From the NCBI RefSeq assembly GCF_964204865.1, contig NC_135255.1:14413135-14477134 (forward strand): a stretch of 64,000 bases of DNA, read 5' to 3'. Shown piece after piece: positions 1 through 64,000 of this stretch. The notes beneath the pieces were generated by a model that did not search any database, was not told where the DNA came from, and worked only from the letters and a program-made list of their open reading frames with translations. The position numbers were made by a program, and so were the translations under genes. Numbering within the stretch: the stretch's first letter is position 1; the number at the start of each line of letters is the position of its first letter. The stretch is from Styela clava. Taxonomy: Eukaryota > Chordata > Ascidiacea > Stolidobranchia > Styelidae.

Positions 1-10
1 TTTTTAAATA

Positions 11-280
11 AGTATTACCGGTACTAAAAAATAAATAAAGTGCTCATATACATATCGATATTTGGATACAGAGCAAGTATCACAGAATAAAATTTAAGGC
101 AAAAAACTGATAAAATACCAGATGATACTTTTAAATGAAGTATTACTAAAAAATAAATAATGTGGTCATGTACATAGATATTTGGATACAGAGAAAGTGT
201 CATAGAATGGAATTTAGGGCGAAATATGGATGCAGGTATGATAAACAATTTTATAAAAAGTGTTACTAAAAAATAAAATA
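11..280. repeat. Tandem repeat, about 120-bp unit
   Basis: Two nearly full units (about 11-137 and 138-257) and the start of a third (258-280) align by eye. Each opens with AAGTATTACTAAAAAATAAA or a close variant and contains ATATTTGGATACAGAG. No coding content is credible; the apparent 92-codon minus-strand reading frame is simply the repeat read through twice. Confidence 0.7.
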
Positions 281-545
281 ATAGATTATGGAGTTCCAGC
301 AAGTGTGCTCATAACAAATAAAAAGATAGCAATTCATTTACCACAGTGAATTAAATTCATTACACATTACTACTTGCTATAACACAGCGGGCACATGATA
401 CTCATCGTGTTTTAAACTTTTTTAAAGGTTTTGCTCGCTCTCCAGAACTCTCCATTTTTTATTTGTTTGTATTGTCAGATTGTGGACTTTTCAAAATAAA
501 CTATCTCTATCTATATCAATGAATACAATATCCCAGGTCCCCACT

Positions 546-630
546 TGACTGGTTCATATTCTGTTCTGTAGATAAGTTTTCTGCCTAATAGATGTTATGT
601 ATTCCCAATAAGCATTACAGTATGCTCATT
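546..630 (+). repeat. Dispersed direct repeat, copy 1
   Basis: The stretch GACTGGTTC.TATTCTGTTCTG followed by GATA.GTTTTCTG and TATTCCCAATAAGCAT recurs at 1455-1529 in the same orientation with small indels. The two copies bracket the LINE fragment at about 1000-1400, so they may be parts of one older repeat or a segmental duplication. Confidence 0.6.
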
Positions 631-999
631 CGTTCACTCAATGAGTGATTTTAATTACGGTAAACATAAAATAATATATATAATATAAATAAGTTCATAT
701 TCCATTTTGCATCCATGATCCAGTATTTATTTTGTTCAATTCCAGTAGTAATCCATACCATAATTAGGTTATTTTAATAAATGCATTGATATAAAACAAT
801 AAAAATAAAATTAGTAAATATAAAATACATATCATAAACATATAATTTTCTTTTTAAAATAATGCTTTACATACATAAATTTTTCAATTCCCTCTCAAAT
901 GGGTTGTTTTATTTTCGAATATAATAGAATTTCTCATGGTCAAAATTTTATATCTCACTATTGATTACAAAAGTATAATTGCATCCAAATCAACAGTAT

Positions 1000-1400
1000 C
1001 TATATGACTATATAAAGGATTGTTAAAATTAAATAATATGCAAGAATCATATTGATAACAAAATGTATTCTAATCAATTTTAATATATCTAAAACAAAAT
1101 TTTCATAAATATTTTTTGTAAATTTACAATACATGAAAATATGTGAAACAAACTCAGGTTCTCCATTACATAATACACACATTTCATTTCCTGTTATTCT
1201 TCCAATTTCTGGCTTTTGTTTTCAATGACAAGATATCCCAGAGTAATTTATAGTTAAAATCAGTATTTTTATTAAGTAAACGAATAGCTCGCAGAGCCAT
1301 GTGATTAATATGGAGCACAGAGCTATGATTGAGAGAAGCCGTGGTTCGCCATATATTTAGGCCTTCTTTTCGGCTTTCTTCTTCCCTTGGATAAATATGT
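1000..1400 (-). mobile_element. Decayed non-LTR retrotransposon, C-terminal reverse-transcriptase zinc-knuckle region
   Basis: The minus strand encodes, in two frames separated by a frameshift near 1183-1200, a segment like the tail of LINE reverse transcriptases. A stretch containing NYKLLWDILSLKTKARNW is followed by CVLCNGEPEFVSHIFMYC, which fits the C-x2-C-x8-H-x4-C pattern of the zinc-binding region after the RT domain in many LINEs. The frameshift, the stops and the lack of any upstream RT motif (no YADD box in the window) show it is a dead fragment. The clade cannot be assigned from this piece. Confidence 0.55.
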
Positions 1401-1454
1401 AAATCCCATGTTATATTAATTAATAAATACATGAATAACCGCACTCCTCTCGGC

Positions 1455-1529
1455 GACTGGTTCCTATTCTGTTCTGTAGATACGTTTTCTGTCTAATAGA
1501 TATGCATTCCCAATAAGCATATGCTCATA
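1455..1529 (+). repeat. Dispersed direct repeat, copy 2
   Basis: Second copy of the 546-630 sequence, about 85 percent alike by eye. It shares the CCCAATAAGCAT core and the trailing ATGCTCAT. Confidence 0.6.
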
Positions 1530-2378
1530 GTTGTATGGTTTCAGCGTACCATACTTCGAAACCCAAAACCAAATATTTATTGAAGAATTAAAGACCTCAA
1601 TACGGCCAATTTCGCACCCGACTCGGCTGAAGCAAGGGATTTTGGCAGCGAGCAATGCGTTTTCTTAATATGCAACGAACCATTTAGCTGGACGACGTAA
1701 AAAATGCAGGGAACAATGCCATAATGAGCAAATCTTTGCAAGTTTCCACTCATTGTATATATGCTCATTGGATTGAAGCACTACTTTGAATTTGTAAAAG
1801 AATTTCTACCAAGTATATTTTTTATCAATATTATGACGCGACAAAGATCACGCGTGGTTTTACGCATCGCGTTAATCGTATTCTTACGTATTGCGTCACA
1901 GCTGCGGGCGAGGCTCGACGTGCGAGATTTGGGATTGTCGTATTTTGAATACCCGGTATACTATTATGCGAGCATGTAAGTTGATACTGTAATAAGACAG
2001 CAAGCTCTTGTTTCTATTTTTATATTGCTGACATTTGTTTTTGTCTTTAAGGGGATAGAGTAGTCGTCTCACAATGGTAGACTAGTATAGATCGCTCAAT
2101 TATTTTACTACCGTACTGTACTATGATTTACGAGTCCCAAAATCTGAAAATACAGAAATAATAATTTTTATCCCAAGTTTTAGATACTCTGCAGTCAGAC
2201 AGTCTTCACTAACTGACTGAAAGTCTGAATGTTGAGATGACACATTAGATTAACTAAAGTCTGGTAATTATATGTTTTTAACTATTTTACGGTATTTGCA
2301 TGTGTCTGTGTGTGGTGAATGTGTTTAAAACTATGAAATCATAGTCTAATACTGTAATACAAAAAATTGGGGCAATGT

Positions 2379-2975
2379 AGGGGTCTCGTGTAGTTTCGTA
2401 CCTAACATACTTCTAGTCTAGTGGGCGTAGCATGACAATTTTTTCATGTGGTAATCCTAACCCCCACCTGACGACACCATCCAAAACTACGACGTCACAG
2501 TGACATAATAAAGCCCTTCAAACTATACGAACTGCCATCCAAGACGCACAGACGAGCGCCCAAAATTGAACAGCTATTTCTCTCGTTTTTTATTATCCAT
2601 TACGTCACTGTGGCGTCGTAATGACGTAATTTTTGAATGATGTAGTCAGGTTGGGGTTAGGATTGATACGTGAAAAAATTGTCATTCCACGCCCACTAGA
2701 AGTATGTTAGGTAAGAAACTACATGAGACCCCTTACAAACTATACGTACTGCCATCCAAGACGCGCAAACAAGCACCCGAAATTGAACAGTTATTTCTCG
2801 TCGCAACAATTCCAATAGGAGAGAGACTGATAATGTCAGTCAGTTCTTTATCGTCGGCGCCAATGCCATTTCGGGCAATTTTTGGCAAGCTCTATGATGT
2901 GATTGTGATGTCGTAGTGACGTGATTTTTGGATGGCATAGTCAGATGGGGATTAGGATTGACATAGCAAAAAATT
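2379..2975. mobile_element. Foldback / long-inverted-repeat MITE with a nested partial duplication
   Basis: The left arm (about 2379-2504) begins GGGGTCTCGTGTAGTTTCGT and is matched in reverse complement by the right arm (about 2604-2734), which ends GAAACTACATGAGACCCC. The arms share the CTAGTGGGCG / CGCCCACTAG and GTTAGGATT / AATCCTAAC blocks. The segment after the left arm (about 2519-2586, CAAACTATACGAACTGCCAT) is repeated directly after the right arm (about 2736-2803). A third, partial right arm follows at about 2907-2975. There is no coding potential. The structure suggests a foldback element with tandem or nested rearrangement. Confidence 0.75.
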
Positions 2976-3607
2976 GCTGAACGGACAGATTTTGATATTG
3001 TCAGTACGACACACTATACAGACGAACAACATTGTCTCGTTTCAGAGAAACCCATTTTACTGATGATCAGACACCCCTCCTTTGTGAGACGTCTGGACAT
3101 TGTTGTTTTGATATTTCGTTCTACAATAAACATTAAATCCATCTGTCTCGATTTTTACATTTCTGCATTTACCTATTGCAGTATTGTATATAACTGTACA
3201 GCTTTCCTGCCCAATTCAGTAATAACGATTACAGAAGTAGGCTATGGTTATTTTGGTCCTAAATAATGTTCAGACAATCAAAGAATTACCTGGTTAAGCT
3301 AAATATTTTTCCAGATTATTCTCTTTTTGCCTTCACTTTTCTCACAAATTTTCCTGACTGATCTTATCTATCTCAGCATTTAAAAGATTCTTCTTTATTT
3401 CCCAGAGGTGTGTTTTTGACAAACAATTTGCACATTTGTTCGCCTACTTCATAGTGAAATCCAGCTCATCGATTAATTGAGAAAGTTATGGTTTCTAATC
3501 TTTATGCAGAATTTCCAGAAGTAATAATAATATATTGTTTTACAGATTTAAATATACTTCAACCTTTGAATATTTTATAAATAGAGTAAAACTAATATAT
3601 TGTAACC

Positions 3608-6600
3608 ATGTTGAGGTGGTTGAGGAGCGAACAGAAGGAGAGAGAACCTGAGGTCTTTCAGGCAAGTATTTACTGTAGATGGAATAATGGAATTTGATAT
3701 TTATCGAGTTGATCATGAAATTAATGTTTTTTATACAGTGTATATCTTTATAAGGTCTTTTGCTCAGAATAAGGCTCCATAGAAGTGGTCACTGATATCT
3801 CACGATATGCGAGGAGGTATTTGAACCGGAGATGTGTAATCTGTGATGACAACACAGTTATGTCTAATGCTTTATTAACGCCATGACAATGTGCCGCCCC
3901 TAATAATATTTTGTTCCTGAATATAACAAATTGTTTCTTAATAATGTTTTGTTAAATGTTTAGTAGGCCTATATTATTTTCAATAATAAACTTTACAATA
4001 TTCCATATTTTTATACAGGATATTGCTGTTGGTCTCAAAAAACTCTACAAGACACGATTACGGCAATTGGAAGAGGCGTATAAATTTCATGATTTTCATT
4101 CGCCTGCACTTGACGATGCTGATTTTGAATCAAAGCCTATGGTTTTACTGATTGGTCAATATTCAACTGGAAAAACAACATTTATTAAATATCTTTTGGA
4201 TCAAGAATTTCCAGGAATGAGAATTGGCCCAGAGCCAACTACTGATTGTTTTATAACAATCATGAAAGGAGATGATTCCAAAGATGGCGGAGTTAATGAA
4301 GGAGTTATACCAGGTTTGTGTCATACTTGATTTTCTTGGAATACTTATAAGAAAATTAACTTAAAGCAAAGTCACATGCACTCGCTCATAATATAGGGTT
4401 TGACTCCCAAATAAATGAAACCTATTAATTTGAGTAGCAATTTTGTGGGTTTCATTTATTCTTGGGACACCCTGTATATGACATTGATATCTGATAAAGC
4501 GACCATTAAAGTTTCAAGATCTTCTGAGACTATAATTCATTATAGTGTGGAATTGTGATTTATCTGAGGCTTCATGGTTCGTATCAATCCACTCGAGAAA
4601 ATAGCTGCCCCATGAGGTGGTGAATTCCACATTATTTTCCACTTATTTTCAAATATGATGTCATTGCATAGTTTTAGGTTTACATATCTTAAGTAATATC
4701 TCAAGTTCTTAACTTCAAAAATGTCATTGTTGAGACTATCCTCTGTCAAACTCTGGAATTTGCAATTTTCTTCATTTTCAGGCAATGCTCTTGTAGTGGA
4801 TAAAACTAAGCCATTTCGAGCATTAACAGCATTTGGAAACGCTTTTTTATCACGATTGCAATGCTCTCAGTTGGATAATGAAGTTTTAAGCAGTATCACA
4901 ATTATTGATACACCTGGAATATTATCAGGAGAAAAGCAGCGAGTCAATCGTGGATATGAATTTGATAAGGTAATTCCTATTTGATCTATTTTATATATCT
5001 TATTCATAGCAATTTGTTCGAATAAACTTGCACATATATTGGGAGGTTTGAATCTGAATAATTAAGTAATATTCGTAATGACAATGAATAACCATAAGAA
5101 TTTTTTACGTTGTTCTGAAGACTTTTTCAGTAGTTGCTAATCTTTGCTATATAATGATTGATAAATTCACCATTTAGATAAGTATGTCAATGTAGTTTTA
5201 GGATACCTTGGTTTTATAATTCTTCTTCCGAAGAACTTTAATTATAAAAAGAGCATTTGTATGGTAATTATAAACAATAATAAATGAAATAGACTATTTC
5301 CTAATCAAAGTTCTGTAACCAATGCAGTAACATTCTTATAGGTATCCTGCAATGTTATTCAATTTAAAAGTGAAAAAAGTACAAGAGAAATGGAATTGTT
5401 GTCCCCTATTTCTAATATTTTTTTAGTAGAATGTGAAAAATTAAGAGTGATCTATTGTATTTCCTGTGTACATTTCAAATGGTTGAGAATTCATGTCGAA
5501 CAAACTTGTTTAGATTTCCTTTATGTGTTGATGATTTATGGGCTTCTGCTAAATTGCTGTTGTTGGGAAGATTCACTTTTCTGTGTAACTAATAGGTCAA
5601 GCAATTTCAAATTTAATTGAGCACAGATTTTTAGGAGCCATTAAAAGGATCTTATATTTTTTCTTATGGGGCTGGATATTCCACCCAAAATGTTGCTATT
5701 GTCTTTTAAATCAGGGGAACACTTTTTTATACAATATGTGAACACTTTTATGTGGCCCATAATCCTTGTGTTCTTATATTTGAGCATCACTGTCTTGTTT
5801 TCAATAGTATTGTCATAATTTTACAGGTCCTTGGTTGGTTTGCTGAAAGAGTTGATCGCATTATTCTACTCTTTGATGCTCATAAATTGGATATATCAGA
5901 TGAATTTCATCAAGCGATCAATGCTGTGAAATCCTATGACTCGAAGATTCGTGTCGTTCTGAATAAATCTGATCAAGTCAACACACAGCAATTGATGAGA
6001 GTGTATGGTGCCTTGATGTGGTCCCTTGGAAAGGTATTGTACCAAAATTTATCTTTTACAATTATACAAACATTGGTCATATGGCCGCAGTAAAAGCAAA
6101 CTAGTTTATTTCACATTTCATGAATGTACCTGGGTTATTATGGACTATCTGTTAGTTTCAAAGATGTGCTTGTTTATGTTTTGATTTCAGGTAGTGCCTT
6201 ATGTTCATACATTTGAAGATTTCAAATGTGTGATTTTATCGTGACCTCAAAATGTGGTCAGAAGCTAATTTACTTCTACTGCGAGGGTATGCAATACTAG
6301 AAATACTTTCTTATCTTGTGAGGTCCGTCAATTCTCATACTTAGTTGGTAAACAAACTTTGGTATCTTTATCTATTTAAGACATATGACCTCGTGACCAT
6401 TTGTGTTTTCTGTAGAGTGTTAAAAGTCATAATTGATGGCTCCATACTGTTTTGTGTCTGTTTGTATGAACTGTGATTTCTTACACATTTGTGTGTGGGT
6501 ATGAATCACATTCTGAGAAGTGTGAGACTCATTTTCTTCATTGTGTAATATGCAATATGATTTATTCTCTTTTGTGTGAACTGGCGAACTGGATTATCAC

Positions 6601-9600
6601 GCCCTGTTTTTGCAACTACTGTTAATTAAATAAAGACGTGTGTAGGTTATGAGACATTTTATACACCATATTAGGAGAACAGTGGTCTCATAGTCAGTAG
6701 TGGTATTGTAACACATGGTGGTGTCATTATATTTTTACTATTCTCCACCCAATTTTGAATGTTTATACAGGACCTAACATTTTTCTTCTATACATTAGAT
6801 TTTATAATCGAAATTCAGTACACCCGTAGTATGTGCACCAAGATGGTGGACACCGGAACGTAGCATGTGTACCGGGTTAGGGTTAGGCCATACTTTCAGG
6901 GACAAATACTACGGGAGTCATTCGGCTAGTCCCCAAACTCGTAATAGAACTAAAATAAGGAAAATTGGAATAGAATTATGGCGTAACCCTAACCTGGCAC
7001 ACATACTACGTTCCGGTGTCCGCCATCTTGGTGCACATACTACGGGAGCGCCCAAAATTCAAAAAAGCAGTTTGTAACCATTTTATGGTTATGGTCAATA
7101 ATTTTATGTAGCAGTCACCTTGAGTAGTTTTATAAAGCCATATTGTGATATATAATAATAAAAATCAAACAAGAATATCATTATCCTTGACTAATAAACC
7201 TAATATGCCTTATTGCCACCCATATTATTATATACTGCAAACTAACAATTGTAACTTATATCATCATATACTAAATTGTTGTATCATTAGGTTATAACAA
7301 CACCTGAAGTTGTCAGAGTATACATTGGATCATTTTGGGACGAACCTCTCAATCATGCGGAAAACAGAGCGTTATTTGAAAAAGAAAAATATGATTTGTT
7401 CGAAGATATCCAGAGTTTACCAAGGAATGCTGCACTCAGAAAATTAAATGACCTGATTAAGAGAGCCAGATTAGCAAAGGTAAGGATTGTTTTTTTTTTC
7501 ATAACGATTTGGTCGTGATCTATCTGTTTTTTTAAGTATTTCAAAATATATACAGTAGATAAGAAGGATGCCTTTGGAATACTATTGATGGGGATGGAAT
7601 ATTAATCTACACTTATACCAGTATAGGGAATCAGCAGTATTTTCGCTTCTTTTGTTGTTTATTGTGAGTAGTACAGGGGTACCCCCCAAAACAAGAACCC
7701 TATATTTATTTACGCCTAACTTCTGTTTGTGCATGATTGTATCCAAAAGTTTCAGTTATCTAGAACAGTAGTTATCAACCGCCGTCACCGGTCCGTGGCA
7801 ACCTTGCTGCCGGTCCGCCAAATATATTCCAATATCAATATATTATAAGCAAATTGCAAAATGAAAAGTATTGACGGCATGTCCATTAATTTTGTGTGTT
7901 TTTTTACTCTTATTGATTCGTAGTATTCGTCTAACAACCAAACTTAGTGAAAGGTGTTTTGCCCATTTAAGCCCTGAACGGCTGAATGTTCGTTAAGTCC
8001 ATGACCTCATAACGACGGCTAACGTCGTAACGGAGGAGTTTGATAGCACATAGTACGGTACCTGATTCAGAAGTTTGCACGTTCTGTAATTTAACAATAG
8101 GTCTATAATTTAGCGAGGTTTGATAGTAAAATGAAGGCAAACAAACAACAAAGTATTATCCAGTTCTTTCAAAAGAAACCCAGCGGTGAAAACCTAGTTA
8201 GTGGTGTTGACAAGACAGAGGAAGAGACTGCTACTTCATCTTTCCAACATGCCCCGAAACGACCGTGCAGCAATGTTTATATGGTTCACGCAGAAACAAG
8301 CAAAAAACGAAAGGGGGACCTTTGACCCCCGGGAAATTCTTCCTATACTTTACCATTGCAAAATTTTCGGGGCTATTTTAAGAGTGCTTTTGCGAGTTGG
8401 CGCCCGTAAAATGGGGTGTGTTTCAAACCATCAATATGATTCATCGCATACAAGTACAACAATCTGATTTTTAAAAGTAACGGTAAAGAATTTTAACCTA
8501 GTCTATCACAGCTATTTCTACACTAATTTTTTATTACTGCAATTAAATTAAAATTCCTGGGAAGACAGAGTGATCATTGAATTATCTGATTTATATTTAA
8601 GTTTCCGAAACACAACTGAAAACTAACGAATAGAGTTGAAAAACGCGAAAATGAGGTAATGTTTATAACCACGCTTGAAAATCTGTCTGAGTGAGAAAAG
8701 TGTCTGAGTGGATGCAAGGAGGGAGCATTGTTACGTCACTTTTTGCATCTTGCTGATTGGCCAATGTCACGAAGTAAACGATGCTCGGGGAAAGGTCCAT
8801 ATTAGGCAGTATGATGGAAAGTATTTGAAGCTAGGTTTCACTATTGCTCCCAGCAGTGAAAAAGTACCGCTTTCCACGTGTCTAGTCTGCGCCAAAATTC
8901 TTTCAAAGGGCGCAATAAAACCCACAAAGCTAACGAAATCGTGTGGAATTCAATGCTTTACTTCGCTTTGCAGAAACTTCATTAGAAACGTGTTTAACGC
9001 GTATGATATCAAAAAGACAGCAGCAAATTTCTCATTAAATTGGATTGTCCGGTCCGCGAACTGAAAAACTTATCTAGAACATAATTATTGCACAAAAGTT
9101 ATATTCTTCCTAAAATATGTTCCATATGACCCAGGTTCTGTTTTTGGGAGGTCATCGTCACCCTCAATCTATCTAAATCTTTGGTTCTCAAACTTTCTAA
9201 GCCCCCTCTCCTATTTAGAATTTGTCAAGTCTCGTGCCCCACCTCAAAAATAACTAGCTAACAAATAATGAAATAACAGATAGTAAGGCGGAAGTATGTT
9301 TTATTCAAAAAACATCTTGAAAATACGTTAATGAAACGTAAATAATGAAATAAGTTTTGTAAGTATTCAAAATATGGCGTGCAAGATTAAATCTAACAAA
9401 GGTTCTTATTTTTAGTTAGCTTTAGCCCCCCCCCCCAAATTGACTAGAACCCCCCCCCCCCCCCCCCCCCCTTGTGGGGCGTCCCACGTTTTGAGAACCA
9501 CTGATCTCAAGTGTTGTTTTCAACGTTTTAATTCTACATGACAGGTGAATGCATACATTATCAGCCATCTTCATGATCAGATGCCAAGTGTATTTGGAAA

Positions 9601-12600
9601 GGAAAAAGCGAAAGCAAAACTAATCAGCGATCTTGATAAAATATTCCAGATTATCTCGGACAAGTACAAGATTCCTCTTGGTATGATACATTTGGTTTTA
9701 AATTGTAAATGAGTTATGTAATTCTGAAAAAATGCATTTGTTCATACTGTACAATTTACGGAATGCTGATCAAAAGTTTTAGTATTTTCGAAATTTTCGA
9801 TTAGTTTTTAATAAAAGTGGTAATGCTAAATGAAACGTTAATTTTTTTCTCCTAAATTTAACTTGGTTATCTTATCTTTATTAATATAAAAGGTATCTTT
9901 TCATACTGATGATAATAACATTTTTGAATCAAACAAGACATAATTAAATAAAATTTTTGTTGTACCGTATATGTTTCAGTTAATAATTCAGTATTACCAT
10001 ATGCACGACATGATAATGTGCGCATATAATTGCAATCGATAATTTCTGTATAGGTATTAGGTTAACATTTCCTGCAGAGTCAATGGAATTACACTGCATA
10101 AAACTAATTCCTAAAACTAAAAATCGATACAGAACACTCATCCAATCTGGTCGATACATATTCAAAATTCTATAAATAATATTCTACCATAGTAGACGAT
10201 ACATATGCTTGATCGTGTACATCTATTGACAATGTCGTACAACCCATTAATATTTTTAACAGTATGACGTTTTGGTAGTAGTGGGCTAGTGGAAAACTCA
10301 TTTCCTAATTATTAGATTAAATTAGCTTTAAATATTGCTAAAGCTTTTCTACATTTAGCTCAGATGATATTTTTAATATTTAAAAGCACTACGTGTCTCG
10401 CATATATGGAGGTCTCATGTTTGAATAAAAATCCATATCATACAAATTTCTTTTTCTGCTTTTTCTATGCCCTGTCTATCACTCTATTACTTTTTCTATC
10501 TCTTTTCAGAACATGGTAATGATTATTCACTTTATTCTTTTGATCTACAAAGGTATCTTTGCATGATGGTGTACGTTTTGATGCGTGTTGTTATTGTCTC
10601 CATTTTGTTCCATTTCAATAATAGTCCCAATGTAGTTTATATAAAATATGCTGTGTTTATATTATTATCCTATTGGGCGCTCCCGTAGTATGTGAACCAA
10701 GATGGCGGACACCTGAACATAGTACCTATTCAAATGAATTAAAAAGTAACTCGCTAAACATTAAAAACAGTTGTATGCACATACCTACTGGAATTTGAAT
10801 TTATGTGCAGTTTAAGAAATAAAGAAGTTGATGCAGAAATTGTATGAACGATATTATGATATTGTCGCAGTAAAACCAAATTAGCTTTGTCACATTCCAA
10901 GGTTTTGAGAAATTTGTTTGTAATTTTCTGATCTGTACAGCTAAGTCTAAAAATGGACATAAGGCACTATTCAAAATCAAAAACAGCTTTAAAACCCATG
11001 CCGAAAGCTCTTATCCATAATGGCAGAAGATCAAAAATGTTCATTTATGAAAATTGTGAATGTGACATAAGTTACTTTAGCTTTACTTCGGTGATATGTT
11101 GTTATCTTAGCCTCCTTCATAATTTATATCTGAACCTGCACGTGATTTCTTTAGTACATTATAGACTTTGCGTCTTGAGGTATCAGCGAAAAATCCTGTA
11201 TCCCAAGATTTCCCCATTTTATCGAGCTAACTAAACTCAGTTATATTGTTGGTAAATTTAACCTATTAATGTTGTTACATATTGTTTATAAATGAAATGC
11301 TAAGATTCTCATATACCTTCTTCAAACTTGTTTAACTTTGATTTGAAATTGAAAAAAAATATGTTACTTTTTTATAAGAAAGATCTACTTTTTAGGTTTG
11401 ATATTACCATCTTACTGCAAGCATTGTTAGTTTACAAATGGAATGTTGTATGTTATGTGTAGTGATATTTAATCATGATATCATTTTATCATAATATTAA
11501 AGCCAGTCGGTGAATGATTTCTTTTTTAAATATTAACATAGTGGATCCATCTAAAGGAATAGCTAGAGACAGTAAGTAATGATGTGTGTTTGTGATATGA
11601 ATGGCATGGGCTTTGTGATGTCATAAGACGGATTCTTGTACATTTGTTCAAATGTTGGTTCATTATTTTTGAGGTATCTGGAATATAAAAATTGGTTCAT
11701 CTGTGTATCAACATGATAAATCAAGCAGTGACTGGATTTGCAACTTCTATCTGTACAGTCTGACATTCTTTATTCAATACAGTCGAACTGAAGTTAATTT
11801 AGATTAGCTAACTGATTCAAATGAATGATTTTATTCATATAATTTATTCAATATTAAACACAGGTGCAAAAATAAAGTAATTCTCAGTAAATGTCCCTAA
11901 TATTAAAAGTATATGTAAATATATTTAGAATTGGAATATGCCTGGGATTTTTTCTCTCAATATATTTAAATGTGGTCCAATGTTGTCTGTGCAACTTTAA
12001 AATTAAATTCAACAAAGCAATTAGTTTTCCTTGTTGCTGTTTAGATCTATTTACTTTATAGCACTTGAATGTGATTGACTCGCGTCACACAACTATTCTG
12101 TGACAGTTTATTTACCAGTGAGAACAAATTAAATTGAAATCAAAATAAAACTAGATTGTTTTGTCAAATAAAATTTTTACTGCTCCAGGGTTCTATTTAT
12201 ATTTGGGAGAAAATATCCTAAAAATTTCAAATATGTGGAGTCTAACAAAATATTATCGAAAAGTAATGTGTTGTTAATTACCGTAGATTCACTTATTTCT
12301 GTACATCAGTTGGACCTCTTCGTGTGGGTGTCATGAATTTTTTGAACTGGATAGATCTCTGTCATTTCTAAAACATATTATTCAGATATTTAGATTAAAC
12401 ATGCATTACATGTGTTTGCAGTTCACGTGTCATAACTTAAACAGTTTGTTTGTTTTCACATGTGTAAAAACGCAATGACTGTATAAATGTGTAATCTGGA
12501 ATGGTCAAAACTGAATACATTCTGAATTCAATAGGAAGTATATGTTTTAAATTGAGTCTTGTTCAATGTAGAAGTTCATACTTCATAGTAAATTCATAAA

Positions 12601-15600
12601 TTCATAGAAATTATATATTGTTCTATTTAATAATGTTAATCTCTTTTACAGTGTAGGACATCTAACTTTATATTTTGTCTAACAAAATGTTCTCAAAATA
12701 TTTAAAATTTCCCTGAAATTAAAAATTCAATATATCGCGTATACTCAATTTTGAATATTTTGAATTTTCAACTTGTTTTGGCATCCACTTGCATGAGCAG
12801 CGCCTTTAAATTAGAGAGATAGCAACTTTGTTTGTTGTCGTCATACTTTCATGTTTCTCATAGTATACTACAGAACTATCCACAAACACCCTCTGTCATC
12901 TCATGCAATTCTTTTATCTGGAAAATTAGGGGAATATTTCAATGCTTTCATTGTCAGAAGTGATTCACTTTCCTGTGCTTAAGAAATATTAGCGTAGTCT
13001 ACTTACTTATGTAATGTGTAGCATGCTTGTTGTTACACGATGTGAAAACTTTTTATCAGCTCTTAGATGATTTTTCAACAATCATTGTGATTTCCCTATT
13101 TATCAAGTACAATGTGTATAAGTAACACTGCTATATGACTTCTTTTTCTGTCTTATCTTTTCTTCTAATAATTTCTTTCTGCATTTTATATAAAAAAGTT
13201 GCTTAAAGTAAATAAAATAAACAACCAAACATCTTGAACTAATTTGTAAAATAAAAACTTGTTAGTGGAAATTCATTGAAAATAAACTATAACATGTGTC
13301 TATTCCATTTGTGTATCATTTTTCAACTTTTTTTCAGGTGACTTCCCAAATGTTAATGAAATGAGGGAAAATTTGAAGAAAGCTGATTTTTCAAAGTTCA
13401 AGTCTTTGAATGAATCAATGATCAGGAGGGTAAGATTCGATTTTTACTAATTTTTTGATATGACGTATTTATAAGCGCTTCGCTTCACAAGGAACCACTT
13501 CACAAGGAACCACTGATAGATAGGGGCAAAATAATCTTTACAATTTGTTTGTTTAAACGCTTATCAATATTCGATCTTATGGAATAGTTCAATTGTTATA
13601 CAAAATATTGCATAACATTACACAGAGGTAAATATTGAATTGAGGGGAATTATTACATATTTGGACACGGATCAGCTTGCCTTGTTATTCGTTATTGGTT
13701 TTGCAAACCATGAAAGCTGTATTTAAAGATTTTATTTTTAAAATATGATATTGAAGATTATTATCTTAATATGACGATATTTCAATTTCAACGTATATGA
13801 ATCCATGCACAGACGTAATAACACAACCTTTTGTATTAGGAGGTTTAATATCCAATAAGGCTATTTATATTTCATTTGTGGTGCCTATTACACCAGTTGG
13901 ACACGCATGATAAAAGTCATGGAATCTAAATACCATAAGTTGACTATTATCTAATCTACTTCACTATACTACAGTAATTTATAGCCAAGTGATCCTTCTC
14001 TTATAATGGTTAGAATTGTGGTTGCTTTACAATGTAAAATATCCATTGGGAACACTGACCAGCTGTCACCAGCAGAGATAGCAAGTAGCTGTTAAAAATT
14101 TATTTATATTTGAATGCATTTGAAATGCTCACGGAAAAGTACATATGGTCACTCATCATGTACATATGGTATTCGTCAAAATTTTCCAACTCAAGGATGT
14201 AGGCTACATAACAAATTTTATTATTGAGCATTAATATTTCACATTGGAATTTTTCTATTTCTATATTAGTGCTAACGCATGTCAAAAGAGAAAAATTTAG
14301 AACATGAAGTACATTTTAACAAGTGGTTTCTACCAGGTTTTGCACAATTGAAACTCACTCATATTGTTTGCTCCTTGCCATTCGTTCATGTTTTACTCTA
14401 AAATATTTTACACAAAAAATGGCACTATAATATTTTTTAGTTAGAGAAATGATTAGCATGATTCATAGCTGATACAAGTGAGGTTTAAATATACAGTAAT
14501 ACATAATGGAGGCAACTAAACAATATGATGATCAGTGTGATAAGTTTTGTTATGTGGATAATTTCTTAATTTTAAGATCAATATAAAAATATTCGATAAT
14601 ATAATAAAATAGCCGGCACTGAATGTAATCAATAAAGTTCCATGTGTCACGTTTTTTTTTCATTTTCCTCGTTTTGTTTGTTATATGTGTTATGGTCATG
14701 TTATAGGTAATTATACTATATTCATAATTTAAGTCGTAATGTGTTGATTTTATCTTTTTTCGTCATGTCTGAAATATGGACAGTGTGTGGGTTTAATTTG
14801 TATAACTAACTAATATTGTCGTCTTATTATTGACAATTTATTTTTTCAAGGTTGACGATATGCTTGCAAAAGATATTGCTGAGTTAATGAAGTTGATACA
14901 AAAAGAAGAAGCAATGGCAAATCAGAAAGTCAAACAAGATGGACCTCAAGTCAAAGGTTTGTGTTATCTTGAGTTAAAGTTCTTGCCAAGGTTCAAGTAT
15001 ATGAACTAGATGCCAGACTGAATACTTATCCTTAAACGCAATACTATATGTTATGCTAATGAGACTCTTGCTTTGTAAAAAACTATTCAAACTTTTCTGT
15101 TTTATTCTTATATACGAATTGGGTAATTGGTATTATATGGTAAGTATATGTGCATTCTAATTATGGGATTGTAGTGGCCCTTGCATTGTGAGAAAATGCT
15201 TTTCAAACTTATACATTTTCTGGTGGTTTCATTTACAAGCGAACCTTGTTAAATAATATAGTCTTGCTACTTGCTAGTTTACTATAAAATATCCATTATG
15301 CAATGCACATTGGCCTGTGATTATGAACAACAATGGCAACATATGCTGTTGTTATAATTAGCATTTAACACTCATTGTTACTAATATATTGATCCTCAAG
15401 TTTTTAAGCTTATCTAATCAATTGCTCAATGGATTTGTACACATTCATTCTTACTGGAGGTTTTATAATAATGACTATGATGGGATTTTTGTTCTTGTTT
15501 TTTGTTTTTCTGGGGGTAACATTCACTACATATATGCTATCTAGCCATGGACAAGTATGTCTGTGTTTAACTGTGAAAATGCTTGCAAAACTTATTCAAG

Positions 15601-18406
15601 AATATGGCTGTTATATTTTATTTAATAGGCTTTCCATGAGCAGTTTATCATCCATATATGCCAGGGATGGCGAGCCACTGACCCGCGGGTCACAAAGTGA
15701 CCCACCGAATTTTATTCGTGACCTGCCAAGGCATGAATAAAATGACAAAAACGCTAAGACATCGGTGATAAAAATTGATAAAACCGGCCTTAAATTAATT
15801 TAACAATAACTAAACTATTATATTGTACCGCCACTTGGGCAGTCAGGGTTGTGATCGTTTATATTCAAATTGTTAATTTCCGGTATGGTAATTTTCAAAA
15901 CTCCTAATCTTGGACGCATGTCTGCACCACTGTGTGCCCTTATTCAGCTTTTGGCTCTGACATCGTTTATGACATAACAATGCAATTGATGTTCATTTCT
16001 CGCAACGTCTTGTCTCTTTCAGAAGTGGATCTGCAGACTGTTTTAGGGGTTATACGAGACCTAGATGCTACTTTGCATTTTAATAGTTTCTCGCCTACAA
16101 TGCCGTTGGGGATACAAAATCTTTCAGACTTGAAAAAAAAACCTAGAAATCTGGAATACCAATGGGGCAGTGCAAAGTTCTTTTAATATGGTCTAAGCTG
16201 ATAGAGAAATATAACACTGTAATTCCCTCCAAAGTCTTTGGAACCGTAAAATAATTTGTCGCATCATCCTAAACGTAATTCATATACATGTTTTCGTACT
16301 CTTCCATAAAAACCGAGTGCCATGAAAAGTCCCTGATACAAGTGCTGTATAAGTAAAGACCTAAACTACACCAACACAAACAGAACCGTTGTATCATGAT
16401 TTGTTTCAGAAGTTTCTTATAGCTACAAGCATTGATTAAATATCTGTGACCCACTCTCTTCTGTTCCGCGATAAAAATATAATTTTCGACCCATTCAGTG
16501 AAAAAGGTTCGCCATCCCTGATATATGCATATATTTTTTTAATTGAGTATGCCAAATTTTCTATTGTTCTTTTTTTAATGTTATTATAAGTGCAATCGTC
16601 AGTTAAACCAAAATCGTTTTTTGAAATGAAACAAAAAATATTGAAAATTATCACTAGTTCAGAATTTTCATATTAGCTATCGTTAGACTGCTAGGCATGG
16701 TTGAATTTCTTGTATATTTTGTCTCAACGATTTGTTTAAACATATCATTGTGACACTCAATTTCATTTATTAAATTTCACAATCACAACGCTATGGTTGC
16801 ATGGCAAAAAAACTATTACACTGTTAGATTGTGATTTGGTCGTGACTCATTCTTTTTGATATGTCATAATTTTTCTTGAAATCAAAGAATTTTATATTCA
16901 TGATTAAAGTATGCTATATTGCAAGTTTAATACACTTATCCATGAACCATTCAAATGAATCAAATTATACTTTGCTGTTTTTGGATTGCAATTTTTACAA
17001 AGCTATGACAAAAAATTAGACAAACGTCATTTGTTTACTTTACACCACTCACATGAAATAGTCATCCATGCTATTCATTATTAATTGTGACCAAATAATG
17101 GGTTTTCTCCCACATATCATTAGTGATGAACCAGTTTCGAAATTTCAGTTTTAACAATATACCACTGATACGAGCAATTATTGACTGAATGACTCTTTCT
17201 TCAGTCTAATTTGTAATTTTTGAATCACGGAATATTTGAATTAAGAATAATTATAAATTCTTACATTTTATCGCTTTTAGATGTAAAATATTGCTGCAAT
17301 AATCACAAACAACTATTAAAGATCATCTGAATTTGAATATAAAATTTTTATTTTTTTTGACTGATTTTGACTGATTCCTTATACCATATTTCTCAGCTAA
17401 AAATTGTATTGTCACTCAGATTGTATCAATGCATGTTCAGGTTATCAAAAAATAAAGATTAAGCATCGAAATCATTCTCTTATATTTTCAAATTTGGCAT
17501 TTCTTGCGAATGTAAAATTATCGAAAATAAAAAATATTGCAATGCTTCATTCTATAATTTATCCACTATTATATATGGATTATATGTTATATATATAGGG
17601 ACATCTTTAATAAGTATATATCTCCATTCTTTTAGAAATAAAAAATTTTAACAACATGCTATCTATTAGGTAAGTAATAAAAATATTTTTTTTATATTCT
17701 AGGTGGAGCATTTGCAACTTCCAAAGATAATCCATTCAGTGAGAAGTGGGGTGTTGGCGTTAACGCTGGTATTGATGAAGGAACAGAAGGCTGGATTGTT
17801 GAACAAGACAAACCTAGATATGATGAAATATTCCATGGTTTAAAACCAATCAACGGAAAAGTGAAAGGAAGTGCTGCAAAACCGGTTTGTGTTTCATTAT
17901 TTTTCTCTTGAAAAAGGTCTATTGCTGGGATGCAGAAGCGTAGCCAGGATATTTCAAGAGGGGATTCTAAAATTTCTAATTGCCAAGCTAAACTGTAACA
18001 GCTAGCGAACTGGAGCGTCTAAAAGTGTTTCAATTTCTTTCAAGCAATGAAATAATTCCTATGTATCATACCGGAAAATGCTTTTTTCACATTTCAAAAG
18101 GTGTCCCGCCCCAACAAATGATAACACGATAACAAAATTATGTGCTAAAAAGTGTTTTGAATTTTTGAGAAACATCATAAAAGGGCATTTTCGTATATGT
18201 TTCAGGTCATGGAGAAATCCAAACTCAATAATACCATACTAAGCAAAATTTGGAAGTTGGCAGATCACGATAAAGATGGTGCATTAACTGATGAAGAATT
18301 TGCTTTGAGTATGCATCTCATACAACTGAAAGTTGATGGGCACGATCTTCCTGACAAATTACCAGAACATTTAATTCCGCCTAGTCAAAGAAGTAAGTCC
18401 CAATAA
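3608..18406 (+). CDS. EH domain-containing protein (EHD1/EHD3-type membrane-remodelling ATPase)
   Basis: Ten coding exons join in frame: 3608-3661, 4019-4313, 4782-4969, 5827-6033, 7291-7479, 9545-9680, 13338-13429, 14851-14956, 17703-17884, 18206-18406. They give 549 residues (human EHD1 has 534). EHD proteins are dynamin-like ATPases that tubulate membranes and drive endocytic recycling. Visible: N-terminal helical segment, P-loop GQYSTGKT at about residues 64-71, IIDTPGILSG switch region, NKSDQ nucleotide-specificity motif, SLPRNAALRKLNDLIKRARL helical region, a DNPF motif, and a C-terminal EH domain with EF-hand loop DHDKDGALTDEE. The start MLRWL matches the family's short N-terminus. Intron 1 uses a GC donor (CAG|GCAAGT at 3662): joining there reproduces the family spacing exactly. 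An AG with a pyrimidine-rich lead-in at 3545 precedes the start. A GTAAGT sits just before the stop and could act as an alternative donor. Exon joins are inferred from homology and splice signals. Confidence 0.93.
3765..3902 (-). mobile_element. tRNA-derived SINE-like sequence
   Basis: On the minus strand an A-box-like TGGCGTTAATAAAGC is followed about 55-60 nt later by CCGGTTCAAATACCTCC, close to the RNA polymerase III B-box consensus GGTTCRANYCC. It does not fold into an obvious intact cloverleaf, so a SINE head is more likely than a tRNA gene. It lies in EHD intron 1, just upstream of exon 2. Confidence 0.4.
6818..7054. mobile_element. TIR MITE (family 1), complete copy
   Basis: About 237 bp with terminal inverted repeats of roughly 65 bp. 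The left end reads CCGTAGTATGTGCACCAAGA and the right end is its reverse complement, TCTTGGTGCACATACTACGG followed by GAGCGCCCA. Flanking AAATTCA occurs on both sides (6811-6817 and 7055-7061), a probable target-site duplication. It lies in EHD intron 4. Related fragments occur near 10677, 45880 and 56759. Confidence 0.8.
7767..9072 (+). mobile_element. Decayed hAT-type transposon encoding a BED-finger transposase N-terminus
   Basis: The left end contains GTTATCAACCGCCGTCACCG and GGTCCGTGGCAACC; the right end contains GGTCCGCGAACTGAAAAAC, typical of hAT/Charlie-like ends. TATCTAGAAC is present at both borders (about 7757-7766 and 9071-9080), a likely target-site duplication. Coding remnants: 8131-8310 starts MKANKQQSIIQFFQKK and runs to SKKRKG, resembling the start of ZBED5/FAM200-like hAT transposases. 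8790-8940 continues with RQYDGKYLKLGFTIA and a CLVC BED-finger half. The two parts are separated by a nested insertion (8313-8798), and the catalytic domain is missing. It lies in EHD intron 5. Confidence 0.65.
8313..8798. mobile_element. Nested insertion splitting the hAT transposase remnant
   Basis: The block begins GGGGGACCTTTGACCCCCGG and ends GCTCGGGGAAAGGTCC, giving imperfect inverted ends (GGACCTTT.CCCC). It interrupts the transposase reading exactly between the basic SKKRKG stretch and RQYDGKYLKLGF. Joining the flanks would restore the usual order of these proteins, so it is probably a later MITE insertion. No clear target duplication was found. Confidence 0.4.
9179..9503. mobile_element. 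hAT-type MITE with poly-C tract
   Basis: The ends TTGGTTCTCAAACTTTCTAA and TTTTGAGAACCACTG are inverted copies of the widespread hAT terminus CAGTGGTTCTCAAA. Flanks ATCTAAAT and ATCTCAAG agree at 6 of 8 bases, a degraded 8-bp target duplication. The body carries two long cytosine runs near 9427-9471. The element ends only about 41 bp before the EHD exon 6 acceptor. Confidence 0.65.
10677..10735 (+). mobile_element. MITE family 1, terminal fragment
   Basis: GGGCGCTCCCGTAGTATGTG followed by ACCAAGATGGCGGACACC reproduces one terminus of the 6818-7054 element. No matching second end is seen nearby, so this is a solo end or a truncated copy inside EHD intron 6. Confidence 0.6.
11542..11571 (+). 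other. Candidate 30-nt alternative microexon of the EHD gene
   Basis: Within intron 6 a strong 3' splice site (pyrimidine run, TATTAAC branch-like sequence, then CATAG) is followed 30 nt later by an ideal donor, A|GTAAGT. Inserting these 30 nt between exons 6 and 7 keeps the frame open and replaces one glycine with V-D-P-S-K-G-I-A-R-D-S just before DFPNV. Exon 6 ends and exon 7 begins in the phases needed. No transcript evidence is available. Confidence 0.4.
15662..16520. mobile_element. hAT-type DNA transposon (non-autonomous), complete ends and target duplication
   Basis: The 859-bp element begins CAGGGATGGCGAGCC and ends GGTTCGCCATCCCTG, a near-perfect 15-bp terminal inverted repeat. ATATATGC flanks both sides (15654-15661 and 16521-16528), a perfect 8-bp target-site duplication diagnostic of hAT elements. 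Internal short reading frames show no transposase motif I can recognise. It sits in EHD intron 8. Confidence 0.85.
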
Positions 18407-19362
18407 GCCTTCGTGTGAGGTTTCCTTATACAATTTTTGCTGAAATTATCAGTTGTATTCTCTGACAGAATATAATTCCATTTATCAATATTTTGAAATT
18501 TGTAATTCAATTTATCATGGTGTTTCATCTTGCATGAATAATGTAAGCGGGGTTCGTGAAATTTGAACATTTTGAGGTAGTGTTGATGGTTCTTGCTCTG
18601 GTGATTCCCCAACACTGTGATATAATTCGCGTTTTGTTATTACATTATCGGTGAAACAACAATTTCGAATTCCTGGGACATCAATATTTTAAATTACCTA
18701 TATATGCCAAATAGGATTGAAATTTTTATACTTTTATTGTTGACTTGAACAATGTTCATTTCATGCATGCTTTTTATCATATTAAATATGGCACCGACTC
18801 AAAATGCTTTCACATACATTTTCGAAGTTTTAAACATTTTTGATCACTTCCTACTGTGTGTCACAGTTTTCAAATCTCTATCACTTCATAGGAAAAACTT
18901 AATATTGTGATTGGGCAGTAATGAAATAATATTGGGCTTGTTAATTCTTTAGTCTTTGTTAATCCTGTCATAGTATCACTTTTAAAGATTCTGATAAATG
19001 CAATATACAGTTTTGGTATCTTTCAAATTTGGCTCGATTTTGATCGTCTATTCTGTTTTGTTTGATTAATAATTTGATCTATTGAAAAACGATGGCCATG
19101 ATTTACCTTCGAGCTTTTTGATCGGAATCCTTCAAACACCTTGGTGAATGCTAAGCCATCAGACTTGCACTAAGAATGCTTCACACTAATGTGTTTTGAA
19201 TCACTTCTTTCTAATTGTTTGCTGTTAACATTTTTGCATGGTTTGATTCAGCAACAAATCCATTTTGATCAACTTGTATGAAGAATATGTGATGCTTGCG
19301 AACTCTTGAGACAACAGGTACAACGAACATGAAGTCTTGAATATGTTATTGTAGCATAGTTT
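18407..19362 (+). other. Probable 3' untranslated region of the EHD gene
   Basis: About 1 kb of non-coding, AT-rich sequence after the EHD stop codon, leading to the first AATAAA of the duplicated block at 19423. No other gene signal is visible. Confidence 0.4.
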
Positions 19363-19921
19363 CTTGCTCAGTAATAGTTTCAAGAAAAAAACAAACAGCT
19401 GTGCTGTCTGTTTTTATGGAAGAATAAAGAAATGTATCTATGTTCAGTACTCAGAAAAAAATGTATGGTGATTGGTGAAAATGTATTACAATCTGAATCA
19501 CTCATAAAATTGCCTTTCATTGCATGCTTCTTTGATGACAATATCGTTCTATATTGAATATTTTGCTATGCCAATCCCTTGGGAGTGTATTGGGCTGATG
19601 GTGTTTTGAAACCACATTGTTCCGCTTTTTCTGGGTTTGTCATGATCTTGCTCAGTAATAGTTTCAAGAAAAAAAAAAACAGCTGTGCTGTCTGTTTATA
19701 TGGAAGAATAAAGAAATGTGACTATGTTCAGTACTGAGAAAAAAAAAGTATGGTGATTGGTGAAAATATATTACAATCTAAATCACTCGTAAAATCGCTT
19801 GCCTTTCATTGCACGCTTCTTTGATGACAATATCATTCTATATTGAATATTTTGCTATGCCAATCCTTTGGGAGTGTATTGGGCTGATGACGACTTGAAA
19901 CCACATTGTTCCGCTTTTTCT
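19363..19921 (+). repeat. Tandem duplication (two copies of about 270 bp) carrying poly(A) signals
   Basis: Copy 1 (19363-19632) and copy 2 (19647-19921) both begin CTTGCTCAGTAATAGTTTCA and end ACCACATTGTTCCGCTTTTT, with about 95 percent identity by eye. Each contains ACAGCTGTGCTGTCTGTTT and a consensus AATAAA (19423-19428 and 19707-19712). The EHD 3' processing region may therefore be duplicated. Confidence 0.8.
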
Positions 19922-20051
19922 TATCGATCCAATAGCAGTCTAACTAGTGGTGATATCTCAGAACTAACAAAATTGATAATTATTCACCCATTCTCTCTAT
20001 TGATGTTATTATGTTGATTTATAACAATTGTTATTCTGACATCAACGAAAG

Positions 20052-20300
20052 CAGTGTTCTCCCAAACTTTTTCGTCATGACCCATTTTTTTTTTTGCTCT
20101 TCATGAACTAAAATAAAAATGAAGTAGATTTTAATGCAGAAAAATTAAAAATATAAAATAAACTGAGAATACTATTATTGTGCTTGCATATTTTCGAACA
20201 GAAGACCGAAATTAGTAGTGTCAAAAAAGATTAATTCGACTCCCAGCGTGCTTTTTCACAACCCATGGGAGATCGAGACCCCCAGTTTGGAGAGTACTAG
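20052..20300. mobile_element. hAT-like MITE, degraded
   Basis: The left end CAGTGTTCTCCCAAACTTTT is inverted relative to the right end CCCAGTTTGGAGAGTACTAG. The inner GACCCAT / ATGGG blocks also pair. No clean target duplication is visible, so the limits are approximate. Confidence 0.4.
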
Positions 20301-22832
20301 GCATGTGTGTTGGTATGTTTCCTGATTGCTTTTATACATGCTTTTAGCACTGGCTCATTTTGAATGCACATATTGATATTCACACCTATTGCCAATGCTA
20401 TCTACTTTCAATCTTATATTAATGATAATATTGGCATTGCAGAACCGAATGGAGAAATATAATTTCAATCAGATCATTAAATTTCATTATCTCTCGTTAC
20501 GACATCATTGTTCAAATTTTGGATCACCTTGTTATCAGAAGAAACTACACAAAATACAACCATATGGACCTTCAATAATGGCTTGTTACTGGGATGAAAA
20601 TATGTTCATAGCTGAGAGCTGACGCTTTTATAAAGCCTGAATATTTGGCAAACTTAAATTTTCTTTGGATTTTTTGATGAATGTACTTTTTTGTGCTTCA
20701 TGCAGATTTATTTGGTTTAAATAGTGTATAAAATAGCAGTGTAATTTGTCTTCACTTAAGACAAAAGCCATCTTCCATATTTCAATCCAATGATGGCAAC
20801 TGTCCAAGCAAATGCACGTGAACATGTTCTTATTTTTTTATTGAGAATGTTGATCCGGTAGACAAAAATGTAATTATTTTATTTCTTTCTCCATTTTTTT
20901 CATTAACTTCAAGTCTAATATCTCTAAATGTATATTATACCTTTATTTTAGCATTTACTTATTATATACTATATTACTGTCGTACTGTTCATAACCAAGT
21001 TTGGTGTCTTAACATTAAAATTAAATCGATTCTATCCTATGATCTGTTTATAATATTCAATGACTTTCAGCTTTTATCAAGAACTAAAAAAAATTCAAAC
21101 TTTGGTGCTGCTTTGTATCTAATTTTCCGATCTCCCATTGGCATATTTTGTATGAAAGCAGTTTTTAAAAAACTTTACAACTCAAAATCTCTTGTCTTGC
21201 TTTATTAAAATGATTTTCAGACATTTAAATACTTTCTTCAAAAGTCCGAATCTTTTTCATTCATACTTTTCATGCAGTATATTTTTCTTTTGAGGGGATG
21301 ATACTGAAACAGTTGTATGAAACAAATTAGTAGCAAAACTGTCACTCTAAACGGTGTCATAAAAATAGAATTAACTAGATTTAAATTGCTAAAAATAACT
21401 TTGTAGATAGAGCATGATTTTATCAAATATTTTTATTTTCCCGTTTTTATTGTATACTGCTCAAAAAATGAAACAATTAGTTGTTTATTTTTTGGTAATT
21501 TTCTTCCATGACGGCATTAATCTGGGAGATTGAAGATTTGGAAAATCAAAGAAAAACATTCTCGAACAAATTAATATTATTGTATTTGTTCAAGTTTCAC
21601 CTAATATAAATTCTGAATCATTAACTGGAGTTCATCATATTCAACGATTATATCATCAGTCAAAAAGAATGTTTTTATTCTGAAGATTTTGCTTGTGATA
21701 TTTTTGGGCAGCTTTCAGCCCATTTTTGGATGATACTACCTTGGTAGGAAGTCAATCATTTGTCATGCATTTTTTAAATTATTTATCGCTCTAATTGCAA
21801 TTTATTCCACCAGGAACGATTCAAGTTTAATAAAAATATTCTGGATTTACTTTCTCTTGACAGTCCGCGGAAGTCAAAAGACTGCAAATTTTTTCACAAC
21901 CACATATTTTTATGTGCTGTTCACTTTTGTTTGCCACCTGTCATATTTAAGTTATATGCATGGTGTATAATTAACTCGTGTCTTTTAAAATGTCTCCAGC
22001 TCAAGTTGAATTGTCAAATGAATGGTGAACCAGGAATGCCTTTTGTACTTGTTGCTGCTTAAAATGTTTCGTGACTGCTGATGCATGTTATGCTTAGTAA
22101 AATAAAGCCGTCCCACGTTTCTGACTCGAATTTTGTGTTTGGGGTATTGTAGTTTGGAAAGGATGCTACTCTGTAAAGTTTTCATCTTTAATTAAATTTG
22201 ATATTTTAAAAGTCTGCTAGCTTACCCAAGCTAGTGGCCTCAAATCCGTTATAAAACTAGGTATGCAAGCCATTAATTCAATTCGTTTATTACTCCAGAC
22301 CGCTGTGGTCCATATAAAAACAACACAACAAATAAACATAAGCAAACAAAAATAACGCAATAAATACATAAAATACCTGATATGACAATCAGATTCACAG
22401 TAAGTCTCAAAAAAGAGTTATAATATAGCAATTCAAGAGACCAAAAGTGAGGTATAGAATCTAAGGTAGCCCGTGACAATCTGTAAAATGTTTTGTCTAA
22501 TGAGAATATTTTATCAATGTACAGTGCAAAAATCAATATCAAAAAATGAGAAAATTTGAAATAATATTTATGTACAATTCTAAAAACAGTCGGCTGTAAT
22601 AGAACTGCCGCTGAAAGTTTGTGGTCGTTAACCCACGGAAAGCCAGAAAAAGATGTGGCATCAAATTCTGCCTGATAATAGATCCGCCTTTCGTCATATT
22701 TATATAGTTTTATCATTTGAAATGTCATTAAATTTTGTTTACTTGCATATTATTGATAAAAAATGAATTTTCAAATCGGTGTTTCGGTATGGAAAATAGA
22801 TTTCGATGGAATTCGCTGTAACAAGCAGATAC
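20301..22832. other. Intergenic DNA, no supported gene
   Basis: AT-rich sequence with scattered short reading frames and no recognisable domain. A 151-codon minus-strand frame at 22273-22728 has a hydrophobic composition but no family resemblance; I do not call it a gene. Confidence 0.4.
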
Positions 22833-22846
22833 GTTGCCATGGTTAC
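22833..22846. promoter_or_regulatory. RFX X-box upstream of DRC5
   Basis: GTTGCCATGGTTAC matches the ciliary X-box consensus GTHNYYATRRNAAC at 13 of 14 positions. It lies 161 bp upstream of the DRC5 start codon. RFX factors bind such boxes in the promoters of ciliary genes across animals, which suits an axonemal protein gene. Confidence 0.65.
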
Positions 22847-23006
22847 TAGCTCGCGTTGTTTAGCAGTTGTGGTTTTTGTCTCCGCCAGTGCTTTTTGGAA
22901 AGGTGATGGCTTTGTTTCTAAAAGCGTAAAACCTGTTCCTGTAGTTATTATATACGTTTCGTTTTTATACTCGTTTGAGAAACGGTTACCGGAACTGATA
23001 ATCAAC

Positions 23007-26000
23007 ATGGTCGTTAAAGACAGAAGATCCAATGTTAAAAAAGATTCTTTGCAACCTTCAGCAGCACCCACGATTCCCAATGATACAAAGGTTTTAAGAA
23101 GAATAATTGCAGAAGATCCTGATTGGTCATTAGCAACAGTACCTCTTTTGAAAGATTTAGTGATAAACCATATTGTTGACAATTTTGAAAGTAAGGACTT
23201 GTCTAACTGTTTAAATACACTGTTCTGCTGATTGGTAAAAAGCATGTCATATCGTGAGACCACTGTCACACTGCTGGCTCAGATAAGTTTGGGCTATATA
23301 TCAGATTATTATTTACATGGAAAATAATGTACTCTAATAAAAATAACCTCCATTTAATGTAATTCCTATTAAACATATTCAAAACTGAATTAAAATGATA
23401 ATAACAACAGCTTTAGCGTATTTATGTATGTTACATTTTTCCAGAAAATCCAATACTGAAAGAACTTCATCCAAAAGATAAAAACAAAGTTCTTGATAAA
23501 ATTGCACCAAAAATAGATATCATTGTAACAGCTCACTTGGTTGAAGATGAATCCTATTGGAAAAGATGTTGTAAAGCTAAGTAAGTTGCGCCAAAAAAGT
23601 TTAAATAATAGATAAATAGAACTCATACCCGTATCAGGTTAGACAAATATTTGAAAATTCCAAGTATTTCGTTTCTCTGGATCTTTTACATGTGAAGTTA
23701 GTGTCTTGTTATAACCTGCTCAGCGATTGACAGACCACACTAAATCCTGTGCGGATAGTGATAATGAAGTGAGAGAGTATTGCACACATCCCACCATCAT
23801 AAGGTGGTTTTACATCCGGTGGCCAGTTACACCTTCCTTCCCCAGTGAAACAACTATCAGGTTAACTATTCCCATACTTGGCATGAAATGGTAATTGGTT
23901 GAGAGTCCAATGCCATGCAATTAGGTGCCATTAACTTTCCCCAAGATAGATATGAGAATCCTCTCCTGATTTGATCAAAGTTCAAACATAATTTTGTAGA
24001 TACCACATATGTGACGTCACCAATTATGGTGGAAGCTGGAAAAGGATGTTTTTTGAAAGATATATGCAAGATGTTGTGGAAAATTTTGTACCAGAGAAAA
24101 CTAGCGATGATGTAGTTACAAACGCCATTCCCCTATGCTCGAAATATGTCAAAAGATTAGACATCAAACAACTTCTTCCTCCTGTAAAAGAACCAACGAA
24201 ACCCGGAGTTCAAGAGGAAGAAGCATCAGATATGGGAAGTGATGCAGGAACGGAAAGTCCTGAAATGGACCACTTTGAATTTGGAGAACTTCTGGAGAAA
24301 CTTCCGAATTTGGAAGAATTCAAAGTAACTTATGGCGTGCGAGATTGTGGAATGAACTTTGAATGGAATCTTTTTCAATTCACACAACGAGATTGTCTTC
24401 TAGTTGCAAAAGCACTGCGATCCTGCACATGGTTGAAAAAAATATGTGTTCATAAAAGCAAGGTAGATGACGCAAAAGTGCGAGTTTTAGTTAGCAATCT
24501 TCTCGATCATCCTTGCCTCACTAATCTGGATCTTTCACATAATTGCATCGGTGATAAGGGTGCAAGAGGAATCGCAAAACTTATTAACAACAGGTGAATT
24601 GCTAATTTGTATATTATCGAGCTTACTTTAATTAGAGTAATATCATTGAAAATTGTTTTAAATATGTTGCAGATGCCCAAACCTCACTTCAATTACCCTT
24701 TGTGATAACATCATAAGACAAGAAGGAGCAAAAGCAATTGCATATTCCATCACAAAAAATTCAAAATTGAAGGCTCTCAACCTGAGATTGAACAGGTTAG
24801 TGTCAATCACACACTTGCACATAATTTTTTTTTTTTTAATTTCTTATATGGACATATTGCGTGGTACCATCATACACATATTGTTTCCATTGCCACGGTT
24901 ACGATTATACCTAACCAGATTTAGGTTAAAAAATCAATTCTAAAAGTATTCATTTCATGCATTATAATTGCCATCAAATAGGTTTTGTTTGTCCGCCACT
25001 CATTGGATATAGTAAATTCTTCAATAGTTTCTAATCTCCAATTTGAGACACATAATAACAATTTGAGAATGCAAATGTTTTGTTCATCTGTTTGATGAAG
25101 AGTAACTAATTTTTTTACAAATTTAGGCTCATTCAGTGTCAATTTAATAATATATATCGGTTATTCCGTTTTGGAAATCCCAGGTTCAATTCATAATGAA
25201 AAACCATTCACATTAACAGAATGGGTGATGTTGGTGGTCAGGCCATTGCAAAAGCACTTTTGAACAACAACACATTAGAAGATATCAACTTATCATGTAA
25301 CGACTTGACTGAACCATCAGCTGCTGTTTTCTCTCAAGTTCTCATATCTAACACTGCATTAACAACAATAAGTCTTTCAGGAAACAGAATTGGGCCAGTA
25401 AGTTGAAGTTGTAATGAAACTTATTCCAGCAGATGGGGATTTACTCTAATTGATGTGAGTCTCAACCATTCCACATTCTCTCTGCCAGGCAAAGCTAACA
25501 TTTTTGACTTTGCCACCAATTACACACATCAGCTTTGCTAAATTTAAAATGGCAGAGATTTTATCGATGCCATATATTGTTTTGGCCCTCACAAATGTAA
25601 CTTGGACAATTACTGATTAAAAAACAACAACCCTGGTCAAAATATATTTAGAACTGACTTCGTAACAAAATTGAAATTTTAAGGGGACTTTATGGACACC
25701 ATGTATATTCTAAAATTGAGTCATGTTTAACAGAATCTATCGGTCAGGAATGCAGTTAAGATATTAGGTTTATATTGGCTCAAAATGATGATTTTGCCAA
25801 ATAAAACAATTTAAATGAATATTCAATTCATTTTGGACATCATTGTCCCTATGTTTCTGAAATATCTTGATGCACGTTTGCTTGTCAAATTATAGGATGG
25901 TGGCAAGCAACTTCAAGAAGGCATGGAAGAGAACAGCACAATCACAGAGTTGGATTTGCGATTGACAGAATCTGGTCAGGAAAGTGAGTATTGTATCCAA

Positions 26001-26081
26001 CAAGTTCTCAAAGAGAACCAAGAAAAAGCAAGATTAAAGGAATTAGAGAGAATTCCTTCAGCATCTACAGTCGCCACATAA
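23007..26081 (+). CDS. Dynein regulatory complex subunit 5 (TCTE1/DRC5), leucine-rich repeat protein
   Basis: Six coding exons join in frame: 23007-23190, 23445-23580, 24000-24593, 24673-24795, 25220-25397, 25896-26081. They give 466 residues (human TCTE1 has 501). DRC5 belongs to the nexin-dynein regulatory complex that links outer doublets and tunes dynein activity in motile cilia. Family hallmarks in order: RRIIAEDPDWSLATVPLL near residues 33-50, ENPILKEL, a GGSWKRMFFERYMQD block, DCGMNFEWNLFQFT, then LRR repeats (LTNLDLSHNCIGDKGARGI, LNLRLNR, INLSCNDL, ISLSGNRIGP) and a C-terminal DLRLTESGQESEY block. The ATG at 23007 is preferred over an upstream in-frame ATG at 22806 because homology begins after it and the X-box lies between them. 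AATAAA at 26143 follows the stop. The gene is convergent with MTFMT. Confidence 0.93.
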
Positions 26082-26142
26082 AGAAACTAGTTTTGTGTTT
26101 ATTTTATTGTGTTTACATCTGTCTAATATTATTGTACAATTG

Positions 26143-26148
26143 AATAAA
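26143..26148 (+). terminator. Poly(A) signal of DRC5
   Basis: AATAAA 62 bp after the DRC5 stop codon, in a T-rich context. Confidence 0.6.
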
Positions 26149-26217
26149 TTTTTAACCTGTTATGGTTTGTTAACAATTCACTGTAAGATTAAGGTAGATT
26201 TTTTTGCAAGTTCAAAT

Positions 26218-26223
26218 TTTATT
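26218..26223 (-). terminator. Poly(A) signal of MTFMT
   Basis: TTTATT on the plus strand reads AATAAA on the minus strand about 105 bp past the MTFMT stop. The two convergent genes therefore end within about 100 bp of each other. Confidence 0.5.
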
Positions 26224-26329
26224 TTGCATGTTCAACTGCTAAAATTAGAAGAATTAAAACATAAATGAAATCATGGAACATAGTATCATGCTCAATAACA
26301 AACACAGCTACTGGCTTTAGTTTGACAAT

Positions 26330-27367
26330 TCATTCAAACCTGATTTTCTCGCCCTGTTTTATCCTTGCTTGCATTGATCCATTATAAAAATCTTGAGCTG
26401 CTAATGGCTTACCATAAACTAATTTTGTTATTCCCACAAATGTATCCTTACATCTTACATAAATTGTTTTGGATTTCTTGTCAAAATGAACATCTCCCGG
26501 TATAGTTTTTTCAACCAAGCCTTGAGGAATTTCTTCCATGTCTAGTCTTGTCATTTTTTGTAATTTAACCCCTTTTTCTTGGTAATTCGTCCGTAATACA
26601 AAGTCTTTGTTAAATCCAAATGCCTTATACTTCCTATAAATTTCTTCTGCAGTTTGTGCCTCCCACGAAATATTGGAATGTCCAGTAGTTATTTTAGGTG
26701 CATATGAGATCTCGCCAGTTTGCTCTTTGGCATTTTCCAAATACAATTCAATATTTCCAAGACATTTGAGTAAGCATTTTGATGCAATATCTTCCAGAGC
26801 AATTCCAAGATCTTCTGAAGTCCACTCTTGTTTCACTTTTATTACTTCACTCTGTGCTAATATGCGCCCATGGTCAAATTTGCCAGACTTAATCTCCATG
26901 ACAGTGATTCCAGCATTTCTATCACCATTCATTATAGTGTGTGCTAATGGTGAAGCACCTCTCCATTTTGGTAATATACTTCCATGTACATTTATCATTC
27001 CAAATTTGTAAGACTTGATGACTTTCTTAGGTAATAATTTCCCGAATGATACAACTACACCAATATCGTACTTGCAGTCTCTCGGAAACTCTGGATATGT
27101 AAATATAGGGATTTTTTCTTTGTCCGCAAATATTTTAACAGGTAATTTGCTCTGCTTCTCAGGTAAGCAGACAACCCCTAGTTTATCCACAGCTTTACCA
27201 GATTCAGCTGACAGTTTTGAGTTATTGTGAAGTGATTTTAGACATGCCTTAGAAAACACATCACTGCCAAAAAACAGCACTGATAATCTTCTGTATCTAA
27301 TGGGAAATAAATTATGCCATTGTACATTGCTATGATTAAGAATTACTCTTGTTGTCTTTCTCAGCAT
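26330..27367 (-). CDS. MTFMT: Mitochondrial methionyl-tRNA formyltransferase
   Basis: A single exon encodes 345 residues (human 389). The enzyme transfers a formyl group from 10-formyl-tetrahydrofolate to Met-tRNA for mitochondrial translation initiation. The arginine-rich start (MLRKTTRVILNH...YRRLS) looks like a mitochondrial targeting peptide. LSVLFFGSDVFSK opens the formyltransferase fold. Catalytic motifs are present: INVHGSILPKWRGASP supplies the Asn and His, and KSGKFDHGRI supplies the Asp. The C-terminal OB-like domain follows (FDKKSKTIYVRCKD). The start ATG lies inside the last codons of PET117 in another frame, so the two coding regions overlap by 32 bp. The nearest upstream 3' splice site is the PET117 exon 2 acceptor at 27501. 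The mRNA may be dicistronic or may start at that acceptor. Confidence 0.93.
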   Translation of the reverse strand: MLRKTTRVILNHSNVQWHNLFPIRYRRLSVLFFGSDVFSKACLKSLHNNSKLSAESGKAVDKLGVVCLPEKQSKLPVKIFADKEKIPIFTYPEFPRDCKYDIGVVVSFGKLLPKKVIKSYKFGMINVHGSILPKWRGASPLAHTIMNGDRNAGITVMEIKSGKFDHGRILAQSEVIKVKQEWTSEDLGIALEDIASKCLLKCLGNIELYLENAKEQTGEISYAPKITTGHSNISWEAQTAEEIYRKYKAFGFNKDFVLRTNYQEKGVKLQKMTRLDMEEIPQGLVEKTIPGDVHFDKKSKTIYVRCKDTFVGITKLVYGKPLAAQDFYNGSMQARIKQGEKIRFE

Positions 27368-28971
27368 CTTCTATTTCCCGCTTTTCCATTAGATAAGATG
27401 TCAGTTTCTGTTGTTCTTCTAATTCAAGTCTATTTTGTTCTCGTCTTTTTATTCCCTCTTCTTGTCGCAGTTTGTCTTCCAACAAACCTTCTTGCAGTCT
27501 CTGAAGTACAATGAAGGATTTATGGAAGGGCTGAATGTGAACTAATTTTTCCAAACGCCAAACCCGCATAATGTTGCTTGGAATTGACAGTGAACCATTT
27601 GACCAGGCTTTTTAAAACTCTGTCATTAGGAGTAATGGATAGGCCATCTGGGCAACACAAGGCAAAACAAGTGAACTCTCTCTCTCGATTAGAATATACT
27701 CCGCGAACAAAAGATTGGTGCTACTAGTACTAGCACCACAGGGAATGAAGCCTTTTTAAAAAGATTCATTGGATTAACATGTTTGGGATAACTCTTACCA
27801 GATAATTTGATAACTTTATCATGCTATTTCATAATCTACCAAAATTAAAAAATTCTGTAAAATAAATAAGTAGTGATACACAGCAGCACAGCTATTTTAA
27901 CATTGGGACAGGATCAGTTACGTATTAATATATCCGACGAGTGACAGAGTCAAAATTGTACCAAAGTTAACCAGCCCTTATTACATTGATTTCTCTTTCT
28001 TATTTCATCACCTCATCGGGGTTCCCAACACTTTTTACACCGCAGAATGAATCTTAGTTTTAACGGACCCCCCTCCTATGTCGTATCAATTTATGTGCCA
28101 AACCATCGAGGAAGGATAAGGTTTCACAAACTAACGTTCAATACTGGCAGCAATTCGATAAGATCATGATCTATTTGTATATGCTCCAGAGTTCAGAGAA
28201 ATAACTCTTTCAAATCATTTTATATTGATGTAGAATATTCAATATTTGGGGATGAATTATTATTAAATATCTTTATCATAAACTGGAAATATTATCCTAA
28301 ATAGGGAGTATCATACTATCGATTTTATTTTAATAAATCTGAATGTAATAAAATAATTCTAAAATAAATGCCAACAGGCAGGGTGGAAAATTTGGAAAAT
28401 GTCAGTTAAAACAAGGAGACATAAAAGTCCTACATAGGTAATCCAATCTTGTGACAGGGAATATAAGTGGAAAAATGGACGAAATTCTCTTGATCAAGTT
28501 TTAGGCTGGGGAGAATCGTAATAATAGATAAATATAAGTGAAAAAGCATGATGGCTTTATTTTTGTTCAAGTACACAATGTTTCAAACAAAATAGACTGA
28601 GGTTATTTTCTCATTTGTGTGAGTATGGGTGAATGTGTACAAGCCTTGTATAAAGCACTTGTTAAAAACCTTTTTCTAGGTTTTGACTATTTTCCGATCT
28701 TTCCGTCGCCCTTGTCTGTTCTTGTTTTTCGTGTTCTGTATTTTAGACCAGAGTTCGAAATAAAATTGTATCGCATTGTACGACAAAACAGTGAAATAAA
28801 TGGCTGCAGAATACACGGGCGTGATAGCAAAATAAGAAACACACAAACAGGTAAAGGGATAAACAAAATACAAACCTCTTTGTTTCTTTTTTGGTCGTAG
28901 TGAACGTATCCAATAACTGATGAAGTGAAGGTGATAGAAGCGGCAAGAGTTGATTTGGCAGCGAACGACAT
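27336..28971 (-). CDS. PET117: PET117-like cytochrome c oxidase assembly factor
   Basis: Two coding exons, 28971-28876 and 27500-27336, give 86 residues (human PET117 has 81). PET117 is a small inner-membrane protein that works with PDK/COX15-linked heme A supply in complex IV assembly. Exon 1 encodes MSFAAKSTLAAS followed by a single hydrophobic membrane segment and YVHYDQKRNKE. Exon 2 continues RLQEGLLEDKLRQEEG and a charged helix ending LMEKREIEDAEK. This order (short N-terminus, membrane span, V-H, RLxxG, basic/acidic helix with L..ERE) matches PET117. The donor is GAG|GTTTGT and the acceptor TACTTCAG|AGA, with an intron of 1375 bp. The reading frame continues upstream of the acceptor to a spurious ATG at 27569, which I reject because the intron's polypyrimidine tract lies there. 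The 3' end overlaps MTFMT. Confidence 0.8.
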
Positions 28972-31794
28972 GACGATTTACGGCATGATCCGTAGCAGTC
29001 AGTGATAATCAGTAAATGAAACGATGCGTAAAGGTATAGGAAAAAAAGAAAAAGGCTCACACGTTTAAGTTTGTCTTTTCAGTATGTATTTTGTCCCGAT
29101 CAAGCGCGAATTCTTTTGTTGTTGTTCAAACGGAAAATATATTTCCTTTACAGCGATCATCGACGTCTTGCCGTTGCAGGACCAATCTTAGCAGCTATAT
29201 ATACCGTATATACGGTACTTAAGCTTACAATAAAATAACCCCGGTTTAGCCGGGACAGTACCGATTTTGACCATCTGTCCCGTCCGGTAAATTTTAATGT
29301 CCGGTCATTCAGAATTGCAGTGATAAATATATATTTTTAATAAGAATACAATTTTTTTTAACGGAGGCTGGCCACTGACTGATTCTAATTGTATATGCCA
29401 TTATCGTGACTGTTGCTGCCAATCCCTTGACCCCCCCCTTCCTTATCATCATCCTGCTTCAATCCAACTATCAGTGCAGCAGTGGTTAGGATCCGCTAGC
29501 ATTACAGTTACAGCCTTTCTTATCCTTGTTCGGAGTGAAAACGAAAATATTTTGCGGGCCATTTTCCGGACAGGACTTCTTGGAGATACTCCCAGACCTC
29601 TCCATGAAATTGGAAACCAAGCAGAGCAATTTCTTTACTGGCAACCAAAATCGTATCAAAGTAATATAAACGCATTCATTGACATGTTGCCGAAGTTCTA
29701 TCTAAATGAGTATTGATCGGCCCTGAAAGACACAGACGCAAGTACTAGTTCAAAGTAGAATGTTTCCTGGAAAATGTATCCTGTCTACTCTAGCTAAAAT
29801 TAAGAAATTATACACTGTTCAGGCTAACTGCTAACCAACACACGGAATATAAGAACAAATCCCAAAGTTTTTGTTTATTACAAAGAGAAATAAAAAATGG
29901 TTTGACAAGTCGTCCCTAAGCAGCAGCGCACAAAATACAATCCATTAACCTGTGTTTAGCTCTGGTGAGTCTAATTTCAAAATAATCTTTATTTATATAC
30001 GCGAATTTGAGAACATGAACAAGAAGGAATTGATTTGGAAGATGAAATGTTGCAAATAATTCAGTATTTTAAATTGTGTGGATGAGTGCACAATACAGAA
30101 ACAAACCAAATAAATCGCACCGTTTCACTACGAGATACCAATAGTCAGGTGTGATGAATGACCAGTTTTAAATAACATAGTATTTCACAAATCACAACAT
30201 TGTGACAAAATTAAATAAGTACGGGGCACAATATTCGATTCTGCACACTGTACCCCACCGTCCAACTAAGATCCCATCCCGTCCAACTCCCATCTTTCAA
30301 CTCAAGCAAAATCGTACAGATATTTTCTCATAAAATAAATTCTCCCAACATATGGGTTTAAATCGATGCCAAGCACTGCATAAATGTTGTGATGCTGTGG
30401 CAAGTACCCAGTGATGAAATATCCAACATGAATTCTGCTGCAGTCAATAAAACATTTTGCTGGCGAGATTTAAAGTCACAAACAAACATAAATGAATAAG
30501 TCTGTAGAAGCAGGGGAATTGGAATAAGATATTCAATCAGTAAGAATTTTTTCACCAATCAATTCAGAAAAATCATAAAACTTTCCTTGGTTTCTTAATT
30601 TTAGGAATGTTGCAGCCCTATAAACACAAGTAGAAAAGCATCAGCGATAAAGTTATTTCAAATTATGAAATTTCCATCAAAACCTCCATATGTATAATGA
30701 TGCATATAGAGATGTACCAACATTAGTTGACAACCATCTGAAAATACTTATAACTTATAATTAGATTGGTGCTCCCAAACCAGTATTTGCAAATTAGTAT
30801 ATAATTGGTCTTTACAAAACATCTAATGAATAATCATGTTAATATAAACTTTCCAAAGCAAGCTGAATATAACAATTCGTTATTTCGATAACAAACCTAA
30901 AAACGCAATCCAAAATAATTTGAATTTAAAGGATGATTTCAGTCAGTCGGATTTTATTCTGCAATGTAGTTGTATCCTGTAATTTTACCCTTCAAGCCAA
31001 TACAAACATCGTTGATATAGCAAATACTGCTATATTGGTACATCTCTAAGACGAAACCGAATATTGGAATAATTGTAACATAATATTCTAGCAGTGGTGT
31101 TTATTATAAAAATAGCAAGGTGGCACACTTATCATGATCATAATTATATTTTCCAGAATTGTAGCTAGGAATGGAGTTTTAGCAAGGTGGAACTTCACGA
31201 TCTATTTTTCGTATGACAGTTTGAATTTGCAAATAAATTGTGTGATTATTACTGATTTCATGTCATTTTCTCCATAATGAGACAGCTACCTTCCTATATT
31301 ATCATGAAATGCGATTAATAAATCATTGGTAACGTAAAGTAATATGAAGCCAAATTTGAGACAGTAAAACCAAAGTACTTATGTCACATTTTTCAGGAGA
31401 CTTTTAGTTATCTCCTCTCATTATGGACCGATTTTTGGGTTCCAAAGTTGAACCTGTTTTGGTTTTGAATTTGGGTATTGCCGTATGTATATTTTTGGTT
31501 TTGACTATACAGATTCGAAAATAACAAAAATGTGATTTTCTCAAAACCTTAAATGAGACATAATTTGGTTCTACTGCATGAAATTCGCATCTCCGTGAAC
31601 AGAATGTTACCGACAATCAGCAAGCTTAATTTGTTCATTTTCATATGGTTCAACCAAAGACTTCTCATACATAGTTCTGGCTGCTTTTTAACAATGTCAC
31701 TCAGCAATTCTCTCTAAACGGCAGTTTTAGATAAATTTGGGAGAGTGTCGCCCATCGCAATTTGGTCTATATATGTATGATTTGTTAAATTTTA
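28972..31794. other. Intergenic region between PET117 and RBM25
   Basis: It should contain the PET117 (or PET117-MTFMT) promoter at the low end and the RBM25 3' untranslated region at the high end. A block at about 29240-29310 (GGTTTAGCCGGGACAGTACC, CTGTCCCGTCCGG) looks like the edge of a DNA transposon. An 80-codon plus-strand frame at 29474-29716 follows it and has no recognisable domain. Otherwise I see nothing supportable. Confidence 0.35.
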
Positions 31795-34356
31795 CTATTT
31801 TGTCAAGCCTTCCTTTTTGGCCTCTGTTTCATATATGAGCAGTCTCCACATCTTTACTACAAAAACTTCAGCTTCATCATCAAGCACCATGGAAACATCT
31901 TCGTAAATTCGTTCAGGAGGACTTTTTGACATAATCTTGCTGCATATGAATTCAACCAACGTGGGTTCTTCTTCGCCAATATATTCCACAATTTTTTTAG
32001 TTATCCAAGGCTGAATTCTTTTATCCATCAAGTTGGCATCAACTTGTGACCAATCGAGATTAAAATCAAAAAGGTCTTCTTTTTTCGTAGGTATTTTATC
32101 TATCAATGCACGTACCAACTTACGCTTGTCTTCCGATGTACGCACTGGATGAACTGCATTTTTCTCCTCATGGGTATACTCAAGCGGAACCAGTTTTCTT
32201 TTTCTGGGAACTTCCTCTTCATCATCATCTTGATTGAAAACGTCAGATACTTTGAGTTTTTTGCGTTGATTTCCTCCTGGAAGCTGCATGACTGGCTCGG
32301 TTTTAGGAATGTTTTGAGCAATAGGGTAGGCTGTCGGTGACAAGCTTTGCTCATCATATTCCATTTTTATCTCTCCAGAATTTTCTGGGGTATCATTACC
32401 ATTGTGTGAAATCGCTTCGAAAGTATTGAATGTGCCTTTCTTAAATGAAGTAGCAGGTTCATCCACAACAGGAACAAGATTAGCAGAGACAAGTCGAGGT
32501 CCGTTTGAGGATTTTTCTTCAGATTCAGCCTCGCTTTCACTAGAGTTAGATCCGGATTTTTCGTCCCTTTCTGACTCCGAGTCCGAACCAGATGATGAAG
32601 AAGAACTCGACGAAGTTCGCTTTTTCACAGAAGATTCTCTCTTCACAGGTGGTGGAGTGTCAGGTTTCAGTAATGGCTGCCATACATTTTCAGTTTCCTT
32701 CAAAGCTTTCGCGATTGCCGCTTCTGGGTCTGGATGGTTTTCCTCGACTAATTTTTGTCTGAGAGCATCAATCTCTTCTTGCTCCTTTTTGCGGTCTTTG
32801 TTGTCAGCATCATTTTCTCGTTCCCATTCCCTTCTACGTTTCATCATTGCACCACCAGTATAATATTTGGGATCCATTTTCAAGTCATCGTAGTCTGCAA
32901 GGAATTCTTGCAAACGTTTTGCCTCTCTCAACATTTCCTTACGAAGTATTAAATCTCGTTCATCTCTTTTCTCATATTCTCGCTTACGTCGGCGTTCGCG
33001 AACTTCCCACACTCTTAAACGTTCTTGATAAGCTTGTTCCTTTTCTCGAATTTTACGTTCAAGTCTCCTTCTTTCATAACTTTCATCATCTTCATCGTCA
33101 TCATCCCGTCTCCTGGGTGACCTTGATCGACTTCTGCGAATACGAGAACTAGATCTGTGATTTGACCTGCTTCGTGACCTTCTTCTTGGTGGTGTACGTG
33201 GCCGACTTGATCTCACTGGTGTTCTGCTCCTACGAATCCTTGTAACTGGTGATCTACTGTGGCGAGTTCGAGATGGTTCCCTTCTCCTTTGTGGAGTTCG
33301 ACTGCGATCCTTTTTTCTAGATCGTTCTCTCTCATCTCGTTCTTTTTCACGATGCCGACTCCGTTCTCTGTCCCGATCGTCATCTCGTTTCTCTTTTTCC
33401 TTTTCTAATCTCTTTCTTTTTTCGTCATCCTTCTTTTTTTCCTCTTCTTTTTGTTTTTGTGCTGCACGAAATGATCTTATTTCTTTACTTATGAAGTCTT
33501 TTTCACTATCTTCAAGGTCGAGATCCTTCAAATTTTCTTCCACATTATGCGACTCCCGCACCATGGGTTCCTCCATTCTTTGTACAGGGGCAGCGGGTGT
33601 AGGTTCTGGTTCATTATGTGTCGTGACAGACGTGTTAAGTTCAGCAGCATATTCTTTCATTAGTAAGTCCAAACCTGCTTTTGATTCGTCTACATTGGGA
33701 GGTGGAGCCTCGGATCCATCTTCTGGAGTTTTAATTCCATTATTTTCTTTCCATTTATTGATAATCTCTTGTGTTTTTGCATCTACTTTAACAAGGAGTT
33801 TTTTATCACCAAGTTTAAAGTCATGAAGAAGATAAATGGCACGAAGAGCTGATTCTACATCTTTATATTCACAAAATCCAAATGCTTGTAATTTTCCAGA
33901 TGCTCCTTGAACCCTTTTCCAAGCATATACTGTTCCACATTTCATGAGTATTTGTCGAACCAGCGTGTCTGATGCTCTTTCCGTGATATTACTAACGAAG
34001 ACAGTGACAGCAGGATTAGTTGTTCCAGAAGGGATAGCTGCAGCATTTGCCCCTGCTGCCGCCTCAACTTTAGCATTCATTCGGGCAGCTGCTTGCTGTT
34101 GCACTGCTACAGAGTTTGAAATAATAGCATGTGTTGCGCTGAAAGTTCTAACAATTTGTGGTCTTGGTGGTGCAGCTATCGTATGGATTGATGGGTTAAC
34201 AACAGGTCTCATGACAACTCCAACGCTGTTTGCAGGTAAAACGGTAACATGGCGAACTGGTGCTACTTGCACCATCATAGGAGGCTGTCGAACAGGTTGA
34301 ACTACTGAGGTAGCAAAAATTGACCCTGGAACCCCTGGTCGGAACGACATTCTCAT
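31795..34356 (-). CDS. RBM25: RNA-binding protein 25 (splicing regulator, RRM + ER/RS-rich + PWI)
   Basis: One uninterrupted exon of 853 codons (human RBM25 has 843). RBM25 is a U1-associated splicing factor in nuclear speckles. Order: alanine/proline/valine-rich N-terminus; RRM at about residues 117-195, with RNP2 VFVSNI and RNP1-like QAFGFCEY; an acidic linker; a long mixed-charge Arg/Glu/Lys/Asp-Ser region; a Ser/Glu-rich segment; and a C-terminal PWI domain (about residues 742-853) with DLFDFNLDWSQVD and IQPWITKKIVEYIGEEEP. Two in-frame starts occur (34356 and 34350); the second gives MSFRPG, like the human MSF start. A good 3' splice site (TTTTATTCATTTTGCAG) ends at 34409, so a 5' untranslated exon or trans-spliced leader may join there. 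The vertebrate gene is split by many introns, so the single-exon coding region is notable. Confidence 0.95.
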   Translation of the reverse strand: MRMSFRPGVPGSIFATSVVQPVRQPPMMVQVAPVRHVTVLPANSVGVVMRPVVNPSIHTIAAPPRPQIVRTFSATHAIISNSVAVQQQAAARMNAKVEAAAGANAAAIPSGTTNPAVTVFVSNITERASDTLVRQILMKCGTVYAWKRVQGASGKLQAFGFCEYKDVESALRAIYLLHDFKLGDKKLLVKVDAKTQEIINKWKENNGIKTPEDGSEAPPPNVDESKAGLDLLMKEYAAELNTSVTTHNEPEPTPAAPVQRMEEPMVRESHNVEENLKDLDLEDSEKDFISKEIRSFRAAQKQKEEEKKKDDEKRKRLEKEKEKRDDDRDRERSRHREKERDERERSRKKDRSRTPQRRREPSRTRHSRSPVTRIRRSRTPVRSSRPRTPPRRRSRSRSNHRSSSRIRRSRSRSPRRRDDDDEDDESYERRRLERKIREKEQAYQERLRVWEVRERRRKREYEKRDERDLILRKEMLREAKRLQEFLADYDDLKMDPKYYTGGAMMKRRREWERENDADNKDRKKEQEEIDALRQKLVEENHPDPEAAIAKALKETENVWQPLLKPDTPPPVKRESSVKKRTSSSSSSSSGSDSESERDEKSGSNSSESEAESEEKSSNGPRLVSANLVPVVDEPATSFKKGTFNTFEAISHNGNDTPENSGEIKMEYDEQSLSPTAYPIAQNIPKTEPVMQLPGGNQRKKLKVSDVFNQDDDEEEVPRKRKLVPLEYTHEEKNAVHPVRTSEDKRKLVRALIDKIPTKKEDLFDFNLDWSQVDANLMDKRIQPWITKKIVEYIGEEEPTLVEFICSKIMSKSPPERIYEDVSMVLDDEAEVFVVKMWRLLIYETEAKKEGLTK

Positions 34357-34409
34357 TTGTTGTTGGTTCTAGATTGTCTATTGATAGAATGCATAAATAA
34401 TTGTATACC

Positions 34410-35649
34410 TGCAAAATGAATAAAATAAAGTTTGGAAATAAGAATTTATGAATGACTACAAATTACATGCAATGAATCAATGCTCAGCGAAATCACGGTC
34501 GTGCAACTGTTTATCGCATTGGGCCAAAGCATACAATTATGGCAACGTTGAGGGCCAGACTATCGAACAACTCCTTAGCTTTTAGCAACTTGAAGCTGAC
34601 TTTGCAACTGTTCATCTGTAAGCTGATACCTAAATTTCATTTTGCGCGACCACTATTTTCAAATTTAATGCTCATAGCGGTATGCACCTTAAAACATGTT
34701 GAAATGCCCATAGTGCCGTCACAAATAGAAAAAAGGATTAAAAATTCGCAGGATATGAGGTTCCACAAGTCATACAGAGGCCTGCGTATCTTGCACGTCT
34801 CTGCTTCAAATCATGCATAGTGACACTGATCATATATTGGGTTTTTATATTTTGAGCATGGAATCTTTACTATATTATCACATTGTAGAAGTACACTATA
34901 TCTTATGTTAAACCTTAAGACTTTTTACTGTAGTAGCCTTGTTTAATTTTTTCGCCTTGCATGTTGATTGGTCATATTGACAAAATAATATTTAAATTTT
35001 TAACTATTTATGCAAAACATATATAAAAGATTATTAGCTAAAATATCATGGCCTTAAAATGAATTTTATCAAAGCATAATTATATATTTTCATAATAATT
35101 TGTAACCTAAAGATTCAACGAAACTCAACATACAAGTTAAAATTGAGACATAAAAAGTTATTCCACTTTCTCATTCTGATATTGTAAATTTTGAAAAATG
35201 ATAACCCAAATAAACATTTTTGTTTAATTTAGAAATGGATAAGAGAGGAACATGATTATTGCCAGCATTACAAGAAGTACTATACAGAGTAGGGTAATGT
35301 GAGGAAACTATCCTGGCTAATTTCAATCCATTGCACCAGGGATATCTAATATGATTGAAATAAAATAAAGATTAGAAAGAAGGTTGTAATAATTTTCTTA
35401 TTTATGAAATATGGCTATCACATTGCATGATATGTCTGAAAACCAATGTTAACATCAACTCTCTCATAACCGGAGCTATAGAAAATAAAAAAAGCATTTA
35501 ACTAATTTTAGAATTTCATCATAGATCTGTGGATTGTGTTCTTTTTTATGAATTGAATCAAATGAGATGTGAATGATAGAAAAATCTTGTTGCCATATCT
35601 ATTAATATGTCTGGAATTGACCAAACACAGACTATATTATGATTACAAC
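34410..35649. other. Region upstream of RBM25, nothing supported
   Basis: AT-rich, with only short random reading frames. It probably includes the RBM25 promoter, but I see no specific motif. Confidence 0.3.
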
Positions 35650-36569
35650 TAGGGATGCCACTTTTGGATTTACGAATCAGATCGATTCGAATCGCATCTT
35701 TTCCGAATCGATTCAAATCAGATTTATACGATTCAGAAAAAGAGAGCAATTTACCAAAAAAAAAATTGAATTGAACGGAAATGAATGTTTCGTGATTGAC
35801 TTTTTCACTGATCTGCTGTTATTAGTTTCAAATTCAGCACAACACACTCTTTTACGTACCACTCGAGATGGTGTGTGGCACAATTTCCCCCATACTACAG
35901 GTTTAGTTTTCCACTGAATGGCCTAAGTTTTTATTATGCGCAAATTTGAATGGATCGCATACCTGAAAATCCATGACAATTTTTATGAAAATTCTCCACA
36001 GGCACACCTGCACTGTGACTAAGTTATGGTATGCCAGATATGATTGGATAAAGAATCAGCTCATGACGTCTAGATAATATTTAATTTTGATTAAAATTTA
36101 ATTTAAACTTCGTTCTGAGTGAAATATTTTGCGTACATTTGAAGAGAACTTTTACTGAATGAGTTCATTGGCTGGCTATGTTAATTACCAATCATGTTTC
36201 TCATCCAAAAAAATATATGTTTATTTGCGTTTGTCAGGCTTCCAATCGCGTGGCGGTAAACGAAATGAGAGGAACATAATATACATTTCTTTTTCCAGCT
36301 GTTACATTAAAAGAAATGTAGTATTTTCGTTTAATTTTGTTAGCGCGATACAAGCTGGAATAAAACATTTCAGATTATTTCTAGCAAATGTCATAGCACG
36401 TGCCAGATTTCATACCAGACCAAGCATACTGTGCGAATGTCATCTTACTTTAGTTCCAGCGACCATATTTGGTCAAGATACAGCATTGACCAATTATCGC
36501 TCGTCAGCACCGCGTCCATTATGCACATTTGAACTTTCTGAATCACGAAATCCAGAAGTGGCAACCCTA
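35650..36569. mobile_element. hAT-type DNA transposon (non-autonomous), complete
   Basis: The 920-bp element has ends TAGGGATGCCACTTTTGGAT and ATCCAGAAGTGGCAACCCTA, an inverted repeat of about 32 bp that also includes GAATCAG / CTGAATC. ATTACAAC flanks both sides exactly (35642-35649 and 36570-36577), a perfect 8-bp target-site duplication. Subterminal GATTCGAATCG-type motifs are repeated at the left end, as in hAT transposase-binding regions. The 142-codon frame at 36159-36587 runs across the right end into flanking DNA and shows no transposase motif. Confidence 0.85.
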
Positions 36570-36577
36570 ATTACAAC

Positions 36578-39354
36578 ATGTCATTGAATCACTTTTCTCT
36601 TGCATAAATGTTGAAAAAGATTATTCAGAGATGGAAAAACTAAATAGCCCACAGAAATTTACAATTTCAAAAGAACCAACAATAGAATGTCATATTCAAT
36701 GAAGAAATTTGAATTGTATACAGTGCTTTTTGTTGTGCAGAAAAGTGAACATAAGGTTGTCTTCATTTGTTTATTACAGCCATGACAATTCAAAAAATGT
36801 GTTCTCAGTCACAATATAAAATGTCAACTGTCAGACTGTGCGGAATCACATTTGTATGACTGAAATATTATAAATTGTTCCTGAATCCTGAAATTTACTA
36901 CATTGAATATAACCAATTTATATTCACTTAAATATGTAATTCATTTTTTACATTCTCGTTACTAACATCATAGACACATACGGTCTGACGGTACAAAATA
37001 TTCCTGTACCACGCTAAACCCGAAACTTGTCGACAATAACTGAATAAACGAAGAGCCAGAGACACCCCACGACACAACTCATTGAATACCCTACAGATCC
37101 TCTTTAAAGTAAAATAACACATATGAGAACAAAATACTCACTTTTGCTCTATAATTTCATAAGACATAACACAAAATATGGAATCGCTACCCTAAACACT
37201 CTGGAAAACCGCCAAGATAATGGGACTGCACGACAGCTAATCGGAACGCCTCCACATTCAACAGTTCAGAGTCTGGTAGAGGGATATAAAACGCGTCACA
37301 CGCAGGCCCAGTGTAAAGTTATTTTTACGTCACGGCATTAACAAAATTACACAGAGACAGTGTGCTTTAATCCATGGAAGCAAGCAAATAAAAATGTTAT
37401 TACGAAAAATGTATAATTGATTATAAATTGTATAAATTTCGTTTTACACGCGTCGAAGCTGACCTTCTTAATATTTTGTATCACTAGATAGCGCCAAACA
37501 TGGTGTTGGTATTTTATCAGTAATATTATTTCTATAATAAAAAAAATACAAAGGGTCAGTGCTCAGCCTCAGGGTGACTAACCGCAGTACCGATAGGTAG
37601 CCTATGCGACTTACATCGAAATCAGTCTGATCATTCGAAATTTCAAAATGCCACCGCGCCTCGCCGATAAGACGTCGAAATCGGCACCTGCTTAGAGCAC
37701 AGAATTTGCTCTGCGGGAATGACGGAACAAGTTACGGAGGTCAAGCACGATGGAATCGAAGTGCACTCCTTTGATTTAAATGAAACAGCAAAATTATCGC
37801 GGGACCATAATATACAGAGGAAATTTAAAAAGGATAGCGTTTGAGCCATAGTCCCTAGTATTCAACTACGTTTGAGCCATATGAAGCTTCTGGAATTGAT
37901 TGGACGATTTTTTGCGGAGAAACTGATTTCCCTCAAACAACAGAATCACTCCAACAACAAGACTAACAGAAACAAGAGAGCTATGCTCAAATATATGGAC
38001 ACGTAGAGTCACATAATTTTGATGACGTCATAGCGAAAAAAAAAGTAATAGCCTTCTGGAGAAAATTTTTATCTTTAACCACTGAAAATTTCAAAACAAT
38101 TGGTCCAGTATTCGAAGAGAAAAGCGACTTTTTAAAAACGTGTCAAAGAACAAGAACAACATAATATTGAAACGATAGTTATGTCCACTACGTGTCCAAT
38201 TAATAAAGCAATCCATATAGCCTACCTATTTCGTTCCAATAATGGTAAATGAATATTTTCAACTATATTTGATCAAGTTATTCTAAATTCTGGATAGAAC
38301 AAACCAGGTCGCGGCCGATCGGAGTTTTCCACGTTATTTTTATATAATTTGTATAAGTGATGGAAAGATATGGTTGAAATATTTAAAGCTAAACACATGA
38401 AAGTGATCCAAGCGCAGTTGTTTTCAAGACAGAAGAATTTTCCATCCATTCAAGCGTCTCGATTCCCATTCTGGAATGAGAAATTTTATTCTGCAAAGAA
38501 TTCACCACCAAACCAGTTTCATATTTCGTACAGAGTCTTCTTACTTCGCTCCTATATGGAAACCTACAAACTACCGCAACAGCTCCACCGAAAAGACCAG
38601 CTTCAGTATTCGAGGTGGCAAAGGTTAGTATTAAACGAAGATAAACAGTTTTGAATAGTGCTTATTTGTCTTCATTAGAGTTTGGCAATGCTTTACGGCG
38701 AGTGCCTCAGTCAAAATTCCCTAATCTCGACCGCCTTTTTCATTAAAACATGATTTATGCAGAGTGCAGGTAATTTGTGAGAGCATGTAACTACCAGAAG
38801 GGGCATAAATAGGCTTAGCATCCATTTTTACCCTAAAAATCTTTCCCCAAAAATCGCAACAACCAGAAAAGAGAAAACATTTGTTTAATTCTGCAAGTTT
38901 TTATTGCAGGAACTAATTTATACAAAATTCCAGGTTGATCTCGACATAATATGCCAATTATTTCTTTGAAGTACAGCAAAAAATCAAAGTGTGATACAAT
39001 TTGAAACTACTTTTTGTCATATGAACATTCTTACCAAGTTAATAGGTTTTAATAAAAATGTCCACCCTCCCAACCCCCCCCTCTTAATGAATGACGTCAA
39101 ATTTTCAAAAACAAATGTCTCTCCGAAAAAAGAAATTTCAATGAAGCCAAAAACAGTCAGACATGAAGCAGCAAAACGGTTTGGACACAGGTCTGAAAAC
39201 TATTTACAGACAATCAACTTGAATGATTCGACGAAGCCCAACTGAGCAAGAATAGTTATCAATTGTGCTCAAAGAACACAATTTATGTCGGTCTTAATCA
39301 GAGAAATTTATACAAAGCACAACAAACTACATTTATACAGCGAATCATCTAACA
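36578..39354. other. Intergenic region downstream of the DZF gene
   Basis: It holds the 3' untranslated region of the minus-strand DZF gene at its high end. A minus-strand AATAAA lies at 38905-38900, about 450 bp past the stop. The stretch around 38040-38200 has the look of a repeat. Frames at 38370-38654 and 38991-39245 show no recognisable domain. Confidence 0.3.
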
Positions 39355-42300
39355 TTATGTATCCATGTTCTCCTCTTCTAACAATGCATCTTCCTCTTCT
39401 TTAGTCAACTCTCTTTCCCCAGAATCTTCAGCAGTTTCCATAACATCCTCTTCTTCTTCTTTACTCGGTTGTTTCGAGTCTTCTTCCGCTGGTGTCTGGT
39501 CTTTGTCTGTTTCTGTTTGATCGCCACCGCTTGTTCGATTTTCAGATGCTTCGTCTGAAATTGACAATTCGGCCAAGTTCTGCTGTGTGTCCGTGTCTAG
39601 AATCACATTATGGGTTTGGTCAAACAGGGGAAACCAAAAATTTGATGATGTTTATTGCCCCAGGCTTGAAGTCAAAATATTCCCATTTATTTTCCCAGTA
39701 TTACTATATAACAGTTGGAAGGATATACGATACAAAACAATAACTATTCAGACCAGCTGAAATTTCTAAAACAAACAAGTTCCTTGCAACCTAAACATAA
39801 AAATGATATTACTAATTACCTTCTTCATCTGTCAAAGAACGTTTCGGACTTTCTGCAACACTGTCATTGCCATTATGCTCGAACCTACGTTTCCTTGCAT
39901 TATTGGCATCTGCCGGTCGTTCTTTTTCGACTTCAGCATCCTGTTTAACATCTAGAAAAATTAAAAAAAACTTTAGAAAAAGCAGAGACGATCAGTATTC
40001 AAAATATTTCACGATTCAATATTCAATGAAGCACCTGTTGATTGATTCTTGTTGCCATACTTGTTCTGATGATTAGAATGATTGTCCATTTTAAATGAAG
40101 GTGAGAGCTTCTCCATTCCCAGAATCTGAATTAAGCAAAACAAATCAAAATATTTCAGAGATTGGGGGGAAGCGATAACAGATTACTCACAGGAAGTAAG
40201 ACAATATTTATAATTTTACTTTCCACAACTCTTATTTCTACTTAATACTCAAAATAACCAGGCAATATCGCTCAAGAGCTAGTTTTAAATGAATCTAATT
40301 CAAAAATCAACCTACAAAATGAATCTCTCTGAAAGCAATCTGTCTCAAATATTTCTGAGAAACAGTCGTAATTTCTTCTCTGTGTTGCACAGTAAGACAA
40401 TCGAGAACATCACGCTGAAGAGATGCTTTTTCACATGGATCTGCTACTCCTGGCATACCTGATCAAAAGAATTGTGTTTGTGACCAACAAAAAGTTCTTT
40501 GCCAAACAACCAAGCAAGAAGAAAAATTATTACTCCACACCAGTGATTTTTACTAAGTACCATTTAAGATTCATGTGATATGTAAAATGATTGCTTTGTA
40601 ATTTGTTTTGTTGCTATACAAGTACAACTGCATATTCGTGGATCGAAAATTTTCGGGTTGTTTAAAAAAAGTTGGGAACGACTGCTCTATTCGACAAACA
40701 TATCTTTGAAAATATAGGAACACAAAACACTTACCTGGTAACAATAAACCACCAGCAAGTACTTCAAAAAATCTCCTACAAGCGTCACCAGGACTCATTT
40801 GCTCTTCAGAACTACTGAGACAACTGTATATCAGGACCTCCAATGGCTGTGAGATTAGAATAATAGTCAATTGTAAATTAGTAGAACAGGAAAAATAAAA
40901 TACATCATTCAGAAGGGTTAAGTATTCATAAATCTGTCAAAATCGAAATCAATGCATCATTCATAACATTCGTTTGTTTCGTGGAGATTTACTCAAAGCA
41001 ATTTCACACAAATTTGTTCCAACAGTTATGTCAATGAGAAATTTGTACTCAACAAGAATACACTCTCCAGTAAGCAATGGATATAAAATATAATTAATAA
41101 TTACATAAGTAGTGAAAAATTTGAACATCTCATTTCATCAGCGTTTTAGTCTCATTGTTCAAAACAGTATCTCCAGAAAAGATCGCAATATTTTACAATA
41201 TAGAATTGAAGTTAAAACAACTAGATTTTAATTTTTTAAAATAGGATTCTGGTATGAAAAATGTATTTAAACACTTCTATGAATTGGTGTATATATGCTT
41301 ATTTAAAATGCCCATTACCGAGTTAGTCAGGGAAGTCAACACCGCAAGAGAAGGATGTCAAAGAGTCAGTTGCTGTAGATAAACTGTGATATATCAACAT
41401 CTATTGGTTGTGAAACCTACCCATTCAGCGATGTGACTCCACATTTCATCTCTTCTTTGCAAATCCCTCAGAATTCTTGTTAAGATGACGCAGGACTGAA
41501 TGGAGCATGCTTTTGCCTGAAATGTAGACCCACATTGTAAAATTTGCCATATCAGTAACCCAGACTCGGCAAAGTCTAGGAGCGAAAAGACGCTGGCATG
41601 TCTTTAACAGCAGACAAAATTTTAGAACAAGCTCGCATCCATGTGCTACAATGAGCAGGACAAAGCGCGAGGTTGTCTTTACGTCAAATTGAGAGCTGAT
41701 ACCATGTGCAAAATTTACAAAAGATATAAATTTTTGTACTTCACAACTTAAAATCGGAACCCCGTAAACAAAAAAGAAGCAACATTCAATTATTTTACTA
41801 CAAACAAACAATCAGTTTATAAAATCTCAAGATAAATCCATCTAATCTGTTTACAGAGCTGGCCAATAATAAGTTGAAAAGTCGTATTTTTGAAATGAAA
41901 ATTTCACAAACACAAGGAACTTATTTTAAAATACAACTAATCGATAATAATTATGGACACGGTATCAGGTCCTACAAACAGGGCCATAAAAAGTTACCAG
42001 CTATCTATGAAGTCGGGGCAAAAAATGCCCGGTGAAAAATTCATATGAACCTGAAACCACTGAGTGTGACGAAGACAGGCGAGGGCTTCCAACATTTTAG
42101 CCTTGGGCAGCATTCCCTCAGGATCTGGCTCTGTTTTGGGTTGAAATTGAAACCCAGACGAATAAAAAACAAGACCACAAATATTAGTTCAGTTACTAAG
42201 CATAAGTATGTAACAGATTTTAGTCAAGATGATCACTAATCTTCATTGAAGCTGCAAAAAGATCAGAAAAAATGAATTCAGAGCCTACGGTATCAGTAAG

Positions 42301-45300
42301 TAATTTATCGAACAAAAGGTCTTGCAACCGTTCACCCACAAAATAATAAGTTGCGTAAATTAACTTTTTAATTTCTATACTGTGTAATTCATAAGTTCAC
42401 TTCAATATATCCAAGTTTGATTCTGAAATTATATTGTGATAGCAATAACATCACTACACTTTGTAGTAATAGTCTGGTAGCAACAACTCGGTAGTATTGA
42501 GCTTCGATTATCTTTATAAATTTGAACGCTGCTAACAAATGACCAATTTCACGAAATTAAGCATTCTAGCAGGTTTAACATTAAAATCATACCTTCTGCA
42601 GTCGTGGTTTCTTTTTCTTCTTTATTATCATTTTCCTCATCATCTTTTTTGCTTTCTTTTTTCGTTTCTGCTTCCTTTTTAGCAGGTTTTCGAAGAGCCA
42701 TAGCAGTGAGAGTGACCATAACCTAATAGAGAAAAATTTTCAACTTGATCATCTTACCATTGTTACCAATCTATCTCGCATTACTTTAGATTAATAAACC
42801 CCTGAGACTTTCAACCAATGTGGGCCCCACTGTTCTGCAAAAATGTCCAGTTTTGCTCTTTTAATTTTTCACCACATTCATTAATATTCAACAAATGAAT
42901 GCAAAATAATAAATGATTGCCTTACATTGGAAGAATTAAACAACTCAGTCAATTTCACACAGTCAACTAACACATTTATCGTGGAGCTTTTGAAAGCCTT
43001 GGACCATCATACCCAAAGAACCGTTCTGCGGCCCAGTTTGAGAAACCTGCTAGAGCTGTTTTAGAATTACACTTATAATAAATAGTTTGTATGGATTTTC
43101 GTCCAAATGAAGATCACGAGCACTTACTCAGGAGTGAAGGTATATCGAAGCAATCTATCATAGATTGATTCACAACAGATTTCACTAAAATCTGACATCT
43201 GTAATTAACCGAACATAATCTGTATGTTTAATAGAAATTACCTCAACAGGTGTATCTTCCACACTTTTGATTAAAAATCCGGCTTCTTCCTCCATTTTTA
43301 TAACGTTTAATTTGAAATCTTCATCAACAGTGAATAATTTTTCTAAGAAGACAAAAAAAAACTGATGCTACGACACTTTATTAATCAACACAAACTATTA
43401 TAAAATCAATCGTACCATCAATGTGTTCCATGATCCTGTCCAACAATTTAATAGTCGGTATTTCTCCGCAGAGAAGAGCTAGTTCAACATGATCATCTTT
43501 GGTGATGAGAAGTCCTTTAGCCAAAGGTCCAATCCTGTTGACTCCACAGAGAACTCTCGGACGAGTGTCAACCTGCTTGGGCGTCTTCTTTGGTCTTTTG
43601 AGTCTGAATAGTTTATTGAAAATAAATATGAATGTTGGGTTTTTATATTCAACATTGTTTTAGCTACACTATGAACAAAGGTTTGTAAAAAGCAGCCATT
43701 GACTGATACGTAAGAACGATTTTTCCAGCTCACGTTTGTATAAGCAATTAATTGCACTCTAGATGAGGAGATGAGCGAGAGGTTCAAACTCAGGATCTTT
43801 GAACCATGGGGTTCTATCATACACAAGTCCAGCGCATAAAGTTACAGAATAATCTATCCCAACTGTGGGACATGTGCTGAAAATGCATGACCAATCCATG
43901 ACATGTTCGCAATGCCATATTCATACTAATTTCTATTATCGCCTATTTTGTCAATCTACTACAACAGTTAGTCATTTAGAAAATCATTATACAACTGTGT
44001 AGCAAACTGTAGATAGGACATTACTGAGTCCCTTAGTACTGCTCAGACTTATTGGATTTTTTTTTTAAAAAGTACCTATCCTTATAATTAGCACTGACTG
44101 GCCCGTGGTGCAAAAAATAAAAAAACAAAATTGAATACATTTTAATTTTTGCTCTTTTTTCTTCTTTCTTTTCTTCTCCTTCCTTCTTTTCCTCTTCATC
44201 TTTCTTCTCGCTCTCATCTTTTTTCTCTTCTTTATTTTCCACACTAGTTTCTCCCTCTGTTTCTTTCTTTTCCTCGATCGCTTCTTGAGATTCTTTCTTT
44301 TCTTCCTCTCCCTCCTTCTTTGTTTCATCTTTTTCCATTTTTTCTGGTTCTTCTTTTTTAGCTGAAATAAACCAGTCATCATGATTAACATAAAATCGAG
44401 ACTTCAAGACCTTAATTTTACAACCCTAATTTTACAAGCACTCAATCAGAAGTAAAATAGACTCATCTTTAAGCAAAGTTAAGGGTACTCAGTCAGAAGT
44501 AAAGTAGACTGATATCTGAGGAAAGTTACAGGTACTCACTCAGTCAGAAGTAAATAGATTCACCTCTGAGCCAAAGTTACAGGTACTCACTCAGAAGTAA
44601 ACGACACTCATCTCTGAGCATAAAGTTATGCGCACTCACTTAGATGTAAACGATATTCATCTCTGAGCAAAGTTACAGGCACTCACTCTGAAGTAAAGCA
44701 GACTCATATCTGAGCAAAGAAATGCCCTACATCTTTTTATATGCATTTTGGAAATATGATGATCTTTGTTAGATCATTGCAATCACGAATTTCATATTTG
44801 AATAAGTCATCCGGAAAAATCATATTTTCGAATTGATCAATTAATTAATTATGGTATATTCAATATTTCAAATCCTTGGTTAAAAGAAGGAATTTAAAAA
44901 ATATTTTTCTTCCAAAAAGAATTTATTTAGGTCAAACAGTGCAATCATAACACCTTCATTCGATTCCTGAAAACTGTAAAAACATAGGATAAAAACATCA
45001 ATTTAACAACAATATTAAAATTGTCTTACGTTCTTCCTTAGGATGATCTTCGTTGACGAATTTATCTGACAAAAGTTTGAGAGCTTGTTCGACAGTGTTG
45101 ACAATTCTGTGAAGATTTTTCAATTCTCCCTCTTGTGGATAAATCTCTGCATGTTTCGTCATCATGTGACGATCGTCGGATGTGATAACAGGACGAGTCT
45201 AAAATTGATGAAGTATTAGATGGAAAGCGACTCCAAAAAAGATAAAGAAATATAAAATTGAAGTTTACCGTTCAAACTATTGACAGAAAAATTGTGACTT

Positions 45301-48300
45301 GTGTACTCGTTCGAAGCCAATTATTTGTAATACATAAACTTGAAATTGAAATAAAATTTCGCTTGAAAAGACAAATTTGAGCCGTGGCAGTCAAGATACA
45401 GTAAGTTATGAAAACATGAAAAATAAGTAACTTATAATAATCAGTGACAGTCAACTGTTGTGACAAGTTTTCCAGACCTAGGTCAGTGAGTGAATAGTTC
45501 CGTGAAAAAGATATAACCAAACCTGTTGAACACGCTCCCATTCTCCAGGCATAGCTTCCATAGGTTGCATGATGGGACGAGGGACTCCGGAACCTCCTCG
45601 TTTTCTTTCAGCTTCTTGTTGGTTTCTTATCATTTGACTGATGAACATATCTTCTGGGTGAGCCCTGATTAAACCGAATTTGTTCCATTTTTTAGGATGA
45701 AAAATTTAGTGAATACCAGACACGAAAAAGGATATTCAAAAATGATCGCCTTACTTTAAAATGAAAAACACATTTAATTTGGTATGTTGCTTTGGTTTTT
45801 TATCCCACACCTAAAACATGTTCGGATCAAATCTACATTTCGTAAACAAGTAAGTGCATGCAAAGTGAACTATATGCTGACAAAGTTTATTCGGTTTGAC
45901 ACCAGGATAGGGTTAGGCCATAATTTCATTTCAATTTTCCTTATTTTAGTTCTATTAAAAAGTTCGGGGATGAACCAAGTGACTTGCGTAGTATTTGTAT
46001 CTGAAATTAGGGCCTAACCCTGACTTGGTACACATCTACGTTCCGGTGTCCGCCTTCTTAGTTCGCATACTAAAGGAGTACCGAAATTTTTACCTGAAAT
46101 GCTAATTTTATTGGACAAAAGTAGCAGCAGGCCATCGTATCATTACTTGTACAACCTCTTTTGTATCCATAATCTCTATTTTGGCAAAATGCGCCAGCAG
46201 GGTAAAATATTTGTTTCAAAACTTACTTTGTTACTAGACAATATTTCAACATACCAGTCATTTCCTCTGCTCATATCCATCATTCTTTCTTCGATATCTC
46301 TTCTACGCCAGAAATCATTTTGTCTGTTTCTCATGAAAGGTGGAGGCATGCCCGGTCTCATATGCATGTGTGGTGGTCCCATGTGATGTGGTGGCCCCAT
46401 CATGGGTGGCCCATCCCACATTGGTGGCCCTAAAAGATTGAACAGATAATATAACTGATGTGCAGTTGATCACACATAAGCTGAGCAAGTGAAGAAAAAT
46501 GATAGAATTTTTGTCCTTTGGAAAATAGTAGGTATCGGTGCATTTGGTGGCAGTCATTCTACAGTGCCGTGTTAAGGATGAAAGGCACAAATAAGCGTCA
46601 AACAAAAGATATAAGTCACAATTTATGCAAAAATGGAAGAGCTGTAAGCCACGGGTTGCTAAAGATTATATTATGAGTTCTAAATACCGGTTCACAGAAG
46701 AACTGGTATGATTAAGGTTGACGATGTCGATGAAACATCAGAGCAAAAAAGTTATGAAAATATTTTTGACACAGACAAAAATCTTACTAAAATCCATCAT
46801 TCCTGGATGAGGCATTCTCATCAGATGTGGAGGAGGAGGTCCCATTGGTCCATCCCACGAAGGTCCTACTGGTAATGCCATGAGAGGACGAATTTCTCCA
46901 CCACCGCCACCCCCTCCTAAGAGTGGTCTTGGAGCCTGAGAAAGAATGGTTGAATTTGTAAATTTACAGAATAATTATGAAAATGCTGTTATAAATTTTT
47001 GTTCTAAATTATATTCACTCCATCTTTAGGAAAAAAGAATTCAGGACACAAACACATGCGCACATCCCACTTTACCCAGGGTGGGACAAATTGGGGAGGC
47101 CATACCAAATTGGAAAAGATTAACAGTGACAGCTTGAACGAAGCCGTGTTAGGAGAGAAGGCATTTAAATATGTCACATAAAAAACTAATGAAACTCGAC
47201 TCGAGCATTTTTTTTTTAATTATATAAATAACTTGGTACTTACCGGTCCCCAGTTTCCACGCTTATTTCTACGATCTCTGTCACGACCTGAAAATATTTT
47301 CAATAAAACATTTGTTCAGTTCGGATTGACTAACAAGAATATATATGTGATAAACAAAAATATTTTGCTGCTTGAATATTTTCGATTGAGGTTTTAGTGC
47401 AACCGTCACAAAAATAGTCGAATTAGACATTAATACGCATAGAAACAAAAATGTAACATTCTTAGATATTTATTTTCTAGTTATAATAGTTATTAGCATG
47501 TAGAAAAGAGATAAAAAGGACCCAATAACATTTTTTGGAATGAGATTATATTTTTGTTGATTAGAAAATCGTTTTAATGATAACTATCTTTTTTAAATTC
47601 TAACACGGGGTGGTGCAAGGTTGTCGGCTTTGTGGGCCACAAATTTATTTTTTCATTGTTCGTGGGCCACAATAGTGCCAAGAATAGGTAAACAGTGCAA
47701 TACAAAACAAACAATTTTATTGTGCAATCACATAGTTATCGGGCATAGGCATCCCAGGCTAATAGAATTCTCATTTAATTTTTGTTTTTCTATGATGCCT
47801 ATATTGTTAGCATATATTCCCGACCAAAAAGAGATTTTTCTGATTAATTTGATTACGAAACAACACGAAATGCGATTTATTGATTACTCTCCAAATGTGA
47901 CGCGAGCCACAGATAATGAAGCAGCAGGCCACATGTGGCCCGCGGCCCTGGGTTTGGACCACCCTGTTCTAACATATATTACTTAATTCTATCATTATGA
48001 CATAAAAATGCTAAAATTCTTTCTAGTTTACGATAATTGAGTTAATAAGTAACATACCGCCTTTTCTATTTCTATTAGTCATGTTGTTGTCTTTCTTAGG
48101 TACGAAAATTTCCTCATCAGGAATATCATCAACGGCTTCTTCTTTTACGTCTCCTATATCACCCTCCTTGTCATCAGGTACTTTCTGAAAGGCAAGTATG
48201 TTGCAATATTCGCACTACAGTGTCATTCTTTAAAATTATAACATTCGGAGTAACTTGATACACCATCTGGTACAGCGTGACCCAAAAGATCAGAATCCGG

Positions 48301-51300
48301 GTCATTTACGAGAGTCAATATTATTTCTGTGCAAAGCGTAATTGGAGGATTTATGGGTTCTATTTTCTGGGTTCTTTTTTCTTTTAGAGAATTTACAGTT
48401 TCTTTCAGCAAAAATTGAAATCTCGAAGTGAAATTATATTTTACGCTACATTTCACACAATAGTGACTTTTCAGCTTAGCTCAAGCTTTATAGCTGACAT
48501 GAGCAAACTACGACGTGCGGGCCAAATCCGGCCCGTTGGGTAATTCAATCTGGCCCACCTGATGCCGCCCAAGCAAAAACCAATTTTGATGTTTCAGCTA
48601 AAAAATAGCTCAAGAAATTTGTTGAGATTGCCATTAAATTTGGTTTTGGCAAGACGCTTATTGTTATTTTTGTTTATTATGTATTACATATGTAATATTA
48701 TTGTTCGCCACTTTTTCTTTTGTAAAACTGTAAATATTGTTCATAAAACTTTTCAAGTCACACTTACATAACCCGCCAGTCAAAGTGGGCAAAATTTTTG
48801 GCCCCTGGTCCAGAAACTTTGCCCACCCCTGCTTTATATTAAAAGAGATTGAAAATATTGCAAACTTATAATTTTAGATTGACAACCAAAACATTTATAC
48901 ACATGGCTAACATAACATTTATTTTTGCTTTGATAATTGATAAAACAATTTACTATATTTTTGTTGGGAAGCTCAGAATTGTTGATTTCTCCCATTCTAA
49001 CAAGATAGTCTGCAAATTTCCAGGCTGCTGTCGTCTGCGCTTCTTTTTTGTTTGCCGCTTTTCCAACACCGACAAAATTGTACTTATCAACTCGAAGCTG
49101 TTGAAGAAAACAAAATTCACAATATGATATATATTCAAATTTAAGAATCAAACCATAAAATATACTAATCTAAATTAATATCGGGACTTATATTCAAGCT
49201 TAAATAGAGGAATTTTATAATTTAAAGTATTAGAAAATTATGAATCTCAAAAAATATTTTAATGGTTAGGCGACTAACAATTTTGATAGCTAGCTTCCAA
49301 GTCCGATTCCAATCAGTCCTCTTTCGACTTAAAGTATAGAAGTCGAGGCCTTGCTTCGCATAAATTTGTGTAACAAAAAAACTACAGCAAGGAAACTTAC
49401 ATCACATCTGAATGAGATATTTGGTCTTTCACCAATCTGTCTGATGTCATAAGTCGGCCTCAGTTTCCGAGCACCAAGCCATGCATACAAGAATGTCTTG
49501 ATTTCTGAATGCTTTTCCTGTAACAGATAAAATAATATTCAAAAAAATTTATATTTTGTTTCTGAAAAAGTAGATATCATTACCAATCAACAACACTTTG
49601 CATTGAATTGGAAAAAAAACGGTAACAAAACTGACAAAATCACGAATCATTTTCTGAACACATCTTGAAAGATATTTTAGGATCAAACTGGCCCTATTCT
49701 GAATTTTTCCACTTTTCATGTCGTCAACCTGAATGGAGCTTTGTTTTAGCCACCACAAATATGTAAGTAGCTAATAATTTTCTACTTGTATTTTTGCAAT
49801 GACTGAAATTTTCCATTTTGGTCCTTGCCAAACCAATTTGCTACACTTGGTGGTAGGATAAATTTAAACCAGGCATCTGTAACTTGCTTGCATTATGCCT
49901 AAATCACACCATGTAAAACGAAGAAATGTTTCCAAATGAAATAATCACTAGTAATTTAAATACAGATGAATGCATTTGTTCATAGGGATTTAGTATACCT
50001 TGTCGATTACTTCTCCGAACTCTTTCTTGACTTCTTTCACGTCTTTGTCCATTTTATTAATCATTGACGTTCCACTCTTCTTGTTTGCTGGGCTCCATAG
50101 TTCTCTGTTTGATCCTGAGGAACCTGATATAGGCAATATTTGAAACTTTCGGAACTTTTTTTATACGACCTATTAGAACTGCAATTTTTGGCAGTGTAAT
50201 CATTGTGATATGGTGTACAATTCTGAATATGGACATTTTGGCATGTTTCATATATTATCAATTAAATTACTCAAAATCATACATGTACACTTATGAATAA
50301 TCAAACATGGTCAAGAGACTTTACTTATTATATTAGTCACCTCTTGCATTCCTTGAGTTATTACTATAAATTCCTCTGGGTTGCGGTGTTTGTTGTTGTT
50401 GTTGCTGATTTCCAAATCTTCCTCCCCCACCGCCAATATTTCCCCCTCCTCTTCCCCAACTAAAAGCAAAAAAAATTGTATATAAGGTGTCAGTATTAGT
50501 ATCTTGCAAGAAAACTTAAAAAAAAAATGCTGAATATATGACTGTATCGTGCAATGAAAAAAAAATAGAATACTAGAATTGAATACAGACATTTGTACAT
50601 GAAGCAAGAGGCCTAGTAATAAACTTTCATTGTCCATTACCTTGCCAAAAAGTGTAATAATTTGTGCAGGCTATGCCAAAGTAGAAAACATAACTCACCG
50701 CTGTTCTCGTTGCTCCCCAAAGTTTCTCTAAGAACAAAAAGGAATAAAAATATTACAAATTTAATAAAAGAACAATGCTCAAATATATGAGAATGAAGCA
50801 CAAATAACTGATGGTCACTGCAATATAATGAAATGAAACAAACTGTACCGAATGTCTTATTAAGTTGTTCCCTGCATCATTAAAAAATCAGCATAATTTA
50901 GCGTGAAATATTGTGACCCACAAGACAAAAATGCTGACGAAAATATATCAGTAGCCTTCCATCTGGAATTTATAACAAAAATGTGAAATCAAATGATCCA
51001 CTAGTCGTAATCGCTAAAAAAATCTACCATATTTCACGAACCCCAAAGCACCAGGTTATAAGACGCATCGTCAATAAATTGCTGGAATTAGTTTTTTTTC
51101 TATACTCCATGTACACAAGGCAGACCATGCTATTATAAAACTCAACTGGTATGTTATGTTTTGAGTGTCAACAAAAAGCTTCACCTAAATTTGCTCTCCA
51201 TTTTTTTAATTGTTTGTATTGCTAAATTATTGCGTGTGACTTGCGCAACTGTAGGGGCCCTGTATATATCTCCCTAATATATCGCAAGTGAATTGTGCAA

Positions 51301-54300
51301 CTGCAAAGGCTCTCGTTATAAGAATGAAAGTTTGCTGAGAAGCATGTGATCAGTCCAATTGTTGATCTGTGATGGACTACAAAAGGCAACTGTCTATGAA
51401 AAACTTTTCATTAGTGTTCTTTCCTATGCAACCCAATTAAGGCAAAGAAATTTCTTCTCTTTTTGCATCATGTACTCATTTTAGCTTGATATCCTTTCAT
51501 TCGTAGGAGATTTTAAGTTGTATTGAGAAATATTATCAAACGGATTGCGGTATGTTAACAAAATATCCAAAGGGTGTGGAACTTGAGAAAAAATGCAAAA
51601 CTACTGCATTAGGTGAGCTGGCTTATAAGGCGTACAATCGATTATTGAGAGAGAACGTGCGCCAAATGATCCGTATGTGTATCCAGTGTGCATTATTTCA
51701 TAAACATACCTGTTGTTGCCAGTTATCCTGCCTTGGTGGACCATCATATCCATCCTGAGAATGCCACGCTCTCGGAAACGGTGGAATATCTGGTCCATCT
51801 CGAGGACCTTGATTGTTACCACCATAACTTTGGTTTCCACCCCCTCCTCCCATTGGGCTGCGTTGGGTCAACAGGGGTCTAACTGGGCCCCCTCTCTGCC
51901 CACCTTGCATGTTGTTATTCATCCCAACATTACCTGAAGATATTAATTATTATGATTATTCACAAGTATATGATATCTATTCTTAGAAATTAAAATTTTG
52001 TAATAAGAAAAATCGTCATTTAAATACTTTGCACATTGTTGAATTAGCTAATATTTGCTGTTTTCATTTGTTTTAAATCTCCTTAAAAAATTATAGAATA
52101 AGTAGAATAAAAGACTATTTTTTTCAGAAAAAAGTTAGCATATAATTATGAATTATGATACATACAAAAATTACAATTTATACCAAATACAAGGATGATA
52201 CAGTGAAATATTCATATATGAAGATTTCTCTGTATTTACAGAACACTTCAGAATCGTGTGCAAGGGAACAAAAGCTTATTTTTATGGTCTATTTAAAACG
52301 AGAATATGCATAGTAATCATGCACAGAAGAGTCCAGAAGTCTTTGATACAATTATTACAGTAGTTTACCATTTGCATTATTAGGGCTTTGTCCATATCCT
52401 CTATTATAATTTCCTTGATTGTTGCCTTGATTGTAATTACCACTGTATGTTTGTTGGTTTCCTTGGTTTCCACCAGCCTGGTAACCAGTTGATTGGTTTT
52501 TGTATCCTTGGTTTGCATTGTAACCTCCTTGACTGGGACTTGAATATGATGCTTGCTGTAAAGAAAGAGACAAAAAAATGCGTTAAATAAGAATTCCAAA
52601 GTAACTTTAAATGAAAGCTACCTAGTCCTATAAGAATTTTATAAACACAACACGTTTGACAGGTCTATGTTATATGAAAAAATAGCCCAAATGGCATTCG
52701 GCAAATTATAATAGTGTGTCGCTAGTAAATATGCTCATTTACGTTTGAGTGAGTGCATGTCTCCCTATCTCAAGCAAATAGTCCCAGAAAAAAAGAAAAA
52801 ATCGTATTGCCAGTTGAGTGAAACAAGCAAGTAAGAGCTATAACATTAAAAAAAATGTGAGAAATTTTATATTAATTTTGCCACATGTCTTTCCTCAAAG
52901 GGAAAAATTCAGTGAAATTTCAAATCAATTACATACAAGAAAATGATGCTATTACTAAAAATTGAACAGTTTATCAATCAAACTACAATTTATAACAAAC
53001 TCAAAAGTGAAAGTGAAATTGAGCATACATTATACTTTCGTTGTAAAATAGACAAAATTTTGAACATTTGAAATTGAAATAAACTGCAAAACAGAACAAA
53101 TACTTTTGAATAAGTACGAAGTAGTACGGTGTACAGGTAAGCAATCTGTCACAGTAGACTAACGGTACCGCAGTCCTCACGACTCCGCCTGTCCATCAGA
53201 TAGCAAAAGGTGACGCTGCTACAAGGCATGAAATTTTCAATTTTGAGGACATCATTGGCCATTGCACAAAAAAAAAAAATAATCCCATAGATTTTTCATA
53301 ATAAAAGAAGAAAAGAAATACGAACAACAAGAAAAGCATAATAACAAAACGATCACATCCAATAAATAGAATTCTACAATATAAAGCTAGTTTAAATTGA
53401 ATAAATTGGGCCATTATTAACATACCTGATTATTTCCGTAACCTTGGGCTTGCTGGGTTCCATATCCTTGTTGTTGAGTAGAACTGCCATAACCTTGGCT
53501 AGGACTACTAGTGCCATATCCAGCCTGTGTCGTGTTTCCGGCTGGTGATTTATAAGCTTGATTGGCAGTGTAGCCCTGAGTCGATCCATACTGTGTGTCA
53601 GTCTGATTAGGAAAATGTATTAAAAGTTATAGAATGGGATTTACAAATTTATCTCGAGGAGAAGAAAGTTAATGAGATGGCATAATCATATGGCGAACCA
53701 TGACCTTTCATCAGATTACCAGTCTATGTCGGGTATGGGATTAGGTAGTCAGTCGTTCCTTTCAGATGCATGGACTTGATGATGGAGGCCCAAAGCGTTC
53801 CAGCAATTACGTGATCAACACTACGATGGCGAGGAGTCCAGCAATCCCAGTGAATATAATTATCCGCATGGGAGTCGAATAAGGATAATCAGAAGTGCGG
53901 TGGTGAGTGTATTCCTAACGCTCAGCAGTGCTCGCACGATGCGCAACACCGCCGGTTAAGGATTATAATTTTTTTTCAAAATTCCAGTCAGATGCCTTGT
54001 ATTAAGCATAGACTTGATTGATACGTTTACGGTCCATACATAGTGGAAACCGATTAGGTTTTCATGAAATATCATCACCAGGTCTAGTTTTACATCTTAT
54101 ACAATACAACACAAATCTTCAATTGGTTCAACATATACAATGACAGAATAATATCTATGAACTGCGTTGTATTGTCTTTCTCATAATTGGGCAATTTTGA
54201 AGTTAATGATCTATTTGTTTTACTTTCGTTCAGTTTCATAAATTAAAGTTTTCAATATTAAAACTTCGGGAGATAAGATATGAGATAAGGGGGAAAAAGA

Positions 54301-57300
54301 AAATGTCTTTTAGTTGGAGTCTTTAATCATCTTCAAGCGGTAAACACTCGAAATTGTGTTGCGTTCACCCCAACAAAAACAACAATTTAGCGAATCAATC
54401 CATACGTATATTTTGCGTCCAATAACAAAAAAAATACCGAATATTTCATTGGACTTCTGTAAACTAGTCCAGCTGGTTTTTGTTGTTGATTGGTCAGAGA
54501 AGATGTTTGTTGACTTGCTATGCCTGGTTGTTGTTGTTGCTGTTGTTGTTGTTGATAAACACCCCAACCTGTTTTTGCAGTGTCAGTCTAAACAAAAAAA
54601 CAATACATAAATATAGAAAACATCGAGTAAAATTGTCATCAAAATTTGGAAACTTTGGAATCCTAGTTTTTTTTTAAAACTCCTAATATTTATTACTTCT
54701 ATTATTCATTACATAGTAAACTACGACGAAAAAAACTTTGAATTCTCAAACATATTTATTAGGTGAATTAAAATTATTTCGAATTATTGAAAAAAAAAAA
54801 CTGATTTACGTCAAATGTCACTACAATAATAATTCCTGTATAAGGTTATCGCTAATGAAATAAAATAACATACCCTGGTAGCAATTGCTGAAGGAGACTG
54901 ACGTTGGTTGTATGCCCCCCAACCAGTAGACTGCTGCTGAGTGTCAGTTTTAGCTAAATTAAGAGAAAAATGTTGAATTCTCATTCCAATTTTAGTATCG
55001 TTCAGTTAACACAACATTAAATGCACTAACTACTACACAAAGTGCAAACACAAATCAACATAACCAATTGATGGCATCTAACAATCCTTATAAGGAGAAA
55101 GGCAGAAACCCGAGCTTGAAATTCAATTTGGAAACATATAATTTGTTAGAACTTGATCATTTTAAAATCATTGGCATAGCTCAACTCTGCTCCATGATAA
55201 AAATGATTGATCCAAGTAAAAGTGTGTAAATTTCAAAGATGCGTATAGTATATGCCTTCAATGTATTTATGTCTATTATATATAAATAGCATAAGCATCT
55301 ATCAAATTACTAAATCAATTTATAAAATTAAAACATTTTTTTACGTTTAGCGGCAAGAGCTTGAGGAGTTTTGAATAGTCCTTGTTGTTGCTGCTGTTGT
55401 TGTTGTTGTTGATTAGTTGATCCTGGGAATATTTATTAAAATGCCAGAATTAAGAACACAGCAGAAATCAATGCTACAAATATGATTGGAACAACAGTTT
55501 TTGTAAATTGTCTTTTCAATTAAAAGGAATGATCGATCAAACTAAAACAGCAAAGCTATGAATTTTTTTTTCTTTCTATACAGTTGATTCATACAAAACA
55601 TAATTTACCTGCTGTATTTCCCACATATTGCTGGTAAGCTGAAATTTGCTGTTGGTATTGTTGAATGTACTGAATATAAATAAATCAATAAACATTAATT
55701 TTGCACATATCTTTTACACTTAGGTGCAAACTCATAACATTGTATCTCCATAATTACATTCATGATCAGTCAGTGGCCATGCTTATTAGAAAATAGTAAG
55801 AATATAGGAATACAGTAGTCTTCAATAAATTTAAAAAAAAAAATTAAAAAAATTTGATTTTTTTTTTCAGAAAACTGGAATGTCCAATGAAATGAACGTA
55901 TAAAACTATCAAGTCAATAAATTATGGCCACTATTAATTCTGAAATTATATTAAATTAAAAAAGGGAAAAATACATTGAGTATAAAATTGTATTTTCATA
56001 GCAGAAAGTTTACACAACCATTTTTCTAAAGTACCTGTCCATATTGTTGCTGACTTGCTGTTTGTGACGATGTTACGGCTTGCTGCTGCTGCTGTTGTTG
56101 TTGTTGTGCAGGAGCTGCAGCCGTACCACTTGATGCATTGGGACTACTATACCAAGATTGCTGTGAAAATTTGTCAAAACACTTGTTCATAGATAGTTTT
56201 GAATTAGGCTCAGTCACAGTAGAAATACAAAATAGACTGAATGGAAATCCCTTTCTAATAGCATCCTCTACGCACAAGCCCACCAAATAATTCAAAATTT
56301 TTCAGATACAGTAAATATGTTTATGTTATTGAGTAATGCGCATATTGCACCAAATTAATAGATAATAAACTATATATTCTATTGCTTATAATAAATAAAC
56401 CTTGCAAACCTTGGTTACCTGGAAAGCCTGCAAAGCTGCATTAGTGGCAGTTGAAGCACTATAACCAGAAGTTGCATCAGTTCCATAATTGTAACCGTAA
56501 CCCCCAAAGTTATAAGTACTTTGAGCTGTCGTTGTAGTAGCAGCAGCAGTGGAGCCATATCTGAAATTATTAAAAATTGATTCAAGCAATAAATGGATTC
56601 ATTTTACCCAGGTTATCGAACAAATTCTTTACTATAAAAAGTGTGGCCTTTTCATAAAGCATTAATGTGAACAAGATATAAGACCCATATATCTTACCCC
56701 TGGCCAAGATCAGGAATGTCTACAATATAACGAATATTAAAATGCATATAGAGATATTGGCGCTCCCAAAGTATGTGCACTAAGATGGCGCACAGCCTGA
56801 ACCCTAACCTGATACACATACTATAGTAAATTCTTGATTTCAATAATAATTCAAGATTATTTTCTTCAGAAATTTGTCATTTAACATCTCATGGTCAGAT
56901 ATAAAAGAGACTTCTTAATATAACTTCTAGTAATGTAAAAAATAGAAAATACCCCAACTGTTATATGTATGTCCATAAACAGAAACAAATAAAGGACAAG
57001 AACCAATTTGGAATATATTCAATATTTCATGCTTGAAATATTACTTCACAATGCATTCAGAATAGTAATTTATTCAATTATGGCTATCCATAGTAATCAG
57101 GTACATTTTAATTTTACTGGACTACGTAAAAAACATAGGACATCAACTAACGAATCACTCTATCATGTCAGTATGGGAAGGTGTAAGAGTCTGCACCTGA
57201 TTAAGACTAAATAGTAAAAAAAAAGTCATCTTCCAAATTTTTATATTTTTGACAAAACAATTTTCTTTGAAATCTCACCCAGCATATGAGCTCACACTTG

Positions 57301-58105
57301 AAGCTGTTGTAGAAGCAGTCGTTGCGGATCCTGATGTTCCATATCCTGAAGCAGCTTGTTGACCATAATGTCCATATCCAGATGTTGCTGGCGTTTGAGT
57401 GCTGTAAGATGATGGTTGCGCAGCAGCATATTGACTATAAAATAGCAAGATAAAAAAACGATAAAGTGTTGAAGTTGCACATATTTAAATTGAGGACCAT
57501 AGTTTGAGGTTCCATTTTAGAATGTATCAAATCTTTTAGTATTCGTACGACATTATGAAAAAATAATTTTGCCATTTGTGAATTGTGTGTTCCACACATC
57601 AGTATTTATAGTTTGTATTAGTGATATTTATATCTCCGCAACAATCTTTCATTGTTCTAGAATTTGAACAAATATAAATTAATATGAACTAATTTAATAA
57701 AAATGACAAATTTAATTATTATGCTAAATCAGTAAATGCTGATTTTATTGCAAAGATAAAATAAATTTTCAGGATTTCAATCAATCATATTTATTTTAAA
57801 TTAAAACATTCTTTTTATTATCAGTAGTATACATAGGCTAGGCTGCGTATTTTGTTTCACCTAATATAAATTGGTCAGAAATTCCTATTCCGTATATGTA
57901 TGTGATGTGAGTGAATTCGCGCGTAAGAAATTCAGAAAACACACACTACATCACTACGGGCACATAGTCGCACGTGACCTGGTGTCATTCAATAGAATAT
58001 TAAAAATTATTTTAACTACGTCGTATTCTTATTTTACAACTACATAAATAAATAACAAACTTACCCATAGGAGGTCCCATATGCAGCGGCATAATTGTAC
58101 GACAT
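39355..58105 (-). CDS. DZF-domain RNA-binding protein with N-terminal prion-like region and DHX9-type dsRBD (ZFR/ILF3 family)
   Basis: Thirty-three exons, all with GT-AG borders and matching phases, give 1432 residues. Exons: 58105-58065, 57434-57279, 56560-56419, 56160-56035, 55669-55609, 55422-55345, 54953-54874, 54587-54438, 53602-53426, 52555-52369, 51933-51710, 50727-50699, 50459-50341, 50123-49999, 49517-49401, 49097-48954, 48184-48058, 47287-47244, 46935-46788, 46429-46255, 45664-45523, 45198-45030, 44361-44139, 43603-43416, 43342-43242, 42722-42593, 42130-42051, 41516-41421, 40846-40735, 40458-40316, 40125-40035, 39951-39820, 39596-39355. Residues 1-565 are Q/G/Y/S/N-rich (FET-like, poly-Q runs). 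About 570-650 is a dsRBD (KTFLYAWLGARKLRPTYDIR, NKKEAQTTAAWKFADYLVR) closest to DHX9 dsRBD1. About 710-864 is Pro/Met/Gly-rich, like the ZFR linker. About 865-1283 is a DZF domain (DDRHMMTKHAEIYP, IGPLAKGLLI, QSCVILTRILRDL, GVADPCEK) with two K/E-rich loop expansions. The C-terminus is acidic with ARKRRFE, NLS-like. DZF proteins dimerise and act in RNA processing. Confidence 0.85.
44438..44719. repeat. Minisatellite, about six units of 48-54 bp
   Basis: Units follow CACTCA.TCAGAAGTAAA..GA..CATCTCTGAGCAAAGTTACAGG with indels, starting near 44440, 44487, 44536, 44586, 44634 and 44684. The array lies in the intron between exons 22 and 23 of the DZF gene, next to the K/E-rich exon. Confidence 0.75.
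45880..46082. mobile_element. MITE family 1, truncated copy
   Basis: It contains GGTTAGGCCATAATTTC on the left and CTACGTTCCGGTGTCCGCCT on the right, matching the ends and interior of the 6818-7054 element. The centre (CCTTATTTTAGTTCTATTA) is inverted relative to that copy. The left terminus is lost. It lies in the intron between exons 20 and 21 of the DZF gene. Confidence 0.6.
47606..47966. mobile_element. hAT-type MITE with perfect target duplication
   Basis: The 361-bp element starts CGGGGTGGTGCAAGG and ends TTTGGACCACCCTG, with subterminal GTGGGCCAC / GTGGCCCGCGG motifs typical of hAT ends. TTCTAACA flanks both sides (47598-47605 and 47967-47974), a perfect 8-bp duplication. It lies in the intron between exons 17 and 18 of the DZF gene. 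Confidence 0.8.
48494..48831. mobile_element. hAT-type MITE
   Basis: The left end has GAGCAAACTACGACGTGCGG followed by GCCAAATCCGGCCCG, and the right end CAGAAACTTTGCCCACCCCTG, the common hAT terminus CAGGGGTGGGCAAACT. Flanks CTTTATAG and CTTTATAT match at 7 of 8 bases. It lies between exons 16 and 17 of the DZF gene. Confidence 0.75.
53690..53960 (-). mobile_element. SINE-like repeat with tRNA-like head
   Basis: Read on the minus strand, GGCGGTGTTGCGCATCGTGC is followed by CACTCACCACCGC and then TTATTCGACTCCCATGCGG, which resembles a Pol III B box (GGTTCGANTCC) at the expected distance. A body of about 150 bp follows. GC content is clearly above that of the surrounding intron. This assignment is by structure only; no second copy is present in the window. 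Confidence 0.4.
56759..56826. mobile_element. MITE family 1, internally deleted copy
   Basis: GGCGCTCCCAAAGTATGTGC, with ACTAAGATGGCG just after, is joined almost directly to CCCTAACCTGATACACATAC. Both ends of the family-1 MITE are thus present with the middle deleted. It lies between exons 2 and 3 of the DZF gene. Confidence 0.6.
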
Positions 58106-58751
58106 GGCGACTGATATAGCCCAATGAAACGAAGAGCCGAATCCACTCTTCGCTGAAAAAGCTGATCCAACCCGCGGAAAAAGGACGACAAGCTCGGCGC
58201 GGGGCAAGCGGCTCAAACGGAAACGCGTTGCTTAGCCTGGATAGGTGCGTGAGAACTGTTTTATGTGTTTTAAAATGCTGGAACTAATTTACTTTATGAA
58301 AAAAAATATTCAAATTGTTAACGACTAAATTTTAATCTTGTAAGTTTAAAATAGAGCAGTTTATCAATGAAAAATACATATTTATCATGACGTCATAAAT
58401 TTTGGAAAAATGGGAAAGACGCATGCGGCGCAATGGAGCAACAGAAATTTGTTTGATTCGACGTAAATCTTACGCACATGCTCAATCAAGCGTGCGTAAC
58501 GTAGGACGTGTCGCAGCGCATTTTTAGGATTTCAAGAATTTGCCGAGCGTGTTAGTTAACCGATATGTCTACTGGAAAAAATAAATCACTTCTATTTTTG
58601 CAATATCACATATATATATACATATATATTATGCTTACTCAGAGCAAATTTGAAGTTTTTCCAATAACACCATTTCAATTCTAATTTCTATTCTCGTAAA
58701 TTACAGAATTGGCATTAATTATCAAATATAGTAAAATATCGATACTGTGAT
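58106..58751. promoter_or_regulatory. Divergent promoter region between the DZF gene and ataxin-10
   Basis: The 646 bp between the two opposed start codons must hold both promoters. The half next to the DZF gene (about 58140-58250) is GC-rich for this window, with CpGs (CGGCGCGGGG, ACGCGTTGC). The ataxin-10 half is AT-rich and includes an alternating TATATA run at about 58609-58630. A 3'-splice-like TAAATTACAG ends at 58706, 46 bp before the ataxin-10 ATG. Confidence 0.5.
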
Positions 58752-60056
58752 ATGAATTATGCAGAGCTACAAAACAAGTTCAAAAATGAAGAATTCAGGA
58801 ATTGTGATCATACTCAGTTATACAAAGAACTGCTCAATGAATTAATTGTTGTTGATCAATCCAAAGAAGAAGACCAATTGATTTTGTTGGATATTCTCAG
58901 AATTTTGCGTAACAGCTGCATTGAATGCCAGCAAAATCAGAATATTGTTATGAAGATGAATATGCCTGAAACTGTATCAAAAATGGTATACAATCTCAAT
59001 CAAAATGATAAATATATTGATAAACTTTATACTTGTGCTTTTCAATTTTTTGGAAATTTTGTAGCTGGAAATTTAGAGACACAAAAGTATTTCTGGAATA
59101 TTGTATTTCCTGACTTTTTCATCAAATTTTTGTGTGAGAATCAAGAAAGAGAAAATTGTACTGAAATTTGTATTATGATTTTGTATAACTGTCTTTTGAA
59201 GAACAAAATTCATCAGGATGATTTATTTTCAAACCCAGAAGGAGAGAGGATTGTTTTAGCCATCTGTAATATGGTATCTCAAACTGAATTATGCAGTTGG
59301 GTTTATTTGTGTGTCACGAACATTTTCTTCAATCACCCAATGTTTTTGCCTCTGTTATTTTCAAAATCATCTGACAAAATTCAACTCATCGTTCTACAAC
59401 TTTACTGTGATTCAAGAGAGGAAGAAAACGATGCAAATATTACTGACTCTAACAGATCTAATATCATGGTGCTCTCTGAACAATTTCTGATAATGTATGA
59501 AGTTTTGTGTGAGGGACATTCCTCAAGTAACATTGAATTTTCAGCTGTATTACTTGATACACTATGTTGGGTTACAGCTATATCTGGATCTTGGAATGAT
59601 GAGATTGATGCTTCAAAGCTAATACATTCACTTATTGACCTATTAAAAGGTTTAAATTTAGTTGATAAAAATGGCAAATCTAATATTACTGATATGCCAG
59701 CTACCAAACGTAGCGGTTTAATTCAAATTTGCGATCACGCTATGCCTTTTAAACGAAGTTTAGTTAGATTGTTGGGAAATTTATGTTATCGAAACTCCAA
59801 ACTTCAGGATGATATTCGAGAATTAGGTGGAATTCAATTGATTCTTGAATGCTGTAATATTGATGATAACAACCCTTTTATGCAACAGTGGGCATTATTT
59901 GCGATTCGTAACCTTTGTGAAAATAATGCCGCAAATCAGACAGAAATTGGAAAACTTGAAAAATTAGGTATGGCAGACAGTCCTGTCTTGAGAGATATGG
60001 GTATTGCTGCTGTGCAAGATAAGGATGGAAACTTACGCTTGGAACAACAAAAGTGA
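58752..60056 (+). CDS. ATXN10: Ataxin-10
   Basis: A single exon of 434 codons (human ataxin-10 has 475). Ataxin-10 is a cytoplasmic armadillo-like helical-repeat protein implicated in neuronal survival, cytokinesis and cilia. The C-terminal Ataxin-10 domain is clear: KRSLVRLLGNLCYRN, LGGIQLILECCNIDDNNPFM and QQWALFAIRNLCENN, at about residues 335-395, close to the human order. The N-terminal two thirds is helical and leucine-rich, with repeats such as LRILRNSCIECQQNQ. The ATG is the first in the frame and follows an AT-rich leader. AATAAA lies at 60174, 118 bp past the stop, and COG1 begins 354 bp downstream on the same strand. Human ATXN10 has many introns, so the intronless form is a point of interest. 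Confidence 0.92.
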   Translation: MNYAELQNKFKNEEFRNCDHTQLYKELLNELIVVDQSKEEDQLILLDILRILRNSCIECQQNQNIVMKMNMPETVSKMVYNLNQNDKYIDKLYTCAFQFFGNFVAGNLETQKYFWNIVFPDFFIKFLCENQERENCTEICIMILYNCLLKNKIHQDDLFSNPEGERIVLAICNMVSQTELCSWVYLCVTNIFFNHPMFLPLLFSKSSDKIQLIVLQLYCDSREEENDANITDSNRSNIMVLSEQFLIMYEVLCEGHSSSNIEFSAVLLDTLCWVTAISGSWNDEIDASKLIHSLIDLLKGLNLVDKNGKSNITDMPATKRSGLIQICDHAMPFKRSLVRLLGNLCYRNSKLQDDIRELGGIQLILECCNIDDNNPFMQQWALFAIRNLCENNAANQTEIGKLEKLGMADSPVLRDMGIAAVQDKDGNLRLEQQK

Positions 60057-60173
60057 ATTCATTTTTCTGTAACACGCTGACGAATAATGAACGCCATTTA
60101 AATTTGAGCACAGGTGGAAATTGAAAAAAAAAATAGTTTTTGAGGATTTTCCATATGGGAATTCTCCACTGAC

Positions 60174-60179
60174 AATAAA
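60174..60179 (+). terminator. Poly(A) signal of ataxin-10
   Basis: AATAAA 118 bp after the ATXN10 stop, followed by T-rich sequence. It lies about 230 bp before the COG1 start codon. Confidence 0.5.
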
Positions 60180-60409
60180 CGGATGAAATGAATTTTTTAC
60201 TTAGTTTTCCTTTTTTGGATACGGTATATCTTTGCATTAGCCCATTTGTTTGCCTTTCATTATTCTCAGATTATTTTGCACACTGTGTTCAAATTGATTA
60301 AATGATCTTGAAATTCTTTTAACAGAATATCAATCATCTCACGAATAATCATGTAAATAAATATCTGGATAATATCCAAAACTGCTATCTGTACAATACA
60401 AAAAACAAC

Positions 60410-63400
60410 ATGTCGAATGAATCCGTGCAACAGCTTTTTTCTAAATTTCCTGTAACTGAATTACGGGCCCTTGCAAAAAAGACACGTCATGAAATTGAAA
60501 CGAAAAAGGAAGATTTGAGACAAATGGTTGGCGAAAGATATCGAGATCTTATAGAAGCTGCAGATACAATTGCAGAAATGAAAAAATGTGCTGTGAATGT
60601 GAAGGAATCGGTCTGTAGCGTACAGAAATATAACGCGACGGAACTTAAAGTGGATAAATTAGCATATTCGAAGCCGAAGGAAAATGTTTTCTCGGTGGGC
60701 AGGTGGGTTTTGATATGTTAAGCTCTTTTATTCCAGGATGGGTATGGTATTATTATTTCAAAAACTTTCTTTTTTCAATTTTTTTTTGGCATTGTACTTG
60801 GCTTCATTTTGTGTTCAATATCTTATCATTAGTTCAGCATCATATGAAATTTTGTAGTTATTTTTTGAGCAACCATTGAACTTTTTCATAATTATTATGT
60901 GTCAATTATCAGTTTTGTTTGCATCTCTTAGTTATCTGGAGCTATCTGCTCAAGTCAAGTTATTGATGGAAGTGTCGGAAACAATATGGTCTCGAATTGA
61001 AGGTGGAAATATGATTGAAGCAACCCATCTTTATATGCAGGTACACTATATAATACATTCGTTTTTTTTTTTTCAGTCCATTCCTATGACCATATCATCC
61101 CGATAAAAAGCTAGGGTTCTAAGATTTGTATATCTAATTTTTTTTTTCAAATTATTTAATATAAAAAGTGTTCTTAGAGAAATGTTATAACGAATTGTTA
61201 ACATTCAATAAAGCAGAATTTGTTTACTTTAACACATCCTGGGTCAAGTTTTTTTGTACGATAACTGATGATGATTGCTATTTTTTTAACTTGAAGTTAT
61301 CAGCTGGTAAACTATCATTTTATGATTCCAATTTATGTTTTTCATACCTGCTATAATTTAAAGTTGATGAATTTTGCTTTAGAGTCGACAAGTGTTAAAG
61401 AACCTTAGTCTAGATGGTTCAACGACATACTGCCCTATATTACAATGGTTTCCTGTGTTGGGACAACAAGCACAAGCTCTCGATAACTTGCGATCTACGA
61501 TTCTTACAGAGTGTAGAAGACTTTTAAAAGACAATGCCCTTCACTCTAAGTCTATATCAGAAGCTTTATGTTCTATTATATTGTTAGAAGAATCGGACAT
61601 TACAAAAGCTTTCAATGAGTTTATGGATGCCAGGTTTTGTGCAATAAATGAAAAATTTTTGTCAAGTGAAGAAGTTGGAACAGCAAAATTATGTAAAGTA
61701 GTTACTCTGCTTGCTGCAACATTAAAGCAAGCACATGTTCTTTTCGTAGCACAGGTACAAAATTCACAATCCGCTGAAGAAGGTACTATCAAAAGGAAAT
61801 CAAAAATATCTATCTCCACTGGTTATGATATCGGTTTAGTTCAACATGCCCTCAAAGAATCATATAAATCTTTCTCTGAAAAATGTACAGACTATGAAAA
61901 ATCCGGGTCCACATGTGAAGAGAAGTACTGGAGCAAACATCTCCCTGATTCAGTGGCAAGATTGAAATCATTACACATTAGTGAAACAAACTCTGCACTC
62001 ACACCGGACTTTGTTCAATCAACTTGTTCTCAATGGCTTGAAAAATGTGAGAATTCAATCAAAAATGGAATTCTTGAACTTCTTTCCTATGTCAATACTT
62101 TTAAAGCGCTTGCTGTGATGAGGCAATCAATTTGGAATACTATCATTGAAATAAGCGATGTGAAACCAAAAATCTCAAATGAAACTGATGCCTGGAAAGT
62201 AGGAATTCTTGATTCTGGGGATTCGAAGCCTACAGAATGGGAAGCTTCGTGTATTTCCACGTTAGGTCGACGCCTTTCTTTATGGGATGAAATATTAAAA
62301 AGTCTTTTCTTGGATAAAGTCAAATCTTTGTCACAAAATTCATTTTTTAATTTACTCGAAACCGGTAAACAAAAACTTAATGAAGCACTAGAAAATTTAA
62401 AAACAATATCACTAAACTCAGAAACAACAAACGAATTTATATGGCACGAATTGTCCAGCGATATTCTTCCTGACACTGCCTGGAAACAAGTTTCATTACG
62501 AAGAGGCAAAGAAGTCAAAGGGAGACTTGCATTGAAAGCATTAACTGTCACTCCACCTTTACATAATTTATGCCAACAACTTGACTCCAGTATGAGGCAG
62601 GTTATAGGTGACCTTAGTTCCTACATACCCAACGTTAATATGGAAAATCAACCTGACAGAAATCTAGCATCTGAGAAAAAATCTTCACCAGTTGTCAGCA
62701 AGGAGGAAAAAGAAAAAATATGTTCAGATTTTCAACAAGCTTGTGTGGGTTGTCTACGCGGTATGCTAACAGCTTTACATGAACGAAAATCATCTCTTAC
62801 AGAAAGGTTGTCGTCAGAAATTAGTTCTGTAGATGAAATTTTATTCCTTGCTATGTTTTGTCGAAACTTTTGTGTTTTATGTGATGAATTCCAGACCGGT
62901 TGTTCTCTCGGATTAGAATTGAGGGAAGAGAGTACATTGAAACGACAATTGAGCTCTAGCATGAGTCAAAGCACTCTTGCACAATCTGTACAACCAACGA
63001 TTTCACCTGCATGGGAAGAAATATGCAGCAATATGTCTAAAGAAAGTGACACATTTTTGCAATTATGGTCAGATGCCACAGTATCCAAAGCAATCACAAA
63101 ATTCAAGTCTTCTGTATTAAATCTAAAACTAGCAATAAATTTTTTCGACACAATGCCTACATGGGACAATGTCACAATTGAAGAGGAAAGTGAAACTGGT
63201 TCTAAAGTGAAGTCGGAGATCAAATTGCCTATGGCTGTTTCTTGGCCTGTTCAAGAATTATTATATGATGTTTGTGAAAATATAAGCAGAGTCGGAGGAC
63301 ACTCAATGAGTAGAACAACTTTGCAAAACGTTGCACAGTCTCTGTTATTCGGTGTTTTACATTCTTATGTGGAATTGAAAAAAGTAGTCTTGGAATCTGT

Positions 63401-63992
63401 TAAAATAGCTGCCAGCAACAGTACAAGTCTATCAGGAAGTCTCCCTTTTACAGTAACGCAATCATGGGCTTTGCAAAGGCTGTATGATCTTCGTACACTC
63501 CATGGTTTATTACACATGTCGCAGGTTCGAAAAACAACGAAAGATGATTCGAAAGAACATCTTTACGATGTTCCTAAGGATTCTTATCATGATCTTGTAG
63601 ACTGGTTGGAAAGTTATATTGATCCCTTTGATCTTGATGTGTTTTCACCGCATTTGATAAAAAATATCCAAAGGAGTATTCAATGTTCTTCTGTTATGCT
63701 TGGTTTTATCTCAGCTTCTGATAAATCTGACACCGTTCAATCATCTCATTCGGCAACAAAATCTGGAGGAAATTCACACAATATATTACCACTTACTCCT
63801 GACTGTGGAAGGTTAGTAGCATGTATTTTTATTTCAAATTCAGTTGAATGGCTTGAATCCCTAGCGCCAATGGCCAAGTTCTCACAGGATCTTGAACCTA
63901 AATTAAACGTTGAGGATATGGGTTCAAATCTCATGATTACTATCTCGCCTAATGTTAAAAAATTGGGCAGGGAATGTCGAGCTGGATTCTAG
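60410..63992 (+). CDS. COG1: Conserved oligomeric Golgi complex subunit 1
   Basis: Three exons (60410-60702, 60932-61040, 61383-63992) join in frame to 1003 residues (human COG1 has 980). COG1 is in lobe A-B bridging of the COG tethering complex, which directs retrograde vesicle traffic within the Golgi. The N-terminal signature is near identical to vertebrate COG1: ELRALAKKTRHEIETKKEDL followed by RQMVGERYRDLIEAADTI at about residues 17-55. Exon 2 gives AQVKLLMEVSETIWSRIEGG and ATHLYM. The large third exon continues through the helical CATCHR-like body and includes LTPDCGRLVACIFISNSVEWL. The stop TAG is 8 bp before the window end; I cannot rule out that the true gene splices out shortly before it. 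An acceptor-like TTCTTTTAACAG ends at 60325, 85 bp before the ATG. Confidence 0.92.
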
Positions 63993-64000
63993 ACTACAAC

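Follow-up and report, generated by a model that had tools for sequence, protein, structure and literature searches.

A predicted gene is located on the minus strand (58105..39355) of the window, the 64,000-nucleotide stretch of the Styela clava genome analysed here. Its 33 exons, totalling 4,299 nt, encode a predicted protein of 1,432 aa plus a stop codon. The exon count, length and unbroken frame given in the preliminary description were reproduced by exon-by-exon rebuilding, with all 32 introns bounded by GT-AG, consistent phases and no in-frame stop before the end. In order, the predicted protein comprises a low-complexity region, a double-stranded RNA-binding domain (dsRBD) and a DZF domain (DZF_N and DZF_C). 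On the basis of the exon chain and composition, exons 1-13 (50341..58105, all features being on the minus strand) code for a Q/G/S/A/Y-rich N-terminal low-complexity region (residues 1 to ~523), and exon 14 (49999..50123) adds a lysine-rich lead-in ahead of the dsRBD. The exon chain and PDB matches place the first half of a DHX9-type dsRBD1, from KHSEIKTFLYAWLGARK to FRCD, in exon 15 (49401..49517), and its second half (LRVDKYNFVGVG..NKKEAQ..LPNKNI) follows in exon 16 (48954..49097), with both exons ending in phase 0. Exons 17-21 (45523..48184) encode an acidic, basic and P/G/M-rich linker with an FWRRR motif, which connects the dsRBD to the DZF. By alignment with ILF3, the DZF region starts in exon 22 (45030..45198; SDDRHMMTKHAEIYP), and exon 23 (44139..44361) contributes a long E/K-rich insert within it. 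The remainder of DZF_N, followed by DZF_C, is encoded by exons 24-31 (40035..43603), as supported by Pfam and the ILF3 alignment, while exons 32-33 (39355..39951) code for a basic patch (ARKRRFE) and an acidic tail, closing with a TAA stop codon.

An ab initio gene finder was run with codon scores from four neighbouring ORFs and a splice matrix derived from the window-gene model itself, so that its recovery of that model is partly circular. At penalty 14 it returned 31 of the 33 exons exactly as one gene, with exons 1 and 33 deviating, at penalty 17 it again returned 31/33 (exon 28 missed, exon 33 deviating), and at penalty 20 it returned 29/33. A run at penalty 6, which yielded 76 exons including 27/33 of the model, was discarded as over-predicting. 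The low-complexity exons 2-13 were exact at penalties 14 and 17, and the linker exons 17-21 at 14, 17 and 20. In the chains at these three penalties exon 33 starts at 39554 rather than 39596, in the same frame and 14 aa shorter. Splice-site scores identify weak donors at exons 16 (1.6; ATA/GTAAAT), 19 (1.5), 23 (1.8) and 30 (1.8), and weak acceptors at exons 28 (1.9) and 33 (-2.9). Beyond the exon 16 donor the frame stays open to 48837 (39 codons), which, together with the weakness of this donor, suggests that a short isoform without the DZF may be produced.

Pfam comparison of the spliced protein, as the preliminary description had called for, identified DZF_N (residues 995-1164; e-value: 1.9e-14) and DZF_C (1169-1287; 1.1e-23), as well as a dsrm domain (572-629; 3.3e-4) whose 21.6 bits fall slightly under the Pfam cut-off of 23. 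At E ≤ 1 these were the only families found, with no zinc-finger family, helicase core, RRM or RanBP2 finger. A C2H2 pattern search of all six frames of the window gave three matches, none within the gene on its strand, which rules out zinc fingers hidden in the introns as unbroken patterns on that strand, though an intron-split finger would escape such a search. The lack of fingers and helicase proposed earlier is thus upheld. The label 'FET-like' given to the N-terminal region holds for its composition (residues 1-545: Q 18.7%, G 14.9%, S 11.4%, Y 8.1%), but the resemblance to the FET proteins (FUS, EWS and TAF15) ends there, as these carry an RRM and a RanBP2-type finger behind their QGSY-rich region.

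The proposed assignment of the dsRBD to the DHX9/MLE dsRBD1 type was likewise borne out. Against the PDB it matches human DHX9 dsRBD1 (3vyy; e-value: 1.4e-23), mouse RHA (2e-23), MLE (3e-17 at best) and Loquacious (0.04), and ILF3 and STRBP chains are absent among the 11 chains recovered at E ≤ 10. In a 16-row dsRBD phylogeny, flagged for long branches, the window dsRBD and the first dsRBD of a second gene (described below) group with DHX9/MLE dsRBD1 (100/98), apart from those of ILF3, STRBP and ADARB1. The DZF is of the ZFR/ILF3 type, as had been suggested. It belongs to the fold family of ILF2/NF45, a protein consisting of a DZF alone, but its best PDB match is ILF3 (3e-57), ahead of ILF2 (7.6e-18). 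Identity is highest with ZFR (140/311 residues, against a ZFR sequence of non-database origin), compared with 125/325 for human ILF3. In a 7-row DZF tree with the same ZFR sequence, all six groupings put to the test remained acceptable (p 0.146-0.336).

The S. clava genome (376.6 Mb; 379 contigs) was searched with two DZF families and three DZF proteins (those of the window gene, the C16 gene and human ILF3). The combined queries met four places, namely an ILF2-like cluster on C6, C10:17.90 Mb, C16:8.29 Mb and the window gene, with the C16 DZF being the sole query to reach all four. All 12 matches of the human ILF3 DZF fell at the window, C16 and C10 loci, while the DZF_N family search missed these three genes and the DZF_C search missed the window gene. 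A predicted gene at C16:8.280-8.299 Mb encodes a 974 aa product with a Y/Q/S-rich start, three dsrm domains, DZF_N and DZF_C, for which the 5′ end was not found. This model is the gene finder chain at penalty 14 (21 exons) after hand editing, in which the first exon and 8281697-8281768 were removed and 8296923-8297018 was added. Its dsRBDs are closest to DHX9 dsRBD1 (2.1e-18), DHX9 dsRBD2 (2.5e-23) and MLE dsRBD2 (1.4e-10). With a further predicted gene carrying three DHX9-type dsRBDs ahead of a DZF, the architecture in the window is not a one-off. The predicted C10 protein combines a low-complexity region with a divergent DZF, and no dsRBD or finger was found in it. ILF2-like sequence is present in the genome, with one exon matching ILF2 at 4.3e-8, and ILF2 would be a likely partner of the window DZF. 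A Ciona spliced-leader sequence gave two matches and its reversed control one, which in itself does not confirm a tunicate origin.

Relatives of ZFR and ILF3 were sought in the same genome. A ZFR-finger query, from the same non-database sequence, gave six matches at four loci, none of them a DZF locus. The C9 locus, an 862-aa ORF with two fingers, was rejected as ZFR, with no DZF query matching anywhere on C9, as was the C8 locus, a 298-aa ORF with several fingers that appear JAZ-like by eye. The remaining matches, on C4 and C18, are weaker. The ILF3 dsRBD query produced four matches (best e-value: 0.17) and no ILF3-type dsRBD. Of the 21 matches of the dsrm family search, none fell at a DZF locus, but the search also missed the known dsRBDs of the window, C16 and C3 genes and as such is no test of absence. 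Family searches overlooked genes in this manner because exons are matched singly. Within the limited sensitivity of searches on exon-split genes, a fingered ZFR and an ILF3 are likely absent from this genome.

The DHX9 gene of S. clava is located on C3, where the first 483 aa of the predicted product match DHX9 (3e-116) and MLE (5.8e-106). The model comprises dsRBD1, dsRBD2 and the helicase, and past these 483 residues it is approximate. A phase-0 intron interrupts dsRBD1 at the same codon in all three genes, between FKCE and LRVD in DHX9, FRCD and LRVD in the window gene, and FVCT and LKIS in the C16 gene. A second phase-0 intron lies at the 3′ edge of this domain, following VPPKS, LPNKNI and LPQKP in the DHX9, window and C16 genes, respectively, the positions agreeing within one codon. 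Furthermore, a phase-1 intron in dsRBD2 is common to the C16 gene (before FTAKERGSNKK) and DHX9 (before LHAREHGSNKK), while a further phase-2 intron in the DHX9 dsRBD2 is missing in C16. These shared positions lend support to the capture of a dsRBD from DHX9 postulated previously, and point to a likely copy of the DHX9 dsRBD module at the DNA level, introns included, which makes an origin through a spliced copy unlikely. DHX9 is taken as the donor rather than the recipient since its dsRBD-helicase order is found in both the fly and human chains.

No protein in which a DZF is linked to a DHX9-type dsRBD was described in the literature searched. The parts of the window protein recall several known systems. 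As in ZFR and Zn72D, the window protein is long with a DZF toward the C-terminus, and it further shares with the ZFR sequence used here a low-complexity N-terminus and an FWRRR-like motif ahead of the DZF. It differs from both in having no C2H2 finger and, instead, one DHX9-type dsRBD. With DHX9 and MLE it shares the dsRBD1 sequence together with its two phase-0 introns, but it has neither the helicase core nor dsRBD2. With ILF3/NF90 and STRBP/SPNR it shares the presence of a DZF and a dsRBD within one protein. However, its dsRBD is single, precedes the DZF and is of the DHX9 type, whereas those of ILF3/STRBP are two in number, follow the DZF and are ADAR2-like, according to PMC4770229 and the dsRBD tree. 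The same source proposes that vertebrate NF90/SPNR arose by the joining of ADAR2 dsRBDs to a Zfr DZF. The window gene is a like combination to this proposed join, with another donor and another order. According to PMC5861047, the three fingers of ZFR are all conserved from C. elegans to human, mH2A1 splicing is unaffected by truncated ZFR lacking the fingers, and the ZFR DZF has a nucleotidyltransferase-like fold without the essential catalytic residues. PMC8304401 describes the regulation of editing by DZF proteins and DHX9/Maleless and, with PMC5861047, roles for ZFR/Zn72D in splicing and editing and for NF90 in editing, while the splicing of maleless requires Zn72D, as stated in PMC2680859.

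The dsRBD-DZF architecture is real and is not remarked on in the literature searched, and its function is deduced from its parts. We consider it quite probable that the window gene encodes, in one gene, an RNA-binding adaptor in which a DHX9-derived dsRBD is combined with a DZF. Under this explanation, exons of the DHX9 dsRBD module would have been duplicated at the DNA level, introns included, ahead of a DZF gene, with the C16 gene retaining more of it, namely dsRBD1, dsRBD2 and a further domain resembling dsRBD2. The DZF would pair with ILF2/NF45 and the dsRBD would grip double-stranded RNA in place of the fingers of ZFR, while the disordered Q/G/S/Y-rich N-terminus may provide for multivalent assembly. 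The complex would then act on structured pre-mRNA, in splicing and editing, as do ZFR/Zn72D and NF90. The chances are about even for a more specific reading, namely that this represents a second, independent invention of a dsRBD+DZF protein, in which, within this lineage, DHX9 dsRBD exons reached a ZFR-type DZF gene, the fingers were lost, and the two resulting genes replace ZFR and NF90 and pair with ILF2.

A possible, if somewhat doubtful, alternative is that the architecture is an old invertebrate one, widespread but unnamed in databases, and was lost in flies and vertebrates. The window and C16 genes have diverged, with their DZFs identical at 125/318 positions, so that a single fusion would have to be of some age. 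However, the fly relative Zn72D has no dsRBD according to PMC4770229. The dsRBD1 of S. clava's own DHX9 also joins those of the window and C16 genes in the best 6-row tree, weakly (71/78), which would fit capture within the lineage. It is rather unlikely that the two genes took DHX9 exons in separate captures: the window dsRBD is nearer to the S. clava DHX9 dsRBD1 (39/80 identical) than to the first of the C16 gene (33/80), and AU tests rejected neither the grouping of the window dsRBD with the former (p 0.26) nor that of the C16 domain (p 0.107), but the best trees pair window and C16, albeit weakly (82/76 with 16 rows; 75/79 with six), and in both genes the module lies between a Y/Q-rich N-terminus and the DZF. 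An erroneous merger of two adjacent genes, one with the low-complexity region and dsRBD and a separate one with the DZF, would accord with the weak exon 16 donor, which joins the dsRBD to the linker, and with nine AATAAA or ATTAAA motifs from 48923 to 47220, but is highly improbable given that one gene outscores the best two-gene split (cuts placed each 100 bases from 49900 to 45400) by 14.0 bits at penalty 14 and 17.8 bits at penalty 17, that phases are consistent through exons 17-21, and that dsRBDs and DZF are joined in the same order in the C16 gene, likewise a prediction. The single gene put forward in the preliminary description is therefore supported at the level of gene prediction.

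DZF proteins carry NF45 to structured RNA. If the proposed adaptor with a DHX9-derived dsRBD is correct, the NF45-pairing module would have been coupled repeatedly to readers of double-stranded RNA, here to DHX9 dsRBDs positioned ahead of the DZF rather than behind it. As such, the S. clava gene would represent a natural swap experiment, in which fingers and a dsRBD may be compared on one dimerisation domain.

The predicted 33-exon gene on the minus strand (58105-39355), encoding a low-complexity region, a DHX9-type dsRBD and a DZF domain, lies head-to-head with an ataxin-10-like ORF (Pfam Atx10homo_assoc), with the putative start codons of the two located ~650 bp apart. The intergenic region (58105-58752), in which a TGACGTCA palindrome can be read at ~58395-58388, perhaps represents a promoter common to both. 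Several long single-exon ORFs are found among the neighbors of this exon-rich gene. A long open frame on the same strand (31795-34368) encodes RRM and PWI domains and is presumably RBM25-like.

Searches of the S. clava genome further identified ILF2-like DZF sequence at approximately six places on contig C6 (20.61-21.37 Mb), spread across 760 kb and both strands. One exon of this cluster matches ILF2 at 4.3e-8, and stop codons occur within some of the matches. In human, ILF2 is a single gene. An additional DZF gene is located on contig C10 (17901808-17905684). One long exon encodes its W/G/Q-rich N-terminus and the DZF is very divergent, with DZF_C the sole Pfam family above its cut-off in the predicted protein, where neither a dsRBD nor a finger was detected by Pfam.

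Beyond the weak donor of exon 16 (48954..49097, minus strand), which encodes the second half of dsRBD1, the frame (48837-48954) remains open for 39 codons before a stop. Intron retention at this point would yield a predicted protein comprising the low-complexity region and dsRBD, without the DZF.
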